DNA from: Methanocorpusculum parvum | GTDB taxonomy: Archaea > Halobacteriota > Methanomicrobia > Methanomicrobiales > Methanocorpusculaceae | DNA: 64,000 bases | Direction: 5' to 3' | Assembly (NCBI GenBank): GCA_015063085.1 | Contig: SUTD01000001.1 | Location: 186,001-250,000 of the forward strand | Shown here: piece after piece, positions 1 through 64,000 of the stretch | How the letters are laid out: each line of letters opens with the position of its first letter | Numbering within the stretch: the first letter of the stretch is position 1 | The notes under the pieces: generated by a model | What the model saw: the letters and a program-made list of their open reading frames with translations, nothing else | The model's database searches: none | What the model was told of the DNA's origin: nothing | Position numbers and translations under genes: made by a program

Positions 1-429
1 GAAAAAATCACCGCCTGCCTTCAGGCAAACCCCGGAGCCCAGCTCTGCAAAATCGTAGAAACAGTCGGCGGATCACGGGGGGCAGTCACCTACCATATAC
101 GGACACTCGCAGAAAAAGGCATAGTAACCGTCCATAAAGAAGGAGGATACAACCGCTACTACCTCCACACCTTTGCTTACGAAAAAGACAAAGCAGCCCT
201 TGCAGCAAACCTCGAAAATCCAATCAAAGCAGACATCATCAAAATCCTCCTGGAAACCCCGCGGCTCTCGAGAAAAGAACTCGCAGAAAAAACCGGCATC
301 AAGGAAAACACCCTCTTCCGGCATATCGCATCCATGGGAAAGTCAGGCATCCTCAAACGGGAACGCGATGGACACTGCTGGCGCTACCGGCTTGCAGAAA
401 AAATCGTACGGGAACACCGAAACGAATAA
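1..429 (+). CDS. Tandem winged-helix transcriptional regulator (5' end outside window)
   Basis: The frame is open from base 1 to the TAA at 427-429, so the start lies upstream of the window. The visible 142 residues hold two helix-turn-helix units: the first around residues 10-45 (SRGAVTYHIRTL recognition helix, then a wing ending in YNRYYLH), the second around residues 77-125 (SRKELAEKTGIKENTLFRHI, then a wing ending in CWRYRL). Two winged-helix units in one chain are common in Methanomicrobiales regulators of the ArsR/MarR type. It is presumably a cytoplasmic DNA-binding protein; its target and effector cannot be told from this fragment. It converges on the small membrane-protein gene that follows. 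Confidence 0.75.
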   Translation, partial: EKITACLQANPGAQLCKIVETVGGSRGAVTYHIRTLAEKGIVTVHKEGGYNRYYLHTFAYEKDKAALAANLENPIKADIIKILLETPRLSRKELAEKTGIKENTLFRHIASMGKSGILKRERDGHCWRYRLAEKIVREHRNE

Positions 430-456
430 AAAAACGGGAAGCCCTGCTGTCAGCAG

Positions 457-765
457 CTACTTCCGGTACATAAATCCAAGAACCGTCGCATAAATAATCG
501 ACACCGGAAGTGCGGCCGGAAGATACACAATCCCGATACCCCAGATTAAAAGAACCGCAACATCAAGCAGATCGCCAACCTGCCCCTGAACCGAATAGAC
601 CAGCACCAAAATACCAAACACCACAACCCCTGCAATAAACCAGAACGGCTTTTGCAGACAGTAATAAAACCGCTCATTCCAGGTCATATCTTCAGGAGTT
701 GCCCCCTCACGTAATCTCGGCACCGGATTAATTCCCATAATACCAATACTATACGCACGCTGCAC
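457..765 (-). CDS. Small two-helix membrane protein, function unknown
   Basis: The product is at most 102 residues. The long form starts at a GTG; an internal ATG at 738 would give 93 residues and leaves more promoter space before the divergent gene at 777. The N-terminal part is soluble and aromatic-rich (WNERFYYCLQKPFW), followed by two hydrophobic segments, roughly residues 42-60 and 67-95. I do not recognise the family. The protein should sit in the cytoplasmic membrane. It faces the divergent PAPS-reductase/desulfurase gene across a few tens of bases. Confidence 0.6.
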   Translation of the reverse strand: MQRAYSIGIMGINPVPRLREGATPEDMTWNERFYYCLQKPFWFIAGVVVFGILVLVYSVQGQVGDLLDVAVLLIWGIGIVYLPAALPVSIIYATVLGFMYRK

Positions 766-776
766 AAAAGAGGCTT

Positions 777-3563
777 ATGCAAAAACACCCAAATATATAC
801 ACAACTGTGCCGCACGAATACAGACCTCCAAAGTACCGGCAGAAAAAACGAAAGCCGGAACACAAAAAAACCGCACCAAGGGAAAAACCAAAATCCTTAG
901 GACGCGAAGTCACCAGAAAAGACAGCATCAGAGCAAAGCTCATGAAACAGCTCTACTGGTGTCCTGTCTGCAACATACCGCTTTTAGCAAAAACCTGTGC
1001 CTGCAAAACCGATTCGATTAAAATCGACCTCCAGCAGCCCTACGATGTCCGCCCTGCCTTACAGGCGGATTACGCATTAATCCTCCGCTTAATTCAGGAA
1101 CGCTTCGGAGAGAAAGTCACCCTCCCAAACATCCTTGTCTTAAACAAAGCAGGCGGAATGGACAGAAATGACTTAATCATCGCAAACGGCGTACGGTTTG
1201 CATGGCTCAGCTTTGACCAGTCAAAGCGGCGGTTCTCGCTTGACATCGAAGCAGAGGCTCTTCCCTGGCTGATTGGAAAAGCCGACCGCGGAATCGTCAG
1301 ATTAGAAGACGCTGCAGTCTCTGTTCCCGAAGGACGTCTGGGAGGCAAAAAGATTGCCGTAAAACCGCAGGAAATCGAGGACGGAGTGGTAATTGTCCGC
1401 TACAAATCAAAGTACGGAACCGGAATTCTCAAAGGCGGTTCTCTCAAAATCAAAGAGCTGGGAGCGGTCGAACCGGCAAAACAGCTTCCAAACCCGACAT
1501 GGGATGACGCAGTAGCCAAAAACGCATTCCACCTAAAGAACATGGAGCGTACCGCAGTCCGTGAAATCCGCCAGAATTTAAGCCTCAAACCAACAATCAA
1601 CTGTTCATTCTCCGGCGGAAAGGACAGCACGGCCGTCTGGCACATCGCACAGAAAGCCGGCGTTGAGAAGGCATTCTTCATCGACACCGGACTTGAGTTC
1701 CCGGAGACCATTGAGTTTGTAAAATCCCAGAACGTTGCGTTCATCAGCAAAGCCGGAAACTTCTGGCAGGCTGTTGAAAAAGCAGGCCCGCCTGCCAAAG
1801 ACCACCGCTGGTGCTGTAAACTCTTAAAACTCAATCCGTTAAAGGTTCACTTAAACGAAACCGGCGAATGCTTAACCGTTCAGGGCAACCGCTGGTACGA
1901 GTCATGGAACAGAGCAGAACTCGAAGCAGTAACCCAGAACCCGAACAACCCGTTACAGCTCAACATCTCGCCGATTCGCTCATGGAGAGCACTGGATGTC
2001 TTCTTCTACCTCTGGCTCAGGGAGATTCCCTACAATCCGCTCTACGAGATGGGATATGAGAGAATCGGCTGCTACTTATGTCCTGCCATGCTTGAAGCCG
2101 AACAGGAAACAATGCACAAAACCCATCCGGAGATGGCACAGCGCTGGGATGAGTTTTTACTTCGCTGGGCAGGCGACCGCGGACTGCCGCAGGAGTTTAT
2201 CTCCTGGGGACTGTGGCGGTGGAAAGAGCTTCCGCCGAAGATGAAAGAGCTCGTCCGCGAAACCGGCTTGGACTTGACCGAAAAGCCGGTAAAGCGCAGC
2301 ACTCCGGCATCTGTTGCCCACTTAATGCCGGAACACCAGAGAGAAGATCTGGTAGACGACACCGCAGCAGACGTCCCGGAGATCGACATCGAAAAGGTTC
2401 GGGCTGACTTCCCGATGATTGGAGACATCATCTACATGGATAACGGAGCAACGGCATTTTCTCCTACTCCGGTAATTGATGCGGCAGCGGCATTCGACCA
2501 GAACTTCCGGGCAAATGTCGGCCGCGGTGTTCACCGGCTTTCGAAGATTGCAACCCAGAAGTACTGGCATGCTCACCAGAAGGCTGCACGGTTCATCAAC
2601 GGCGAGGCAGGAACGATTGTCTTTACCCGGAACTCAACCGAGGCATTAAACATGGTTGCCCGCGGTTTCCCGTTTAAGTCAGGAGATACGGTTGTTCTGA
2701 CGATTTTCGAGCATCACTCAAACCTTCTCCCGTGGCGGGCACTCAAGGCAAACGGCGTCAACGTCAGAGTTGTCGGAATCAAAGAGGATTTCACGCTTGA
2801 TATGGATGAGCTGCGCAGAATCCTGAAAGAGGATGCGTCTGTCCGGCTTGTCACAGTCACTCATGCGTCCAATGTCACCGGAACGGTAAACCCGGTTGCA
2901 GAGATTGGAAAACTCTGTAAGGAAGCAGGAGCTGCCCTGTGTGTCGATGGAGCACAGGCAGTTCCGCACATGAAAGTTGATGTCGAGGCGATTGGTGCGG
3001 ACTACTATGTCTTCTCCGGACACAAGATGTTTGGGCCGACCGGAACGGGTGTTCTCTGGATGAAGGAGGCAAATCTCGAGCCGCTGCTTCTTGGAGGCGG
3101 TATGGTTGAGAGTGTATCTGACGACGGGTATGTTCCGGCAAAGGGCTATGCGAAGTATGAGTCCGGGACGCCGAACATCTCCGGCGGCATTGGTTTAGGT
3201 GCGGCTGTCGATTATCTGGAAGGCCTGGGAATGGATGCGGTTGCAGCCCGCGAGAGAAAACTCACAGATCTGCTCATCGAAGGCCTGGAAAAAATCGAGG
3301 GCGTAACGGTGTATGCATGCCGTGATGCGAATGCACGGGTGGGGGCAGTCTCGTTTTCCGTCAACGGAGTGCATCCGCACGAGGTTTCCGCCTGGCTTGA
3401 CGAAGAACACGGAATTGCCGTCCGTTCCGGCATGCACTGTGCAGAACCGCTGATGAGACGGCTTGGTGCATCCGAGGGTACGGTTCGGGCAACGCTTTCC
3501 TTCTATAATACGGAAAGCGAAGTAAATACGCTGGTATCTGTTATCAGAGAACTGCTGGCGTAA
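777..3563 (+). CDS. PUA/PAPS-reductase-like PP-loop domain fused to a SufS-type cysteine desulfurase
   Basis: This is a 928-residue, three-part fusion. Residues 60-80 form a zinc-ribbon-like CPVC..CAC knuckle, and about 90-225 look like the PUA-like region seen in archaeal PAPS-reductase relatives. Residues about 275-480 are a PP-loop domain with SGGKDST near 280 and the RWCC motif typical of the phosphoadenylylsulfate reductase family. From about 544 to the end is a complete class-V aminotransferase fold with the PLP lysine in SGHKMFG (about 750) and the catalytic cysteine in SGMHCAEP (about 887). Cysteine desulfurases release sulfane sulfur from cysteine. PP-loop enzymes adenylate a substrate and often thiolate it, so a self-contained sulfur-transfer enzyme is likely; the acceptor is unknown. 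The start is uncertain: a TATA-like stretch at 790-800 lies inside the frame, and later starts exist at GTG 807 and ATG 942. Confidence 0.85.
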   Translation: MQKHPNIYTTVPHEYRPPKYRQKKRKPEHKKTAPREKPKSLGREVTRKDSIRAKLMKQLYWCPVCNIPLLAKTCACKTDSIKIDLQQPYDVRPALQADYALILRLIQERFGEKVTLPNILVLNKAGGMDRNDLIIANGVRFAWLSFDQSKRRFSLDIEAEALPWLIGKADRGIVRLEDAAVSVPEGRLGGKKIAVKPQEIEDGVVIVRYKSKYGTGILKGGSLKIKELGAVEPAKQLPNPTWDDAVAKNAFHLKNMERTAVREIRQNLSLKPTINCSFSGGKDSTAVWHIAQKAGVEKAFFIDTGLEFPETIEFVKSQNVAFISKAGNFWQAVEKAGPPAKDHRWCCKLLKLNPLKVHLNETGECLTVQGNRWYESWNRAELEAVTQNPNNPLQLNISPIRSWRALDVFFYLWLREIPYNPLYEMGYERIGCYLCPAMLEAEQETMHKTHPEMAQRWDEFLLRWAGDRGLPQEFISWGLWRWKELPPKMKELVRETGLDLTEKPVKRSTPASVAHLMPEHQREDLVDDTAADVPEIDIEKVRADFPMIGDIIYMDNGATAFSPTPVIDAAAAFDQNFRANVGRGVHRLSKIATQKYWHAHQKAARFINGEAGTIVFTRNSTEALNMVARGFPFKSGDTVVLTIFEHHSNLLPWRALKANGVNVRVVGIKEDFTLDMDELRRILKEDASVRLVTVTHASNVTGTVNPVAEIGKLCKEAGAALCVDGAQAVPHMKVDVEAIGADYYVFSGHKMFGPTGTGVLWMKEANLEPLLLGGGMVESVSDDGYVPAKGYAKYESGTPNISGGIGLGAAVDYLEGLGMDAVAARERKLTDLLIEGLEKIEGVTVYACRDANARVGAVSFSVNGVHPHEVSAWLDEEHGIAVRSGMHCAEPLMRRLGASEGTVRATLSFYNTESEVNTLVSVIRELLA

Positions 3564-3692
3564 AAAACAGGGATTTTTCCCTGCGTTTTTTTTTCGTGAA
3601 AGGGTTTTTGCATGCGGACAGAAGAGGAAGGATGCAAAACCGGTGATGTCAGACATCACCATTTCAAAAATACGGATTGGAGAAATCCGCAA

Positions 3693-4427
3693 TTATATTT
3701 TCCGGGCAATCGTCAGATAGCCCGTGTGACCAACTCTGGTCGAAGGACGCGTGCCGCGTTTGCCTCTGGTTAATTCACGTTCCATGCATTCAACGGTCTG
3801 CACAGCCTCTTCACCGAAGAGACGCTTTGCGGTATCCATCACAATAAACGTCTGCTCGAGGAACGGAGTGTATGTTGCAAAGTATCCGCCTGTCTTTAAG
3901 AGACTGTAGGCATGTTCCACATGACGCTCGTCAATCTGCATATCGAGATGCACGATATCAAACGGACCGTCGGTGACTTCCAAAACATCGCAGGCTCTTG
4001 TCTCGACATTGTCAAGACCGGCATCAGCAATATTTCCTGCTGCAACTTTGGAAAAGTCCTCGCGTGCCTCGCAGGTTACAACCTCTTTTGCACAGCCGCC
4101 GAAAAAGATTGCAGCAATACCCGAACCCGTTCCCGCATCGAGTACGCGGTCTCGGCTGCACATTCCCGTGTATGCCATAACCATACCGATGTCTTTCGGC
4201 ATCATCGGAGCGCCGGTTCTTTTTCCGTGCGAGAAAAAGTCAGTTGCCTTCGGCAGGAGAACCGTAAACGGTTTTCCCAGATGGGTGAGAACAGTGTCTC
4301 CGTCCTCGAGGTTTGCGGCTTCTGACAAGTCAACCATGCCTAAATCGGTCGAAAGCTTCCCCTCTCCAAGGCGTACATAGTACTCGCGGTTGTTTCCGCG
4401 AAGAATTACCCTGCGGTTTCCAATCAT
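3693..4427 (-). CDS. trmI: tRNA (adenine-N1)-methyltransferase, TrmI family
   Basis: At 244 residues this is close to the usual archaeal TrmI length. It has the small N-terminal beta domain, the hinge sequence MPKDIGMVMAYTGM and a Rossmann methyltransferase core with the SAM loop LDAGTGSG (about residues 96-103), followed by CEAR, D..E and the family signature HLDMQ. TrmI methylates N1 of adenosine at position 58 (and 57 in archaea) of the tRNA T-loop. The start ATG overlaps the stop of the NAC gene by four bases (ATGA), so it is the last gene of a RecJ-PUA-NAC-TrmI operon. Confidence in the family is high. Confidence 0.9.
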   Translation of the reverse strand: MIGNRRVILRGNNREYYVRLGEGKLSTDLGMVDLSEAANLEDGDTVLTHLGKPFTVLLPKATDFFSHGKRTGAPMMPKDIGMVMAYTGMCSRDRVLDAGTGSGIAAIFFGGCAKEVVTCEAREDFSKVAAGNIADAGLDNVETRACDVLEVTDGPFDIVHLDMQIDERHVEHAYSLLKTGGYFATYTPFLEQTFIVMDTAKRLFGEEAVQTVECMERELTRGKRGTRPSTRVGHTGYLTIARKI

Positions 4428-4762
4428 ACTGCAGTGAGTTTAAGGATAGCTTCTGCGATATCTCCCTTGCACTCCTTTAATGCAGCAAGAGCAGCTTCCG
4501 GAGAGACAGAGGTCTGGGATGCAACAAGTTCCACATCAGAGTCCGGAATCTCGATTTCCGCTTCCTCGAAGTGCATATTTCCGGTTAACTGGTATGAGGT
4601 CTGGCCCTGCATGGTGATTCCAACGACCTGTGCATCCTCGAAAACATAGTTTCCGCTTGCGGTATAGACAACAACCTTAGTGACGTTCTCGATTTCGTTC
4701 ATCTGCATGCCCATCTTGCGCATGGCAGCTTTCATCTGTTTTGGGTTAATTCCCGGCATCAT
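4424..4762 (-). CDS. nac: Nascent polypeptide-associated complex protein (archaeal alpha-NAC)
   Basis: The 112-residue protein has the two archaeal NAC domains: a NAC beta-barrel (residues about 10-70, with the MRKMGMQM start typical of the family) and a C-terminal UBA domain (about 75-112, ending KGDIAEAILKLT). Archaeal NAC forms a homodimer that binds nascent chains at the ribosome exit tunnel. The gene begins with two consecutive ATGs; the first (4762) overlaps the preceding PUA-protein stop as ATGA. It overlaps trmI by four bases at its other end. Confidence 0.93.
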   Translation of the reverse strand: MMPGINPKQMKAAMRKMGMQMNEIENVTKVVVYTASGNYVFEDAQVVGITMQGQTSYQLTGNMHFEEAEIEIPDSDVELVASQTSVSPEAALAALKECKGDIAEAILKLTAV

Positions 4763-5253
4763 TTTTTATTTACTCCTTGTCGTACTTTTACTGCTGTTCC
4801 AAAGTTAAATCCAAGCATCTCGCAGCCGGCAAGAACAGCCATGCCGGTCGCAATCAGATTATCCGATTCATCAACGACAAACACTTCATCTTCGGCTAAA
4901 ATCTTCCCGTCAGCAGAGATTACATGTTTTGCCATTGCATTTTTCCCGTCTGCGATAAAAGGCACTGCCTCTTCCATGACGACAACGCGGTTCTCCGGTT
5001 TCGGCAGGAACTCGTGCAGACGCTTTGCCCCCGGGTATCCGAGAGTGAAGCGGCCGTCATTTGCGCGGACTGTTACCAGGCGTTCCTTTCCGAGGTTTAC
5101 GTATCTGACACGCTTTGTGTTCGAGTACGAGAAGGTAACCTCGTCAGGGAAAAGTGCCTCGCCTGCTCCGCGGCCGAACTGGAAATCAGCAATTCGTCTA
5201 ACGCGCGTCAAGCTGGGCTTGGATAAGTTCGCTAACTCTTCTGATGAAATCAT
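4759..5253 (-). CDS. PUA-domain RNA-binding protein
   Basis: The 164-residue product ends in a PUA domain (about residues 85-160; VISADGKILAEDEVFVVDESDNLIATGMAVL is spread across it). The N-terminal half, with RRIADFQFGRGAG, resembles uncharacterised archaeal PUA proteins linked to tRNA or rRNA modification. I place the start at the ATG at 5253, which has a GGATG ribosome-binding-like stretch just upstream; the frame stays open further 5' but only with sequence that is already coding for RecJ. Even so, the first 56 bases overlap the recJ 3' end out of frame. It is operonic with NAC and TrmI; RNA binding is inferred from the fold. Confidence 0.82.
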   Translation of the reverse strand: MISSEELANLSKPSLTRVRRIADFQFGRGAGEALFPDEVTFSYSNTKRVRYVNLGKERLVTVRANDGRFTLGYPGAKRLHEFLPKPENRVVVMEEAVPFIADGKNAMAKHVISADGKILAEDEVFVVDESDNLIATGMAVLAGCEMLGFNFGTAVKVRQGVNKK

Positions 5254-6583
5254 CTTCGCATCCTTTAGGTATATATGCGCCCGCTGCAATATTATGCCCT
5301 CCGCCTGAACCGCCGAATTCTGCGGCCGCAGTGCATAATGCATCCTGCAAATCAACACCGCGGCGCAGAACTTTTTCATAGGTTCTCATGGAGGCTTTTA
5401 AAAAGTCAGGTTCGTCTGCAACTTCACAGAGTACCAGAATGGGCTTGTTTGTGTTGAGTTTCGATAAAGCCATTCCTGCCCCGATTCCAACGATGGTGTC
5501 CGGGTATCTGTCTCCAATGTTAATCGTTTGAATGGGGCCGCGTCTTTCAACGCCGGTCTCTAAGATGTACTCGCAAAGCTCCCGGATCATGCTTCTGTGA
5601 TGTCTGAGCATGTGTTCTGCTTCGCGGTAGTGAATTCCGCGGTCGCCGGCACAAACGGCAGCACCAATTGCAGGCTTTGCCCATCTTCCGCATGCGTTGA
5701 GCATCGTTGCATACTCTGAGGCGTTTCGAAGCGGGGTTTTTTCCGCTTCGTCAAAGAAGAAGTACTGTTCGGCAAAGAGCCGCTCGACAGATTCGCCGTT
5801 TGCAATCATCTGTTCGGCAACATTGCTTGAGAGCTTTCGAGCCTCGCTTTCTGAGAGTTCTTCGAATGTTCGTGCAGCAGACGGGGTGTCATAAATGCCA
5901 ATCCGGCAGAGGAACTCAATCGCTTTTGCAGGCTTGCCGGAGATTCCCGGGATTACCGGATCATCGCAGTTGGAAAGAGATAAGTGAAGCGCGCGGGTAG
6001 AAAGCCCATAGCAGTTTAATCCCTGAACCATTTTCAGATGGCCGTTTGCTTCGGCATCCTCTGCAATCCAGTGGGCGATTCCGGTAAGCCTGCCGGTTTC
6101 TCTTGCCATCATGTCGCCTACGTTGCCGACAACGGCGAGTTTGGATAAGTCGGTGTTTTCCGGATTCATCCGGCGGGCAACCAGATACGTGATTCCGGCA
6201 GCGCTGCATTTGTGGTAGTCTTCTCCGTAGAACTGCGAGTTTACCTCAAAGTACTCTGTGCCGTTTGGTGCCGGCTGGCTTACGTGATGGTCGAGAATTA
6301 CGACATCGTCGGGATTGATTCCTGCTTCTTCAAGAAGTCCCTGCTGACCTGAACCTAAGTCGGTGAAAACTTTGAGGGTGTCGTCTTTTGGGATGTGCGG
6401 GACGGTCATCGGCTCTAACTGGCGAACGAAGACCGGTTTTACCGGCACTCCTTCGCGGGCGAGTGCCTGACTGATAATGGAAAAGCTGGTAATGCCGTCC
6501 GCATCGATATGGGAGATAAGAGAGACAGCGTCCGCTTCTGTTAATCGGTCGGCGGCACGGCTGATATCTTCGACTACTCCCAT
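5198..6583 (-). CDS. recJ: Archaeal RecJ-like DHH/DHHA1 phosphoesterase (GAN-type nuclease)
   Basis: The 461-residue protein has a DHH domain with HIDADG at 25-30 and the LDHH motif at 97-100, then a C-terminal DHHA1 domain with the glycine-rich GGSGGGHNIAAG at about 424-436. These motifs define the RecJ/GAN family of Mn-dependent single-strand 5'-3' nucleases, which in archaea bind the GINS complex of the replicative helicase. It could instead process RNA, as some archaeal RecJ homologues do. The gene heads an operon with PUA protein, NAC and TrmI. Its ATG at 6583 faces the divergent DUF1616 gene. Confidence 0.88.
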   Translation of the reverse strand: MGVVEDISRAADRLTEADAVSLISHIDADGITSFSIISQALAREGVPVKPVFVRQLEPMTVPHIPKDDTLKVFTDLGSGQQGLLEEAGINPDDVVILDHHVSQPAPNGTEYFEVNSQFYGEDYHKCSAAGITYLVARRMNPENTDLSKLAVVGNVGDMMARETGRLTGIAHWIAEDAEANGHLKMVQGLNCYGLSTRALHLSLSNCDDPVIPGISGKPAKAIEFLCRIGIYDTPSAARTFEELSESEARKLSSNVAEQMIANGESVERLFAEQYFFFDEAEKTPLRNASEYATMLNACGRWAKPAIGAAVCAGDRGIHYREAEHMLRHHRSMIRELCEYILETGVERRGPIQTINIGDRYPDTIVGIGAGMALSKLNTNKPILVLCEVADEPDFLKASMRTYEKVLRRGVDLQDALCTAAAEFGGSGGGHNIAAGAYIPKGCEDDFIRRVSELIQAQLDAR

Positions 6584-6669
6584 AAGCAGATACTATGTAT
6601 GCTGTATGAGAAGATAAGCATCAGGTTTTGTGAAGATTGATATGGTGTGAAGAGAAACATAATATCACT

Positions 6670-7635
6670 ATGGAAGAGAATGAGAATACTGCACAGCAGG
6701 CAGTATCGAAACGCATCCCAAAGGATTTGCTGGTAATTGCCGTCTGGCTGATTCTGGCGATAGCCTCCATCTATGTCCCGGTCATAAACGAGACCTTTGT
6801 CCGGGTAGTTCTGACCGTTCCGGTTATCCTGTTCATCCCCGGTTACGTACTGATTGCAGCCCTTTTCCCGGAGAAACAATCCATTGACGGAATCGAACGA
6901 TTCGCGCTTTCCATCGGTCTTTCGATTGCGGTAGTTCCGTTAATCGGCCTGCTCTTAAATTATACGCCGTTTGGAATCCGTCTTAATCCAATCGTCATTT
7001 CCCTTGTTCTCTTCACCGCGATTATGATGGCGGTAACCGTCTTCAGAAGAGCACGGCTTCCAAAGGATGCAGCATTCGAAGTCCCGTTCGAACGGGTAAA
7101 GCCGACTCTCAAAGAGGAGCTTTTCCCGAAAGGACAGGGTAAATTCGATAAGGCACTTTCCATCATCTTAATCATCGCCATTCTGGCTGCGGTTGTTACA
7201 ACAGTCTGTGTAATCGCTTTCCCGAAAGACGGGGAGAAGTTTACTGAGTTCTATGTCTTAGGGGCCGATAAGATGGCAGACGATTATCCGGAGGAGTTTG
7301 CTGCCGGAACCGAGCAGTTTGTCTGGATTGGAATTGGAAACCATGAATACCGTGATGTGACATACACGGTCGAAGCACTGCTGATGAATGCAGAATGGGA
7401 CACCGAAGCAGAAAAATCCGTTATCCATGCAAGCAAAATGCTTGACCGCTTTACGGTGACCGTTCCGGAAGGTACGACCTATCTGGAAGAATACTTCTTT
7501 ACGATTGAAGATACCGGATACAACAGATTAGAGTTCCTGCTCTACGAGGGAACAGTCCCGGCTGAGACCGCATCCGCAGAGGAAAAGATGGATACCGCAT
7601 ACCGTCACCTCCACCTCTGGATTACGGTCAACTAA
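6670..7635 (+). CDS. DUF1616-family integral membrane protein
   Basis: I place the start at ATG 6670 (MEENENTAQQ); upstream in-frame codons are unlikely to be translated. The 321-residue product has four hydrophobic segments in its first 125 residues (near 20-40, 45-65, 80-100, 103-125), a cytoplasmic loop rich in proline and charged residues, a fifth membrane segment around 165-190, and an extracellular domain of about 130 residues. This layout matches DUF1616 proteins, common in Methanomicrobia and of unknown function. A role in cell-surface assembly is sometimes supposed, but nothing here proves it. Confidence 0.8.
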   Translation: MEENENTAQQAVSKRIPKDLLVIAVWLILAIASIYVPVINETFVRVVLTVPVILFIPGYVLIAALFPEKQSIDGIERFALSIGLSIAVVPLIGLLLNYTPFGIRLNPIVISLVLFTAIMMAVTVFRRARLPKDAAFEVPFERVKPTLKEELFPKGQGKFDKALSIILIIAILAAVVTTVCVIAFPKDGEKFTEFYVLGADKMADDYPEEFAAGTEQFVWIGIGNHEYRDVTYTVEALLMNAEWDTEAEKSVIHASKMLDRFTVTVPEGTTYLEEYFFTIEDTGYNRLEFLLYEGTVPAETASAEEKMDTAYRHLHLWITVN

Positions 7636-7643
7636 CTTTTTTT

Positions 7644-7658
7644 TTCTCCTGATTATAC
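7644..7658. repeat. Left copy of 15-bp target-site duplication
   Basis: The bases TTCTCCTGATTATAC occur here and again, without mismatch, at 8091-8105, directly outside the two terminal inverted repeats of the element between them. A perfect direct repeat abutting both ends is what transposition with target duplication leaves. Fifteen bases is long for such a duplication. Confidence 0.8.
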
Positions 7659-8090
7659 TGTGGAATCACAAAATACGTTTACACATTTTTATCCAATCTA
7701 ACTGATATTATCCATTTGTTTTGAAAATAATCTTCGTAGATGGTTTAGATTTTTTGAAATCTTTACAAAATTATATCTGCAAATATTTGATGTGAATATT
7801 GTTCAGCCAATCCAGATTATGAATCATGTTTGTATTATCATTATCACCCCATTACTCGAGAAACACGAATCCACACGAATCAAAACGAATCGCGACCTCT
7901 AAAGGCGGCAGTTTAGTTCCGCTTATCGCGGAACTGCCGCACGGTCGCGGCTCCCCGCGATAAGCGGGGAAAGAAGCCGTGAATAGGCACGCGATTCGTG
8001 TCGATTCGTGTGGATTCGTGTTTTATTGATTGTTGAGATACAGAAAAGAGAGGAGTTAGTGGATGTGTAAACGTATTTTGGGATTCAACA
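7659..8090. mobile_element. 432-bp non-autonomous transposon-like element (MITE)
   Basis: The element fills most of the 511-base gap 7636-8146. It begins TGTGGAATC and ends GATTCAACA; the outer 28 bases at each end (7659-7686 and 8063-8090) are inverted repeats matching at 26 positions. A 15-base direct repeat flanks it. No open frame of useful length lies inside, so it must have been moved by a transposase elsewhere. Its centre is strongly folded: arms 7861-7894 and 7990-8023, built from ACGAATC heptamers, pair at 32 of 34 positions, and inside them lie hairpins at about 7905-7940 and 7952-7970. The last 75 bases recur near 24738-24811. Confidence 0.8.
7861..8023. repeat. Long foldback built from ACGAATC heptamers inside the element
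   Basis: The arm 7861-7894 carries three spaced copies of ACGAATC and the arm 7990-8023 carries three of GATTCGT. They are complementary except at two positions. The 95-base interior contains a stem closed by GCGGAACT (7928-7935) with its complement at 7915-7922, and a second stem CCCCGC/GCGGGG around a GATAA loop (about 7953-7969). As RNA or single-stranded DNA this would form a cruciform-like structure. Confidence 0.8.
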
Positions 8091-8105
8091 TTCTCCTGAT
8101 TATAC
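8091..8105. repeat. Right copy of 15-bp target-site duplication
   Basis: This is the second copy of TTCTCCTGATTATAC, immediately outside the right terminal inverted repeat. It ends 41 bases before the start of the following metallohydrolase gene, so the insertion lies in that gene's promoter region. Confidence 0.8.
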
Positions 8106-8146
8106 ACAAATAGATAAGGCATTAGCACAAATATTTTTCCTCATCT

Positions 8147-9187
8147 ATGAATCCCGAATACTTCACCAGAGAATTTATGGCAAAAGTTGCCCCCTATCTC
8201 TCCCCGCTCACCAAAAAAGAGCTGCATGAATATGTAAAAGAAGGAGAGGAAGCGATTAAAATCCGTTCTGCCCAGGGCATTTCCGGAGAAGATTACCTCG
8301 CACTGGTGAAAGGAATCGGCGACTACCTGAAAGCAAATACCGGCAGGAACTTTACCGCCGATTACCAGAAATTCAAACTCACCAATAACATCACATTCTA
8401 CTCCTTCCAGCTTCCAGGCGGCGGAAATCTCAATATCTTTGATGCAGGCGAAGACGGAAAGATGGTTCTCGACACCGGATACGGATGTTTCTTCCATGAC
8501 TGCGACAAGATGCTTGAGAAGGTTGGTGTTGACGGTTTCTTTGATACCCGTGTTGTTATCTGTACGCACGGGGACGCTGACCACTGCGGGGCTTCCGGAT
8601 ACTTCAAAATGATGCCGTTAATGCACCCGGTAACCAAGGCGCTTCTTGACTCAGGCACCAGAAACCACGGCTCGATAAATGATTTAGAGCTTTTAGAGAA
8701 GTTCTATACCACCACAATCAACACGATGTCCCGTATGAATGTCCCGGACAAAGTCATCGAGTGCGGTACAGAGGTTATCGGTATGCGGGGAATGTTTCCG
8801 ATTCTGGAGAGAATTCAGTTTGCCGGTATGGAGTTTGAGGTCTGGGAGAGTCTCGGCGGACATATTGCAGGACAGCTTTTGCTGTTCGAGCCGAACCTTG
8901 GGCTGCTGTTTACAAGCGATGCGTTCATCAACTTTGCAACGCTTTCCAAAGAGCGTGCAGACTACTGTTCGATTGCAGATTCGATGATCGGTTCGGTCAA
9001 TGTGGACAGTGAGATTGCCAGAACCGAGCGCAAGGAGTTAACCCGTCTTGCCGGAGAGCTTGATGCAGAGTTGAAGAAGAACGGAAAGAAGCTGCTTATC
9101 TGCTGCGGACACGGGGCGGTTTCGGAAATCAACGAGGAAGGAAAACTCGTTCCGGCATCAGAACTGATTCACTACGCAGCAGAATAA
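8147..9187 (+). CDS. Metallo-beta-lactamase-fold hydrolase
   Basis: The 346-residue protein has an N-terminal extension of about 70 residues and then a metallo-beta-lactamase fold with the metal motif THGDADHCGA (about residues 143-152, the HxxxDH variant with H-G-D-A-D-H). Further metal ligands are expected in GHIAGQ (about 237) and in the later strand FTSDAF. A C-terminal CCGHGAV supplies the last histidine. Substrates of this superfamily range from thioesters to RNA, and none can be named. The promoter region upstream is occupied by the 432-bp element. Start ATG 8147 fits a very short leader. Confidence 0.8.
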   Translation: MNPEYFTREFMAKVAPYLSPLTKKELHEYVKEGEEAIKIRSAQGISGEDYLALVKGIGDYLKANTGRNFTADYQKFKLTNNITFYSFQLPGGGNLNIFDAGEDGKMVLDTGYGCFFHDCDKMLEKVGVDGFFDTRVVICTHGDADHCGASGYFKMMPLMHPVTKALLDSGTRNHGSINDLELLEKFYTTTINTMSRMNVPDKVIECGTEVIGMRGMFPILERIQFAGMEFEVWESLGGHIAGQLLLFEPNLGLLFTSDAFINFATLSKERADYCSIADSMIGSVNVDSEIARTERKELTRLAGELDAELKKNGKKLLICCGHGAVSEINEEGKLVPASELIHYAAE

Positions 9188-9250
9188 CCGGAAAATCCGG
9201 TATTTTCTCACCACCGCTTTTTTCAAAAAAATAGGTTGACAGGTATCTGT

Positions 9251-11470
9251 TTAGCTGCAGCCGGACCATCCGCAGTGTTTGCAGATGCCCATGTTGCATC
9301 CCTCGCCGAAGTCGAGCGGTTCTCCGCACTCCGGACACGGGTTTACCGTCTTCTTCTCTTCCGGTGCCGGAGAGGAGATGGACCAGTTGTCTAAGGTTGC
9401 AATGGTCTGGTTGGTTGCGGCAAGCTCAATACACTTTCCAACAACATCCGCACAGGACATACCTTCCGAGTTCTTGTTTCTGATTGCAGAGACACAGTGA
9501 ACCTTTGCGAACTGCTTGACGAACTTCTCGTACGGGACACCGTTCTGCAGACCGGTACTGATACTGCGGCCGAGTGCGTTGCTGTTTGCCTCACAGCCTG
9601 CACCAACGGTTCTGATGAAGACTTCCATCGGTTTTCCTTCAACAGTGGTGTTGACGGTGATGTAGAGACGGCAGCATCCGGACTGTGCGAGGAAGGTTCT
9701 TCCGCTCATCTCGCGCGGGCGGATGAAGTCTAAGGACTGCATTACCTGCGGAACAGGCTTTTCCTCTGCCTTCGGCTCTTCCTTTTTCTCCTCTTTCTTC
9801 TCGAGTGCTAAGACGACATCTTCTCGGGAACCGGTTCTGTAAAGAGTCATGCCCTTGATTCCTTCCTGCCATGCAAGAAGAACTGCGCGGGCAACGTCAT
9901 CTTTGGTTGCAGAGACCGGCATGTTGATGGTCTTGGAGATGGATGCATGGACATACTTCTGGAAGGCTGCCTGCATTAACACATGGTCTTTCCATCCGAT
10001 GTCAAGAGCGGTCTTGAAGACGGCCTTAAAGGAGGACGGAAGCCAGGCAACGTCCTGAACGGTTCCTGTCTCGTGAACATGGTCGATGACTTCCTGACGC
10101 TTCTCCTCTGCTGCCTTTCCGGTGTAGCCCATAGCGGAGAGGACGTTTGCGAGTTCTGCTTCGAAGTACGGGTGGACAAGGACGAAGGTTTTTCCAACAG
10201 TGTTTCTTCTGGTGTAGGCGTAGGAGAAGACCGGCTCGATACCGGAGGAACATCCTGCAAGAAGCGAGATGGTGCCGGTCGGGGCAATGGTGGTAAGGGC
10301 GGCATTTCTCATGATGATGCCCTGTTTGTCCCAGATACTGCCTTCGTATGCAGGGAAGGTTCCCTTTTCGTTTCCAAGACGGATGGACTCATCAACTGCG
10401 ACGTCGTTGACGCGCTTCATGATGTCCTGACAGAACTTGCGTCCTTCTTCGGAGTCGTAGGGGATTCTAAGCATCAGCATTGCGTCGTGGACGCCCATTA
10501 AGCCGAGACCGACTTTTCTTGTGCGGTTGGTGGCTTCCTTAATCTCTTCGATCGGGAAGACATTTTTGGTGATGACTGCATCGAGGAAGCGGATTGCCAT
10601 CTGAACCATGCGGTCGAGGCGGACAAAGTCGATTCCGCCGTTTGCAACGAACTTGGAGAGGTTGATACTTCCAAGAACGCAGGATTCGAACGGGAGAAGC
10701 GGCTGTTCTCCGCACGGGTTGGTGGTATCGATTGGGCCAAGCTGCGGGGTCGGGTTCTTGTTGTTGATTGTGTCGTAGAATAAGATTCCCGGTTCTCCGT
10801 TTCTCCAGACACCTTCAACGATTCCGTCCCAGATTTCTTTGACGGTGACTTCGGTGCCTGCGTTGTCGGTTACCCAGACGTCGTTGAGTTTGCCGTCTGC
10901 TACCTTCTGCATGAACTCGTCAGAGACCATGACCGAGATGTTGAAGTTCGAGAAGTCGCCTTCTTTGGCTTTGCTGTTGATGAACTTCATGATATCCGGG
11001 TGCCAGACGTTTAAGATACCCATGTTGGCTCCGCGTCTTCTGCCTCCCTGCTTGATTACGTCAGTTGCAGAGTTGAAGACGCGCATGAAAGATACCGGTC
11101 CGGATGCGACACCATCGGTGGAGCGTACCGGAGAGCCTTCGGCACGTAAGTGGGAGAAGTTGTATCCGGTACCGCCTCCGGACTGATGGATGATGGCACC
11201 CCAGCGGATTGCGTCAAAAATCTCGGGCAGAGAGTCGTTTACGGGAAGAGTAAAGCATGCGGAGAGCTGTCCTAATGGAGTTCCCGCGTTCATGAGGGTT
11301 GGTGAGTTTGGAAGGAAGGATAAACTCATCATTGCCTGGAAGTACTCTTCGGTTTCTTCCGGGCTTTCACCCAGTGCGTTTGCTACGCGCCGGCAGACGT
11401 CTTCGAAGGAGGTTTCGCCTGCGCGGAAGTAGCGGGCCGCTAAAATACTGTCAACTACAGAATCCGCCAT
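9251..11470 (-). CDS. nrdJ: Adenosylcobalamin-dependent (class II) ribonucleoside-diphosphate reductase
   Basis: From ATG 11470 the product is 739 residues. The frame extends further upstream, but ATG 11470 has an AGGTTGA ribosome-binding-like sequence and lies beyond a TATA-like stretch near 11490. Key motifs are FLPNSPTLMNAG (52-63), the reducible cysteine in SACF (72), the active-site NPCGEQ (251-256) and APTGTISLLAG. A C-terminal zinc ribbon with CPEC and CKHC pairs ends the chain and includes the CGWSGC tail cysteines that re-reduce the active site. The enzyme makes deoxyribonucleotides using B12 and needs no oxygen, as suits a methanogen. It is divergent from pdaD. Confidence 0.92.
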   Translation of the reverse strand: MADSVVDSILAARYFRAGETSFEDVCRRVANALGESPEETEEYFQAMMSLSFLPNSPTLMNAGTPLGQLSACFTLPVNDSLPEIFDAIRWGAIIHQSGGGTGYNFSHLRAEGSPVRSTDGVASGPVSFMRVFNSATDVIKQGGRRRGANMGILNVWHPDIMKFINSKAKEGDFSNFNISVMVSDEFMQKVADGKLNDVWVTDNAGTEVTVKEIWDGIVEGVWRNGEPGILFYDTINNKNPTPQLGPIDTTNPCGEQPLLPFESCVLGSINLSKFVANGGIDFVRLDRMVQMAIRFLDAVITKNVFPIEEIKEATNRTRKVGLGLMGVHDAMLMLRIPYDSEEGRKFCQDIMKRVNDVAVDESIRLGNEKGTFPAYEGSIWDKQGIIMRNAALTTIAPTGTISLLAGCSSGIEPVFSYAYTRRNTVGKTFVLVHPYFEAELANVLSAMGYTGKAAEEKRQEVIDHVHETGTVQDVAWLPSSFKAVFKTALDIGWKDHVLMQAAFQKYVHASISKTINMPVSATKDDVARAVLLAWQEGIKGMTLYRTGSREDVVLALEKKEEKKEEPKAEEKPVPQVMQSLDFIRPREMSGRTFLAQSGCCRLYITVNTTVEGKPMEVFIRTVGAGCEANSNALGRSISTGLQNGVPYEKFVKQFAKVHCVSAIRNKNSEGMSCADVVGKCIELAATNQTIATLDNWSISSPAPEEKKTVNPCPECGEPLDFGEGCNMGICKHCGWSGCS

Positions 11471-11636
11471 TCTATCAACCTGTTTTGTATATATTCCACC
11501 CCTACACCTGGGGATAGATAATCTGTATTCTTTGGTTGGAGGATAATTAAACCCATCTAAGCGCATGGGCAAATGATGATTTCTCTTCGAAGAAACAAAG
11601 GCATTATATTATCTCAGGGTGATTTAATGAGAACAA
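11471..11636. promoter_or_regulatory. Divergent promoter region between nrdJ and pdaD
   Basis: The 166-base gap holds an AT-rich TGTATATATTC (about 11486-11496) suited as the nrdJ TATA box and a CATTATATTATC (about 11591-11602) suited to pdaD. A GGTGAT ribosome-binding-like sequence lies before pdaD. TATA assignments are by eye and unproven. Confidence 0.45.
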
Positions 11637-12182
11637 ATGTTTGTCCCGTCGAAGGTATTTTTCACGAAGGGCGTCGGTGTCCACAAAGAGAAGCTTGTTT
11701 CGTTCGAGATGGCTCTGCGCGACGCTCATGTGTCTCCGTTTAATCTGGTAACTGTGTCTTCTATTATGCCGCCGAATGCCCGGATTGTGTCAAGAGAGGA
11801 GGGGTTGTCAGAGCTTCATGCGGGCGAGATTGTGTTTTGTGTGATGGCGCGGGCGGAGACGGATGTGAAAGGAGAGGTGATTTCCGCGTCCGTTGGTCTT
11901 GCAGTGCCGCCTTTTGAACAGGGACATCACGGATTTTTGTCTGAGCATCATGCAGCCGGGATAACAGAGGAGGAGTGCGGCATTCATGCGGAGGATCTGG
12001 CAGCGACGATGCTTGGCTCGCTGATGAATATTGATATTGATCCAAAGGCTGCCTGGGATGAGCGGGAACAGGCATATCTTGCAAGCGGGAAGATAATTAA
12101 GACGAGTAATGTGAGTGCGTCTGCTGTCTGTTCTGACGGGCTTTGGACGACAGTTGTTTCTCTTGCGGTTTTTGTGCCGTGA
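11637..12182 (+). CDS. pdaD: Pyruvoyl-dependent arginine decarboxylase
   Basis: The 181-residue proenzyme shows the family's self-cleavage site VSSIMPP: cleavage between Ser41 and Ser42 would convert Ser42 into the pyruvoyl cofactor. The glutamate-rich histidine segment (GHHGFLSEHHAAGITEEECG) and ASVGLAVPP are also family features. The enzyme decarboxylates arginine to agmatine at the start of archaeal polyamine synthesis. Start: ATG 11637 is preferred, although the GGTGAT motif is about 12 bases upstream; an ATG at 11628 is in another frame. Confidence 0.9.
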   Translation: MFVPSKVFFTKGVGVHKEKLVSFEMALRDAHVSPFNLVTVSSIMPPNARIVSREEGLSELHAGEIVFCVMARAETDVKGEVISASVGLAVPPFEQGHHGFLSEHHAAGITEEECGIHAEDLAATMLGSLMNIDIDPKAAWDEREQAYLASGKIIKTSNVSASAVCSDGLWTTVVSLAVFVP

Positions 12183-12275
12183 GGGTTTTTTCTTTTTTGT
12201 TTTTGCCCGCAGACGTGGTTACTAATGCGGCTTCAATCTAAGTAAACTCAAAAAAAAAGAAGAGATGATACAGAG

Positions 12276-12821
12276 TTACTGCATCGTCTTTAACAGATAC
12301 AGAACCTGACAGCAGTGCTCCGCAAGCGACGTAAAAAGATACGCCTCATCCAAAGACTTACCTGCCGCAAACGTACCATGCCCTTTTGCAATAACAACCT
12401 TAGACGAACAAAGAGCCTCGGCCACCGCATCAGCCAAAGCCTGAGTGCCGCACGCACCTTCGACCACCGGAATCTCTGATGCGAAAAGCTGCCCCTCGCT
12501 GTCAACAGTTCTGATAGAATCGTACAGAAGAGACAAAGCAACAGCATGCTTTGGGTGAGCATGCACAATTGCCTCGTGCTCGGTTGCATTGTAGACTGCA
12601 GTATGAACACGCCACTCGCTCGAAGCTCCGGGCGTCATTCTGCCGTTTCTCGGCATCAGAACAATCTCCGCCGGATCTGCATCAAGATAAGAACCCGTCC
12701 GGGTAATAAAATACCCTTCCGGTGTGAGAACACTCATATTCCCGAAGTTTCCGCCGACCAAATGCTCGGAAAACAGCCGGCGGCCGATACGGGAAAACTC
12801 TGCTGCAGTCTTAGAGCTCAT
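12276..12821 (-). CDS. fucA: Class II aldolase/adducin-family protein (fuculose-phosphate aldolase-like)
   Basis: The 181-residue protein has the class II aldolase motifs GGNFGNMS (about 23-30), SSEWRVH (about 66-72), the zinc pair HAHPKHA (about 87-93) and the later GHGTFAAG histidine. In methanogens this family cleaves fuculose-1-phosphate and supplies lactaldehyde that can be oxidised to lactate for coenzyme F420. That specific role is inference; the symbol follows the family. It overlaps the argF 3' end by 11 bases and ends the purD-argF-aldolase run. Confidence 0.8.
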   Translation of the reverse strand: MSSKTAAEFSRIGRRLFSEHLVGGNFGNMSVLTPEGYFITRTGSYLDADPAEIVLMPRNGRMTPGASSEWRVHTAVYNATEHEAIVHAHPKHAVALSLLYDSIRTVDSEGQLFASEIPVVEGACGTQALADAVAEALCSSKVVIAKGHGTFAAGKSLDEAYLFTSLAEHCCQVLYLLKTMQ

Positions 12822-13725
12822 TATTCATCAGACGGACAAGAACAGCTTTCTGTGCGTGCAGTCTGTTTTCTGCCTGATCCCAGACACCGCTCTGCATCGA
12901 ATCGATGACCTCATCAGTAATCTCCTCGCCTCTGTGTGCCGGAAGACAGTGGAGAACGATTGCATCATCTGCAGCCTTCTGTAATAAATCCATGTTTAAC
13001 TGGTAGCCGACAAAGTCTTTGAGCTTCTCGTCCTTGATATCCTCTTCACCCATCGAAATCCAGGTGTCCGTGTAGATTGCATGAGCATCAGAGACAGCAT
13101 CAACCGGATTGTCATAGAACACAACCTTTCCGCCGTTCTCTCTTGCGAAATCAACAGCACCTAAGTCCGGCTCATATCCCTTCGGAGTGCTGACTGCAAT
13201 CTCCATACCGGTCTGCACTGATGCCATGATAAGAGAGTTTGCAACATTGTTTCCGTCACCAATCCAGGCAATGCGAAGACCGTCAAGCTCGCCGAACTTC
13301 TCCTTCAGCGTAAGCGAATCAGCCATAATCTGGCACGGGTGTTCCTTATCGGATAACGCATTGATGACCGGAATGCTTGCGTACTTTGCAAACTCGGTAA
13401 TCGTCTCATGCTTATAGGTACGCATGATAACACCCTGCAGGAAACGGGACATGACACGTGCAGTGTCCGGAACAGTTTCTCCGCGTCCAAGCTGAGTATC
13501 CTTGGAGTTTAAGTAGAGGGCATACCCTCCAAGCTCGTGCATGCCGACATCAAACGAGATACGGGTTCTGGTTGATGCCTTCTCGAAGATCATACCAAGG
13601 GTTTTTCCGGCAAGGTACGGGTGCGGAATTCCTGCGGAACGCTGGCGCTTCATACGTGCGGCAAGCGTTAAGATGTCTTCATATGCCTCAGGGGTGAGGT
13701 CTGAGATAGAGAGAAAATCCTTCAT
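12811..13725 (-). CDS. argF: Ornithine carbamoyltransferase
   Basis: At 304 residues this is full length. It shows the carbamoyl-phosphate motif STRTR (51-55), the HPCQ motif (about 126-129), and the ornithine-binding HCLPAHRGEEIT (about 259-270). It condenses carbamoyl phosphate and ornithine to citrulline in arginine synthesis. The start is two bases past the purD stop, and the 3' end overlaps the aldolase gene. The arginine gene argD lies just upstream of purD in the opposite direction. Confidence 0.93.
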   Translation of the reverse strand: MKDFLSISDLTPEAYEDILTLAARMKRQRSAGIPHPYLAGKTLGMIFEKASTRTRISFDVGMHELGGYALYLNSKDTQLGRGETVPDTARVMSRFLQGVIMRTYKHETITEFAKYASIPVINALSDKEHPCQIMADSLTLKEKFGELDGLRIAWIGDGNNVANSLIMASVQTGMEIAVSTPKGYEPDLGAVDFARENGGKVVFYDNPVDAVSDAHAIYTDTWISMGEEDIKDEKLKDFVGYQLNMDLLQKAADDAIVLHCLPAHRGEEITDEVIDSMQSGVWDQAENRLHAQKAVLVRLMNNEL

Positions 13726-13727
13726 AA

Positions 13728-15023
13728 TTACTTCCTGAGCTCGTCCATGTGGGCAATGCGCTTGGCAAAGAGTGCGGCGGTTCCAATGTCGCTTCTGTAG
13801 CGGACGTTTCCGCTGACATTTTTACATGCGGCTTCTGCGTATTTCTCTGCCTCTTCAAGACTGTCGCCGACGCCAACGTATGCCATAGTTCTGGAGGTGA
13901 TGGTCTCTAACATGCCGGATTCGTTCTCGATAACGTTTGCATAGTAGAGAACGGTATTGTCAGCAGCGCCTGTTGTAATCGGATCTCCCGCGTGCGGGGC
14001 ATCCGGATATCCTGCAGGCACAATATATTTACAGACGGTTGCCTTCTTTGCGAAGGAGACGTCAGCTTCGCTGAGGCATCCTTCTGCGATGTGCTCGGCA
14101 ATTGCTGCGAAATCGGAGTCGAGAAGGGTTAAGACGTTCATTGCTTCCGGATCTCCGAAGCGTGCATTGAACTCAATGACCTTCGGGCCGTCTCTCGTGT
14201 TCATGAACTGACCGTAGAGGATTCCCTGATACGGGCATCCCTCTTTTGCAAGAGCGGCAACAGTCTCTTTCATGATAGTGAATGCTGCATCATAGTCTGC
14301 GTCAGAGACGAACGGGAATTTCTGCGTCTCGAGAGAATAGGAACCCATACCGCCGGTGTTTGGTCCGACATCGCCTTCGAATGCACGTTTGTGATCCTGA
14401 ACAAGCGGCATCGGGACAAGAGTTTTTCCGTCAGTGAATGCCATTAACGTGAACTCTTCGCCAAGGAGGCGTTCTTCTAAGATGATTTCCTGGTCTTTGA
14501 GGGTTAAGGCATACTCGACAGCTCCGTCTCTGTCAACCTGCTCACCCATGACCTTAACGCCTTTTCCGCCGGTAAGTCCTGTTGGTTTGACAGCCAGTTC
14601 TCCTTCGTAGGATTTGATATATTCGGCTGCTTCTTCCGGCGTTTTGCAGATTTTATATCCCGGACATCCGGCGATTCCGTGCTTCTGCATCAGCTCGCGG
14701 CAGAATCCCTTGTCGGTCTCGATTCTGGCTGCTGCCTTCTTCGGACCAACGCAGCCGATTCCGGCAGCGGTAAGTGCATCGGCTAAGCCTGCCTGAAGCG
14801 GAGCCTCAGGGCCGATTACGGCATATTTGATTTGGTGTTTTTTGGCGAAGTCAAGAACTGCTTCCACATCGGTTTCAGCGTGGAGGAATACTTCCTTTGC
14901 AAGTTTTGCGATTCCCGGGTTCTTCTTTCCCATAACGCTGTAGAGTTCAACATCGCTGTTTCTGCAAAGAGCAGATACGATTGCGTGTTCTCGTCCGCCC
15001 CCTCCGGCAACAAGGATTTTCAT
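13728..15023 (-). CDS. purD: Phosphoribosylamine-glycine ligase (GAR synthetase)
   Basis: From ATG 15023 ([14 protein letters not shown]) the protein is 431 residues, the normal PurD length. The open frame upstream adds 78 residues that do not fit the family and run through the promoter. The GGGGREHA loop, ATP-grasp sequences [11 protein letters not shown] and [11 protein letters not shown] are present. It joins glycine to phosphoribosylamine in step 2 of purine synthesis. A GAGGAT precedes the start, and a TATA-like stretch lies near 15040-15050. It is the first gene of purD-argF-aldolase. Confidence 0.94.
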
Positions 15024-15246
15024 ATCCTCATATATTGGCCGTACTATATCAAAAATGTTTACCGTACCAGGAGATGAGCAATCCAAAAGACGGGACGAGC
15101 GAGACTGGAAATTTCTTCCGCACCCGGAGACACTCAGAGAATTTAATATTTCACAATCCCAATATATCAGGGCTAAGGCTCGCAGAACCGCACGCCGGAG
15201 AGGGGGTGCCTGGTATGCGATTTGAGAAAAATTGGAAAGCACTGAT
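15024..15246. promoter_or_regulatory. Divergent purD/argD control region with leader sequence
   Basis: The 223-base gap separates the two genes. The TATA-like ATATAG stretch near 15042-15050 serves purD. For argD, TTTAATATTTC near 15140 would start a transcript near 15170, leaving a leader of about 75 bases with a GC-rich imperfect hairpin around 15188-15210. I see no known riboswitch. Confidence 0.4.
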
Positions 15247-16377
15247 ATGACGTACAAAGAACTTGACGCTCAATATTTCATGCCCTGCTTCGGACGGTCG
15301 ATGCAGATTGTCAAAGGAGAAGGATGTACGGTCTTTGATGACGAAGGAAAGTCCTATCTTGACCTCGTTGCAGGAATTGCTGTCTGCAGTACCGGTCACT
15401 GCCACCCGAAAGTGGTAGAGGCTGTCTGCTCTCAGGCACAAAAATTAATTCACTGCTCAAACCTCTACTATGTCGAAGGTCAGGCGGAGTTTGCAGAAAA
15501 GCTCTCCAAAGCATCCGGCATGGGAAAAGTCTTTTTCGGAAACAGCGGAGCAGAGGCAAACGAAGCGGCAATGAAGCTTGCCCGTGTACGTTTGGGCCGC
15601 AAAAACTTTGTCTCCTTTGCCCACGACTTCCACGGAAGAACCATCGGATCGCTTGCAGTTACCCACAAACCGGCAATCCGCGAGCCGTTCGAGCCGCTTG
15701 GAACACCCTGCAGCTTTGCAGAATACGGAGACCTCGAAGGTCTCAAAGAGCTGGTAAACAAAGAAACCGCTGCCGTCATTCTCGAACCAATCCAGGGAGA
15801 GAGCGGAGTTATTATCCCAAATGACGACTTCCTTCCCGGAGTCCGCGACATCTGTGACGATGCAGGAGCTTTCATGATTGTCGATGAAGTCCAGACAGGA
15901 ATGGGCAGAACCGGCGAGTGGTTTGCATTCCAGCACAGCAAAGTACAGCCGGACATCATCTCTCTTGCAAAAGGCATCGCCTCAGGATTTCCCATGGGAG
16001 CCATCATCGCCCGCGAAGGCTTAGAGTTTACCAGAAGCGAGCACGGCAGTACTTTTGCCGGAGGGCCGATTGCCTGTGCCGCAGGTCTTGCAACATACGA
16101 TGTCATCGAATCCGTCCTGCCGGAGGTGTCAATGAAAGGCGAACTCTTCCGCGAAGGACTTGCACGCTTCAACCCGCGTGTCAGAGGTTTAATGGTCGGA
16201 TTTACTATCGGCGACAGAGCCGCAGAACTTTCTGCTGAATGTCAGAAGAACGGAGTTCTGATTAACGTGGCTGCCGATGGAAACATCCGCATTGTCCCTC
16301 CGCTTGTCATCTCCAACGAAGAAATCGCCCGTGCAGTTGAGGTAATCAATGAAGCCGCAGATACGCTCGGAATATAA
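15247..16377 (+). CDS. argD: Acetylornithine aminotransferase family enzyme
   Basis: From ATG 15247 ([15 protein letters not shown]) the product is 376 residues. It is a class III PLP aminotransferase with [14 protein letters not shown] (substrate/phosphate loop), the [12 protein letters not shown] motif and the PLP lysine in [10 protein letters not shown] (about 242). ArgD uses glutamate to aminate N-acetylglutamate semialdehyde; in archaea such enzymes can also act in lysine synthesis or on ornithine. An in-frame TTG at 15232 is possible but lacks support. The 3' end overlaps hisC by 29 bases. Confidence 0.88.
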
Positions 16378-17407
16378 CGGCAAAGGATATGTCTATGCGG
16401 CCTCCGCAAAAGACATAGCCGAGGAAACCGGGTTTGAAAAAATCGCCAGACTCGCATCCAACGAAAACCCGTTTGAACCGTCCCCGGAAATCCGCAAAGC
16501 AGCAGTCTCGGCACTCAATGATATCAACCGCTATCCGGATCCGTCATCCGCACTGCTTCGCGAAGCAATCCGCCGCCACATCTACGATGCACCGGTTGTA
16601 GTGTCCGGATCGGGCATGGACGGCGTAATTGAAACAGTTATCCGGGTAGTTGTTGCCCCGGGAGACAAAGTTGCCGTTGCCTCTCCAACGTTTTCCGTTT
16701 ACGGCCTTGCCGCAAAAGCGGCATCTGCAGAAATTGTCAACATCCCGGCAAAAGAAGACTTCACGATTGACACGGATGCCTTCATCGAAGGGGCAAAGGA
16801 CGCAAAGCTTTCCTTCCTTTGTACCCCAAACAATCCGACCGGCACCACCATCCCGGCCGAAGATGTGAAACGCATCCTCGAAAATATCAGCGGATTCCTC
16901 TTCCTCGACTGTGCATATATCGAGTTTGCTGATGAAGACTACTATCACCTCCTATCATACGAGAATCTCATCATCGGCAGAACACTTTCCAAAGTCTACG
17001 GCTTAGCCGGACTGCGTATCGGCTATGCATTTGTCCCTGAGTGGTTTGTCGGCCCATACATGGCAGGCGTTACGCCGTTTTCCCTAAACTGCGTCTCGGA
17101 AGCCGCTGGCGCTGCCGCCCTCGAAAACCCGGAATGCCGAAACGCATTAGTCTCCCACGTGCGTTCCTGGAGAAAACGCTTCGAAGAGGAAATCCCCTTC
17201 CCGGTTCTCCCAAGCGGGGCAAACTTTGTCCTCGTCAACACAGCACCGATAAAAAGTGATGATGCAGTCAGGCAGCTCCAGAAAGCAGGCGTCTTAGTCC
17301 GTTCCTGTTCCAGCTTCCCCGGTCTCGGTGAGACATACATCCGTGTCTCGGTTGGTGCGGACTGGGAAAACGAACGGTTCCTTTCGGCGGTGAAAAACCT
17401 GTGCTGA
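16349..17407 (+). CDS. hisC: Histidinol-phosphate aminotransferase
   Basis: This 352-residue class I/II aminotransferase has the ASNENPFEPSP N-terminal motif of HisC, CTPNNPTGTTI (pyridoxal ring contact), and the PLP lysine in RTLSKVYGLAGLRIGY (about 215). It converts imidazole-acetol phosphate to histidinol phosphate. It overlaps argD upstream by 29 bases and the AK6 gene downstream by seven, so the four genes from 15247 to 18542 are one transcription unit. Confidence 0.9.
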   Translation: MKPQIRSEYNGKGYVYAASAKDIAEETGFEKIARLASNENPFEPSPEIRKAAVSALNDINRYPDPSSALLREAIRRHIYDAPVVVSGSGMDGVIETVIRVVVAPGDKVAVASPTFSVYGLAAKAASAEIVNIPAKEDFTIDTDAFIEGAKDAKLSFLCTPNNPTGTTIPAEDVKRILENISGFLFLDCAYIEFADEDYYHLLSYENLIIGRTLSKVYGLAGLRIGYAFVPEWFVGPYMAGVTPFSLNCVSEAAGAAALENPECRNALVSHVRSWRKRFEEEIPFPVLPSGANFVLVNTAPIKSDDAVRQLQKAGVLVRSCSSFPGLGETYIRVSVGADWENERFLSAVKNLC

Positions 17408-17910
17408 TCGGAATCACCGGAACACCCGGAACCGGAAAGACCTCCGTTGCAGAAGCTCTTCGCAGACGCGGAATCGATGTGCTTGACCTGAAAACAACAG
17501 TCGCCCCCTATGTTCTCGAACATGACGAAGAGATGGGAGCTGACATCATTGACGTTGAAGAATGGGCAAAGGCAAACAGGTTCCTCGAAGGATACGCGGA
17601 AGGGGCAATCGCCCACTACCTTCCGGCAGAAAAAATCATTATTCTTCGCTGCAGACCGGACGTTCTCAAAGAACGCCTTGCCCCGCGCGGATACCCGGCA
17701 GAAAAAATCCGCGAGAACGCTGAGGCAGAAGCACTCGATGTCATCTTAATCGAGGCAGCGGATGCATTTGCGGCAGAACAAATATATGAAATTGACACCA
17801 CATCTATAGATAGTGAAACCGCAGCAGAGCTGATTATCTCCTTCGCTGAAGGAAAAATCCCTGCCTCATTTGGTTCTCTTGACTGGTCGGAATACGTGAT
17901 GTCCTTATGA
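17401..17910 (+). CDS. AK6/Fap7-type adenylate kinase
   Basis: The protein begins at a GTG (17401) within the end of hisC and has 169 residues. A P-loop GTPGTGKTS (7-15) is followed by the short kinase fold with LRCRPDVLKERLAPRGYP, which matches archaeal Fap7/hCINAP (AK6). Members phosphorylate AMP and, with ribosomal protein uS11, help in 18S/16S rRNA maturation. Its stop overlaps the next start (ATGA). Confidence 0.87.
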   Translation: MLIGITGTPGTGKTSVAEALRRRGIDVLDLKTTVAPYVLEHDEEMGADIIDVEEWAKANRFLEGYAEGAIAHYLPAEKIIILRCRPDVLKERLAPRGYPAEKIRENAEAEALDVILIEAADAFAAEQIYEIDTTSIDSETAAELIISFAEGKIPASFGSLDWSEYVMSL

Positions 17911-18542
17911 GTCTTGAATCCCTTCGCCCCAAAATCCAGTGGTTCTTAACCCCTACCGCACGGTTCTTTTCAAAATTACCGATAACGCCGAATATGTGGA
18001 GTGTTATCTCACTCTTCTGTGCGTTTGCCGCCGGCGTGTTCTTCGCATTCGGCTATCCGCTTGCCGGAGTGCTGTTTGTTGTCTTAAATGCCTGCCTTGA
18101 TGTCTTAGACGGAGCACTCGCCCGGTATATGGGCATTGCAAGCCCTGTCGGTGACTATCTCGACCATGTGTTTGACCGCTACGCAGATACGGCAATCGTC
18201 ATCGGTATTCTTGTCTGGGGAGTTCAGGTCTGGAACTGTCCAATCCCTGCCTGGGCAATCGGCATGTTTGCAATTACCGGCGTTCTTCTTTCCTCCTACA
18301 TGGGAACGCAGGCACAGGCTGTCGGCATGAAGAGAAACTACGGGGGAATCCTCGGCCGTGCAGACCGTCTGATTCTCTTAACGGTTCTCGGTATCGCAGA
18401 GTTCATCTTCCCGAATCCGATCTTCTTCGGTCTGACCTTCCTTGGCTGGCTGCTGGTAATCTACGGTCTCTTTGGTCATATCACTGCAGTTCAGCGGTTT
18501 GCAATGGGCATCAAAGAACTCAACGCACAGCACAGAAAATAA
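17907..18542 (+). CDS. CDP-alcohol phosphatidyltransferase, probable archaetidylinositol phosphate synthase
   Basis: The 211-residue membrane protein has the complete metal motif: Asp65, Asp68-Gly69, Ala72-Arg73, Gly82, Asp86 and Asp90. Six hydrophobic segments are visible. The family transfers a phosphoalcohol from CDP-archaeol; the sequence around DVLDGALARYMG matches archaetidylinositol-phosphate synthases, but another head group is possible. It is the last gene of the argD run and overlaps AK6 by four bases, a pairing common in euryarchaea. Confidence 0.83.
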   Translation: MSLESLRPKIQWFLTPTARFFSKLPITPNMWSVISLFCAFAAGVFFAFGYPLAGVLFVVLNACLDVLDGALARYMGIASPVGDYLDHVFDRYADTAIVIGILVWGVQVWNCPIPAWAIGMFAITGVLLSSYMGTQAQAVGMKRNYGGILGRADRLILLTVLGIAEFIFPNPIFFGLTFLGWLLVIYGLFGHITAVQRFAMGIKELNAQHRK

Positions 18543-18617
18543 ACTCCCCATCCAGTCTTTTTTTATTCCCTTCTTCTATCCATAAATATATCCCGCAAAA
18601 GACCAGAATATATACCA

Positions 18618-19211
18618 ATGACATATATCCTCGCCCTAAACGGCAGTCCGCGGAGAAACGGCAATACCGAAACGGTTCTCGACGCATTTCTTGCAGGTGC
18701 AGAAAAAGCCGGGGCAAAAACAGAAAAAATCCGTCTCGCGTCTCTCTCCTTCAAAAACTGTCTTGGATGCAACGCCTGTCACAAAAAAGGCATCTGCGTC
18801 TTAAAAGATGAACTGACAGAGGTGTTTGAGAAGGTCATGGCATGCGACATCTTAGTACTTGCATCCCCGATATACTCCATGACCGTAACCGCCGAAATGA
18901 AAGGATTCATCGACCGCGGTCAGTACCTCTGGGCACAGAAGTTCAAAACACAGACACTGCAGTTCAGTGAAGAACATCTGAAAAACCATATCGGTGTCTT
19001 CCTCTCCACCTCCGGACAGAGTCTGCCGATTATGTTCGATGCAGCATTCCCGGTTGTCCGGGCACTGTTCAATGATGCCGGATTTTCATACACAGAAAAT
19101 GTACTCTTCGCCGGAATGGATGAACACGGAGGGGTAAAAGCCTGGCCGGAAAGTGTGGAAAACGCACATGCCCGCGGACAAGAAATCGCCGGAAGGCTTA
19201 CTGCCCGGTAA
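18618..19211 (+). CDS. Iron-sulfur flavoprotein (flavodoxin-fold NADPH-dependent FMN reductase family)
   Basis: The 197-residue protein starts with the FMN-phosphate loop NGSPRRNGNT (8-17), followed by four cysteines at 48, 51, 54 and 60 suited to a [4Fe-4S] cluster, and SPIYSMTVTAEMKGFIDR, typical of these flavoproteins. They pass electrons between ferredoxin and small acceptors, including oxygen or peroxide in methanogens. A paralogue with the same cysteine spacing lies at 38496. A TATA-like ATAAATATAT sits about 30 bases upstream. Confidence 0.85.
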   Translation: MTYILALNGSPRRNGNTETVLDAFLAGAEKAGAKTEKIRLASLSFKNCLGCNACHKKGICVLKDELTEVFEKVMACDILVLASPIYSMTVTAEMKGFIDRGQYLWAQKFKTQTLQFSEEHLKNHIGVFLSTSGQSLPIMFDAAFPVVRALFNDAGFSYTENVLFAGMDEHGGVKAWPESVENAHARGQEIAGRLTAR

Positions 19212-19213
19212 AT

Positions 19214-20062
19214 CTATTTTTTCGTAAACGAACCGTAATTCCGCTCGGCATCCTCTGCCAGAAAAGCATCAGGTCCGCACTCCATAAGAGCCTCGGCCGC
19301 CGCCGCAGTTGTTCTTGCCGCTTTTGCCCGCGCTGCAAGCTGACGTTTTACTGCGGTTCTCTGCCGCATCGGGGTAAATTCCAGAGAAAGTTCTGCGTCC
19401 CAGAATATCAAACCGTCTGCAGATGCCGGATGGACACGCCATACCGGGGATTCGAGCTGGAGGGAAACCGTTTCCGGCGGTGTCAGACCAAGGCCTACCG
19501 CTTCTAAAATTCCTGCCATGCCACGAACCATATTCCAGAGGAAACTCTTTGCCGAGACCTCAAAGACCGGCAGACCGTTTTCGCCGGCAAACACCGCTGC
19601 CGCGGTTACTGTCCTGACAGGATCCCGTCCCGGTTCCATTTTGGAAAATCCGCTGAAGTCATGCACGCCGACAAAGAAGTCTGCTGCCTTCTGCATCGCT
19701 TCGATGTCTAACGGGTAGGGGAAGAAATAGCGGTAGGTACGAACCCCTGCGGCATAGCGGGGATAAAAATCGTCATCCACTTCGGCATACGCAGTACACC
19801 AGATATCCGGCGGGAGATGGAAGTTCATCGACTCGATAAACTTCTTCGGGTTCTCCGGAGTGACAGAGACTACCTGCCGTCTGGCAGAAACGCCTTTATC
19901 CGTCCTTCCCGCGGTTCGAAACGATGCAGCCTTTGCATCCGTCCATGCCCCGCAGGAGATGCCGGCTTTGATAAACTCGCCTTCAACGGTTCTTTTGTCC
20001 GGCTGAAACTGTGATCCGGCAAATCCCTGCCCGAAGTATCCGACAAGAACTGCCAGTTTCAT
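19214..20062 (-). CDS. truA: tRNA pseudouridine(38-40) synthase TruA
   Basis: From ATG 20062 the product is 282 residues. The catalytic aspartate lies in AGRTDKGVSA (Asp55), and the later RTYRYFFPYP and FLWNMVRG motifs are typical of TruA. It isomerises uridines in the anticodon arm of tRNA. The start forms an ATGA overlap with the PHP gene, which supports it over an upstream in-frame TTG. The C-terminus is extended with an alanine- and arginine-rich tail. Confidence 0.92.
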   Translation of the reverse strand: MKLAVLVGYFGQGFAGSQFQPDKRTVEGEFIKAGISCGAWTDAKAASFRTAGRTDKGVSARRQVVSVTPENPKKFIESMNFHLPPDIWCTAYAEVDDDFYPRYAAGVRTYRYFFPYPLDIEAMQKAADFFVGVHDFSGFSKMEPGRDPVRTVTAAAVFAGENGLPVFEVSAKSFLWNMVRGMAGILEAVGLGLTPPETVSLQLESPVWRVHPASADGLIFWDAELSLEFTPMRQRTAVKRQLAARAKAARTTAAAAEALMECGPDAFLAEDAERNYGSFTKK

Positions 20063-20745
20063 GGTGACCGTCTCCGGCAAAGCCGGCGTCTGATCTTTCG
20101 CCGGACATTGTTTTTCGACTGGCGAAGGTACGTGGAAACCGGCGTCTTGGTACAGCGTGCGGTAATTTTTCCGGCTTTGATTGCAGAAAGCACGGCTTCT
20201 ACGGACCGCTCGTCTGCCTCAATGATGTTCTCGCCAAAGCCGACATACTCGCAGTCATGCGCATCCGAACCGGAGGTAATCGGTTTTTGATATCTCCGCG
20301 CAATGCGGGCTGCTTTGCTGTTTGCAGTACCGATATAATACCGGCTGTTGTATGCTTCGAGTGCATCCGCTTCTTTGAGGGCTTTTCTGTCACGAAGACC
20401 GACTGCGTGGCGGAAGTAGTGGAAGGGGTGAGGGATAATGGTAACACATCCGTCCGCCTTTGCCTCGGCAATGGTTTCGCGGGCAGGCTTTCCGGCTGCG
20501 TACTCTTTTGTGGTTCCCAGAATCAGTACATGTCCATCCTTTGTTGAGACCTCGATTCCCGGAATGACTAAGATGTCGGTTTCCAAAGAGAGGGCACGAA
20601 TCGCTGCGGCTGTTGTGTCATGATCGGTGATTGCAACCGCGTCAAGCCCGCGGGCTTTTGCGGTTTTGAGAACCTGCTCTACCGGGCAGTGACCGTCAGC
20701 AGAGGCATTGGTGTGGATGTGTAAATCACAGGTGAGGTGAGGCAT
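20059..20745 (-). CDS. PHP-domain phosphoesterase
   Basis: The 228-residue protein has the PHP metal motifs DLHIH (6-10), TDHD, the GIEVST strand, PHPFH and SGSDAHD near residue 165. The extreme C-terminus is very basic (KNNVRRKIRRRLCRRRSP), which hints at nucleic-acid binding. Family members hydrolyse phosphoesters in nucleotides or small metabolites; the substrate cannot be told. It is coupled to truA by a 4-base overlap. Confidence 0.82.
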   Translation of the reverse strand: MPHLTCDLHIHTNASADGHCPVEQVLKTAKARGLDAVAITDHDTTAAAIRALSLETDILVIPGIEVSTKDGHVLILGTTKEYAAGKPARETIAEAKADGCVTIIPHPFHYFRHAVGLRDRKALKEADALEAYNSRYYIGTANSKAARIARRYQKPITSGSDAHDCEYVGFGENIIEADERSVEAVLSAIKAGKITARCTKTPVSTYLRQSKNNVRRKIRRRLCRRRSP

Positions 20746-20754
20746 GGATACTCC

Positions 20755-22071
20755 TTATTTCAGCCGCGCTAAAATCCGTTCTTTCTTTGCCTTTGCGGCA
20801 TCGGCTGCGCGGTCAATTCCTTGTTTCATTTCTTCAAAGTCCCGGCCTTTTCGGTCAACGACTTTTTTGAGCGGGGTATAGGGTGCTTCGCGGAACTTTG
20901 GGCAGAAGGCATCTTCGATTCCGTCTTTGATGATGCGGGCTGCTCCTTCTCCTTCGCGGACGAATCCGATTTTCTTCATGGCAACGCCGGCTTCACCGAC
21001 AACGCGGATGATTTCATCCGCATATTTTCCGGGAGCGATGACCAGAAGTGCATCAAGCGAGACGCCCAGGCAGTCAATGCCCAGTTTGTCGAGGAGGGAG
21101 AGTACCTTCGGGGCGATTAATCCGCGAAGCGGTTCGTCCTCGACAACAATGGTGCATCCGGCAGTTTCTGCAATTTCATGGACGTCACCGCGCAGTCCGC
21201 CGTTGGTGACATCCGTCATGGAGTGGATGTGCGGGAAAACATCCGAATGAATGAGCCGGTCGCAGGCTTTGAGGAAATTGAGATTGATTGTCTCGTCAAC
21301 CACGTCCGCGTTTCCGGAGTAGAGGGCTGCCGTACAAATCGTGCCGCCTCCAGAGCCTTCGGTCATGAGGAGGACATCTCCCGGTGCTGTTTTGCTGCGG
21401 GCGGTAATGTGCGAGGCAATGCCTACCACACCAACGCATCCGGTCATTCTGTCTCCAATCACCATGTCTCCTCCGATGCGCAGGGTAGAACCGGCGAGCA
21501 ACGGAATGCTGAGTGCATCGGAGACGGCAGTTATTCCTGCGGTATAATCGAAGAGTTTTGCAACATCTCCGTCGTCTGCGATATGAACATCGGAGATGAG
21601 ACCGACAGGCACTGCCCCCATGACATAGACATCGCGCAGGGTTGCCCGGGCTGCGTGGAATCCCGCAAGGAACGGGAAGTCGGACAGACGCGAATGCATG
21701 CCGTCTACGGTTGTTATGACATACTGGTCTCCGGCTTTGACGACACCGCCGTCATCCATCTGGTCAACGCCGACAGCCGCGTTGGTTTTGCCGATGACAT
21801 GGGCGATTTTCCGATGGGCATAGAAGTCTCCAAAGCCGCGGGAACCAACACCGAACTCTCCCATGGTAACCCCTGACGGTTCGAAATTGAAGAGGTCGCC
21901 TTCAAGGCCGGAGGTGATTTTTGCTTCCTCGATTACGGCAGCAGCAAGTTCTCCGGCATAGGATGAGTCAATATTTTTGATATCCAGAATCCGTTCGGTA
22001 AGGAGTTTTTGAATTTCCTCCTCAGGGATTTCTTTTTTCATGCTTCGGCGGACAAAGCCTTCGATATCCAT
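20755..22071 (-). CDS. AIR synthase-related protein (PurM/SelD/HypE superfamily)
   Basis: This 438-residue protein has an N-terminal helical region of about 90 residues, a PurM-N-like domain with DDGGVVKAGDQYVITTVDGM and a PurM-C-like domain with GVSLDALLVIAPG. It is not PurM itself, since the N-terminal extension and motifs differ. Members of this archaeal group are annotated only as AIR synthase-related. ATP-dependent chemistry is expected from the fold. The gene ends nine bases upstream of the PHP gene and may be cotranscribed with it. Confidence 0.8.
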   Translation of the reverse strand: MDIEGFVRRSMKKEIPEEEIQKLLTERILDIKNIDSSYAGELAAAVIEEAKITSGLEGDLFNFEPSGVTMGEFGVGSRGFGDFYAHRKIAHVIGKTNAAVGVDQMDDGGVVKAGDQYVITTVDGMHSRLSDFPFLAGFHAARATLRDVYVMGAVPVGLISDVHIADDGDVAKLFDYTAGITAVSDALSIPLLAGSTLRIGGDMVIGDRMTGCVGVVGIASHITARSKTAPGDVLLMTEGSGGGTICTAALYSGNADVVDETINLNFLKACDRLIHSDVFPHIHSMTDVTNGGLRGDVHEIAETAGCTIVVEDEPLRGLIAPKVLSLLDKLGIDCLGVSLDALLVIAPGKYADEIIRVVGEAGVAMKKIGFVREGEGAARIIKDGIEDAFCPKFREAPYTPLKKVVDRKGRDFEEMKQGIDRAADAAKAKKERILARLK

Positions 22072-22155
22072 TGTATAGAAGACTATGTTTGGAAATGAGA
22101 TAAAGTAATCTGTCTTCCGCCGGTATTTTATTCTCTTACATGCAATCAGATAATC

Positions 22156-22965
22156 ATGAAAGATATGGCCTTCGCAGTATCGGTTGCCGGTTCGGATTCA
22201 TCAGCCGGTGCCGGACTTCAGGTTGATTTAAAGACCATGACTGCGTGCGGAGTCTGGGGAATGTCGGTTGTTGCAGCATTAACTGCCCAGAATGGTCATT
22301 CGGTCACGGCAGTAGAGGGTGTCCCTCCGGAATTTATCGGGGCACAGGTCGATGCACTCGAAGCGGAGTTTGCCATCGGATGCTATAAGACCGGGATGCT
22401 GATGAACGCAGAAACTGTTGCTGCGGCTGCTTCTGCGATTCCGAAACAGACTCCGCTTGTCGTTGACCCGGTGATGGTTTCAACAAGCCGGGCGCGGCTT
22501 CTGGATGAAGAAGGCGAGGAGGCGGTAATTTCGCTGATGCTTCCAAGAGCTGATGTTGCAACGCCGAATCTGCTTGAGGCGGAGTATTTATCCGGTATTG
22601 AAATCACGGATGCAAAAAGTATGGAGCGTGCGGCTGAATGGTTCCTTGATTCCGGGGCAAAGGCGGTTGTTGTTAAAGGGGGGCACGCACAGTTCCGCCG
22701 CGGGGTTGATGTTTTTCTGGATACAAACGGCATGACGCTGGTTGAGGATGAGGTTCTTCCGTACTCTGATATCCACGGTTCGGGATGCTGTTATGCTTCA
22801 GCAATTGCTTCTTACATTGCGCTTGGATGCGGGGTTTTTGATGCGGTTCTTTTGGCAAAGAAGTTTGTTTCCGGGGCAATCAGGTATTCATGGGAGTACT
22901 CGCCTGGAAGGAGAACCATGAATCCGTTCTGGCAGATGCATCAGACATATTATAAGAAATACTGA
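22156..22965 (+). CDS. thiD: Hydroxymethylpyrimidine/phosphomethylpyrimidine kinase
   Basis: The 269-residue protein is a ribokinase-fold ThiD with AGSDSSAGAGLQVDLKT, TAQNGHSVTAV, the PVMVSTSRARLL strand and DIHGSGCCYASAIASYIA, where Asp and GSG(C) form the anion hole. It carries out the two phosphorylations of HMP in thiamine synthesis. Archaeal ThiD often carries a ThiN domain; this one does not. The MFS transporter begins two bases past its stop, so the transporter may handle a thiamine-related compound, though this is only inference. Confidence 0.9.
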   Translation: MKDMAFAVSVAGSDSSAGAGLQVDLKTMTACGVWGMSVVAALTAQNGHSVTAVEGVPPEFIGAQVDALEAEFAIGCYKTGMLMNAETVAAAASAIPKQTPLVVDPVMVSTSRARLLDEEGEEAVISLMLPRADVATPNLLEAEYLSGIEITDAKSMERAAEWFLDSGAKAVVVKGGHAQFRRGVDVFLDTNGMTLVEDEVLPYSDIHGSGCCYASAIASYIALGCGVFDAVLLAKKFVSGAIRYSWEYSPGRRTMNPFWQMHQTYYKKY

Positions 22966-22967
22966 AT

Positions 22968-24140
22968 ATGAAACCCTTCACCCCCAGCCGTTTTACGCTG
23001 TTGGTTCTCCTTGCCGCAGCCATGCCGTCACTCCTGGGAACCGCTGCCGTCTCCCCGGTTCTTGATTTAATGAAGTCAGCAGGCCTCGGCCCGGAGTACG
23101 TGGTAAATCTGGTATTAACACTGCCCCCGCTTGCAACTGCCGTCAGCGGTTTTTTTATCGGAGCGCTTTCGGATAAAATCGGCAGAGTAAGAATCCTCGC
23201 CGTCTCGCTGTTCCTGTTCGCGCTTGCCGGCGTCTCCGGATTCTTCCTCGACAACATCTACGCAATTATCGCTATGCGGCTGATACTTGGAGTCAGCATC
23301 GCAGGACTGCTGCCGATGGCAAGCGCCTTAATCTCGGAATATTACGAAGGGGAACAAAAAACCCGGTATCTGGGATATATCGGCGTTTCCAATGGAATCG
23401 GCGTCCTGATTCTCCAGACACTCTGCGGAGCGCTTGCCGCTTTCGGCTGGCGTTATGCGTTTCTGGTCTATCTTCTTGGACTCTGCGCTCTGCCGTTTGT
23501 CATCATCTGCTTACGGGAACCGCCGCACTCCTGCGCGGAAAAAGCAGAGTGCCCCGCATCTGTCCCAAAACCCGTCAGATACGCGGGGATTTACGCTCTG
23601 GTCTTCCTGCCGGCACTGTTCATGTATCTGGTTGCCGTAAATCTCTCGTACTACACCGGAACATTTGCAGTATCCGTGTCTCCCTTCTGGATAGGGCTGC
23701 TGCTTGGCATCTTCGGCCTCTCTTCTGCAGTATCAGGATTTCTTTTCTGGCGGTTCTCCCGCAGATTCACCCCGATTTCCATCGGAGGAATTATCTTCCT
23801 GCTCGAAGCAGCAGGCCTCTTCTTAATCGGCATCTCGGAAAATCTGATTCTGCTTACCGCAGGACTTATTCTTCTTGGGTTCGGCATGGGGCTTGCCATG
23901 CCGAACGGCACAGACTGGGTTGCAAAAATCACCCCGCCGGCAGTTCTCGGACGATACATGGGAGGAGTTACCGTATCCACCTTCCTCGCTCTCTTCTCCA
24001 ACTCATTTGTAAGCCCGGCGGTTTTGTCGATAATTGGAGAAGGCGAGTACGCGCTGATGTTTCTGCTGTTTGCAGGACTGAGTCTCCTCATTGGAGCAAT
24101 CCTCTTCGCTGTTGGGAAAAAACAGGCAGCAAGATTCTAA
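22968..24140 (+). CDS. Major facilitator superfamily transporter
   Basis: The 390-residue protein has about 12 hydrophobic segments and the MFS loop 2-3 motif in GALSDKIGRVRIL (about 65-77). The N-terminal half contains RLILGVSIAGLLPMASALISEYY, typical of drug- or sugar-efflux-like members. Substrate unknown. It is tightly linked to thiD and is followed by a 763-base non-coding stretch. Confidence 0.85.
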   Translation: MKPFTPSRFTLLVLLAAAMPSLLGTAAVSPVLDLMKSAGLGPEYVVNLVLTLPPLATAVSGFFIGALSDKIGRVRILAVSLFLFALAGVSGFFLDNIYAIIAMRLILGVSIAGLLPMASALISEYYEGEQKTRYLGYIGVSNGIGVLILQTLCGALAAFGWRYAFLVYLLGLCALPFVIICLREPPHSCAEKAECPASVPKPVRYAGIYALVFLPALFMYLVAVNLSYYTGTFAVSVSPFWIGLLLGIFGLSSAVSGFLFWRFSRRFTPISIGGIIFLLEAAGLFLIGISENLILLTAGLILLGFGMGLAMPNGTDWVAKITPPAVLGRYMGGVTVSTFLALFSNSFVSPAVLSIIGEGEYALMFLLFAGLSLLIGAILFAVGKKQAARF

Positions 24141-24213
24141 CCCACTCAGTTTTTTCCATCTGAATGTCTTTCCGGAGTAATTAAAAAGCAGGAAGCCTGC
24201 GCGATATGCCTTA

Positions 24214-24486
24214 TCACTTGTCACTTGTCACTCGTCAGCTTGAAAATAAAAATGATAGAGAGGAGAAATAGATTTCAAAATCCAAGCCGTTTCAGACCTT
24301 CTTTTTCTTCACCGATATCATTAACATGTTAGTAAATTGTTTGTATTATTACTCACAAATATATTACACAAGAGAATACGAATTTTTGGCAGACATACCT
24401 CTGAAAGAGGGATGGCTCAGTAAATTTTCTGCTGTATCGTATTTTTTCAGGAAACTGACAAGTGATGAGTGACAAGTGACAAGTCA
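24214..24486. repeat. Foldback element with GACAAGT-repeat arms
   Basis: The left arm (24214-24238) consists of TCACTTG/TCACTCG units; the right arm (24455-24486) consists of GACAAGT units. They are complementary over about 25 bases, with one additional seven-base unit in the right arm. The AT-rich interior of about 216 bases has no coding capacity. It resembles the foldback inside the first element in design (short tandem units in inverted arms) but not in sequence. Confidence 0.65.
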
Positions 24487-24737
24487 CAATGTAAAATACA
24501 ACAGCCGATGAAGAAGACTGCTCGAAGTATTTTTGCGCGTTTCACTGATTCATGATTGTCTCCCGCTCTGATTTTTTGCGATTGATTTATTCTGCGGTTT
24601 ATTTTATCAGAGATTGCAGCAGGTCTGTTTTTTGATTCCGCGTCCTTACGGTACGGACGTGTGGAAAGCAGGCAGGGCATCACTTTTGCATTTTTGTTTT
24701 TGGAGAGGGAAGTTTACTGTTGGCTCTTGGTGTTACT

Positions 24738-24811
24738 CGTGTTTGATTGATTGTTGAGATACAGAAAAGAGAAGAGTTAGTGGATGGGTAACCATATTTC
24801 AGGATTCAACA
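24738..24811. mobile_element. Truncated copy of the right end of the 432-bp element
   Basis: About 74 bases match 8016-8090 closely, sharing for example TGATTGTTGAGATACAGAAA and GAGTTAGTGGATG, and ending in GATTCAACA like the complete element's right inverted repeat. No matching left end, foldback core or target duplication is visible, so it is a remnant or solo end. Confidence 0.75.
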
Positions 24812-24903
24812 CCGGCATCCCCTTCTCCTTACTATTAAATCGCATGACATCCAATAGTATACCTATTCTTGAAAGTCTGCAGCCTTTCCGGAGAGAATGA
24901 ACA

Positions 24904-27900
24904 ATGGTCTATCGAATCTTTGTAGAAAAAAAGCCAGAACTCGCAAACGAAGCGGCAGCCCTGAAAAATGAACTCAGCACCTTACTCGGCATCAAAAACA
25001 TCGACACCGTCAGACTTCTGAACCGATACGATGTCGAAAACATCGAAGAGGCACTCTTCGAATATGCAAAGAAAACCGTATTTTCCGAACCGCAGCTCGA
25101 TATCATCACCGATACCGCAGAGGCAGGGGACGGTGAAAGAATCTTTGCAATCGAAGCGCTTCCCGGACAGTTCGACCAGAGAGCAGCCTCTGCTGCCGAA
25201 TGTATTCAGTTAATCAGCCAGAAGGAACGCCCGACGGTAAAGACCGCCAAAGTCTACATCATCAAAGGCGACATCTCTGACGACGAATTTTCCGCAATCA
25301 AAACCTATCTCATAAACCCTGTCGAAAGCCGCGAAGCCTCCTTAGACCTCCCGGAAACCTTAGCCGCATGCTATGTAAAACCGGAAGCAGTCGAAATCAT
25401 CGATGGATTCACCGGCCTTGACGCAGAAGGCCTTGCTGATTTTGTCAAAACCAGAGGCCTTGCAATGGATGCCGCAGACATTGCATTCTGCCAGAGCTAC
25501 TTCAAAGAGATTGGAAGAAACCCGACCATCACCGAAATCAAAATGATTGACACCTACTGGTCGGATCACTGCAGACACACCACATTCTTAACCGAAATCG
25601 ACACCGTCAAAACAGAAAGCCCGCTTTTACAGAAAGCATTCGACGAATACTTAGCTGTCAGAAAAGAACTGAACCGCACAAAACCTGTCTCCTTAATGGA
25701 CATGGGAACCATTGCCGCAAAATATCTCCGGGCAAACGGACAGCTTGACAAACTCGACGAATCTGACGAAATCAACGCATGCACGGTAAAGATTACCATC
25801 ACCGTTGACGGAAAAGACGAGGACTGGCTTTTACTCTTCAAAAACGAAACCCACAACCACCCAACCGAAATCGAACCATTCGGCGGGGCAGCCACCTGTG
25901 TCGGAGGAGCAATCCGCGACCCGTTATCCGGAAGAGCATACGTATATGCCGCAATGCGTCTGACTGGTTCTGGAAACCCGCTTACTCCGATTGCAGAAAC
26001 GCTTCCGGGCAAGCTTCCGCAGAGAAAGATTGCCTCAACCGCTGCTGCCGGATACAGTTCATACGGAAACCAGATTGGTCTGGCAACAGGAATCGTTGAC
26101 GAAATCTACCACGAAGGATACATCGCAAAGCACATGGAGCTTGGAGCGGTTATCGGAGCTGCCCCGGCTGCAAACGTCCGCCGCGAAACTCCTGCCGCAG
26201 GCGACGTGGTAATTCTTCTTGGCGGCAGAACCGGACGCGACGGATGCGGAGGAGCTACCGGATCTTCCAAATCTCACACTGCATCGTCTATTGAGACCTG
26301 CGGTTCCGAGGTTCAGAAAGGAAACGCACCGGAAGAGAGAAAGATTCAGCGTCTGTTCAGAAACCCGGAAGCATCCACCAAAATCAAACGCTGCAATGAC
26401 TTTGGAGCAGGCGGAGTTTCCGTTGCAATCGGAGAACTCGCAGACGGTCTTGACATTGATTTAAACGCAGTACCGAAGAAGTACGACGGATTAGACGGCA
26501 CTGAGCTTGCCATCAGCGAATCCCAGGAGAGAATGGCTGTCGTTGTCGAGGAAAAGGATGCCGCAGCATTCATCGAACTCGCCCGTGCAGAGAATCTTGA
26601 AGCAACAATTGTTGCCCGCGTCACAGCAGAACCGCAGCTTATCATGCGGTGGAATGGGGATAAGATTGTTGACATCTCCCGCGAGTTCTTAAACTCCAAC
26701 GGAGCTGCCAAACACACGGATATCGAGATGGAATCCCCATCCGCATTCCTCCGCGAAGTCGCAGGCGGATTTGCCGAAAACATGGAAAAGATTGTCACCG
26801 ACATCAACGCATGTTCCAGACGCGGTCTTTCCGAGCGTTTCGATTCGACGATTGGTTCCGGAACTGTTCTGATGCCGTTTGGCGGAAAGTATCAGCAGAC
26901 TCCGGTTCAGGCAATGGTCAACAAAATCTCTGTTGAGAAGGGAGACACCGAGGACTGTTCCTTAATGGCCTGGGGATACAACCCGTACATCGCAGAGAAG
27001 AGCCCGTACCACGCATCCTATCTCGCGGTTGTCGAAAGTGCCGCAAAACTTGTCGCAACAGGAGCAGAGTTCACGGATGTTTACCTCTCCTTCCAGGAGT
27101 TCTTCGAGAAGCTTGGTCAGAACCCGAAACGCTGGGGAAAACCTGCCGCAGCACTTCTTGGTGCGTTCAAAGCCCAGATGGGACTGGGAATCGGAGCAAT
27201 CGGCGGAAAAGACTCTATGAGCGGTTCTTTCGAGCAGCTCGATGTGCCTCCGACATTAGTCTCGTTTGCAGTAACGACCGAGAAGATTGCAAACATCATC
27301 TCCAATGATATCAAAGGTGCAGGCCACAAACTCTGCTGGATTAGACCTGAGTATGACGAGGAAAATCTTCCGACAGCAGAGTCTCTGCTCGCGGTTTTCG
27401 CAGAGGTTACCAGACTCATGCGTGATGGAAAGGTTCTCTCATGCAGCACTCCTGCATTCGGCGGAGCTGCAGAAGCAGTCTTTAAGGCGGCAATCGGAAA
27501 CGGCATTGGTGTTTCCTTTGCGGGAATCTCTATTCAGGAGCTCTTCGGATACGCATACGGTTCTTTCATCTTAGAGATGGCAGAGGGAACCGCAGGCACG
27601 GTTATCGGAGAGACCACTGAAGAATTCGCGTTCACCTTCGAGGGCGAAACCGTTTCTCTTGAGAAACTGCAGGAAGCATACGAAGCAGTCTTAGAACCGG
27701 TCTACCCGTGCAACATCGAGCAGGGCGGAGAGGCAATCGAGAAGATTTCCTACACCGAGAGAAACAAAGCCCGTCCGAAGTTTAGAACCAACACTCCGCG
27801 TGTGTTAATTCCGGTCTTCCCGGGAACCAACTGTGAGTATGACAGTGCAAAGGCTGTTGCAAAAGCAGGGGCAGTTCCGGAGATTTTCGTCATCAACAAC

Positions 27901-28596
27901 TTAACCGCCGCCGGAATTGCGGAGTCTGCCGAGAAGTTTGCAGAGGCTGTTTCCAAATCCCAGGCAATCTTTATTCCGGGCGGATTCTCCGGTGGAGATG
28001 AGCCGGACGGTTCTGGAAAGTTCATCACGGCATTCTTCAGAAACGAGACAATCAAGAATGCAGTTCACGACCTGTTACAGAACAGAGACGGTTTAATGTG
28101 CGGAATCTGCAATGGATTCCAGGCATTAATCAAGCTCGGTCTTGTGCCGTACGGAGAAATCCGTGATACTGACGAGAACTCGCCGACCTTAACCTTCAAC
28201 ACTATCGGACGCCACCAGTCCAGAATTGTTCGTGTCAGAGCTGCATCGGTTAAGTCTCCGTGGATGGCGAAGGTAAATGTGGATGATGTGTTTGCCGTTC
28301 CAATCTCTCACGGTGAGGGAAGATTCCTCGCAAATGACGCAGTTGTTGCAGAGTTAATCGCAAACGGTCAGGTGTTAACCCAGTACGTTGACCTCGAAAA
28401 CAACCCGACATCAGACATCCGCTTCAATCCGAACAACTCTGTTCTGGCAATTGAAGGAATTACCTCTCCGGACGGAAGAGTTCTTGGTAAGATGGGACAT
28501 GCAGAACGTATCGGAGACGGGCTCTACAAAAACTTCGATGAGAAATTCGAGATGGGCCTTTTCCAGTCTCTTGTTGCCTATTTCAGTGAAGACTGA
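24904..28596 (+). CDS. purL: Single-chain phosphoribosylformylglycinamidine synthase (PurL with fused glutaminase domain)
   Basis: The 1230-residue protein combines all FGAM synthase parts: a PurS-like N-terminus, a linker ending in YWSDHCRHTTF (about 219-229), the ATP-binding ETHNHPTEIEPFGGAATC (about 317-334), the second AIR-synthase-like half, and a C-terminal class I glutaminase with PVFPGTNCEY, the nucleophile in CGICNGFQ (Cys1069) and SHGEGRF. It makes FGAM from FGAR and glutamine. Archaea usually encode PurS, PurL and PurQ separately; this arrangement is like clostridial/Bacteroides-type enzymes. The gene has no purine neighbours and follows a repeat-rich gap, which suggests transfer from a bacterium. 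Confidence 0.93.
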   Translation: MVYRIFVEKKPELANEAAALKNELSTLLGIKNIDTVRLLNRYDVENIEEALFEYAKKTVFSEPQLDIITDTAEAGDGERIFAIEALPGQFDQRAASAAECIQLISQKERPTVKTAKVYIIKGDISDDEFSAIKTYLINPVESREASLDLPETLAACYVKPEAVEIIDGFTGLDAEGLADFVKTRGLAMDAADIAFCQSYFKEIGRNPTITEIKMIDTYWSDHCRHTTFLTEIDTVKTESPLLQKAFDEYLAVRKELNRTKPVSLMDMGTIAAKYLRANGQLDKLDESDEINACTVKITITVDGKDEDWLLLFKNETHNHPTEIEPFGGAATCVGGAIRDPLSGRAYVYAAMRLTGSGNPLTPIAETLPGKLPQRKIASTAAAGYSSYGNQIGLATGIVDEIYHEGYIAKHMELGAVIGAAPAANVRRETPAAGDVVILLGGRTGRDGCGGATGSSKSHTASSIETCGSEVQKGNAPEERKIQRLFRNPEASTKIKRCNDFGAGGVSVAIGELADGLDIDLNAVPKKYDGLDGTELAISESQERMAVVVEEKDAAAFIELARAENLEATIVARVTAEPQLIMRWNGDKIVDISREFLNSNGAAKHTDIEMESPSAFLREVAGGFAENMEKIVTDINACSRRGLSERFDSTIGSGTVLMPFGGKYQQTPVQAMVNKISVEKGDTEDCSLMAWGYNPYIAEKSPYHASYLAVVESAAKLVATGAEFTDVYLSFQEFFEKLGQNPKRWGKPAAALLGAFKAQMGLGIGAIGGKDSMSGSFEQLDVPPTLVSFAVTTEKIANIISNDIKGAGHKLCWIRPEYDEENLPTAESLLAVFAEVTRLMRDGKVLSCSTPAFGGAAEAVFKAAIGNGIGVSFAGISIQELFGYAYGSFILEMAEGTAGTVIGETTEEFAFTFEGETVSLEKLQEAYEAVLEPVYPCNIEQGGEAIEKISYTERNKARPKFRTNTPRVLIPVFPGTNCEYDSAKAVAKAGAVPEIFVINNLTAAGIAESAEKFAEAVSKSQAIFIPGGFSGGDEPDGSGKFITAFFRNETIKNAVHDLLQNRDGLMCGICNGFQALIKLGLVPYGEIRDTDENSPTLTFNTIGRHQSRIVRVRAASVKSPWMAKVNVDDVFAVPISHGEGRFLANDAVVAELIANGQVLTQYVDLENNPTSDIRFNPNNSVLAIEGITSPDGRVLGKMGHAERIGDGLYKNFDEKFEMGLFQSLVAYFSED

Positions 28597-28630
28597 AATT
28601 GAATCAACACCTTTTTATTGTATCGCGTAG

Positions 28631-28640
28631 AATATTTTAA
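28631..28640 (+). promoter_or_regulatory. TATA box for tRNA-Ala
   Basis: AATATTTTAA lies about 17-22 bases before the tRNA 5' end, close to the normal position of an archaeal box A. A T-rich run at 28727-28735 after the tRNA fits a termination signal. Confidence 0.5.
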
Positions 28641-28652
28641 GGCACTTAGTGC

Positions 28653-28724
28653 GGGCCAGTAGATCAGTGGTAGATCGCTACATTGGCATTGTAGAGGCCG
28701 CGGATTCAATTTCCGCCTGGTCCA
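28653..28724 (+). tRNA. tRNA-Ala (anticodon GGC)
   Basis: The 72-base sequence folds as a full cloverleaf: acceptor GGGCCAG/CTGGTCC, D-arm GATC/GATC, anticodon stem CTACA/TGTAG with loop TTGGCAT (anticodon GGC at 28684-28686), and T-arm GCGGA/TCCGC with loop TTCAATT. The G3:U70 wobble pair, the identity element for alanyl-tRNA synthetase, is present. The 3' CCA is not encoded. There is no intron. Confidence 0.95.
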
Positions 28725-28784
28725 CTGTTTTTTTTACAAGTTACGAAACAAGCGAAAGCGGTAAAAAAACGGTGAGGGTTTTTC

Positions 28785-30110
28785 TCACCACATATACGGC
28801 ATAATAATCTGCAGGATGACGATGAGAATCAGCAGGTACGTTACCATGCCGCAGATCTGATATGCCCGTGTCTCTTTCCAGCCGACTTTTCTGCAGAGAT
28901 GCCGCAGGGATTCGCGAAGCATCTGTCCTCCGTCAAGGCCTCCAAGCGGCAGGGCGTTGAAAATTCCCAGGAGCAGATTCAGCCAGGCACACCAGAACAG
29001 CAGGTGTACCAGTCCCCAGTATCCGAAGAACGGAGCTGCCAGAATTGCCGGGTCGGGGGTGTCTGCCGCGATGAAACTTAAGACATCCATTCCCATTATT
29101 GATGAGAGAGGAAGCACCAGGAAGGTCATAAATGACCCGACCGCTTCCGCAAAGGATGCGGGGTGTGTCAGCATATCAACTGCCCCGGCAAGGGATTCCG
29201 GCTCCATAAAGGAGATGCCAAGATACCCTGCATCGCTGTCAGCAGCGGTAATTGTTGACTGCAGGTCATCCGGGACTGCCGCAAGCATGATGTCATATGA
29301 CTGTGCCTCTCCTTTGTACTCGCCGGAAAGGGTTACCGTCTGTCCCGGTCGTGTCTTTGCAAGGGCTGCTGTGATATCGTCAAGCGAGTAGACAGCATAT
29401 CCGTCGATGTCAGTTACAATCAGTCCGGGAGGGACTCCGGCCTCCTCTGCCGGATATCCGGAATATACGCCATAGACATACGGATGGTCTCCCGGGACGG
29501 CAAGACCAAGCAGCGCTGCGAGAAGAACCAGACAGACGGTGCCGATTACGATATTGTTCGTGATGCCTGCAGCAAACATCCGAAGCTTTGAGCCGAGGCG
29601 GGCATTTTCCACATCCTCTCCGTACGACTCAACAAACGCACCAATCGGAATGATGAGCGTTAAAAGACCGGTTGCCTTCACCCGCATATGTTCCACACGG
29701 GAGATGATACCATGTCCTGCCTCATGGATGACCATCGCAAAGACCAGCGAGAACCATACGGCAAATGTGGATGGAACATAACTGTTGACACCGGGGATGA
29801 GGAGTAAATCCTGCGGCGGAATGGGTTCTGTTGGAACGGTCAGTGAAAGAAGTCCGGAAACCAGAAACATGACAGTTACACAGAGGCCGCAGAGAATAGT
29901 GAGAATAACGCCTGCGGATGCATATGCATAGAGCAGTTTTTTCGGGCGTGCCAGCGTGTCAAAGATTCCGACACGCTCGGTTTTTATCAGAATGCACGGC
30001 CCCATAAAATCAATTACGTGCGGCAGAACCTTTTTGGTTTTGAGATAATAGTATATGCAGGCATAGACCATGAGAGCAGCAATTACCGGAATCAGCCAGT
30101 TCATATCCAT
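28785..30110 (-). CDS. Site-2-protease-type M50 metallopeptidase with PDZ domain
   Basis: The 441-residue membrane protein has the zinc motif HEAGH (129-133) in a membrane helix, a PDZ-like domain between about residues 215 and 290 (GYPAEEAGVPPGLIVTDIDG), and the third metal ligand in ALPLGGLDGGQ (about 391-401). Around eight hydrophobic segments are visible. Site-2 proteases cleave substrates within the membrane, often to release regulators. It stands alone between tRNA-Ala and gdhA. Confidence 0.88.
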   Translation of the reverse strand: MDMNWLIPVIAALMVYACIYYYLKTKKVLPHVIDFMGPCILIKTERVGIFDTLARPKKLLYAYASAGVILTILCGLCVTVMFLVSGLLSLTVPTEPIPPQDLLLIPGVNSYVPSTFAVWFSLVFAMVIHEAGHGIISRVEHMRVKATGLLTLIIPIGAFVESYGEDVENARLGSKLRMFAAGITNNIVIGTVCLVLLAALLGLAVPGDHPYVYGVYSGYPAEEAGVPPGLIVTDIDGYAVYSLDDITAALAKTRPGQTVTLSGEYKGEAQSYDIMLAAVPDDLQSTITAADSDAGYLGISFMEPESLAGAVDMLTHPASFAEAVGSFMTFLVLPLSSIMGMDVLSFIAADTPDPAILAAPFFGYWGLVHLLFWCAWLNLLLGIFNALPLGGLDGGQMLRESLRHLCRKVGWKETRAYQICGMVTYLLILIVILQIIMPYMW

Positions 30111-30401
30111 TTTCTTACCCTACTTGTTGGTCTCGCGTGTTTAAGATGTTATGTGTATCACGCGCGGCAAAAGCGGCACATCACAGAGTAAATCCGCCGT
30201 GTGTGCTACTCATTGCCATAGAATGCGGCACGCATGTGACAGAAATTTTTTATTCGGCTTTTCTGCTTTCTTTTTTGAATTGGTGCAATATTCTTCGCTT
30301 AAATTATAATCAGTCGAATAGATTTAATAGGAATATATGCAAACATATATTGTCACAACACGGAAAGGGACAACCCAACCGTATATGGCAGGAATATAAC
30401 C
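30111..30401. promoter_or_regulatory. gdhA upstream region with dyad and short upstream frame
   Basis: The 291-base gap has a TATA-like TTAAATTATAA near 30299-30309. About 30 bases beyond it is a perfect inverted repeat AATATATG-CAAA-CATATATT (30332-30351), placed where an operator would sit over the transcription start. A 20-codon frame (30337-30399) starts within the dyad and ends two bases before gdhA. No NrpR-type GGAA-N-TTCC site is evident. Confidence 0.45.
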
Positions 30402-31652
30402 ATGTCTAAGGTAAATCCGTTTGAAATGGCCCAGCAGCAGCTTCTGGATTGCGCAAAAATCCTGAACCTCGAACAGGGCGTTGTCGATATCCTCCTGCAG
30501 CCGCAGAGACAGATTCAGGTATCAATTCCGGTCAAAATGGATGATGGAACCACCAAAGTCTTCCAGGGATTCCGTGTCCAGTACAATAATGCACTTGGTC
30601 CGTACAAGGGAGGTATCAGATACCACCCGGATGAGACCATCGATACTGTCCGTGCACTTGCAGCATGGATGACCTGGAAGGGTTCTGTCCTTGGACTGCC
30701 GCTTGGCGGAGGAAAAGGCGGTATCGTCTGCAACCCGAAGGAAATGTCCGAGGGTGAACTTGAGCGTTTAAGCCGCGGATACATCCGGGCAATGTGGCAG
30801 AACCTTGGTCCGGACGTAGATATCCCGGCACCGGATGTATATACCAATGGTCAGATTATGGCATGGATGATGGATGAGTACTCCACTATCCAGGGCAAGA
30901 ACCAGTTCGGTGTTGTAACCGGCAAGCCGATTCTCGTCGGCGGTTCACTCGGCCGCAGTGATGCAACCGCAAAGGGCGGTATGTACACTCTCCGTGAAGC
31001 AGCAAAGAAGCTCAACCTTGACCTGAAAGGTGCAACGGTTGCAATTCTCGGATTCGGAAACGCAGGAAGCTTTGCAGCAACTCTTGTCCGCGACATGTTC
31101 GGATGCAATGTCGTTGCAGTCACTGACTCCAAAGGCGGTGTCTACGAAGAAGCAGGTCTTGACATCGAAGCTCTTATGGCACACAAGAAAGAGACCCGCT
31201 CTGTTGTCGGATACAAGGGACTGCCGAAACTCACCAACAATGAAGTCATGGCTCTTCCAGTCGACATCATCGTTGCAGCAGCACCGGAAGAGGGAGCAAT
31301 CAACGCAGAAGTCGCAGCAACCGTTAAGGCAAAGGTCATCTGTGAGCTTGCAAACGGCCCTACCACGCCGGAAGGAGATGAAGTTCTCCACAAGAACGGC
31401 GTCCACGTAATTCCGGACTTCCTCTGCAATGCAGGAGGAGTTACTGTCTCCTACTACGAGATGGTTCAGAACATGTACATGCACTACTGGACTGTTGAGG
31501 ATGTCTACGCAAAACTCGATGCCGCAATGTCTGCAGCATATGCAAACGTCTATGCAGCAGCAGAGAAATACAACATCAACATGCGTCAGGCAGCATACGT
31601 TGTTGCAGTCGAGCGTGTTGTTGAGGCAATGAAACTCCGCGGATGGGTATAA
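30402..31652 (+). CDS. gdhA: Glutamate dehydrogenase
   Basis: The 416-residue protein is a hexameric-type GDH: substrate-binding GPYKGGIRYHP (about 66-76), the catalytic lysine region PLGGGKGGIVCNP, then DIPAPDVYTN and a Rossmann domain with AILGFGNAGSFAA (about 211-223). It interconverts glutamate and 2-oxoglutarate plus ammonia. A CAGGAATATAACC leader precedes the ATG. It is monocistronic, with a candidate operator upstream. Confidence 0.93.
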   Translation: MSKVNPFEMAQQQLLDCAKILNLEQGVVDILLQPQRQIQVSIPVKMDDGTTKVFQGFRVQYNNALGPYKGGIRYHPDETIDTVRALAAWMTWKGSVLGLPLGGGKGGIVCNPKEMSEGELERLSRGYIRAMWQNLGPDVDIPAPDVYTNGQIMAWMMDEYSTIQGKNQFGVVTGKPILVGGSLGRSDATAKGGMYTLREAAKKLNLDLKGATVAILGFGNAGSFAATLVRDMFGCNVVAVTDSKGGVYEEAGLDIEALMAHKKETRSVVGYKGLPKLTNNEVMALPVDIIVAAAPEEGAINAEVAATVKAKVICELANGPTTPEGDEVLHKNGVHVIPDFLCNAGGVTVSYYEMVQNMYMHYWTVEDVYAKLDAAMSAAYANVYAAAEKYNINMRQAAYVVAVERVVEAMKLRGWV

Positions 31653-31733
31653 ACCCCTCCAATCTTTCGTTTCATTTCCCTTTTTTTGCCGCAATCCCGT
31701 TCTTTATTTTATCTGCCCGCACAAGAATATACT

Positions 31734-32225
31734 ATGCAGACAGAAAAAATCAAACCGTTTGTCCTGCCTGTTATCATAGGCGTTCTGATATGTCTTGCCG
31801 CAGGTATGCTCGGCAGTCTGGTAACAATGCCCGCTGTTGAGTCCATGTGGTTCATTGACTTAAACAAACCTGTTTTCCAGCCGCCGAACTGGCTCTTTGC
31901 CCCGGTCTGGACGATTCTCTATATCTTAATGGGTGTCGCGGCAGGAATTGTTTTCGTGAAAAGCAAAGACCATATGATGAAGAAAACCGCACTCATCCTC
32001 TTTGCTGTTCAGCTGGTCTTAAACATCCTCTGGTCGTTTTTATTCTTCGGCGCACAGATGCTTCTTGGTGCTGCTGTTGATATCGTCCTCCTCTGGGCAG
32101 TGCTGCTTACAACAACGATTTCGTTCTTTAAAGTCAGCCGTGCCGCAGGATGGATGATGATTCCGTATATCCTCTGGGTTACGTTTGCAACAATCTTAAC
32201 CATCACGCTGTTTGTGATGAACTAA
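31734..32225 (+). CDS. tspO: TspO/MBR-family membrane protein
   Basis: From ATG 31734 (MQTEKIKPF) the protein is 163 residues with five membrane helices. The tryptophan-rich family signature KPVFQPPNWLFAPVWTILY is clear, and a later segment with ILWSFLFFG fits helix four. TspO proteins bind porphyrins and other ligands; their physiological role is debated. A start 16 codons upstream is in frame but sits before the TATA-like AGAATATACTA, so it is rejected. Confidence 0.87.
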   Translation: MQTEKIKPFVLPVIIGVLICLAAGMLGSLVTMPAVESMWFIDLNKPVFQPPNWLFAPVWTILYILMGVAAGIVFVKSKDHMMKKTALILFAVQLVLNILWSFLFFGAQMLLGAAVDIVLLWAVLLTTTISFFKVSRAAGWMMIPYILWVTFATILTITLFVMN

Positions 32226-32568
32226 CCCCTTCTTTTTTTGAGCAAGCTATTTTATCTCTCGCGGCCAATAGGTAATAGCAGTTAGACAGGTTATCAGGAA
32301 GCGGTTTTTAATTCTTTTTCCCGCGTCTCATCCGATCCGGCGTTAGCGGTTTGTGCCGGCGGATTTTTCCTGCTGTACTTCTGTGCCCGCATGGGGCAAA
32401 GCATGCATTGAATAATCCAGTAGGTTTCATGGATATATATTGCAGATATCTGCTTCCCCTGCTCGAATGAGCCAGGTTGTTTGGTTATCCTGTTCTGGGG
32501 GGAAGCGGTACTGCGAATATACCAAGTAAGTCAATACCTTTTTTTATCTATAAAGCCAAGCATACTGT
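32226..32568. other. 343-base intergenic region with two structured stretches
   Basis: No frame here looks like a gene. A hairpin with arms ATCCG-AT-CCGGC (32330-32341) and GCCGGCGGAT (32355-32364), followed by TTTT, resembles a terminator-like stem. Further on, a GATATATAT stretch (32432-32440) precedes a compact sequence 32452-32506 whose ends GCTTCCCC and GGGGAAGC pair. A CTATAAAG near 32547 is the probable GAPDH TATA box. Confidence 0.55.
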
Positions 32569-33594
32569 ATGATTAAGGTCGCAGTCAACGGATACGGAAC
32601 CATTGGAAAACGTGTCGCAGATGCAGTTGCAGCACAGCCTGATATGGAGATTATCGGCGTCTCCAAAACAAAGCCGGGAGCAGAGGCATTCGTTGCCTTA
32701 GAACGCGGATACCCGCTCTATATTGCAGACATCTCCAAGAAGGAAGCATTCGAAAAAGCAGGAATCCCTGTTGCCGGAAGCGTCGAAGAGATGATTGCCA
32801 AGGCAGACATCGTCGTTGACGCAACTCCGGGAGGAGTTGGTGTCTCCAACAAAGAACTCTACGCAAAGTACCAGAAAAAAGCAATCTGGCAGGGCGGAGA
32901 AGACCACGAAGTAGCTGGATTTTCCTTTAACTCCTCCTGCAACTACGCAGAAGCACTCGGACGCGACACTGCACGCGTTGTTTCCTGCAACACCACCGGT
33001 CTTTGCCGCATCATCAACTTAATCGATACCGCATTCGGCGTTAAGAAAGTCCGTGCAACCATGGTTCGCCGCGGAGGAGATCCGGGAGATATCAAACGCG
33101 GACCAATCGATGCAATCGCATTAAACCCGGTTACCATTCCGTCCCACCACGGCCCGGACGTACAGAGTGTTTTACCGCACATCAAGATTGTAACCTCTGC
33201 AATGATTGTGCCAACCACATTAATGCACATGCACTTCTTAAACATGGAGCTGGAAAAAGAAGCAACCAAGGAAGAAGTCATTGAGCTTATCAAGTCCCAC
33301 TCCCGCTTAGGACTGATCACCAAAGCAACCGGCATCACCAGTACTGCACAGCTTAAAGAGCTGACAACCGACATGCTTCGCCCGAGAGGAGACCTCTGGG
33401 AGAATGGAATCTTCCAGGACTCTGTTTCCGTTCAGGACGGAACTGACCTCTACCTCTTCCAGGCAATTCACCAGGAAGCAGATGTTGTTGTCGAGACCGT
33501 TGACTGTATCAGAGCTATGATTGGCGAAGTAAAGACTGCAGCCGAATCCATTGCAATCACAAACAAGGCAGTTGGCTTAACCGCCATCCGCTAA
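32569..33594 (+). CDS. gap: Type II glyceraldehyde-3-phosphate dehydrogenase
   Basis: The 341-residue protein is the archaeal form: NAD(P)-binding NGYGTIGKRVADAV (8-21), VDATPGGVGVSNK, and the catalytic cysteine in SCNTTGLCR (about 140-148). It oxidises glyceraldehyde-3-phosphate to 1,3-bisphosphoglycerate or works in the reverse, gluconeogenic direction. The TATA-like box is so near the ATG that the mRNA may be leaderless. A WG-repeat/phosphatase gene follows seven bases after the stop. Confidence 0.94.
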   Translation: MIKVAVNGYGTIGKRVADAVAAQPDMEIIGVSKTKPGAEAFVALERGYPLYIADISKKEAFEKAGIPVAGSVEEMIAKADIVVDATPGGVGVSNKELYAKYQKKAIWQGGEDHEVAGFSFNSSCNYAEALGRDTARVVSCNTTGLCRIINLIDTAFGVKKVRATMVRRGGDPGDIKRGPIDAIALNPVTIPSHHGPDVQSVLPHIKIVTSAMIVPTTLMHMHFLNMELEKEATKEEVIELIKSHSRLGLITKATGITSTAQLKELTTDMLRPRGDLWENGIFQDSVSVQDGTDLYLFQAIHQEADVVVETVDCIRAMIGEVKTAAESIAITNKAVGLTAIR

Positions 33595-33601
33595 CTTTTT
33601 T

Positions 33602-34738
33602 ATGGAATTTCCCACTGTCAGTGCGGACAAAACGCACCATGTATTCGAAGGGACGCCTATCTACGATGCCCGATTTGCAGCTGTTCGTGAGTTCCATTTC
33701 CCTGGCCTTGCCGCGGTAACCGACGAGTCAGGCTCATATCACATCGATTTCTTCGGCCGCCCGCTTTATGCTGAGCGCTACGAGGAGGTTGGAGATTTCT
33801 TCGACAGTACCGCATGGGTAAAGACTGCTGACGGTTTCTTCTACATTGATGAAAACGGCAGCCGGATTAACTCCGAGACCTACACCCGTGTATCGGATTT
33901 CTCAAACAAAACCGCTGCTGTTTACCATTCGTTCTGCGGGGCAACACATATCACCACCGCAGGAGAGATGCTCTATAACGACTGGTACTATGATGTCCGT
34001 CCGTTTGATAACGGCCGCGCTCTCGTTTGCGATGATGACGGCTGGTTCTTTATCAATACGGGCGGCGAGCGTTTGGAGGCGGCAGAGTGTCCTGCTGATT
34101 CGATTCCGAAGGGAACTGTTCGAATCGCTCCACGAAAGAACCGGATTCCAGAGCTTCTCGAAGGTCAGAGCTATGATGCCGCTGTAATTCTTGTACGCCA
34201 TGCAGAAAGAGAGCCGTTTTTCCGTGGAGAGCCGGGTGTTGGAAAGCTTGTTACCGTCCGCGGGGAAAAGACCGCGGCTGCTTTGGGCTCAGCTCTTCCA
34301 AAGATAGCAAAAGCCTTTGCAAGCCCCATGCCCCGCTGTATGAGAACCGCAGAACTGATCGCAGGGTTCATGCCGGAAGCGGATTCGATGCTTGGAGAAC
34401 CCAGTGCGTTTATCTTCGACAACGCAAAAAGCCAGGAGTTCTATCAGAACAACTCAACAGCAAAGGCCGTCCGCTCATACATCAAAGGGGCAGAGCTTCC
34501 GGGACACTACCCAATCGAAGAAGGGGCAGGCCGTCTGCTGTCTCATCTGAAATCGCTTTGCAAAGAAGGTGTTACTCTTTGTGTTTCGCATGACCTGTTT
34601 ACCGCATCCTTTATCGGAGCTCTCACCGGTTACGGCTTTGAAGCGGACTGGGTTGACTTTATGGACGGATGTATTCTTCTCAGAAACGGAGATTCCTGGC
34701 GGCTTGTCTGGAGAGAAGGAGAGGTTATTCTCCCGTAA
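33602..34738 (+). CDS. WG-repeat protein fused to a histidine phosphatase domain
   Basis: The first 180 residues contain several WG/KWGY-like beta repeats (for example FFYIDENGSRIN, WFFINTGGERL), of the kind found in WG-repeat proteins. Residues about 190-378 form a histidine-phosphatase domain: the RHG-type motif LVRHAER has its catalytic histidine at 200, and the second histidine is in SHD near 330. Both catalytic histidines are present, so phosphatase activity is plausible. Repeats may bind a partner or substrate. It follows gap by seven bases and may share its mRNA. I know of no characterised protein with this architecture. Confidence 0.78.
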   Translation: MEFPTVSADKTHHVFEGTPIYDARFAAVREFHFPGLAAVTDESGSYHIDFFGRPLYAERYEEVGDFFDSTAWVKTADGFFYIDENGSRINSETYTRVSDFSNKTAAVYHSFCGATHITTAGEMLYNDWYYDVRPFDNGRALVCDDDGWFFINTGGERLEAAECPADSIPKGTVRIAPRKNRIPELLEGQSYDAAVILVRHAEREPFFRGEPGVGKLVTVRGEKTAAALGSALPKIAKAFASPMPRCMRTAELIAGFMPEADSMLGEPSAFIFDNAKSQEFYQNNSTAKAVRSYIKGAELPGHYPIEEGAGRLLSHLKSLCKEGVTLCVSHDLFTASFIGALTGYGFEADWVDFMDGCILLRNGDSWRLVWREGEVILP

Positions 34739-34769
34739 CTTTTTTTTCTGTGCAGTCACAGTATTCTCT

Positions 34770-35288
34770 ATGAAGAAGGGTGTTGTAATCCTCATCATCT
34801 GTCTGGCACTTGTCTGTATCGGCATTTTTGCTTTTGAGTATTCCAGCAGTATCTGCTCTGGTGAGGAGGGGTTAATCGATAAAGCCCGCGATGAGATTCC
34901 AATCGCAGACGCTGATACTATTGAACTCGTGATTGCGGGAAAGTCTGTTGACGGGGATGCGGAACTGTACTGGTTCAAATCCGGAAACGAATACCAGTAT
35001 CACAGATACACACCAATCGAATTTACTGCTTTTGGTGACGACAGATACCGCTTCGTCAAAACATACAATCCGATTGACCGCGGCATGCAGATGTACGCTC
35101 TTCAGTGGAACGGCGGATACGCATTCATGATAGATAACGAAAAATGTGCCGCACTGAAACTGACCTATCCTGAAGTAAACCCGGTTGTAGAGATAATTCC
35201 GGTCGATTCCGTGCCGTTTGTGTACTATTCCAAGCTGATGCCGGCAGAGTATACATTCCTTGATGCAGAAGGAAATCCGGGATATTGA
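34770..35288 (+). CDS. Exported or membrane-anchored protein, function unknown
   Basis: I start at ATG 34770, giving 172 residues with a basic start and a hydrophobic stretch (KKGVVILIICLALVCIGIFAF), which is a signal peptide or anchor. A cysteine at about residue 29 is not in a clear lipobox. The rest is soluble with many aromatic and acidic residues and no motif I recognise. It probably lies outside the cytoplasmic membrane. It follows the WG-repeat gene by 31 bases. Confidence 0.65.
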   Translation: MKKGVVILIICLALVCIGIFAFEYSSSICSGEEGLIDKARDEIPIADADTIELVIAGKSVDGDAELYWFKSGNEYQYHRYTPIEFTAFGDDRYRFVKTYNPIDRGMQMYALQWNGGYAFMIDNEKCAALKLTYPEVNPVVEIIPVDSVPFVYYSKLMPAEYTFLDAEGNPGY

Positions 35289-35342
35289 ATCCAAAAAAGA
35301 GGCAGGGCACAGACGAAAATCTCCCGGTTATCTGCAGGATGA

Positions 35343-36485
35343 TTAGAGAAACATCCGAAGAAGGGTTTTCATGCCCAGTTTTCCCCCAAGCGCAAGAATC
35401 TCCGGACGTCTGAGAAGCCGTTTTATCAAATCAGACGGCCGGTCCATGTCTCCGTGCTCGGTAATTATCCGCAGAACATCCGGATTGTTCAGTGCAGAAA
35501 TTCCGGCATCGATATCATCTGCCGAAAGAGTTCTGCGAATTTTTAATGCGGCAAACCCAAGTTCTAACTCGCGGCCGAAATCATTTTTCCACAGTGTCTC
35601 GTATCCGGACAATGCTTTTTCGCTGAAGTCTTCCTGTTCCAGAGCAGAGACCGCGGTCGCTGCTGCATGGCGGGCAGAGCGGATTCCGGTATAGACTCCT
35701 CCGCCGGATGTCGGTTTGGGAAAACCTGCGGCATCTCCTGAGAGCATCCAGCCGTTTCCGCAGGTATGTTTGCGGATACCGATGGGAATAGTGCCGATAA
35801 CTAAGTGGACATTCATGTCCGTGAAGCGTTTTTTGAATGCGGAGAAGAGTTGCGGAACATTTTTTGTTCCGCAAAGACCGATTCTTGCACGGTTTTCTGT
35901 TAGCGGAATAGCCCAGGCAAAGAACTCCGGTGCGGCATTCGGGTAGAGTTCAACCTGCGGGGTGTCAGTCTCATAGAGCACTTCCGCCTGGATTCCCGAG
36001 TAAATAAACGGAGAGGGAGTAACGCCAAACGACCGGGCGGCAGTACTGCGGGGGCCGTCTGCCGCAATAACGATTCGATACGAAATATCCTCTCCGCCTG
36101 CAGTGTGTATGAGATGTTTTTCCGGATTTACCGAGGTCACACAGGTTTTGAGGCAAAAATCGGCACCTGCTTCTGCGGCATGCTCTGCCATTTCGCGGTC
36201 AAGCATTCCCCGGTCAACCACATATGCTTTTGTCTCTCCGGCATCGAAGGAAAGCGGAGAGACAGAACTGCCGAAGATTTTTGCACCCGATACCGTCTTG
36301 AAGACAGAACGGTTTGAGACCTCGCACTCGGCAAAAGCTGAGTTGGACAAAAGCCCCGCACACTGTACCGGATAGCCGATTGTCGCATGTTCCTCGACAA
36401 GAAGCGTGGAAAGACCGGCTTTCGCACAGAGACGGGCAGCGGAAGATCCGGTAGGCCCTCCGCCGATTACCACAACATCATACAC
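35343..36485 (-). CDS. Geranylgeranyl reductase-family flavoprotein
   Basis: The 380-residue protein begins at a GTG with the FAD-binding loop VVVIGGGPTGSSAARLCAKAG (two FAD glycines at 8-13), followed by YPVQCAGLLS, which resembles the P(Y)xxCG substrate-cavity motif of geranylgeranyl reductases, and the second FAD strand GDAAGFPKPTSGGGVYTGI. In archaea these enzymes saturate the isoprenoid chains of membrane lipids, or similar prenyl groups. The exact substrate is not certain. It is monocistronic. Confidence 0.85.
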   Translation of the reverse strand: MYDVVVIGGGPTGSSAARLCAKAGLSTLLVEEHATIGYPVQCAGLLSNSAFAECEVSNRSVFKTVSGAKIFGSSVSPLSFDAGETKAYVVDRGMLDREMAEHAAEAGADFCLKTCVTSVNPEKHLIHTAGGEDISYRIVIAADGPRSTAARSFGVTPSPFIYSGIQAEVLYETDTPQVELYPNAAPEFFAWAIPLTENRARIGLCGTKNVPQLFSAFKKRFTDMNVHLVIGTIPIGIRKHTCGNGWMLSGDAAGFPKPTSGGGVYTGIRSARHAAATAVSALEQEDFSEKALSGYETLWKNDFGRELELGFAALKIRRTLSADDIDAGISALNNPDVLRIITEHGDMDRPSDLIKRLLRRPEILALGGKLGMKTLLRMFL

Positions 36486-36564
36486 GATTAGGATATAGAT
36501 TAGCGCTTCTGAGATAAATAGATTTGAAGAACGATGATGTCAGAAAATCAGGAAAAAAGGGAGG

Positions 36565-37239
36565 TTACTTAAAGTAGACGCCAACGTCCTTTAAGCCGTT
36601 TCTCATAGCAATCGTGATTACGAGCGGGGTGATTCCTTCGATTACTTTGGACATGGCAAGCGGTCCTGCGTCAAGCGGCTGCAGTTTGGAAACGCTTGCA
36701 ACAAGTTCCATTACCTCTTTCTTTGCCTCTTCATCATCTCCGCAGACGGCAACGGTATAGTCAAGCTCTTCGTCTAACAGCATCCATTTGTTTGCGGCAA
36801 CATTGTTGAATGCGCAAACGAGTTTGGCAGACTCAGGAAGCATTTTCCCGATTGCAAGAGCTGCAGAACCTTCGGCAGGTGCGTCCGGCAGGAAATATTT
36901 TTCCTTCGGGTTTCTGATCATAGGGTTGATTAAGGAGACCACAATCTTGTTCTCGAAGCATTCTTTGCCGATAGTTTCAATCGTGGACTCGATTCTCTCA
37001 AACGGAAGCGAAAGAATCAGGATGTCGGCATCGCAGACATCAGCGTTGGTGCCGCCCGTACAGGTGGTACAGGTACAGTTGTGCTCGATAAGACAGGTGC
37101 AGACGCCGGCTGCTGCTTCCGCTGCCTTTTCTGCTCCGCGGGATCCAATCTCCACATCAAATTTCTCACCGAGACAGATGCGGCGGGCAAGGCCTTCACC
37201 GATATTTCCCGTACCTCCAAGGATTGCAACTTTCTTCAT
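36565..37239 (-). CDS. npdG: F420-dependent NADP reductase, cysteine-rich variant
   Basis: The 224-residue protein has the NADP-binding LGGTGNIGEGLARR (7-20) and the family features VVSLINPM, VCAFNNVAANK and PLDAGPLAMSKVIEG. It transfers hydride between reduced F420 and NADP+, linking methanogenic electron flow to biosynthesis. Between the second and third beta strands, where other members have plain helix, it carries cysteines at 47, 49, 55, 57, 60 and 69. This is an unusual cluster that could bind a metal or an iron-sulfur centre. Confidence 0.85.
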   Translation of the reverse strand: MKKVAILGGTGNIGEGLARRICLGEKFDVEIGSRGAEKAAEAAAGVCTCLIEHNCTCTTCTGGTNADVCDADILILSLPFERIESTIETIGKECFENKIVVSLINPMIRNPKEKYFLPDAPAEGSAALAIGKMLPESAKLVCAFNNVAANKWMLLDEELDYTVAVCGDDEEAKKEVMELVASVSKLQPLDAGPLAMSKVIEGITPLVITIAMRNGLKDVGVYFK

Positions 37240-37365
37240 AATGATGAGTAATGGTATCTTCTCATATATAGTCCTTACCCGCAGCTGAAGAAGAAAAATA
37301 AACGTTGTGTTTCATAATTGACAAAAACGGCTGTTTAGTTCGTTCAAATCGTTGAGAGCATGCCG

Positions 37366-38412
37366 TTAGTCAGAGTACCGAAGCCGTTTTACCACAGCCT
37401 GCCGGTCTAAGCGGTTTGCCCGAATGAAGGCTGCCAGTTCCTGCAGCCGGGCAAACTCTTTTGCCAGGGCATTATACTGATGCAGCGTCTTTTGGAGACG
37501 CTGGAGTTTTACCCCTGCAGTTTCCCGCAACTCCTGTTCTTCTGCGTCCGTTAATGTGCCGTCATGCTCAATGGTCTCTTTGAGTCCGCGAAGAATCTCT
37601 GTCTGGTTCTCCACACTTTCTTTGAGCCGGAATAATTCTGAGACCATCGTTCCTTCCGGGTTGAGTTTTTCCTCAAGCTCACGGATGACACCGAGGATTT
37701 TTGCCGTGTCGCGGATAGCGCTGTAGGTCTTTGTGCCGCTGCCGATTGGAATTACCTTCGGCCGTGTGACCAGAGATCCCTGTGTCTCGGTACAGGGATC
37801 GGAGCCGATATAGGATACCGCAGTTGTTTCGATTACGGCACAGCCGGTTTTTTTGAAGTCGAAACCGGAAGGTGCCGGGATTCCGACTGCCAGATGATTC
37901 TCTTTTCCGAAATGCAGGAGGGAGCAGGCATACCCTTCGTGTGAAAGAAGACCTGCCAAAAGCAGACTTTTGTCACTGCAGATGCCCGTCCCGTCCACAA
38001 CGGTCTCTACCGGAAAGCGGGGGGCTATCGCAATTGACGCAAGTTTTTCTTTGTCATAGGGAAGCCCCTGTACATATGCGGTAAGAAGTTCTAAGTACCG
38101 GTCGCTGTCAAGATTTAGTTCGCGGCGGATTTTCCGGAACGGGGAGAGGAGTTTTGGATAAAAGGCATCCTGATTTTTATCGAAGATAAATGCCTTGTAG
38201 TATCCTTCAAGCCAGGCATCACCGATTCCGGCAGGAACCGAAGCGGATTTTCCGGATGCCTTTGCCCCGGTGTATACGGCATCCTCAATTTCTATGGTCT
38301 GCGAGTAGTTTAAGTGCGCATAGGGAATCTTCACCGTAACCATCCGGGTACCGGTATCGTTTCCGGGCGTTATTTTCGGGTAGGTTACCAGATGAAGCGG
38401 GGGGCGTGCCAT
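37366..38412 (-). CDS. Transglutaminase-like (papain-fold) protein with C-terminal coiled coil
   Basis: From ATG 38412 (MARPPLHLVTYPK) the product is 348 residues; the frame extends 70 codons upstream but crosses the divergent promoter. The catalytic triad of transglutaminase-like proteins is visible: Cys145 in GTGICSDKSLLL, His173 in GKENHLAVG and Glu195 in AVIETTA. Residues about 250-330 are charged, leucine-rich and probably a coiled coil. Such proteins are proteases or transferases, substrate unknown. A second family member is at 58632. Confidence 0.78.
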   Translation of the reverse strand: MARPPLHLVTYPKITPGNDTGTRMVTVKIPYAHLNYSQTIEIEDAVYTGAKASGKSASVPAGIGDAWLEGYYKAFIFDKNQDAFYPKLLSPFRKIRRELNLDSDRYLELLTAYVQGLPYDKEKLASIAIAPRFPVETVVDGTGICSDKSLLLAGLLSHEGYACSLLHFGKENHLAVGIPAPSGFDFKKTGCAVIETTAVSYIGSDPCTETQGSLVTRPKVIPIGSGTKTYSAIRDTAKILGVIRELEEKLNPEGTMVSELFRLKESVENQTEILRGLKETIEHDGTLTDAEEQELRETAGVKLQRLQKTLHQYNALAKEFARLQELAAFIRANRLDRQAVVKRLRYSD

Positions 38413-38495
38413 GTGATATAGAGCATATGGGAGATGAACATATATCTCTGCCGCTTCCATCTGGTTTAAATCAGATTGGCGCAAAAATACCAGTA

Positions 38496-39074
38496 ATGCC
38501 AAAAAAACTTCTTGCCGTATCAACATCCCCGAGGACAAAAGGAAACTCGGATTCAGCGCTTGATTTGCTGATTGATACCCTAAAAGACCAATACGATATT
38601 GAAAAGATTTCCCTGAAGACAACGCTTGTCTCTCCCTGCCGCGGATGCGGGTTCTGCGAGAAGGAAGGAGAGTGTATACAAAAGGATGCGTTTATTCCAC
38701 TGATGGAAAAGATGCTCGAATGTGATGTGCTGGTTCTGGCATCTCCGGTTTATGCGATGTCGGTCTGTGCGCAGGCGAAAATTGTCATCGACCGGTGTCA
38801 GGTTCTCTGGGCAAGAAAATATCTGCTGAAAACGATTCTGCCCTCTGCAGAAAAACGCGGGATATTTATCGCAGCGGCAGGACAGACGGATGAACGGGTT
38901 TTCGAGCATACTGTCCCGGTTGCCCGGTTTTTGTTTGATGTTTCCGGGGTGAAAAATGCGAACATGCAGTATGTTCTGCTTTCCGGTCTGGATAAAAAAA
39001 CAGATTTTGCAAAATCGGAAGAAGCACAGAATGCGGTAAAAGAAGCAGCAGAGAAGCTGCGGATACATCCGTAA
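38496..39074 (+). CDS. Iron-sulfur flavoprotein, paralogue of the 18618 gene
   Basis: From ATG 38496 the product is 192 residues. The phosphate loop STSPRTKGNSDS is followed by cysteines at 48, 51, 54 and 60, the same spacing as in the 18618 protein, and by SPVYAMSVCAQAKIVIDR. It is a flavodoxin-fold electron carrier with one probable [4Fe-4S] cluster. It is divergent from the transglutaminase-like gene and convergent with the YhaM-like gene. Confidence 0.85.
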   Translation: MPKKLLAVSTSPRTKGNSDSALDLLIDTLKDQYDIEKISLKTTLVSPCRGCGFCEKEGECIQKDAFIPLMEKMLECDVLVLASPVYAMSVCAQAKIVIDRCQVLWARKYLLKTILPSAEKRGIFIAAAGQTDERVFEHTVPVARFLFDVSGVKNANMQYVLLSGLDKKTDFAKSEEAQNAVKEAAEKLRIHP

Positions 39075-39086
39075 AAAAGAGAGGGG

Positions 39087-40028
39087 TTAAATTGCCTTCC
39101 AGAGGAACTTTTCCGAGTGCAGCCCCTTCTTTTTCTGTCCGGCCGGGATTGCCTCTAAATCATCAACAATCGATCTCAGGCGGGAACTTGCCCCGTCTGC
39201 TTCGTTAACCAGCCAGGCTTCTGCAGTAAGCGGTACAACATCTCCGTAAATTCCATGGTGGGACTGGATGATATGGCGAATCTGTAAAAGCTGGGAATCG
39301 GTCAACAGAGACTTGTACTCATCGATGAACATAATACCCATTGTGATGTGCTCAATTAAATTGTAGGTATCATTGGGCACATAGTTCTGACCAACCTTGT
39401 CAAAGCAGAAGATTTTCCCGATATCGTGAAGAACACAGCCGGCGATGACCATATCACGGTTAATCTTCGTCCGCGGCATAGTCTCCATAATGGCAAGAGC
39501 GATACGAACCGTTTCAAGCGTGTGCTCGCATAATCCTCCCACATATTCGTGGTGGCGGCGAATGGCTGCCGGGCATTCATAGAACCGGCTGTCAAGACAG
39601 CAGGCAACAAAAATTCTCAGGTTCTGGTTCTGGATGGATGCGACAATCTTCTGCAGCTCAGATGCATTCTCCTCAATCTTTGCCGGAGTGTAGATGTAGA
39701 GCATATCCTCTCCTGCAGAAAGTAAAACCGCTCCATCCAGAATTGCAGACAGAGACTCCGGGTTTTCGGACTCCAAAAGCAGACTTCCGCCCTGCGGTAC
39801 CGTACCGGTTCCAATAATGCGGTACACCTGACCGGTTTTAATCGAGCGGGCGGCAGCAGCAGCTGCTTCTCCGTAGAACTTTGCCTCAATGACGCCGGTT
39901 CTGTCAGTAACAGTCATGTGGAGATACTGTTCTCCGCGTTTTGCCCGAAGGTCACAGCGCTTTACGGCAAAAAGAGAGTCAACTGCGGTACCATTGGTAA
40001 TATCTTTTACATAGACGGTTTTTTCCAT
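39087..40028 (-). CDS. YhaM-like OB-fold/HD-domain nuclease
   Basis: The 313-residue protein has an N-terminal OB-fold (about 1-85) and an HD domain: HHEYVGGLCEHT (159-170), the metal pair in LHDIGKI (201-202), and later EHITMG and SHHG histidines. This is the layout of YhaM-type 3'-5' exoribonucleases, known mainly in Firmicutes. It is the last gene of a tight operon, four bases after the BrxD-like ATPase. Substrate (RNA, DNA or nucleotide) is inferred only from the family. Confidence 0.82.
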   Translation of the reverse strand: MEKTVYVKDITNGTAVDSLFAVKRCDLRAKRGEQYLHMTVTDRTGVIEAKFYGEAAAAAARSIKTGQVYRIIGTGTVPQGGSLLLESENPESLSAILDGAVLLSAGEDMLYIYTPAKIEENASELQKIVASIQNQNLRIFVACCLDSRFYECPAAIRRHHEYVGGLCEHTLETVRIALAIMETMPRTKINRDMVIAGCVLHDIGKIFCFDKVGQNYVPNDTYNLIEHITMGIMFIDEYKSLLTDSQLLQIRHIIQSHHGIYGDVVPLTAEAWLVNEADGASSRLRSIVDDLEAIPAGQKKKGLHSEKFLWKAI

Positions 40029-40032
40029 AAAA

Positions 40033-41325
40033 TCACCAGGAAACTTCCATAACTGCCTTTTCCTCAGCCTTTAACGGAGCATCCCCGTTTCCGGGAGTGA
40101 AGGCATACTTCTCCATTGGAGAATAGTTCTCATACAATGCACATTTATCTAACACATCCACAAACTCGCGGAGGAACAGACGGGGAACAACATCCACGCG
40201 TCCGCCGAATCTGCCGGTTACTTTAGTAATCATTGCCCGGATAAAGGCAGGAGAAATGCGGGCAGAATCGACTTCCCCGAATCCCTCGGTGTAGATGTCA
40301 ATTACTTTGTACGCTGCCTTCTCCAGCTTTTCGCTGTCGAACTTTGCAAGCACAATCTGCGTCTGCAGAGGATTTGCAAATCCGTCTTCTGCAATGATTC
40401 CCAGTCTGTCATAGAGCGGCGGAAGCGAGCGGATTCCTTTTGCACTCTCGAAGAATGCCGGCGTTCCGGCAAAGAGGAGGAAGCATCCGGGAATCTCGTT
40501 TTTATCCGTCATGTCCACAAGCTGACGGAGATTAATGTAGCCTTTTTCTCTTTGCGGACGCGAAAATGCCTGTGCAGTTTCTGCTTCGTCGAAGCTTACA
40601 AAGAGCCCGGCAAATCCAGCCTGCCGGATTAAGTAGACGATTCCTTTTAAAAACAGCAGGGCGTCAGTCTCGGATACCAGGCCTTTCACCCCTGCCTGGG
40701 ACTTGAAACTCCGATTCGCAACCGTGCTGTCTCCTGAGATCCATCCGACAGCCGCCTGTGCTGTTGCAAAATCCCCGCGGTTGTTTGCCGCATAATAGGT
40801 TCGAACAGCAGCAGCCAGGCCGGAACTCACGCCTGCCACCCGTTCAAGAGATGCCTCAATCTCTTTTTCGGTGAGTTCAGCAAGGCGCTCGTCATTTTCA
40901 TCGATTCCTGTTTCAATCAGCCGGTCTTCGATGCCGTAAATCCAGGTGTCGATGATACTCTTTAACGCGTGGTCTTCGGTCCGGGTACAAAGGCCTGCAC
41001 AGATTTTCGTGTAGAGAGCAGTCAGTTTGTGAAGCGGAGTGTCCGGGGAAATAACCACATGAGACACCGCAAACTTCTGCGAGAAGGCAATCTCTGCAGC
41101 ACGGGCTATCAGAAATGTCTTTCCCGAACCGTAATCCCCGCGGACAAACTTGCAGTCAGAATGTCCGGATGCACAGAAGGAAAGCTGTGCGGAGAGGACG
41201 TTTTCCTCAGCCTCAAGACCGACAGCAAGGCGGGATAATCCGGCGTTTGGAACCGTTCCGCGGCGAAGAGCCGTGATTACCGCAACGCTTTCATTGCGCA
41301 GCTCATCTGCGGCCAATGTAGCCAT
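40033..41325 (-). CDS. BrxD/DUF2791-like P-loop ATPase
   Basis: From ATG 41325, with GAGGAGAA eight bases upstream, the protein is 430 residues. It has a Walker A motif GDYGSGKT (63-70) and a Walker B strand ending SFDE (244-247), and GxxGxGKTFL context typical of the BREX BrxC/BrxD and DUF2791 ATPase family. BrxD proteins belong to phage-defence and DNA-handling loci and often accompany helicases. No BREX partner genes (PglX, PglZ, BrxL) lie nearby. Its start lies inside the upstream TPR gene (23-base overlap), so the two are translationally coupled. Confidence 0.8.
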   Translation of the reverse strand: MATLAADELRNESVAVITALRRGTVPNAGLSRLAVGLEAEENVLSAQLSFCASGHSDCKFVRGDYGSGKTFLIARAAEIAFSQKFAVSHVVISPDTPLHKLTALYTKICAGLCTRTEDHALKSIIDTWIYGIEDRLIETGIDENDERLAELTEKEIEASLERVAGVSSGLAAAVRTYYAANNRGDFATAQAAVGWISGDSTVANRSFKSQAGVKGLVSETDALLFLKGIVYLIRQAGFAGLFVSFDEAETAQAFSRPQREKGYINLRQLVDMTDKNEIPGCFLLFAGTPAFFESAKGIRSLPPLYDRLGIIAEDGFANPLQTQIVLAKFDSEKLEKAAYKVIDIYTEGFGEVDSARISPAFIRAMITKVTGRFGGRVDVVPRLFLREFVDVLDKCALYENYSPMEKYAFTPGNGDAPLKAEEKAVMEVSW

Positions 41326-43141
41326 ACACTTCTCCTCTCTCGCCGACACCGCGCTTCTCAATCAGCGTGACGCCGTACTCTGCGGTTTTTGCAAGCAGGC
41401 TGTTGACAATGCCTGTCACCCGGCGGGTGTCTAAAACGCTTCGCAGATCCATCTCTGTTGCTTCCCGGTGTTCGCGAAGGAAGGAAAGCAGTTTTTTCTC
41501 GCGGTCATCCAGATTCGGGAGAAGATCCTCTTCTGCTTCCGGCAGTCCCTCTTCCGGCTCGGCTGCTGCTTCTGCCGCTTTTTCCAGAAGAATCGGGCGT
41601 TCAGCGATTGCCCGTCCTTTTACCCGCGAGAGGATATCCGTGAAATCCTGAAGGCTGATGGTCTCCGGATAACAGGGAAGCACATCAATTCCTGCCAAGC
41701 AGAACCATTTGCAGTCCTCAAGGTATCCGCACTCGAGGGCATCAACTGCCGCATAGAGGTATACTGCAGAAAGCATCTCGCGGCCTTTGGAGGTTAAACG
41801 CTCGGAAACGGCAGCCAGGCTTTTCTGGACAAGAGACCGGGACTTATCAAGCTGGTAGAGTGCGGCGTCCCCGTTGAGAATCGCATCGGCTGCGTGTTCG
41901 AGATCTGAGATTGAGTCGGCGTTTGTTAAGATGTAGCGGATAACCGTGTCCGCCTCGCGCAGCGAACCGGAACGCTTCAGATATCCTGCATAGGCAAGAC
42001 CGCCGTTTAAGAAATCAGCACGATAGGCACGGTAGAACCAGTCTTTTGCCTGACTGGATGCTCCGGCATTTTCGTACGCTTCACCGATTTTTGCAAGACA
42101 GACCGCGTGCGGATAGACAGAGAGGATAACGCTGATGACGCCTGCAACCTCTTCTTTGGAGCGAACCGCAGAAAGGAAGGAGGAGTAACGGTCGATAACA
42201 AGTTCTGCAGTGTCCCAGTCAGCATCGCGCTCCATCAGGGAGGCAATTAAACTGCGGTAGATAGAAGACGCACGTTCTCCGTCCTCCTTTTTCGCGGCAA
42301 GCTCTGCTGCGAGCAGGTGATAGACCGCATCCGCATCAGGGCTTAACAGATGCGAGAGTTCGAACTCAGCGGCGTCATAGTTTTCGCGATACGTTTCCAG
42401 CAGAACAAAGGAGAAGCGAATCGCAGAAACATTTTCATCAGCGATGTCTGCTTCTTCAAAGCTGTCAAGGGCGGAGCGGTATGCTTTTTCTGCAGCATCT
42501 TTGTCGATTGCAGAGAGCGCTTCGAGATCGAGACGAAGGTATGCCGTGTTTTTGGTCTCCGTCCATCCGCGAAGAGCGGCATTCAGTGCCTTCTGATACT
42601 CACCGGATGCAAGAAGCGCCTCGATGTACTCGACACTGAAGGCATCCTCGCCAAAGGTTCTCCGGTGAAGGGCAGTTGCCTCTTCTGCTTCGCCGACGGC
42701 TGTTAACGTTTTAATCAGCGTCTGCACATCCTCATCGCTTCCGTTGTTTCTGACAAGGGTTCGAAGAGCAGGAATTGCTCCCCGTAAATCTCCGCGGCGG
42801 GCAACAAGGATGGAATACTGTCTGACTGCTGCGAGGTTTTCCGGATCGAGCGTTAAGGCTTTTGCGTATTCTGCCTCGGCACCCTCGTCTCCGCAGGCGA
42901 AAAGCACGTCTCCTAAATAGCTGTGGACGTAGGATGAACCCGGCATGATGCGGATTAACGAACGCAGAAGAGATTCTGCGATATCATATTTCTCCGTTGC
43001 CGCATAGCTTCTTGCGGCAAGAAGCATTAATGCCGGATCTGTGGTGCCGGAGGCAAAGCTGATGACTTCATCATATTTTCCGGCATTGAAGAGTTCCAGG
43101 GAGGCTGAAAGTGCCGCCGGATCTGGTACGGTATTTTCCAT
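41303..43141 (-). CDS. TPR-repeat protein with C-terminal winged-helix domain
   Basis: The 612-residue protein consists largely of alpha-solenoid TPR-like repeats (for example LGDVLFACGDEGAEAEYAKALTLDPEN). After an acidic, alanine-rich linker (about 520-545) there is a C-terminal helical domain starting DDREKKLLSFLREHREATEMDL, which looks like a winged helix that would read DNA or protein. It overlaps the ATPase gene by 23 bases. Partner-binding scaffold with DNA-binding tail is the likely role, by inference. Confidence 0.78.
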   Translation of the reverse strand: MENTVPDPAALSASLELFNAGKYDEVISFASGTTDPALMLLAARSYAATEKYDIAESLLRSLIRIMPGSSYVHSYLGDVLFACGDEGAEAEYAKALTLDPENLAAVRQYSILVARRGDLRGAIPALRTLVRNNGSDEDVQTLIKTLTAVGEAEEATALHRRTFGEDAFSVEYIEALLASGEYQKALNAALRGWTETKNTAYLRLDLEALSAIDKDAAEKAYRSALDSFEEADIADENVSAIRFSFVLLETYRENYDAAEFELSHLLSPDADAVYHLLAAELAAKKEDGERASSIYRSLIASLMERDADWDTAELVIDRYSSFLSAVRSKEEVAGVISVILSVYPHAVCLAKIGEAYENAGASSQAKDWFYRAYRADFLNGGLAYAGYLKRSGSLREADTVIRYILTNADSISDLEHAADAILNGDAALYQLDKSRSLVQKSLAAVSERLTSKGREMLSAVYLYAAVDALECGYLEDCKWFCLAGIDVLPCYPETISLQDFTDILSRVKGRAIAERPILLEKAAEAAAEPEEGLPEAEEDLLPNLDDREKKLLSFLREHREATEMDLRSVLDTRRVTGIVNSLLAKTAEYGVTLIEKRGVGERGEVYGYIGRR

Positions 43142-43144
43142 AAA

Positions 43145-43657
43145 TTACCGGATGACAGAGATGATTGCGTCTGCAAATGCTTTTGCGTCGAACGGAGATT
43201 TTGCGGTAATGATGCTGCCGTCAATTACAACATTGTCAGAGACAATCTCTGCATTGTCGAGCTGTAAGACACGAAGACATGCCGGAGTCTGTAAGGTGGT
43301 TGCCTTTTTGCCGTTTAAGAGGCCGGCTTCTCCTAAGATGACCGGGGCTAAGCAGATTGCAGCGGCAAATTTACCGTTGTTTCCGATTTTGTTGGTGATG
43401 TCAATGAGCTCTTCGCATCTCCAGAGCTGGTCCTGACAACCGATTCCGCCGCCGATGACGATGCCGTCGAACTCGTCAGCGTTGACGTCAGAGAATGCGA
43501 GGTCGGATTCAACAATCTCGCCGTGCATACCGTAACAGGTTCCTTTAACCGGGGCTGCAGTGACGCATTCTGCACCTGCTTCTTCGAGGGCTTTTTTCGG
43601 GACGGTGTATGCTTCGTCCATGAATCTGTCTGATGCTATTGCGAAGAGAACTTTCAT
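43145..43657 (-). CDS. DJ-1/PfpI-family protein
   Basis: The 170-residue protein has the flavodoxin-like DJ-1 fold with the nucleophile in AAAICLAPVI (Cys102) at the sharp turn, an acidic partner Glu15 and IGGGIG. DJ-1 family members act as chaperones, deglycases or proteases, and the reaction here is not known. Its stop is three bases before the TPR gene, so it heads or joins the TPR-ATPase-HD operon. hemD lies 61 bases upstream on the same strand. Confidence 0.88.
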   Translation of the reverse strand: MKVLFAIASDRFMDEAYTVPKKALEEAGAECVTAAPVKGTCYGMHGEIVESDLAFSDVNADEFDGIVIGGGIGCQDQLWRCEELIDITNKIGNNGKFAAAICLAPVILGEAGLLNGKKATTLQTPACLRVLQLDNAEIVSDNVVIDGSIITAKSPFDAKAFADAIISVIR

Positions 43658-43718
43658 GCTATACTGTTAGTGCTGAGAGTTGAAGAAGTGTTTGGCTTAC
43701 ACTCGGCAAAAGTGCCGT

Positions 43719-44405
43719 TCAGCGGGTGCGGCCGTTTAGTATCTTCAGTGTTCCTTCAAGAGAGCCGTCGCCGACAACTGCCGGTTCAACTCCTGCTTCC
43801 CGCATCGCAGACGCGGTAATTTCTCCGATTGCAAGCGGCAGAAGTCCGCTTTTCCATGCAATATCTGCGAAGCGGAAGGAGTGAGCGCTGGTGAACAGTA
43901 CGGCATCGCAGTCTTCGACATCCAAGACGGCATGTGTCGGGTTTAACGAGTAGAGACGATACTCATAGGCAATCCCTCCGGCGTCTTCGATTGCGTTGAT
44001 AAGCGCGGGGTTTGGAACTGACGCACGGGGAAGAGCAACCGATTTTCCTGCAATCCACTCGCCAAGATGCGGAACATAATCACGGGAGTAAAACGACGGC
44101 AGAGTCTCTGCAGGGATGCCGAAACGGTGAAGAACCGCTGCTGTTTTTGGTCCGATTGCAGTCACCCGGCAGGTTTTTGCGATGTCACGTGAAAGAAGCG
44201 GAGCGCAGATTTCCGCGGGATAGGCACTCGTGAAAAATACTGCATCAAACCGGCGGTCATTTGCTGCGAGGACGAACTGCTGGACGATGTTTGAATGCAG
44301 TTCTGCCGCAAGCGGGGAGATGATTTTTACCTCGTGACCGAAAGAGGAGAAGAGTGCTCCGTCATCAGCGGCCTTTTCTGCAACACGGGTAACAGCGATT
44401 CGCAT
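43719..44405 (-). CDS. hemD: Uroporphyrinogen-III synthase
   Basis: The 228-residue protein has the two-lobed HemD layout: FFTSAYPAEI near the first lobe, then TAIGPKTAAVLHRFGIPAE and the second-lobe sequences AVLFTSAHSFRF and AIGEITASAMREAG. Sequence conservation in this family is low, so the assignment rests on these patterns. It closes the tetrapyrrole ring for cobalamin, haem d1 and F430. It stands apart from other tetrapyrrole genes. Confidence 0.82.
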   Translation of the reverse strand: MRIAVTRVAEKAADDGALFSSFGHEVKIISPLAAELHSNIVQQFVLAANDRRFDAVFFTSAYPAEICAPLLSRDIAKTCRVTAIGPKTAAVLHRFGIPAETLPSFYSRDYVPHLGEWIAGKSVALPRASVPNPALINAIEDAGGIAYEYRLYSLNPTHAVLDVEDCDAVLFTSAHSFRFADIAWKSGLLPLAIGEITASAMREAGVEPAVVGDGSLEGTLKILNGRTR

Positions 44406-44504
44406 ATGTATTCATTCGCTGTCGCAGGGGTTAAGGTTTGAGGAGAAAATATCGACAGAGTATGATACGTGAGAAAACATCGGAAACAAAAACAAAAGAA
44501 AGAA

Positions 44505-44576
44505 CGTCCCGGCGGGGACTTGAACCCCGGTCAAAAGCTCCGCAGGCTTCTAGGATATCCTCTACCCTACCGGGAC
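44505..44576 (-). tRNA. tRNA-Arg (anticodon GCG)
   Basis: On the minus strand the sequence folds as a cloverleaf: acceptor GTCCCGG/CCGGGAC, D-stem GGGT/ATCC, anticodon stem GAAGC/GCTTT with loop CTGCGGA (anticodon GCG), T-arm CGGGG/CCCCG with loop TTCAAGT, and discriminator G. It reads CGC and CGU. The CCA end is not encoded. Two extra bases lie between D and anticodon stems, so the exact stem boundaries are approximate. Confidence 0.9.
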
Positions 44577-44632
44577 CTGTGACGTTCGCACCTAAGTGCT
44601 CTATAATATTGTACGTTAAATGATATAAAGTA
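44577..44632 (-). promoter_or_regulatory. Promoter region for tRNA-Arg
   Basis: Reading the minus strand into the tRNA, a CAATATTATA stretch about 22-30 bases before the mature 5' end is in the right place for a TATA box; a further TTTATATCA lies around 45 bases upstream. Confidence 0.45.
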
Positions 44633-44674
44633 ATCGTTTCTCATCTGAGAAAACGAATACAAATCCATCTGCTT

Positions 44675-45706
44675 TTATCCAATTTTGTACCGCAGAAGAG
44701 AAGCGATTCCTCCTAGTCCTTCGAGACGCTTTCCCGGCTCGAATTCAGTTGATAAGACCACAACAGCCGCACCTAAGCGTTCTGCATCCTCAATCGTACG
44801 GGAAACCGTGCCGTCCCGTAAGCGGGAGTCGGTGATAATTACCGTCTCTGCAGCACCAAAATCAACGGAATCGCGCACCTCTGCGGCACCATAGGCGACA
44901 GCCCCGTTTTTGCTGATGCGGACAAAGAGCTCATCCATCACCTCGACCTCTCTGGCGAGCTGAACATCCTCTGCAACGCGTGAGAGAACACCGTTTCCGA
45001 TTGCCTCCTGAACTGCTCCGTATCCGGAACGGCGGGTATCTGCCGGAAGCATGCGGCCGCCGAGATCGGGTGCTTTTGACTTGGCATACGAGATGAAATC
45101 CTCCTTGACAAACCCGGGGCCTGCAACAACAACAGGACCGGTTACCGGACCGAGTTTTTCAAGCGCTGCTGCAAACAATGCCTGGCGGGAGTCAAGGCCT
45201 GCGGTCTTTCCGCTGCCGATTGTTAAGGTGACAATTCTCTCCGGACCATACTGTCTGATGCGGTAGAGTTCGATTTCTCCGTCTTCTACTGCCGCGATGT
45301 GGATAACCCCATGGACTGTCTGAGACACTGCACGTTCCAAGCGGTCGAGGTCAACCTGCCGCCAGCGTCTGACCACACTGATTTCATAGCCGGTTTCAAT
45401 GTTTAAGGTGTGATGCTGACCAAGGTCCGGTCCGAAGGTAATCGTTCCAAACACACGAAGTCTGTTTGCATCCGGTGAGAACTCAACCTTTTCTGCTTTG
45501 ACGCCCATCCTGACCGGACGTTTTTCCAGCTTCTCAGCCCGAATCTTATCGTTTGGCCCGTCCACTGTTCGAAGCGTTACTGCATACACCGTATCACCCT
45601 CACCGATGAGATGCGAGAGATGCCAAAGGTCATCAAGAGAATCCGGAAGGAGTTTGTACTCGCCAAACCCGTCCCGCTTCAAAGGCTCTTCAAGCACTGC
45701 CCTCAT
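44675..45706 (-). CDS. pelA: mRNA surveillance protein Pelota (Dom34)
   Basis: The 343-residue protein has the three Pelota domains: the N-terminal Sm-like domain with LPDSLDDLWHLSHLI, a central domain with VVAGPGFVKEDF, and a C-terminal eRF1-like domain ending in the FEPGKRLEGLGGIASLLRY tail. It lacks the GGQ motif of release factors, as expected. Pelota enters the empty A site of stalled ribosomes and, with ABCE1, splits them. The gene shares an ATGA overlap with rqcH, and ABCE1 lies in the same locus. Confidence 0.95.
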   Translation of the reverse strand: MRAVLEEPLKRDGFGEYKLLPDSLDDLWHLSHLIGEGDTVYAVTLRTVDGPNDKIRAEKLEKRPVRMGVKAEKVEFSPDANRLRVFGTITFGPDLGQHHTLNIETGYEISVVRRWRQVDLDRLERAVSQTVHGVIHIAAVEDGEIELYRIRQYGPERIVTLTIGSGKTAGLDSRQALFAAALEKLGPVTGPVVVAGPGFVKEDFISYAKSKAPDLGGRMLPADTRRSGYGAVQEAIGNGVLSRVAEDVQLAREVEVMDELFVRISKNGAVAYGAAEVRDSVDFGAAETVIITDSRLRDGTVSRTIEDAERLGAAVVVLSTEFEPGKRLEGLGGIASLLRYKIG

Positions 45707-47598
45707 ACGATATCAGAGCCTCCGGGAGGTACAAATGCCGCAACCGCTTCGGTATTCAAGATCGCTTTGAAGGCTTTCTGCTCGCTTTCCGGGATTGCTT
45801 CCTTGATTTTTCGAAGAACCTTCTTTGCGATATCGTTTCCTTCAAAGGTTCCCGGACGAAGCCGGACAGAAACTTTGCACTTCGGCTCAACGGCCTCAGG
45901 AGTTCCGCCGATTACCGCTAAAACCGGCTCGGTCATGATACCGATTGAAACCTCAAGCGGCACGTCCTTGTGGATTTTGCGCTCGCCCCGGATAATGAAG
46001 GAACCGTGTGCCACATACTCTCCGGACTCCGGAGTTTTGCTGACCTGAGACGGGGCTGCTTCGATGACATCTCCCGATGCCCCTCCTCCGCTCCACATTC
46101 GGGAATACGAGGCGGCAAACTGCACAGCTTCGTTCATCTTTTCGGTCTTGCCTTTTACGATGATGACGGATGCGCCAAACACATCCGCGTGGAGGAAGGT
46201 GTCTTTTCCTTCCATGTACTTCTTGACCAGCTCCTCGTTCTGGTCTGCGTTTCTGCCGCCAATGACAACCGTTCCATCCGAGGTCTCCATCCAGCGGAAC
46301 CGGTGGTACCACTTCGCCTTCATTTTACCTGCGGTGACAGTCTTTTTCTTCTCGGCATGCTTAATGCCGGCTTCCATAGCACGGTAGGCTCCGGCCTTTT
46401 TAGCGCGGAACTTCTTTGCGGCCTGGCTGTAGCGTCCGGCATTCGCTTCCAGACTTTCGTGGACAAAGATGGTGACCTTGTGCTTCTCGCCAAGGTCTAA
46501 GAGGACAGATGCCTTTTCCGGGTTGATGGAGACAACGCGTTTTGCAGCCGGCAGGTCGCTTCCTTTCAAAACTTTTCCGATGTCCTGCCAGGACATCTTC
46601 TTACTTGCCGCAGACAGCACATCGATGGTTTCCTGAACTTCACCGTAGTGCCCGTAGATGATTTCTGCAATCTCGTTTGCTTCGGCAATTTTTTTGTCGA
46701 AGGAGACGATTGCTGCTTCCTGCTGTTTTCTAATGCGCTCTTCTTTGGAGAGGCGCTTTTCCTTTTCCACTTCCTGGACAGGTTCAGGCTTTGGATAGAA
46801 GGCATCAAGAGCTTTCCAGAAAGCATCGAAGTGTGCCAAAGGCTCGCGGCCGAGGGCAGGGCGCGGGAAGGCTCCCTTGGCATCAATTACCGGCTCGGGA
46901 GTTTTCAGGAACTCAATCCATGCGCACATTGCATCGTAGACCGGGCGAAGCTGGGCATCTTCGGCGTAGGCAACCGGCATGGATTTCGAGACACCGGCCT
47001 TTGCACAAATCTCTTCCGCATTAACGCCTCCAAGCATAAAGGTCGTTGCAAGAGCGCGGACAACATCTGCATCGTTTGTGCGAATTTTTTCGCAGAACTC
47101 TTCGTATGAGAGTTCCTCCGGGCTCTTCGCTGTTCCGTCATAGAGAGTGCCTGCAACGATATCTCGTTCACGGAAGCGCTTCTGGGATAAAGCGTTGATA
47201 ATTTTGAAGTCCTTGTCCGTGAAGATCAGGTTTCCTTCATCGAACAGCTCAAAGATAAGCTTATACTCATTCGGGCCTTTTCCAATCGAGAAGATAATGA
47301 CACGCTCGATTCCTTTCTGCTCGATTGCAAGGACTTTTCCTCCTTCGATGTATTTTCGAAGGTACATCGAAAAGCCTGACGGATTCTTCGGGGCAGGCGG
47401 CAGTTCGGATGTCAGATGGGCGCGAACGCCTTTTTCTGCGAAGAAAAGATGACGCGCCTTCTCTTCACCGTTTAACCGAAAACCGAAAGACGCAGTATCG
47501 TATTGGTATATTTTTCCTATCCAGAGCGGAAGGAGTGCGGAAAGTTCAGTAACTTCCGCACGGACATCCGTCCCGCTCATGCCCTGTAATGTCGCCAT
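45703..47598 (-). CDS. rqcH: RqcH/NEMF-family ribosome quality-control protein
   Basis: The 631-residue protein has an NFACT-N domain (MSGTDVRAEVTELSALL, then the FSMYLRKYIEGG region), a central helix-hairpin-helix, a coiled coil with EKEKRLSKEERIRKQQEAA spanning about 300-325, and the NFACT-R domain (RFRWMETSDGTVVIGGRNADQ, about 430-450). The family binds the peptidyl-tRNA left in the large subunit after ribosome splitting and adds alanine tails, in bacteria and archaea. Pelota is coupled downstream. Confidence 0.92.
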   Translation of the reverse strand: MATLQGMSGTDVRAEVTELSALLPLWIGKIYQYDTASFGFRLNGEEKARHLFFAEKGVRAHLTSELPPAPKNPSGFSMYLRKYIEGGKVLAIEQKGIERVIIFSIGKGPNEYKLIFELFDEGNLIFTDKDFKIINALSQKRFRERDIVAGTLYDGTAKSPEELSYEEFCEKIRTNDADVVRALATTFMLGGVNAEEICAKAGVSKSMPVAYAEDAQLRPVYDAMCAWIEFLKTPEPVIDAKGAFPRPALGREPLAHFDAFWKALDAFYPKPEPVQEVEKEKRLSKEERIRKQQEAAIVSFDKKIAEANEIAEIIYGHYGEVQETIDVLSAASKKMSWQDIGKVLKGSDLPAAKRVVSINPEKASVLLDLGEKHKVTIFVHESLEANAGRYSQAAKKFRAKKAGAYRAMEAGIKHAEKKKTVTAGKMKAKWYHRFRWMETSDGTVVIGGRNADQNEELVKKYMEGKDTFLHADVFGASVIIVKGKTEKMNEAVQFAASYSRMWSGGGASGDVIEAAPSQVSKTPESGEYVAHGSFIIRGERKIHKDVPLEVSIGIMTEPVLAVIGGTPEAVEPKCKVSVRLRPGTFEGNDIAKKVLRKIKEAIPESEQKAFKAILNTEAVAAFVPPGGSDIV

Positions 47599-47663
47599 AT
47601 AATCCTAATATAGATATGGTGTGGGAGCTAATATAATTAAACAATTATTCGGGAGGGTACCGA
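47599..47663. promoter_or_regulatory. 65-base divergent promoter between rqcH and the ferredoxin-EMC6 gene
   Basis: The gap is AT-rich, with TATAGATATGG and TAATATAATTAA stretches that could serve as TATA boxes on either strand. GGGAGGGT precedes the rightward start. Such a short shared region suggests co-regulation of both halves of the locus. Confidence 0.5.
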
Positions 47664-48323
47664 ATGCAGGTAGCCTATATCAGAAAAGAAAAATGTAATA
47701 CAGCAATGTGCAACCGATGCGTAAAGTTCTGTCCGGCTTCCCGGAAGGACATGCCGGTTATTTTTATCGGCAGAAATAAAAAGGCAACGGTTGTTGAGGA
47801 GCTCTGCAACGGATGCGGAAAGTGTGTGAGAATTTGTCCGGAAAAAGCAATTGAGATGAAATTTGTAAAAGACAAAGCAGCACCGGCAGAAACAGTCGAA
47901 GCAGAGACGGAAACCACTCAGACTGCTCCGTCCAAACAGACTGCACCATCCCAGGCAGCGCCGGCTCCGGCTCCAAAGCACAAGGAAACTCCGGAAGAAA
48001 AGAAGGCAAGAAAGAAGTCTGAGCACGTAAACCGCATTATCAGAACTGCAATCGCCTGTATTCTTGGTATGCTCGCCGGTCTTACATCATTCTACCTTGC
48101 AGGAACAATGGATTCGGTCACCGGAACACAGCCGATGCCGGTCATGGGACTGCTCATCTTAGTGCTTGCAATCGTCATCCAGAAGACGATCTTCATGGTC
48201 ATCAGAATTGATGTCTCCAAACTTGGAAAGAAGGACTGGTTCTACCAGGGATTCATGACCTTTGCCACCTGGTTCCTCTCCTGGACTATGATGCTTTCGA
48301 CCTCCTTCCTTTCACACGCATGA
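47664..48323 (+). CDS. ABCE1-type ferredoxin domain fused to an EMC6-like membrane domain
   Basis: The 219-residue protein starts with a two-cluster iron-sulfur domain: cysteines at 11, 16, 19, 23 and at 48, 51, 54, 58. The CxxxxC first half and the following spacing match the RLI/ABCE1 N-terminus better than a plain ferredoxin. A flexible Ala/Pro/Thr and lysine-rich linker (70-120) leads to three membrane helices (about 126-147, 158-181, 193-215) with the layout of archaeal EMC6-like proteins. It probably tethers an iron-sulfur domain to the membrane near an insertase-type module. The stop overlaps ABCE1 (ATGA). Confidence 0.82.
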   Translation: MQVAYIRKEKCNTAMCNRCVKFCPASRKDMPVIFIGRNKKATVVEELCNGCGKCVRICPEKAIEMKFVKDKAAPAETVEAETETTQTAPSKQTAPSQAAPAPAPKHKETPEEKKARKKSEHVNRIIRTAIACILGMLAGLTSFYLAGTMDSVTGTQPMPVMGLLILVLAIVIQKTIFMVIRIDVSKLGKKDWFYQGFMTFATWFLSWTMMLSTSFLSHA

Positions 48324-50131
48324 GACTCGCTATCGTTCACAAAGACCGCTGCCACGCAAAGAAGTGTGCACACGAATGTATCATCTACTGTCCGCGTGTG
48401 AGAACCGGTGACGAGACGGTCACCATCGGTGAAAACGGCCGTGCAGTCATCTCCGAAGAGCTCTGTGTCGGATGCGGTATCTGTATTAAGAAGTGTCCGT
48501 TTGAAGCACTCGATATTATTCAGCTTCCAGAAGAGCTTGACACACCGGTTAACCGGTACGGCCCAAATGCTTTCGTACTCTACGGTCTCCCGCAGCCGGT
48601 CGCAGGAAAAGTAACCGGTGTCCTTGGACCAAACGGTATTGGAAAGTCCACTGCGGTTAAAATTCTCTCCGGACAGGTAAAACCGAACCTTGGTATCTTT
48701 GACCATGAGGTTGAGTGGGACGAGGTGTTAAAGTTCTATGCAGGAACTGAACTCTTCGATTATCTGCAGAAGGTTGCGGCAAAAACAATCAAAGCATCCA
48801 TCAAGCCGCAGTATATTGACTTCATCCCGAAGGTGTTCAAGGGAACTGTCGGAAACCTGTTAAAGCAGAACGATGAGAGAGGAAAACTCGACTACTACAT
48901 CAAAGAGCTTGCCTTAACTACCATCCTGGAAAAGGATCTTGCAACCTTATCCGGCGGAGAACTGCAGCGCGTTGCACTCACCGTTGCCCTTTCCAAGAAG
49001 GCAAACTTCTACTTCCTTGATGAAGTAACCCCGTTCCTTGATATCTATCAGAGAATGGTTGCTGCAAAGCTGATTCGCGAAATCGCTGAGGAAAACCCGG
49101 TTATCTTAGTCGAGCACGATATCGCAATCTTAGATATGGTTGCAGAGTCCGTGCACTTAGCATACGGAAAGCCTGCTGCCTTTGGTATCATCACCAGACC
49201 GAAGGGAGTACGCGTTGGTGTGAACCAGTACTTAGCCGGATTCGTGGATGAGGAAAATGTCAGAATCCGTGACTATCCGGTTGTCTTTGAGACCAGAGGC
49301 CACGAGAGCGATGTCGACCGCCAGATTTTGATGAACATCCCGGCAATGACAAAGACCTTCCCGGGCTTCAAGCTGACTGTTGAAGGCGGAGAAGTCAGAC
49401 GCGGAGAGGTTTTAGGTATCGTTGGAGCAAACGGTATTGGAAAATCCACGTTTGCAAAGCTCTTGGCAGGCGTAGAAAAGCCGGATGACGGAAAGGTCTT
49501 TGATACCGTAACCGTTTCCTACAAGCCGCAGTATGTAACAGCAGACCCGAACTCTTCTGATACTGTCGAGTACATTCTGCGTCAGGCAACCCGTAAGTTC
49601 GATTCCTCGTACTATCAGCACGAAATCATCGAGCCGCTCGGCCTTGGAGCACTTCTCCAGTCCGAAGTCAGAAACCTCTCGGGAGGAGAACTGCAGCGCG
49701 TTGCAATCGCTCTCTGTCTTTCCCGCGATGCTGACTTATACATCCTTGATGAACCGTCGGCACACCTTGATGTCGAACAGCGCTTAGTGACAACCAAGGT
49801 CATTAAGCGTGCGGCAGAGGACAAGGAAGCAGGTGTGATGGTCATTGACCACGATATGTACACCATCGATATGATCTCCGAGCGTCTCTTAGTCTTTGAC
49901 GGTGTGCCGGGACAGGAAGGTCAGGCATGCGGTCCGTTCGAGATGAAGGACGGTATGAACCTCTTCTTATCGAACCTCGGAATCACCTTCCGCCGCGACA
50001 AGACCGGACGTCCGCGCATCAACAAGCCGGGCTCATACCTCGACCGCGAGCAGAAGTCTGCAGGCGAGTATTATTACTACAATGCAAAAGAGTCCGAGCT
50101 TGCAAAGATGGGAGGCGAGTCTGAGGAGTAA
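48320..50131 (+). CDS. rli: ABCE1/RLI ribosome-recycling ATPase
   Basis: The 603-residue protein is a complete ABCE1: two-cluster iron-sulfur domain (DRCHAKKCAHECIIYCP and LCVGCGICIKKCP), nucleotide-binding domain 1 with GPNGIGKST (about 103-111) and LSGGELQR, the hinge and domain 2 with GANGIGKST (about 370-378), LSGGELQR and the Walker B LDEPSAHLD. With Pelota or aRF1 it splits ribosomes using ATP. It is coupled by a 4-base overlap to the ferredoxin-EMC6 gene. Confidence 0.97.
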   Translation: MRLAIVHKDRCHAKKCAHECIIYCPRVRTGDETVTIGENGRAVISEELCVGCGICIKKCPFEALDIIQLPEELDTPVNRYGPNAFVLYGLPQPVAGKVTGVLGPNGIGKSTAVKILSGQVKPNLGIFDHEVEWDEVLKFYAGTELFDYLQKVAAKTIKASIKPQYIDFIPKVFKGTVGNLLKQNDERGKLDYYIKELALTTILEKDLATLSGGELQRVALTVALSKKANFYFLDEVTPFLDIYQRMVAAKLIREIAEENPVILVEHDIAILDMVAESVHLAYGKPAAFGIITRPKGVRVGVNQYLAGFVDEENVRIRDYPVVFETRGHESDVDRQILMNIPAMTKTFPGFKLTVEGGEVRRGEVLGIVGANGIGKSTFAKLLAGVEKPDDGKVFDTVTVSYKPQYVTADPNSSDTVEYILRQATRKFDSSYYQHEIIEPLGLGALLQSEVRNLSGGELQRVAIALCLSRDADLYILDEPSAHLDVEQRLVTTKVIKRAAEDKEAGVMVIDHDMYTIDMISERLLVFDGVPGQEGQACGPFEMKDGMNLFLSNLGITFRRDKTGRPRINKPGSYLDREQKSAGEYYYYNAKESELAKMGGESEE

Positions 50132-50213
50132 TCCTCATTTTTCTTTTCGGAAATTATCCTCGCAAACGATTTTTTAATCAGATTACAAAAAAAGTAGAGT
50201 CCCGAAGAGGGAT

Positions 50214-51578
50214 TTAGTTCTTGAAGCTGTGAATCGGTGCCGGAATTCTGCCTCCGCGGGAGACAAACTCTGCACAGCCGAATTTGTTTACCGGCTGAAT
50301 TGGCGCATAGCCTAAAAGACCGCCGAACTCAACGGTGTCTCCGACATCCTTTCCGATAACCGGGATTAAGCGGACTGCGGTCGTCTTCTGGTTAATCATA
50401 CCAATAGCTGCTTCGTCTGCAATGATTCCGGCGATTGTTGTTGCCGGAGTGTTTCCGGGAACTGCAATCATATCCAGACCGACAGAACAGACGGAAGTCA
50501 TTGCCTCAAGTTTTTCAAGAGTTAAGGCACCTCTGTTTACTGCATCAATCATTCCCTGGTCTTCACTGACCGGAATGAATGCACCGGAAAGTCCTCCGAC
50601 GAATGAGCTTGCCATAACTCCTCCCTTCTTTACCTGATCGTTTAAGAGTGCTAAGGCTGCAGTCGTTCCCGGAGCTCCAACGGACTCTAAGCCCATCTCT
50701 TCTAAGATTTCTGCAACACTGTCGCCTACTGCAGGCGTCGGGGCAAGGGAGAGGTCAACGATACCAAACGGCACACCAAGGCGTTCTGATGCTTCGAGTG
50801 CCACAAGCTGTCCGACACGGGTGACCTTGAATGCGGTTTTCTTGATGGTCTCACAGAGAGTCTCGAAGTTTTCTCCATGAACTTTGGTCAACGCGCGCTT
50901 GACAACACCAGGACCGCTGACACCAACATTTACAACGGCATCTCCTTCGGTTACTCCATGGAATGCGCCTGCCATGAACGGGTTGTCGTCTGGTGCGTTG
51001 CAGAAAACAACGAGCTTTGCACAGCCGAGACTGTCGCGGTCTGCTGTTTTCTCTGCGGTCTCTTTTACAATCTCGCCCATTAAGCGGACTGCATCCATGT
51101 TGATTCCGGTCTTGGTAGATCCAATGTTTACCGAACTGCAGATTCTCTCGGTCTCGGCGAGTGCCTGCGGGATAGAGCGGATGAGGAACTCATCAGCCTG
51201 TGTCATTCCTTTGGATACGAGTGCAGAGTATCCGCCGAGGAAGTTGACACCGGTTTCTTCTGCTGCACGGTCTAAGGTTTTGGCAATAGTTACAAAGTCC
51301 TCAGGGGATTTGCATGCCTGAGCTCCGACTAACGCAATCGGGGTAACCGAGATTCTCTTGTTGACGATTGGAATACCGAACTCGAGCTCAATCTGCTCTC
51401 CGGTCTTGACGAGGTCTTTTGCAACGGTGGTAATCTTTTCGTAGATTTTCCGGTTCAGCTCGTCAAGGTTTGTGTCACAGCAGTCAAGAAGACTGATGCC
51501 GAGCGTAATGGTTCTGACATCGAGCTTCTCTTCCTGAATCATGGTGTTGGTCTCGTGGACCTCGAAGATATTAATCAT
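50214..51578 (-). CDS. UPF0210/PFL-family protein (DUF711)
   Basis: The 454-residue protein is full length for the UPF0210 family, related by fold to pyruvate formate-lyase. Motifs include [26 protein letters not shown] and [23 protein letters not shown]. Function is unknown; it does not carry a glycyl-radical site I can see. It lies eight bases downstream of the ACT-domain gene, an association kept in many bacteria and archaea, so the ACT protein may regulate it. Confidence 0.87.
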
Positions 51579-51586
51579 GATTCACC

Positions 51587-51859
51587 TCAGATACGGTGCA
51601 TGCGGGTGAAGATTTCTTCGCGCTGACAGCGGATGATGACACCGATTTCCTCTCCGATTTTTTCGAGCTCCTGTACCATCTCGCCAAAGGCAAGGTCAGA
51701 TGCACTGGTGTCGACAATCATCATCATATTGAAGTACCCCTGGACAATGGTCTGGGAAATGTCCTCGACGTTTACTTTCTTGTTTGACAGATAGGTACAG
51801 ACTTTGGCAATGATACCAACAGTATCGTGGCCGACAACGGTGATAATTACTTTCTCCAT
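51587..51859 (-). CDS. ACT-domain protein (UPF0237)
   Basis: From ATG 51859 (MEKVIITVVGHDTVGIIAKV) the product is 90 residues, a single ACT domain with a short C-terminal tail. ACT domains bind small ligands, mostly amino acids. The upstream TTG would add four residues only. It is the partner gene of the UPF0210 protein. Confidence 0.87.
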   Translation of the reverse strand: MEKVIITVVGHDTVGIIAKVCTYLSNKKVNVEDISQTIVQGYFNMMMIVDTSASDLAFGEMVQELEKIGEEIGVIIRCQREEIFTRMHRI

Positions 51860-52196
51860 GGTTCTGCTCAAGAATTTGTGCTATATGGTTTGTCCTGTCA
51901 GGAAATATATTTTCTGAGTGGGTTCCGGGGCTGGCTTTGGGGATTGGCCGCTGTTCCGGGTTGTTTTTATGTCGTTTGCGAAACACTGCTGTCAGACTGC
52001 ATCTGTGTTATCTGCGTTATTTCTGAGCAAAGACAAAAGCAAACCACCCCACGCAAAAACGAGCCGCACAGCTCATCCGGCAGGACAATCCCTGATGCAA
52101 AAAATCAGCTCACCAAAGCTGCGGCTTTCATTTCCTCAGCGCTGAAAATCGGAAATGAAAGCTCCAAAAATCAACCAACGAAAAACAGCAAAAAAA
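51860..52196. other. 337-base intergenic region with a perfect hairpin
   Basis: No frame here looks like a gene. Near its right end lies a 12-base perfect inverted repeat, GCTTTCATTTCC (52124-52135) and GGAAATGAAAGC (52151-52162), with a 15-base loop that contains AGCGCT. It is placed downstream of the minus-strand gene at 52197 and could end that transcript or be part of a small RNA. The promoter of the ACT gene lies at the left side. Confidence 0.5.
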
Positions 52197-52769
52197 TCAG
52201 AAGGAGACCTCGTCTCCTTTTGCAAACTCGCGCAGGAATGCAGCACTTGGATACTCATGAGTGCTTGCAAGATAGAGCGTACCGTCTCCAACCGGACACT
52301 CAACTAAAACCGGCTTTCCCGTCTTCTTCGAAACAGCAGCAGGCGTTCCCTCAAACTCCTCAAACCAGCCGTCGCAGGCGAAGTTTGCAGTATCATATCC
52401 GTCAAGAAGCAGAGAAAGCAAAGAGTCTGCAGCTTCGAGCTCGTGCTCCATGAACTCAAAGTGGTACTCGGTTTTTACCGGAAGCCAGTCGTAACGGCCG
52501 GGATTTGCATCTGCCGCACCGAAGACAAGCATTTTTCCCCCATCTTCCAGATAATTCTCAATCCTTCCGGCGCATGCGCGAAGGGCAGGAAGCATCTTCG
52601 AATAGCTTGTGTTCCCAAAACCGGTCGGCACAATAATACCGCTGAACTTCCCGCGGAAGAACGGAGCGGATAAAATAAGAGGAGTTACCGCCTCAACCGG
52701 CCCTGCGGCGTCTTCAACCATCCGGTGGAACATCATCGAACTGTCCCAGAATACTGCAATATTACTCAT
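52197..52769 (-). CDS. Uncharacterised protein with a class I glutaminase-like fold
   Basis: The 190-residue protein has alternating strands and helices with GIIVPTGFGNTSYSKMLPAL, LEDGGKMLVFGAADANPG and a C-terminal VGDGTLYLASTHEYPSAAFLREF. This resembles proteins with a ThuA or glutaminase-like flavodoxin fold, but I see no catalytic Cys-His-Glu triad. It is possibly expressed with rtcB, whose start is divergent in position only by strand order; the two are 43 bases apart on the same strand. Confidence 0.6.
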   Translation of the reverse strand: MSNIAVFWDSSMMFHRMVEDAAGPVEAVTPLILSAPFFRGKFSGIIVPTGFGNTSYSKMLPALRACAGRIENYLEDGGKMLVFGAADANPGRYDWLPVKTEYHFEFMEHELEAADSLLSLLLDGYDTANFACDGWFEEFEGTPAAVSKKTGKPVLVECPVGDGTLYLASTHEYPSAAFLREFAKGDEVSF

Positions 52770-52812
52770 GACTAAACTCTGTATTATTTTTGTTCTTCTC
52801 TCTTATCAGACG

Positions 52813-54246
52813 TTATCCTTTGATAACGCCGAGCGGGCGCAGGCGTACGGCAATCTTTGAGATACCGGCATCAGACACAGTCCTGACAACCTCACTGCTC
52901 GGCTTGTACACATCCGGCGCTTCTTCAGCGATTGCCGCTGGGTTTGGAGCGCGGACATAGATACCCTCCTTCAACAGCTCCGCGGCAACCGCGTCTCCGG
53001 TAAGCGACTTCTTAGCAGAAGACCTGCTCTTGACTCTGCCTGCCCCGTGACAGGTACTGCCGAAGGTCTGAGACATAGCACCATCGGTTCCGGCAAGCAG
53101 ATACGAAGAAGTACCCATACTTCCCGGAATAATCACCGGCTGACCGGCTGCGCGGAACTCATGCGGAACCTCTGCTCTGCCGGGGCCGAATGCGCGGGTA
53201 GCACCTTTCCGGTGGACACACACACGCTTTCGAACTCCATCCACATCATGCCCTTCCCACTTTGCCACGTTGTGTGCAACATCGTAAATTAACGGCATCT
53301 CCTCGTAATCGATTTCGAAACGCCGGACAAAAATCTCGCGGACGATGTGCGTAATCACCTGACGGTTTGCCCAGGCATAGTTGGCTGATGCCGCCATACC
53401 GCCGAAGTACGCCTGACCTTCCGGAGAATCGAGCGGAGCGCAGGCGAGCTGCCTGTCCGGAAGCTCGATTCCGTACTTCTTTACCGCCTCTTCCAGGACT
53501 TTTAAGTGGTCGGTACAGACCTGGTGTCCCAGGCCGCGCGATCCGCAGTGAATCATCACGCAAAGCTGCCCCTCCCTGACGCCGAAGGTCTTTGCAGTCT
53601 CTTCATCCAGAATTTCCTCTGCGGTCTGGAGCTCTAAGAAGTGGTTTCCGGAGCCGAGTGTTCCCATCTGCGGAACCCCTCTCTGACGGGCTTTTTTGCT
53701 TACCGCAGAAACATCAGCACCTTCCATGGCACCGTTCTCCTCGCAGCGTCCGACATCTGCTGCGCATCCGTAGCCGAGCTCCACTGCATGGCGTGCGCCT
53801 TCTTCGAGCATGAGCGTTAAGTCACTCTGCGAAAGACGAATCGGACTCTTTGCCCCGACACCGGTCGGGACTGCCTCGAAAAGCTCCTCGATTAAACCCT
53901 GCTTATCGGTTAAATCCGCCTCGGTCAGCGGGGTTGTTATCATGCGGACACCGCAGTTGATGTCGAACCCGACACCGCCGGGAGAGATGATTCCTTCAGT
54001 CTCATCAAATGCCGCAACACCGCCGATGGGAAACCCGTATCCCCAGTGGATATCCGGCATGCCGTACGAATGGCGGATGATTCCCGGAAGGCATGCAACG
54101 TTTGCAAGCTGGGTTAATGCACCGTCCTCGATTCCTTCCGCAAGCAGGTCGGATAAGAAAAACCGTCCGGAGACACGCATATTCTCGACAAATCCTTTCG
54201 GGATTTCCCATTCGGTATCATTGATTCGCTGTATTTTTTCGTGCAT
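52813..54246 (-). CDS. rtcB: RNA-splicing ligase RtcB
   Basis: The 477-residue protein has the RtcB core: Cys98 in FDINCGVRM (metal ligand), HCGSRGLGHQVC, and the guanylylated histidine in STCHGAGRVKS (about 402). It joins RNA 2',3'-cyclic phosphate and 5'-OH ends, chiefly tRNA halves from intron splicing. No intein interrupts it. The archease cofactor lies just upstream in the same operon. Confidence 0.96.
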   Translation of the reverse strand: MHEKIQRINDTEWEIPKGFVENMRVSGRFFLSDLLAEGIEDGALTQLANVACLPGIIRHSYGMPDIHWGYGFPIGGVAAFDETEGIISPGGVGFDINCGVRMITTPLTEADLTDKQGLIEELFEAVPTGVGAKSPIRLSQSDLTLMLEEGARHAVELGYGCAADVGRCEENGAMEGADVSAVSKKARQRGVPQMGTLGSGNHFLELQTAEEILDEETAKTFGVREGQLCVMIHCGSRGLGHQVCTDHLKVLEEAVKKYGIELPDRQLACAPLDSPEGQAYFGGMAASANYAWANRQVITHIVREIFVRRFEIDYEEMPLIYDVAHNVAKWEGHDVDGVRKRVCVHRKGATRAFGPGRAEVPHEFRAAGQPVIIPGSMGTSSYLLAGTDGAMSQTFGSTCHGAGRVKSRSSAKKSLTGDAVAAELLKEGIYVRAPNPAAIAEEAPDVYKPSSEVVRTVSDAGISKIAVRLRPLGVIKG

Positions 54247-54251
54247 GATTA

Positions 54252-54665
54252 TCAGATATCAAATATAATGGTAAGTTCAAAGCCGGCTTCTGTCTCGCTG
54301 ACTGAAAGGCCGGAGTAGGAGATGCCCTTCACACAGATGCCTCCTGCGTGTTTGGCTCTGTCAAATTCAATGCCAGAGACAGTACCGGAGATTCCGTTCT
54401 CCGTTTTTGTCAGGGAGTAAGACATGGGGACAAGATACTCCACCTCGGTTAAAAACAGCAGTTCGGATAAGAAGTTTACCACAAGCTCTGCGGTGTCTGC
54501 TCCTTCTGCTTCGATATCGAGCGTGAGCGTCTCCGGCTCTTTTGCAAAGTCTCCGAAAAGCACCGAAGACATGGCATCTCCGCTTTCTGCAAGAAGCGAT
54601 AAAAAATCGGGTGCGGAAATCCGCATCTTCACGTCAGCCGTGTGTTCGAGTTCTTCAAAGGGCAT
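54252..54665 (-). CDS. Archease
   Basis: From ATG 54665 (MPFEELEHTADVKMRISA) the product is 137 residues with the archease motifs HTADVK, LSELLFL and the C-terminal SVSETEAGFELTIIFDI. Archease activates RtcB for repeated turnover with GTP and metal ions. An upstream extension of 21 residues overlaps the previous gene and is rejected. It overlaps that gene by 11 bases at its start and lies five bases before rtcB. Confidence 0.92.
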   Translation of the reverse strand: MPFEELEHTADVKMRISAPDFLSLLAESGDAMSSVLFGDFAKEPETLTLDIEAEGADTAELVVNFLSELLFLTEVEYLVPMSYSLTKTENGISGTVSGIEFDRAKHAGGICVKGISYSGLSVSETEAGFELTIIFDI

Positions 54666-54939
54666 ACTCGTCGTGAGAGAAGAAGAAGCGGGGCACCATG
54701 TGCATATTAATCTCGGTAATCCAGTCAAGCTGGTAGCGGGAGATGTAAATCGTGTGGTCTCCTGCCTTTATCGCAATGTCACTCGATTTCGGGGGTTTTA
54801 CTGCGACAGACATCAGCACCGGTCCGCTGCAGGAAGTACTGATGCGGAAGTCTCCTCCGCGCTCGTCCATGTATGCTACCACATCCGGAGAGACCGGAAT
54901 CATATAATTTGCAGAACAGTCCATACCTTCGAATTCCAT
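54655..54939 (-). CDS. HesB-like small protein
   Basis: The 94-residue protein (MEFEGMDCSANYMIPVSPD) has a beta-rich core with ISTSCSGPVLMSVAVKPP, resembling HesB/IscA-like proteins with reduced cysteine content (Cys8 and Cys37). The usual C-terminal CGC pair is missing, so cluster transfer is not certain. It lies at the start of the archease-rtcB operon. Confidence 0.68.
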   Translation of the reverse strand: MEFEGMDCSANYMIPVSPDVVAYMDERGGDFRISTSCSGPVLMSVAVKPPKSSDIAIKAGDHTIYISRYQLDWITEINMHMVPRFFFSHDEYAL

Positions 54940-54958
54940 AGTATCAAAAAGAAAAAAA

Positions 54959-55273
54959 TTATGCGGTGGAAATTACCCGCTGAACAAGATCGGCATACTG
55001 CGGCTTGAGCTCATAGATGCCTAAGTCTCCGTCTTTTGCCTTCTTCATTGAAAGTATGCCGAGTTTGGAAGCAATGGTTCCAACCATGGAAGCAACGGAG
55101 TGGATACTCACTTCAAATGCTGCAGAGAGCGTTTTGTGAATCTCCGGGACAGTTACGGTCTTCATTTCTACAATGAGACTGAGAAGTGCCTTTCTGATTC
55201 CTGATTTGTCACGGGAGAGATAGGACTTCAGACGCTCCTCAATCTCCTTTTTCAAATCCGAAGGGGTAATCAT
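54959..55273 (-). CDS. DUF2551 winged-helix protein
   Basis: This 104-residue protein is nearly all helical with TVPEIHKTLSAAFEVSIHSVASMVGTIASKLGIL in the middle, which fits a winged helix. The sequence agrees with DUF2551, a family found in methanogens, with no known function. It is 19 bases upstream of the HesB-like gene and may start that operon. A ATATATA-type box precedes it near 55295-55305. Confidence 0.8.
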   Translation of the reverse strand: MITPSDLKKEIEERLKSYLSRDKSGIRKALLSLIVEMKTVTVPEIHKTLSAAFEVSIHSVASMVGTIASKLGILSMKKAKDGDLGIYELKPQYADLVQRVISTA

Positions 55274-55379
55274 AGTTCAATGATTTGAATTTAATGGTAT
55301 ATATATGTGCTGTTAAAATGATGCCTCTCACTAAGAGAACAAAAAAATGATTTGATTTCCCAATCGCCAAAACCGGCGT

Positions 55380-56591
55380 TTAGAAATCAGTCATGACGCG
55401 GAACTGGTCAATCTCTTCAGAATCAAGCTCTGCGAGGAAGCTCTCTGCCGCGTTCTTGATGTCCTTGCTTGCAGTAATTGCGCGGCCGACAACAACGATG
55501 TCTGCTCCTGCTGCAATTGCCTTCTTAACAACCGGCTGTCTGATACCGCCTGCAGTTGCAACAAGAATCTTTGCGCCGTACTTCTGACCGACTTCCTTAA
55601 TCTTTACGATGTCGCCCCAGCTGTACTCGCCGGATGCTTCCTTGTCGATTGCGCGGTGCATCTCAACATACTGCGGAAGAAGTGCCTTGCCGCCCATCTC
55701 TCCAAGCTTCTCGATGAGCTTTGCCGGCTCTTCAACGTTGAGCATGTCAATGATTGCGTAGATACCGCACTTCTTTGCTTCCTTGATGAAGGCTGCAATG
55801 GTTTCAATTGGTGCAAGACCGGAAACAACTGCTGCGTCTCCGCCTGCGTTGGAGACCATGCGTGCCTCGAGGTTTCCTGTGTCTAAGGTCTTTAAGTCTG
55901 CAACAATGAAACAGTTCGGACGGAACTTTCTAATCTCACCGATAACAGAGAGACCGAACTGCTTGATAAGCGGAGTTCCTGCCTCGAAGATGACGTGGTC
56001 GTTCTGCGGAACGCTGGTTAAAACACGCTCGACCTGTCTCATGTCGACTAAATCCATAGCGACCTGCAGGTACGGCGGATTCCAGAGTCTGTGAACCTTG
56101 AATCCCATAACACCGTGTGCTGCTCTGTCCTTCTCCTTTAAGACGGTTGCTGCGTCCGGGAACTTGTCAAGTGCACGGGAAAGTGCAAGACGGGTTGCTC
56201 CGTAGTTGAAGCGGTAGAGCTTGTTGAAGTCTTTTGCGGACGGATCAATGAAAACGCTTGCAACGATGACGTTTTCTTCGATGTCGATTCCGTCAAAGAC
56301 ACCATCTTCAAGTGCATCTGCGATTGCCTTGGAAACTGCTGCCTGTGCCGGGCCGAAAATCTGGGTAACCTGTTCGCCGTGCTTTAAGGTTACTTTCGGA
56401 ACAATAAGTACTGCCGGCTTTGGCAGAAGGTTCGGGCGGATAACACCAAGAAGCGGAGTGTGACCTGCAGAAAGCTGGGTTAATCCGTTTGCAAATGCGC
56501 TTCCGACCGGTCCGTTCTTGTCGCCGATCATAAGGTCGATGTGAGCGAGTTCTGCTCCATCGCCAACGAGTGCTTCACCAATTAAGAACAT
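55380..56591 (-). CDS. fae-hps: Fused formaldehyde-activating enzyme/3-hexulose-6-phosphate synthase
   Basis: The 403-residue protein has an N-terminal Fae domain (about 1-165, with the catalytic His17 in AHIDLMIG) and a C-terminal Hps domain (about 170-403; VADLKTLDTG, AGGIRQPVVKKAIAAGADIVVVGRAIT). In methanogens it links formaldehyde and tetrahydromethanopterin with ribulose-5-phosphate formation through hexulose phosphate. The fused form is characteristic of archaea and absent from methylotrophic bacteria. It is divergent from the phosphate transport pair. Confidence 0.96.
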   Translation of the reverse strand: MFLIGEALVGDGAELAHIDLMIGDKNGPVGSAFANGLTQLSAGHTPLLGVIRPNLLPKPAVLIVPKVTLKHGEQVTQIFGPAQAAVSKAIADALEDGVFDGIDIEENVIVASVFIDPSAKDFNKLYRFNYGATRLALSRALDKFPDAATVLKEKDRAAHGVMGFKVHRLWNPPYLQVAMDLVDMRQVERVLTSVPQNDHVIFEAGTPLIKQFGLSVIGEIRKFRPNCFIVADLKTLDTGNLEARMVSNAGGDAAVVSGLAPIETIAAFIKEAKKCGIYAIIDMLNVEEPAKLIEKLGEMGGKALLPQYVEMHRAIDKEASGEYSWGDIVKIKEVGQKYGAKILVATAGGIRQPVVKKAIAAGADIVVVGRAITASKDIKNAAESFLAELDSEEIDQFRVMTDF

Positions 56592-56745
56592 AAGAACAAA
56601 TCTCTACAGTAACGTATGTCGTCTGAAAAGATAAACCCAGTCATTCAAATGGGGTGTATTGCGCAATAGAATCTCCATAATCTATAGAGAGTATAGAAGA
56701 AATATTCATAGTACTATCAGACAAAGTAAATGAGTAGGTTCAATA
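56592..56745. promoter_or_regulatory. Divergent promoter region with palindrome (fae-hps / DUF47)
   Basis: The 154-base gap contains the perfect 12-base palindrome TATTGCGCAATA (56657-56668). TATA-like stretches CTATAGAGAGTATAG follow on the right. The palindrome could be an operator acting on one or both genes. Confidence 0.4.
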
Positions 56746-57375
56746 ATGAGTTTCAAAGACCTCTTCACGCCGCAGGACACAGTCTTTTTCAACCTGTTTG
56801 AAGAACAGGCGGAAATTGCCTGCGAAGCATCCGCACAGCTTGTTGCCATCTTCGAAGACTATACCAATGTCGAAGCAAAATACCGCGCATTAAAAGACAT
56901 TGAACACAAAGGAGATGCAACCACTCACAAAGCATTCGATGAACTCAACAGAACATTTATCACTCCACTCGAGCCGGAAGAGATTTCCCGTCTGGTTTCC
57001 TCTCTTGACAATGTTGTTGACTTCATCGATGAGGGTGCACGTCTTTTATTAACCTACAACATTACTCAGCCGGATCATTTCATGCTCGATTTTGCAAAAT
57101 GCATTCAGCAGGGCGCTGCAGAAATCAAGACCGGTGTCTTCTGTCTCCGTTCGTTAAAGAACCCGGAACTTGTCAAAGAATGCTGTATCGAGATTAACCG
57201 TCTGGAAAATGTGGCAGATGAACTGCTTACAGCCGCATTAAAGAATCTCTTCCAGTCAAGCGACGCTATCATGATTATCAAACTCAAGGACATCTACGAA
57301 CACTTTGAGGCAGCAGCAGATGCCTGTGAAGAAGTTGCAAACGTATTAAGCGCTATCCTTATCCGCCACACGTAA
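56746..57375 (+). CDS. DUF47/PhoU-like regulator of phosphate transport
   Basis: The 209-residue all-helical protein has the DUF47 pattern DLFTPQDTVFFNLFEEQA, EHKGDATTHKAFDELNRTFITPLEPEEI and DVYEHFEAAADACEEVANVL. These proteins are PhoU relatives and accompany Pit transporters. The transporter begins two bases past the stop, so a shared transcript and functional link are near certain. Confidence 0.92.
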   Translation: MSFKDLFTPQDTVFFNLFEEQAEIACEASAQLVAIFEDYTNVEAKYRALKDIEHKGDATTHKAFDELNRTFITPLEPEEISRLVSSLDNVVDFIDEGARLLLTYNITQPDHFMLDFAKCIQQGAAEIKTGVFCLRSLKNPELVKECCIEINRLENVADELLTAALKNLFQSSDAIMIIKLKDIYEHFEAAADACEEVANVLSAILIRHT

Positions 57376-57377
57376 TC

Positions 57378-58577
57378 ATGGATGTTCTTTCAACTGTACT
57401 GGTAATCGCGGGAATTATTATTGCGCTTGCATTTAACTTCTCCAACGGAAGAAATGATGCAGCCAATACGATTGCAACAGTAGTTGCAACGCACGCAATC
57501 TCCCCGCGAAAAGCAATTATCGTCGCTTCTATCTGTTGTTTCTTAGGACCGTTTGTCTTTTCGACAGCAGTCGCCAAGACGATTGGAAAAGGTATTGTCA
57601 ATCCGGAGTTCCTCACCCCGCTGATTTTATTTATCGGTCTCTGCGGAGCGGTTGTCTGGGTGAACATCTGTTCCCACTACGGAATTCCGGTCTCCTCCTC
57701 CCACTCGCTCGTTGGAGGTCTGTTAGGAGTTGGTCTTGCGGCAGGAGGGGCAGCATACATCTACTGGCCGACACCGGAGATGTTCTTTGGAATGCTGAAG
57801 TTCTTAGGAATCGGTGTTGCAGCAGGTGTTCTCTTAGGAATCCTTCTGGCAATTCTTTGTAAAGATAAGATTCGCACGATGGCTGTTTTAGGCGGAGTTG
57901 TGGGTTTTGTTCTGGCAGTCCCGGTAGCAATGATTACTGTGGGATTCCAGTTCTCCGGAATTCTTGCCATTCTGCTGTTCATCTGTGTGTCTCCGGTTCT
58001 TGGTCTGATTGTCTCCTTCCTGTTTACCTCAGTCTTAACCCGCATCTTAGCCCGCTTCTCCAAGCATCCGATGAAAATGAACAAATGGTTCCAGAGAGCG
58101 CAGATTCTTGGTTCCGGTTTCCAGGCAATGAGTCTTGGCGGAAATGATGCACAAAACGCAATGGGAATGATTTTTGCAATTCTGGTATCTGCAGGATTCC
58201 TTTCCTCAGGTTCGGAACTTCCGCCCTGGGTAATTCTCGCTTCTGCTCTGGCAATTACTCTTGGTATTCTTTCCGGCGGCTGGAAGGTCATCAAGAAACT
58301 CGGTTCCGGCATCACCAGAATTATGCCCTATCAGGGATTCTCTGCGGCAGTCTCCGGCGGTGCAGTTCTTTCATTCATGACCATGTTCGGTGTTCCAGTC
58401 TCCACCACGCACTGTGCAGCCGGTTCTGTGATGGGAACTGGTGTTACCCGCGGGGTTGGTGCCGTTAACTGGAGAACAGTTCGTCAGATGGTGACAGCCT
58501 GGGTTATTACTATCCCGTGTGCAGGTATTGTCTCCTTTATCGGATACATGGTCATGTCCGTAATCTTCGGGTTCTAA
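57378..58577 (+). CDS. pit: Inorganic phosphate transporter, PiT family
   Basis: The 399-residue protein has about 10 membrane helices and the duplicated PiT signature, NFSNGRNDAANTIATVVAT (about 21-39) and SLGGNDAQNAMGMIFA (about 252-267). It moves phosphate with a cation into the cell. It is linked to the DUF47 gene immediately upstream. Confidence 0.93.
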   Translation: MDVLSTVLVIAGIIIALAFNFSNGRNDAANTIATVVATHAISPRKAIIVASICCFLGPFVFSTAVAKTIGKGIVNPEFLTPLILFIGLCGAVVWVNICSHYGIPVSSSHSLVGGLLGVGLAAGGAAYIYWPTPEMFFGMLKFLGIGVAAGVLLGILLAILCKDKIRTMAVLGGVVGFVLAVPVAMITVGFQFSGILAILLFICVSPVLGLIVSFLFTSVLTRILARFSKHPMKMNKWFQRAQILGSGFQAMSLGGNDAQNAMGMIFAILVSAGFLSSGSELPPWVILASALAITLGILSGGWKVIKKLGSGITRIMPYQGFSAAVSGGAVLSFMTMFGVPVSTTHCAAGSVMGTGVTRGVGAVNWRTVRQMVTAWVITIPCAGIVSFIGYMVMSVIFGF

Positions 58578-58631
58578 ACCCCTTTTTTTCACAATATTTA
58601 TTTCATTTCTCAACCCATCTACTTCCCACAC

Positions 58632-59234
58632 ATGCCTTCTGCAAAATTTCTCGAAGAACATCCGTATGTGGATTTCACGCATCCGGCAATTATCTCTCTT
58701 GGAAAATCCCTCTTTTCCGGACTGACAGAGGCAGAAGAGATTGCCCGCGCCGCATATCTTTTTGTTCGGGATGAGATTCCGCACTCGTTTGATATCGAAT
58801 CTGATTTGGTGCCGGTGAAGGCGTCCGATGTTCTTCTTGCGGGAACGGGCATCTGTCATTCGAAGGCAAATCTTTTAGCAGCACTGCTTCGCCTGGCAGG
58901 AATTCCTGCCGGTTTCTGTTTTGAGCATATCACGCTTGCCCGCGACGAGAAACTCGGGTACTGCGTTCACGGATTCAATGCGGCATATATCAACAGTAGA
59001 TGGGTAAAACTCGATGCCCGCGGAAATAAAGAAGGCATCCGCTCCGAGTTCTCGCTTGACGAGTTCATCCCGGCGTTTGTTCCGCGGGATGGATATGACG
59101 AGTACTTTTATCCGGGAATTTATGCCGAACCGCTCGCGGAAGCGATGGAGATGTTAGAGGCAGCAGACTCGCGGCAGGATATCATTGATACCATCACGCG
59201 TGATTTTTCCGCGGTACCTGATGTGATGGAGTAA
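58632..59234 (+). CDS. Transglutaminase-like protein
   Basis: The 200-residue protein contains a classic transglutaminase-like triad: Cys75 in GTGICHSKANLLAALL, His113 in GYCVHGFNAAY and Asp128 in WVKLDARG. Such enzymes act as proteases or acyl transferases; the substrate is not known. No signal peptide is visible. It follows pit by 54 bases on the same strand. Confidence 0.87.
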   Translation: MPSAKFLEEHPYVDFTHPAIISLGKSLFSGLTEAEEIARAAYLFVRDEIPHSFDIESDLVPVKASDVLLAGTGICHSKANLLAALLRLAGIPAGFCFEHITLARDEKLGYCVHGFNAAYINSRWVKLDARGNKEGIRSEFSLDEFIPAFVPRDGYDEYFYPGIYAEPLAEAMEMLEAADSRQDIIDTITRDFSAVPDVME

Positions 59235-59392
59235 GCACCTCTCAGTATACTTTATCTCATAGCAAAACCAACTATATTCTACCTTATATCTGCACCATTT
59301 CAGCATCCGCTTCCCCTCCCACGAAGCCGCTGAAAATCGGGCGGTAAATATCACGGTCTGATGGAAAACAGGAAATTTCCGTCTCATATACA
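59235..59392. promoter_or_regulatory. Upstream region of the Memo-mevalonate operon, with hairpin
   Basis: TATA-like stretches ACTATATTC (about 59265) and CTTATATC (about 59283) precede an imperfect hairpin 59298-59335, whose arms TTTCAGC/GCTGAAA and GCTTC/GAAGC pair. The hairpin would lie in the 5' leader. Confidence 0.4.
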
Positions 59393-60226
59393 ATGATACA
59401 CAAAATATCAGCGGAGCCGCAGGTATCGGAAAAATCTGCGCGTCTCCCGACACTTGCGGGTATCTTTTACCCAAGCGAAGCGGAGGAGCTGAAAAACACC
59501 CTTGCCGCACTTTTTGACGGTACGGTAACGGCTGTCTCGAATCCGAAAGGAATCCTGGTGCCCCACGCAGGATTCATCTACTCCGGACCATGCGCTGCCG
59601 TTTCTTACGCACGCATATCTCCGGACTTTGACGGAACCTTTGTCATCATTGGAACAAGCCACAAAGGATTTTCCAACTCCGTTTCCGACATCGACTGGGA
59701 AACGCCGCTCGGCACCATTGCAGCTGACAAAGAATTTGTTCAGGCAATCCCGCTTCCGATAGATAATGCAGCAGCCCGTGAGCAGGAGAACTCGATTGAA
59801 ACCCAGATGCCGTTTATTGCCTTCCGGTTCCCGAGGGCAAAGATTGCGGCAGTCTTAATGGGTAATCAGTCGCAGGAAGGGGCAGAAACCGTTGCCCGCG
59901 CTGTTCTTTCCGCAGTCGAAAAAACCAAACGAAACATCATTGTTGTCGCATCCGGAGACGGTTCGCACTATGTTCCGGCAAAAACCGCAGAAAGAGATGA
60001 CTTAACCTGTCTTGCGGCTTTGAAAAACCTTGATGTGAACGCGTTCTATGACGCCCTCTACGCAATTCAGCCCTCCATGTGCGGATACGGCTGTCTTGCC
60101 GCGACGGCAGAGATCGGAAAAACCCTTGGTGCAAAAGAAGCACGGGTTTTAACCTACACAACCTCCGGTGATGCATCTGGTGATTACCGTGCTGTTGTCG
60201 GCTATGCCGCACTGGAGGTAATCTGA
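59393..60226 (+). CDS. Memo-family protein (AmmeMemoRadiSam system protein B)
   Basis: The 277-residue protein has the Memo motifs PHAGFIYSGPCAAVSYA (about 57-73), GTSHKG, EQENSIETQMPF and SGDGSHY; the conserved histidines and cysteine near the end suggest a metal site. Memo homologues may be redox enzymes. In many archaea this gene opens the mevalonate operon, as here, and its stop overlaps mvk by one base. Confidence 0.9.
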   Translation: MIHKISAEPQVSEKSARLPTLAGIFYPSEAEELKNTLAALFDGTVTAVSNPKGILVPHAGFIYSGPCAAVSYARISPDFDGTFVIIGTSHKGFSNSVSDIDWETPLGTIAADKEFVQAIPLPIDNAAAREQENSIETQMPFIAFRFPRAKIAAVLMGNQSQEGAETVARAVLSAVEKTKRNIIVVASGDGSHYVPAKTAERDDLTCLAALKNLDVNAFYDALYAIQPSMCGYGCLAATAEIGKTLGAKEARVLTYTTSGDASGDYRAVVGYAALEVI

Positions 60227-61098
60227 TGGCAACCTGGAGCGCGCCGGGAAAAGTATTCCTCTTTGGAGAACACGCTGTTGTCTATGGAAAACCGGGAATT
60301 GCGATGGCTATTAAGCCGCGAGTGATGGTAACCGTTCGTCACTCCCGCTACTTCCAGCGTCCAAACTCACCCTACATCGCTGAATGCTTCAAACTCCTCG
60401 ATATCAAGGGAAGCGTATATGTAAGATCCCAGCTTCCCAGTGCATCCGGTCTCGGTTCTTCCGCAGCAGTTACTGTTGCAACCCTGTTTGCCATCAACGA
60501 TGAGTTCCAGCTCGGCTACTCCCGTGCTGAGATTGCAGAACTCGCCCACGAAGTGGAAAAAATCAGTCAGGGGGGACGTGCCAGTGCAACGGACACGTAC
60601 GTCTCCACCTTTGGCGGAATGGTCTTGATCCGCGGCGACGAAAAGCGCCGCTTAATTCCGCCGCAGAATCTCAGTCTTGTTATCGGGAACTCGATGATCT
60701 CTCACCATACTTCCGAGATGGTTCGCCGGGTTGCCGAATTCCGTGAGCACTCGCCAAATGTTGCCAATCCGATTATGGACGCTATCGGTGCGATAACAAT
60801 GGAAGCCATGCACAACATGGAAAACCACAAAGAGCTTGGCAGTCTCATGAACAGAAACCATGCCCTGCTCGAAGCCTTAGGCGTAAGCCACCCGGTATTG
60901 TCCCAGCTCGTGCTTGCCGCAAGAAATGCCGGAGCATACGGCGCCAAACTGTCCGGTGCCGGAGGCGGAGGCTGTATCTGGGCGCTTTGTTCCAAAGGCT
61001 CACGCAACCGGGTTGCAAATGCGCTCGAAGACTGTGATGCAAAGACCATTATCACTACAATTGACACAGAAGGAGCACGAAAGGAGGCTGATCTTTGA
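60226..61098 (+). CDS. mvk: Mevalonate kinase
   Basis: The 290-residue GHMP kinase has APGKVFLFGEHAVVYGKP at the N-terminus, the ATP loop PSASGLGSSAAVT (about 71-83) and the C-terminal KLSGAGGGGCIWAL. It phosphorylates mevalonate in isoprenoid synthesis for archaeal lipids. The start overlaps the Memo stop as TGATG. It ends in an overlap with ipk in the same way. Confidence 0.95.
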   Translation: MATWSAPGKVFLFGEHAVVYGKPGIAMAIKPRVMVTVRHSRYFQRPNSPYIAECFKLLDIKGSVYVRSQLPSASGLGSSAAVTVATLFAINDEFQLGYSRAEIAELAHEVEKISQGGRASATDTYVSTFGGMVLIRGDEKRRLIPPQNLSLVIGNSMISHHTSEMVRRVAEFREHSPNVANPIMDAIGAITMEAMHNMENHKELGSLMNRNHALLEALGVSHPVLSQLVLAARNAGAYGAKLSGAGGGGCIWALCSKGSRNRVANALEDCDAKTIITTIDTEGARKEADL

Positions 61099-61838
61099 TG
61101 ACCGTTATCATTAAACTTGGCGGCTCGGTGATTACTGATAAGGAAAAACCGGGTGTTGTCCGCCGCGAAGTTATTGCAGAACTGGCTGAAGCGATCGCAT
61201 CGTCCGCTACTCCTTCTGTAATTGTGCACGGAGCAGGTTCTCTTGGACACCCCGAAGCCAAAGCGTACGGAATCGCTGAAGGTGTTACCCGTGACAATGC
61301 CTGCGGAGTCCCGATTACTCATGAGGCAGTATCGCGCTTGAACACCGAAGTTGTCGCAGCGCTTCGTCATGCAGGCGTCGAGGCCGTGTCCTTCCATCCG
61401 TTCTCCTGCGCTCTTGCAGAAAACGGCCGTCTGGTCTTCTGCGGAGAAGAGCAGATACACGCTCTGCTCGCACTGGGAATCGTCCCGGTTCTCCATGGCG
61501 ATGTCGTATGTGACCGCGTACGCGGAGCATGCATCGTCTCAGGCGATCAGATTGTGCCATTCCTTGCAAAGAAACTCGGTGCTGACAAAATCGGTATCGT
61601 AACAGCCACCGGAGGCGTGCTTGCCAATGGTGAAATCATCCCGGAAATTACCCGCGAAAGTGTTTCCGCTGTACATTTCAGCACTGCTGATGCAGCGGAT
61701 GTTACCGGCGGAATGCAGGGTAAAGTAGATGAACTGCTTTCTCTGGCCGAATCCGGAATCCCCTCGCACATCATAAAACCGAAGATGCTCAAAGCATTTC
61801 TTGCAGGAAATCCCTGCGGGGGGACACTGGTAAAATGA
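61098..61838 (+). CDS. ipk: Isopentenyl phosphate kinase
   Basis: From ATG 61098, with AAGGAGG at 61081-61087, the protein is 246 residues; an in-frame TTG three bases before is rejected. It is an amino-acid-kinase fold with KLGGSVIT (about 6-13), VHGAGSLGHPEA containing the family histidine, and TGGMQGKVDELL. It makes IPP from isopentenyl phosphate in the modified archaeal mevalonate pathway. Confidence 0.94.
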   Translation: MTVIIKLGGSVITDKEKPGVVRREVIAELAEAIASSATPSVIVHGAGSLGHPEAKAYGIAEGVTRDNACGVPITHEAVSRLNTEVVAALRHAGVEAVSFHPFSCALAENGRLVFCGEEQIHALLALGIVPVLHGDVVCDRVRGACIVSGDQIVPFLAKKLGADKIGIVTATGGVLANGEIIPEITRESVSAVHFSTADAADVTGGMQGKVDELLSLAESGIPSHIIKPKMLKAFLAGNPCGGTLVK

Positions 61839-62878
61839 CCGGACTTACCTCTTCGAGGAAACTCGATCACTTAAATCTCTGCGCAGAAACCGACGTCGCC
61901 TTTGGTGATGCCGGTTTTTCTGATGTGCGTCTTGTCCACAATGCCGTGCCGGAGTGTGCGGCAGAAGACATTGACATCCGCACGGAATTTCTTGGCCGCA
62001 AACTGGCTGCCCCGATATTTATCGCAGGCATGACAGGAGGTCACCCTGACACCGCAGAGGTGAATAAAAATCTGGCCGCAGCAGCTGAAGCATTCGGCAT
62101 CCCAATGGGCGTCGGCTCTCAGCGTGCGGCTCTTGAAAACCCGGACCTCGCAGACAGCTTTACGATTGTCCGCGAGACCGCTCCATCCGCCTTCCTTGCA
62201 GGAAACATCAGTGCGGTTCAGCTCAGAGACCATGGACTCGAGTGGGCTGACCGGGCTGTTGAGATGATTGATGCAGATGCCCTCTGCATTCACTTAAACT
62301 TCCTGCAGGAGATGATTCAGGTAGAAGGAGACCGCTCAGCAGTTGGAATCCTGGATACCATCGCCGAAGCTGCGTCTTCTCTTTCCGTTCCGGTAATCGT
62401 GAAAGAAACCGGCTCGGGTATCTCCTGCGAAGCTGCGTCCGCACTCTTTGATGCAGGGGCTGATGCAGTTGATGTCGGCGGATTCGGCGGTACATCCTGG
62501 GCAAAAATAGAAAAAGCGCGTGCCAGTGATAAAGCACATCAGATGCTCGGCGATACCTTCCTTGAATGGGGAATCCCGACAGCAGTGAGTGTTTTTGAGG
62601 TAGCGCAGGTTGGAAAAGGGCCGGTGATTGCCACCGGAGGCCTAAAGAACGGACTTGATGCGGCAAAAGCAATAGCTCTCGGTGCAGACATGGCAGGAAT
62701 GGCGTTAACACTTCTGCCTTCTGCCCTGAAGGGAAAAGATGCACTCTTCAGCAGAATCGAGACCATCTGCGGGGAACTGAAAACCGCAATGTTTCTGACG
62801 GGAGCAAAGAATATCTCTGCACTCGCTCATGTCCGTTACTATCTGACCGGCACAGTCAGGGAAATGACGAACAAATAG
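61835..62878 (+). CDS. fni: Type 2 isopentenyl-diphosphate isomerase
   Basis: The 347-residue FMN enzyme has SSRKLDHLNLC, FIAGMTGGH, MGVGSQRAALE and the GGFGGTSW and GGLKNGLDAAKAIALGADM motifs. It interconverts IPP and DMAPP using reduced flavin. It starts inside the ipk stop (ATGA). Confidence 0.94.
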   Translation: MTGLTSSRKLDHLNLCAETDVAFGDAGFSDVRLVHNAVPECAAEDIDIRTEFLGRKLAAPIFIAGMTGGHPDTAEVNKNLAAAAEAFGIPMGVGSQRAALENPDLADSFTIVRETAPSAFLAGNISAVQLRDHGLEWADRAVEMIDADALCIHLNFLQEMIQVEGDRSAVGILDTIAEAASSLSVPVIVKETGSGISCEAASALFDAGADAVDVGGFGGTSWAKIEKARASDKAHQMLGDTFLEWGIPTAVSVFEVAQVGKGPVIATGGLKNGLDAAKAIALGADMAGMALTLLPSALKGKDALFSRIETICGELKTAMFLTGAKNISALAHVRYYLTGTVREMTNK

Positions 62879-62887
62879 AGGAATTAC

Positions 62888-64000
62888 ATGGTAGAAGTTG
62901 AAGTAATAGCCGTCGGCGGATACAACGAGGTCGGAAGAAACATGACTGCAGTCCGCGTCGGCAAGGAAATTGTTATCTTCGATATCGGTCTGTATCTCGA
63001 TCCGATCACCGGAAATAACAGCGTCGATATGGAAAATATGCACTCTCTGGACTTAATCCAGATGGGTGCAATCCCGGACGATACCGTCATGAATGCGGTT
63101 GAGGGAACAGTTAAGGCAATCGTCTGTACCCACGGTCACTTAGACCACATCGGAGCAGTACAGAAGTTAGCCCACCGCTACAACTGCCCGATTATCGCAA
63201 CCCCGTACACCACTGAACTTATCAAACAGCAGATTGAAGGAGAACGCAAGTTCACCGTCACCAACAAGACCTTCGCGCTCAAGGCAGGCGGAAAATACAC
63301 CATCTCCCAGAACCTTACCTTAGAGTTCATCCGTGTTCAGCACAGTATCATTGACTCGGTAATGGCTGTTCTCCACACTCCGGCAGGATGCGTTGTCTAC
63401 GCAAACGACTTTAAGTTCGATATGACGCCGGTTATCGGTGAAGCCCCGGATTTAGCCCGTATGCGTGCCATTGGAAAAGAGGGTGTCAAGGTCTTAATCG
63501 TTGAGTCCTTAAACCTCGATGACAGAGGATACGCACCAAGTGAACAGGTCGCAAGACTTCGCGTCCGCGATGCAATTATGCGTGCAGAAGACGACAAGCA
63601 TGCAATTATCGTCTCCACCTTCGCATCCCAGATTGCAAGAATCAAGACCATCACCGAGTGCGCCCGCGAGATTGACAGAATCCCGGTTCTCTTAGGCCGC
63701 AGTATGGAGAGATACAACGGAACAGCAGAGATGTTAAAGCAGGTTGCCTTCCCGCACGGAACAAGCATCTACGGAAACAGAAAGACCACCGACAGAATGC
63801 TTCGCAGAATCTCCAAGGAAGGAAAGGAGAAGTTCTTAATCGTCGCAACCGGTCACCAGGGAGAGCCTGGTTCCATGCTTTCCCGCATGGCACTTGGTGA
63901 GACTCCGCTCAAGATTGAGAAGGGAGACCGTGTGATGTTTTCTGCAAACATCATTCCAAATCCGATCAACTTCGCACAGCGTGCAGAGGTTGACCGCCTC
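62888..64000 (+). CDS. rnj: Ribonuclease J (3' end outside window)
   Basis: The visible 371 residues are a beta-CASP metallo-beta-lactamase: HxHxDH in THGHLDHIG (about 80-88), VVYANDFKFD and GHQGEPGSMLSRMA. The frame is open to base 64000. Archaeal RNase J is a 5'-3' exoribonuclease. A GAGG lies just before the ATG at 62888. Its place at the end of the mevalonate run is common in methanogens. Confidence 0.93.
   Translation, partial: MVEVEVIAVGGYNEVGRNMTAVRVGKEIVIFDIGLYLDPITGNNSVDMENMHSLDLIQMGAIPDDTVMNAVEGTVKAIVCTHGHLDHIGAVQKLAHRYNCPIIATPYTTELIKQQIEGERKFTVTNKTFALKAGGKYTISQNLTLEFIRVQHSIIDSVMAVLHTPAGCVVYANDFKFDMTPVIGEAPDLARMRAIGKEGVKVLIVESLNLDDRGYAPSEQVARLRVRDAIMRAEDDKHAIIVSTFASQIARIKTITECAREIDRIPVLLGRSMERYNGTAEMLKQVAFPHGTSIYGNRKTTDRMLRRISKEGKEKFLIVATGHQGEPGSMLSRMALGETPLKIEKGDRVMFSANIIPNPINFAQRAEVDRL

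What the first reader, a model, noticed from the sequence alone, without database searches (positions are those of the whole stretch)
39087..43657. Undescribed operon: DJ-1 protein, TPR/winged-helix protein, BrxD-like ATPase and OB/HD nuclease
Four genes on one strand are separated by three bases, overlap by 23 bases, and are separated by seven or fewer. The ATPase belongs to the BrxC/BrxD (DUF2791) class known from BREX phage-defence loci, but no other BREX gene is present. The TPR protein ends in a winged helix and the last gene encodes a YhaM-type nuclease, rare in archaea. ATP-driven sensing linked to a nuclease would fit defence or DNA/RNA repair; this is inference.
Basis: partly seen in the sequence, partly recalled or inferred. 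Interest (0 to 1): 0.75.

Follow-up and report, generated by a model that had tools for sequence, protein, structure and literature searches.

The report
Scattered BrxD–helicase module in methanogens
An ATPase known from bacterial anti-virus systems is a fixed core gene in three families of methane-producing archaea, always next to a new TPR/winged-helix protein and matched one-to-one with its usual helicase, which is encoded far away on the chromosome; this looks like a defence machine that became (or came from) everyday DNA machinery.

Summary
The four genes, gaps and overlap are as described, and the ATPase is a true BrxD (PF10923 E=4e-123; NCBIfam BREX_BrxD above cut-off). But the four genes are not the functional unit. 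Across the order only TPR-winged-helix + BrxD is invariant: adjacent in every core locus examined in three families (Methanocorpusculaceae, Methanofollis, Methanoregulaceae), single-copy, vertically inherited, often among housekeeping genes. The OB/HD gene and DJ-1 are neighbours: OB/HD is missing from a family that has the pair and present in two that lack it. Decisive addition: a BrxHI-type helicase, BrxD's adjacent partner in BREX-2/6 and Shango, is encoded 64-1,193 kb away on closed chromosomes and matches core BrxD one-to-one (62 genomes both, 46 neither, 0 discordant). BrxD, helicase and TPR also co-vary in rate beyond the species signal; control genes, OB/HD and DJ-1 do so much less or not at all. 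PglZ is absent. This is a dispersed BrxD-BrxHI-TPR/wHTH module outside BREX and Shango. Most likely an ORC/Cdc6-like loader that places a helicase on DNA, for chromosome maintenance rather than patchy defence; the role is inferred. New variant of a known kind.

The parts
41303..43141 (-). TPR superhelix protein (612 aa) with C-terminal winged helix; obligatory partner of BrxD
   Evidence: TPR_19 1.2e-11; AlphaFold pLDDT 89.4; adjacent to BrxD in every core locus examined; full-length homologues only in families f1, f4, f6 among 394 genomes of the phylum
41303..41506 (-). C-terminal winged-helix domain of the TPR protein (residues 546-612)
   Evidence: order of helices and strands in the model; most conserved part of the protein; no Pfam/PDB sequence match
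40033..41325 (-). BrxD AAA+ ATPase (430 aa from ATG), overlaps the TPR gene by 23 nt
   Evidence: PF10923 4.4e-123; NF033438 388.4 bits, cut-off 350; PADLOC BrxD 395 vs SngB 148 bits
41116..41139 (-). Walker A of BrxD (GDYGSGKT)
   Evidence: G63, Y65, G66, G68, K69, T70 invariant in 21 sequences
40585..40590 (-). Walker B acidic pair of BrxD (D246 E247)
   Evidence: invariant in 21 sequences
39087..40028 (-). OB-fold + HD-domain protein (YhaM-like architecture); conserved neighbour, not a required component
   Evidence: PF01966, PF01336; phyletic pattern discordant with BrxD (vs 9); partial r with BrxD 0.24
43145..43657 (-). DJ-1/PfpI family protein; syntenic neighbour, not a required component
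   Evidence: PF01965 1.9e-35; partial r with BrxD -0.12; 5.5-6 kb from the pair in f4 and not found near it in most f6 loci

Best explanation
The window holds two of three parts of a dispersed core-genome machine: a TPR/winged-helix adaptor and a BrxD AAA+ ATPase in one operon, working with a BrxHI-type SF2 helicase encoded elsewhere (G000:C19 about 41.7-43.8 kb; BrxD at 226.1 kb on the same contig). Proposed mechanism: the TPR superhelix organises the complex and its winged helix contacts nucleic acid; BrxD, an ORC/Cdc6-like AAA+ ATPase, uses ATP to load or activate the helicase on DNA. Shown here: gene identity, intact ATPase and helicase motifs, one-to-one co-occurrence, rate co-variation, vertical inheritance, absence of PglZ. 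Inferred: physical complex, DNA as the substrate, and the role, which is more likely routine genome maintenance (conflicts, stalled structures) than dedicated antivirus defence. OB/HD and DJ-1 are neighbours.
For: BrxD identity. TPR-BrxD adjacent in every core locus examined. BrxHI profile finds a full-length helicase in 28/28 f1/f4/f6 genomes and none in f2/f3/f5 apart from a Shango copy in G040 and the ~360-bit longer protein all genomes have; helicase matches PADLOC BrxHI at 524-532 bits vs SngC 365-405. Order-wide: 62 both, 46 neither, 0 discordant among 108 genomes at least 90% complete. Rate co-variation given RqcH: BrxD-helicase 0.754, TPR-helicase 0.726, BrxD-TPR 0.405, 0/2000 within-family permutations; controls hisD/pyrG/guaA/argD with BrxD -0.14 to 0.61 where BrxD-helicase is 0.82-0.91. 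BrxD and helicase trees agree: core clade nearest the BREX-2/6 group, Shango outside. Every other BrxD context read has an adjacent helicase. Purifying selection. Flanks include hisD, pyrG, guaA, argD.
Against: No direct evidence of a complex or activity. The phyletic pattern reflects few independent events (minimum 3 changes on the RqcH tree), so the 62/46 table overstates independence. The helicase evolves faster than RqcH (77.8% vs 94.6% aa identity between close relatives), which could fit an arms race. BrxD's only experimentally tested relatives are in defence. BrxD fold matches to ORC/Cdc6 are weak (TM about 0.37-0.42, E about 0.01-0.04).
Confidence: 0.55

Rival explanations
1. The same three-part module is a fixed, constitutive antiviral system, a Shango/BREX-2-like helicase defence that became part of the core genome.
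For: Closest characterised relatives are defence components: BREX-2 BrxD/BrxHI and Shango (PMC12839542, PMC10250203). Shango needs only TerB, ATPase and helicase genes, so a three-gene module could defend. The helicase is the fastest evolving part.
Against: No presence/absence variation inside three families in good genomes (62/62), vertical trees, housekeeping flanks, no linked nuclease or modification gene, low dN/dS. True Shango loci occur patchily in the same genomes as a separate clade.
Confidence: 0.27
2. Split MalT-like regulator: BrxD is a signalling ATPase, the TPR domain the sensor and the winged helix a promoter-binding domain.
For: ATPase + TPR + DNA-binding domain is the logic of MalT-type regulators (own knowledge). 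The winged helix is the best conserved part of the TPR protein.
Against: Does not explain the one-to-one helicase partner or the rate co-variation; BrxD is a dedicated helicase-associated family.
Confidence: 0.08
3. Four-gene operon: DJ-1, TPR-wHTH, BrxD and OB/HD nuclease form one defence or repair system.
For: Tight spacing in the window; DJ-1, TPR, BrxD, OB/HD keep that order in Methanocorpusculum and Methanocalculus-side genomes and, with a sensor kinase gene inserted, in f4.
Against: OB/HD absent from f6 (which has the pair) and present in f2 and f5 (which lack it); unrelated ATPase genes inserted between BrxD and OB/HD in some Methanocorpusculum; no rate co-variation.
Confidence: 0.05

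Closest known systems
BREX type 2 BrxD-BrxHI dyad (Pgl)
   Same: BrxD equivalog-level match; BrxHI-type helicase of full length; both trees put the archaeal clade nearest the BREX-2/6 group
   Different: No PglZ, dyad not adjacent, new TPR-wHTH partner, core gene in archaea; a 2026 survey found no archaeal type-2 BREX and describes BrxD as type-2 specific (PMC12839542)
Shango (SngA TerB, SngB ATPase, SngC helicase)
   Same: Three parts: an extra protein, a BrxD-family ATPase, a BrxHI-like helicase
   Different: No TerB protein, ATPase and helicase in other clades (25-29% identity), genes dispersed, not patchy; genuine Shango loci coexist in some of the same genomes
ORC/Cdc6 AAA+ helicase loaders
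   Same: BrxD is classed as ORC/Cdc6 AAA+ (PMC12839542); weak Foldseek hits to Cdc6/Orc1, ORC2 and OCCM
   Different: No winged helix in BrxD itself (it is in the TPR partner); partner is an SF2 helicase, not MCM
YhaM 3'-5' exoribonuclease (for the OB/HD neighbour)
   Same: OB-fold then HD domain
   Different: 85.8 bits against a cut-off of 460

Membership tests
BREX type 2 | PglZ present | tested here: not met
   PF08665 not found in G000 or in closed genomes G054 and G042
BREX type 2 | BrxD ATPase | tested here: met
   NF033438 388.4 bits, cut-off 350
BREX type 2 | BrxHI helicase, tightly linked to BrxD | tested here: not met
   BrxHI-type helicase present in the genome but not adjacent: 64-1,193 kb away on 12 closed or near-closed chromosomes
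BREX type 2 | BrxC, PglX, PglW | not tested
   Only PF10923 was searched genome-wide; G000 has a single match, the window's own. None seen in the loci read
Shango | TerB-domain protein next to the ATPase | tested here: not met
   Neighbour is TPR-wHTH, no TerB match; profile comparison with a TerB protein probability 2%
Shango | ATPase of the SngB clade | tested here: not met
   BrxD 395 vs SngB 148 bits; separate clades
Shango | Adjacent SngC helicase | tested here: not met
   No helicase next to the core pair
BrxD family (PF10923) | Sequence profile and intact Walker A/B | tested here: met
BrxHI-type helicase (distal gene) | Full-length BrxHI profile with SF2 motifs | tested here: met
   PADLOC BrxHI 524-532 bits over 2-698 of about 700; motif consensus in A5
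ORC/Cdc6-like helicase loader (works like) | ATP-dependent loading of a helicase on DNA | not testable with these tools
   Fold match only, weak
YhaM (OB/HD gene) | NCBIfam YhaM equivalog cut-off | tested here: not met
   85.8 vs 460 bits

The most novel reading that the evidence does not exclude
A BrxD-BrxHI ATPase-helicase pair, known only from mobile antiviral systems, serves as standard chromosome-maintenance machinery in three families of Methanomicrobiales together with a new TPR-winged-helix adaptor; either a defence machine was domesticated, or the core machine is close to the source from which BREX-2 and Shango took their motor.
Probability: 0.42. Interest if true: 0.78.

Novelty: new variant of a known kind. 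Interest (0 to 1): 0.6.

Why it matters
What BrxD and BrxHI do in BREX-2, or their relatives in Shango, is not known. Here they appear stripped of phosphatase, methyltransferase and TerB, conserved for a whole clade, and still strictly paired although their genes are far apart. That gives a minimal system in which the ATPase-helicase function can be studied alone, supports the loader hypothesis for BrxD, and is a candidate case of exchange between antiviral systems and core DNA machinery in archaea.

Tried and rejected
Four-gene operon as a unit: rejected by phyletic discordance of OB/HD and lack of rate co-variation. BREX or Shango membership: rejected. Homology of the TPR-wHTH protein to the genes upstream of BrxD in Shango or in a Deinococcus plasmid system: none found; of its winged helix to BrxHI: none. 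PDB and Pfam matches for the winged helix: none. PDB sequence match for BrxD: none. TPR fold search gives only generic TPR superhelices, including Ski3 of the SKI complex, which cannot be told apart from the rest. BrxD in phage genomes: none. First RqcH tree had two wrong-frame rows, redone. A first report call was incomplete.

Full report
OBSERVATION. The four ORFs, spacing and overlap are as stated. BrxD starts at the ATG at 41325, giving the 23-nt overlap. The ATPase matches PF10923 (4.4e-123), NCBIfam BREX_BrxD above its cut-off, and PADLOC BrxD far better than SngB. The TPR protein's terminal winged helix is supported by the AlphaFold model but is new by sequence.

IT IS A CORE GENE PAIR. 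PF10923 over 150 genomes of the order found a core-type BrxD in essentially all genomes of three families (codes f1, f4, f6), single-copy as a core gene, and not in f2, f3, f5. I fetched 53 regions around BrxD hits from these genomes. In all 41 core loci TPR directly precedes BrxD, usually with overlapping genes. Named records retrieved with the TPR profile are Methanocorpusculum, Methanorbis, a Methanocalculaceae MAG, Methanofollis, Methanoregula, Methanolinea and unclassified Methanomicrobiales; a phylum-wide search of 394 genomes finds full-length TPR-wHTH only in the three families. Conserved flanks in f4/f6 and part of f1 include histidinol dehydrogenase, CTP synthase, GMP synthase and an aminotransferase. 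In the BrxD tree the core clade is monophyletic and mostly follows the families, so it is inherited vertically.

OB/HD AND DJ-1 ARE NEIGHBOURS. OB/HD follows BrxD in f4 and in part of Methanocorpusculum; in other Methanocorpusculum other genes, such as a DUF4143 ATPase, are inserted, and in the second f1 genus it lies kilobases away. It is absent from f6 and present in f2 and f5. Neither OB/HD nor DJ-1 co-varies with BrxD beyond the species signal (partial r 0.24 and -0.12).

THE MISSING PARTNER. In every annotated bacterial BrxD locus read (BREX-2, BREX-6, a Deinococcus plasmid system, Shango) and in the other BrxD-like loci of the same archaeal phylum, BrxD is followed by or close to a BrxHI/SngC-type helicase; a 2026 survey calls BrxD-BrxHI a tightly linked dyad and suggests helicase loading (PMC12839542). 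The archaeal pair has none nearby. A profile of eight such helicases (A4) found a full-length one in all 28 f1/f4/f6 genomes tested; in f2/f3/f5 only the longer ~360-bit protein that all genomes have (Lhr-like by length and profile, inference), plus G040's Shango copy. In the window's genome it lies at C19:41.7-43.8 kb, BrxD at C19:226.1 kb. It matches PADLOC BrxHI at 524-532 bits. With a profile of the archaeal helicases (A5), among 108 genomes at least 90% complete 62 have both genes, 46 neither and none only one (the Fisher p of 1e-31 ignores shared ancestry). On 12 closed or near-closed chromosomes the two lie 64-1,193 kb apart. The RqcH species tree puts f2 with f1, and f4/f6 outside, so the pattern needs at least three changes, including joint loss in f2. 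The helicase tree mirrors the BrxD tree.

CO-EVOLUTION. Over 39 genomes, distances given RqcH correlate: BrxD-helicase 0.754, TPR-helicase 0.726, BrxD-TPR 0.405, 0 of 2000 within-family permutations as high. Control core genes (hisD, pyrG, guaA, argD), some of them physical neighbours of the pair, reach -0.14 to 0.61 with BrxD in the same subsets where BrxD-helicase reaches 0.82-0.91. pyrG is the least clean control (0.61 with BrxD).

MECHANISM. Walker A/B and helicase motifs are intact. The BrxD model is an AAA+ fold with weak similarity to HslU and ORC/Cdc6. Proposed: TPR-wHTH as scaffold and nucleic-acid contact, BrxD as ATP-driven loader, BrxHI-type helicase as motor. The complex, its substrate and its role are inferred. 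Absence of PglZ, fixation, vertical inheritance and low dN/dS (0.047 for BrxD, 0.076 for the helicase, with dS near saturation) favour maintenance over a mobile defence system, but a constitutive antiviral role remains open.

LIMITS. The window's genome is about 80% complete. The species tree is one gene. Co-occurrence reflects few independent events.

Noticed in passing
44675-47598 (-): RqcH (ribosome rescue, NF041120 622.7 bits) and pelota overlap by 4 nt, followed by a tRNA-Arg and a HemD-like gene: two ribosome-rescue factors apparently in one operon.
   Followed up: no
L039, L047, L071, L072, L074, L076, L077, L081, L082: Shango-like loci (TerB - SngB - SngC) occur patchily in the same archaeal order, sometimes in genomes that also carry the core BrxD.
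   Followed up: partly
L200-L202: In another family of the phylum an unidentified 258-aa protein precedes BrxD and a BrxHI-like helicase: a further BrxD-helicase context.
   Followed up: no
L078-L080: Loci with two BrxD-like ATPases in tandem plus a helicase and a conserved ~290-aa protein.
   Followed up: no
L209: Deinococcus psychrotolerans plasmid with a duplicated BrxD - helicase - HNH cassette and unidentified upstream genes.
   Followed up: no
L034, L036, L040: AAA_14/DUF4143 ATPase gene inserted between BrxD and OB/HD in some Methanocorpusculum.
   Followed up: no
L215, L217-L220 and others: A thioredoxin gene lies just upstream of the distal BrxHI-type helicase in 18 of 28 loci, overlapping by 4 nt in several Methanocorpusculum.
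   Followed up: no
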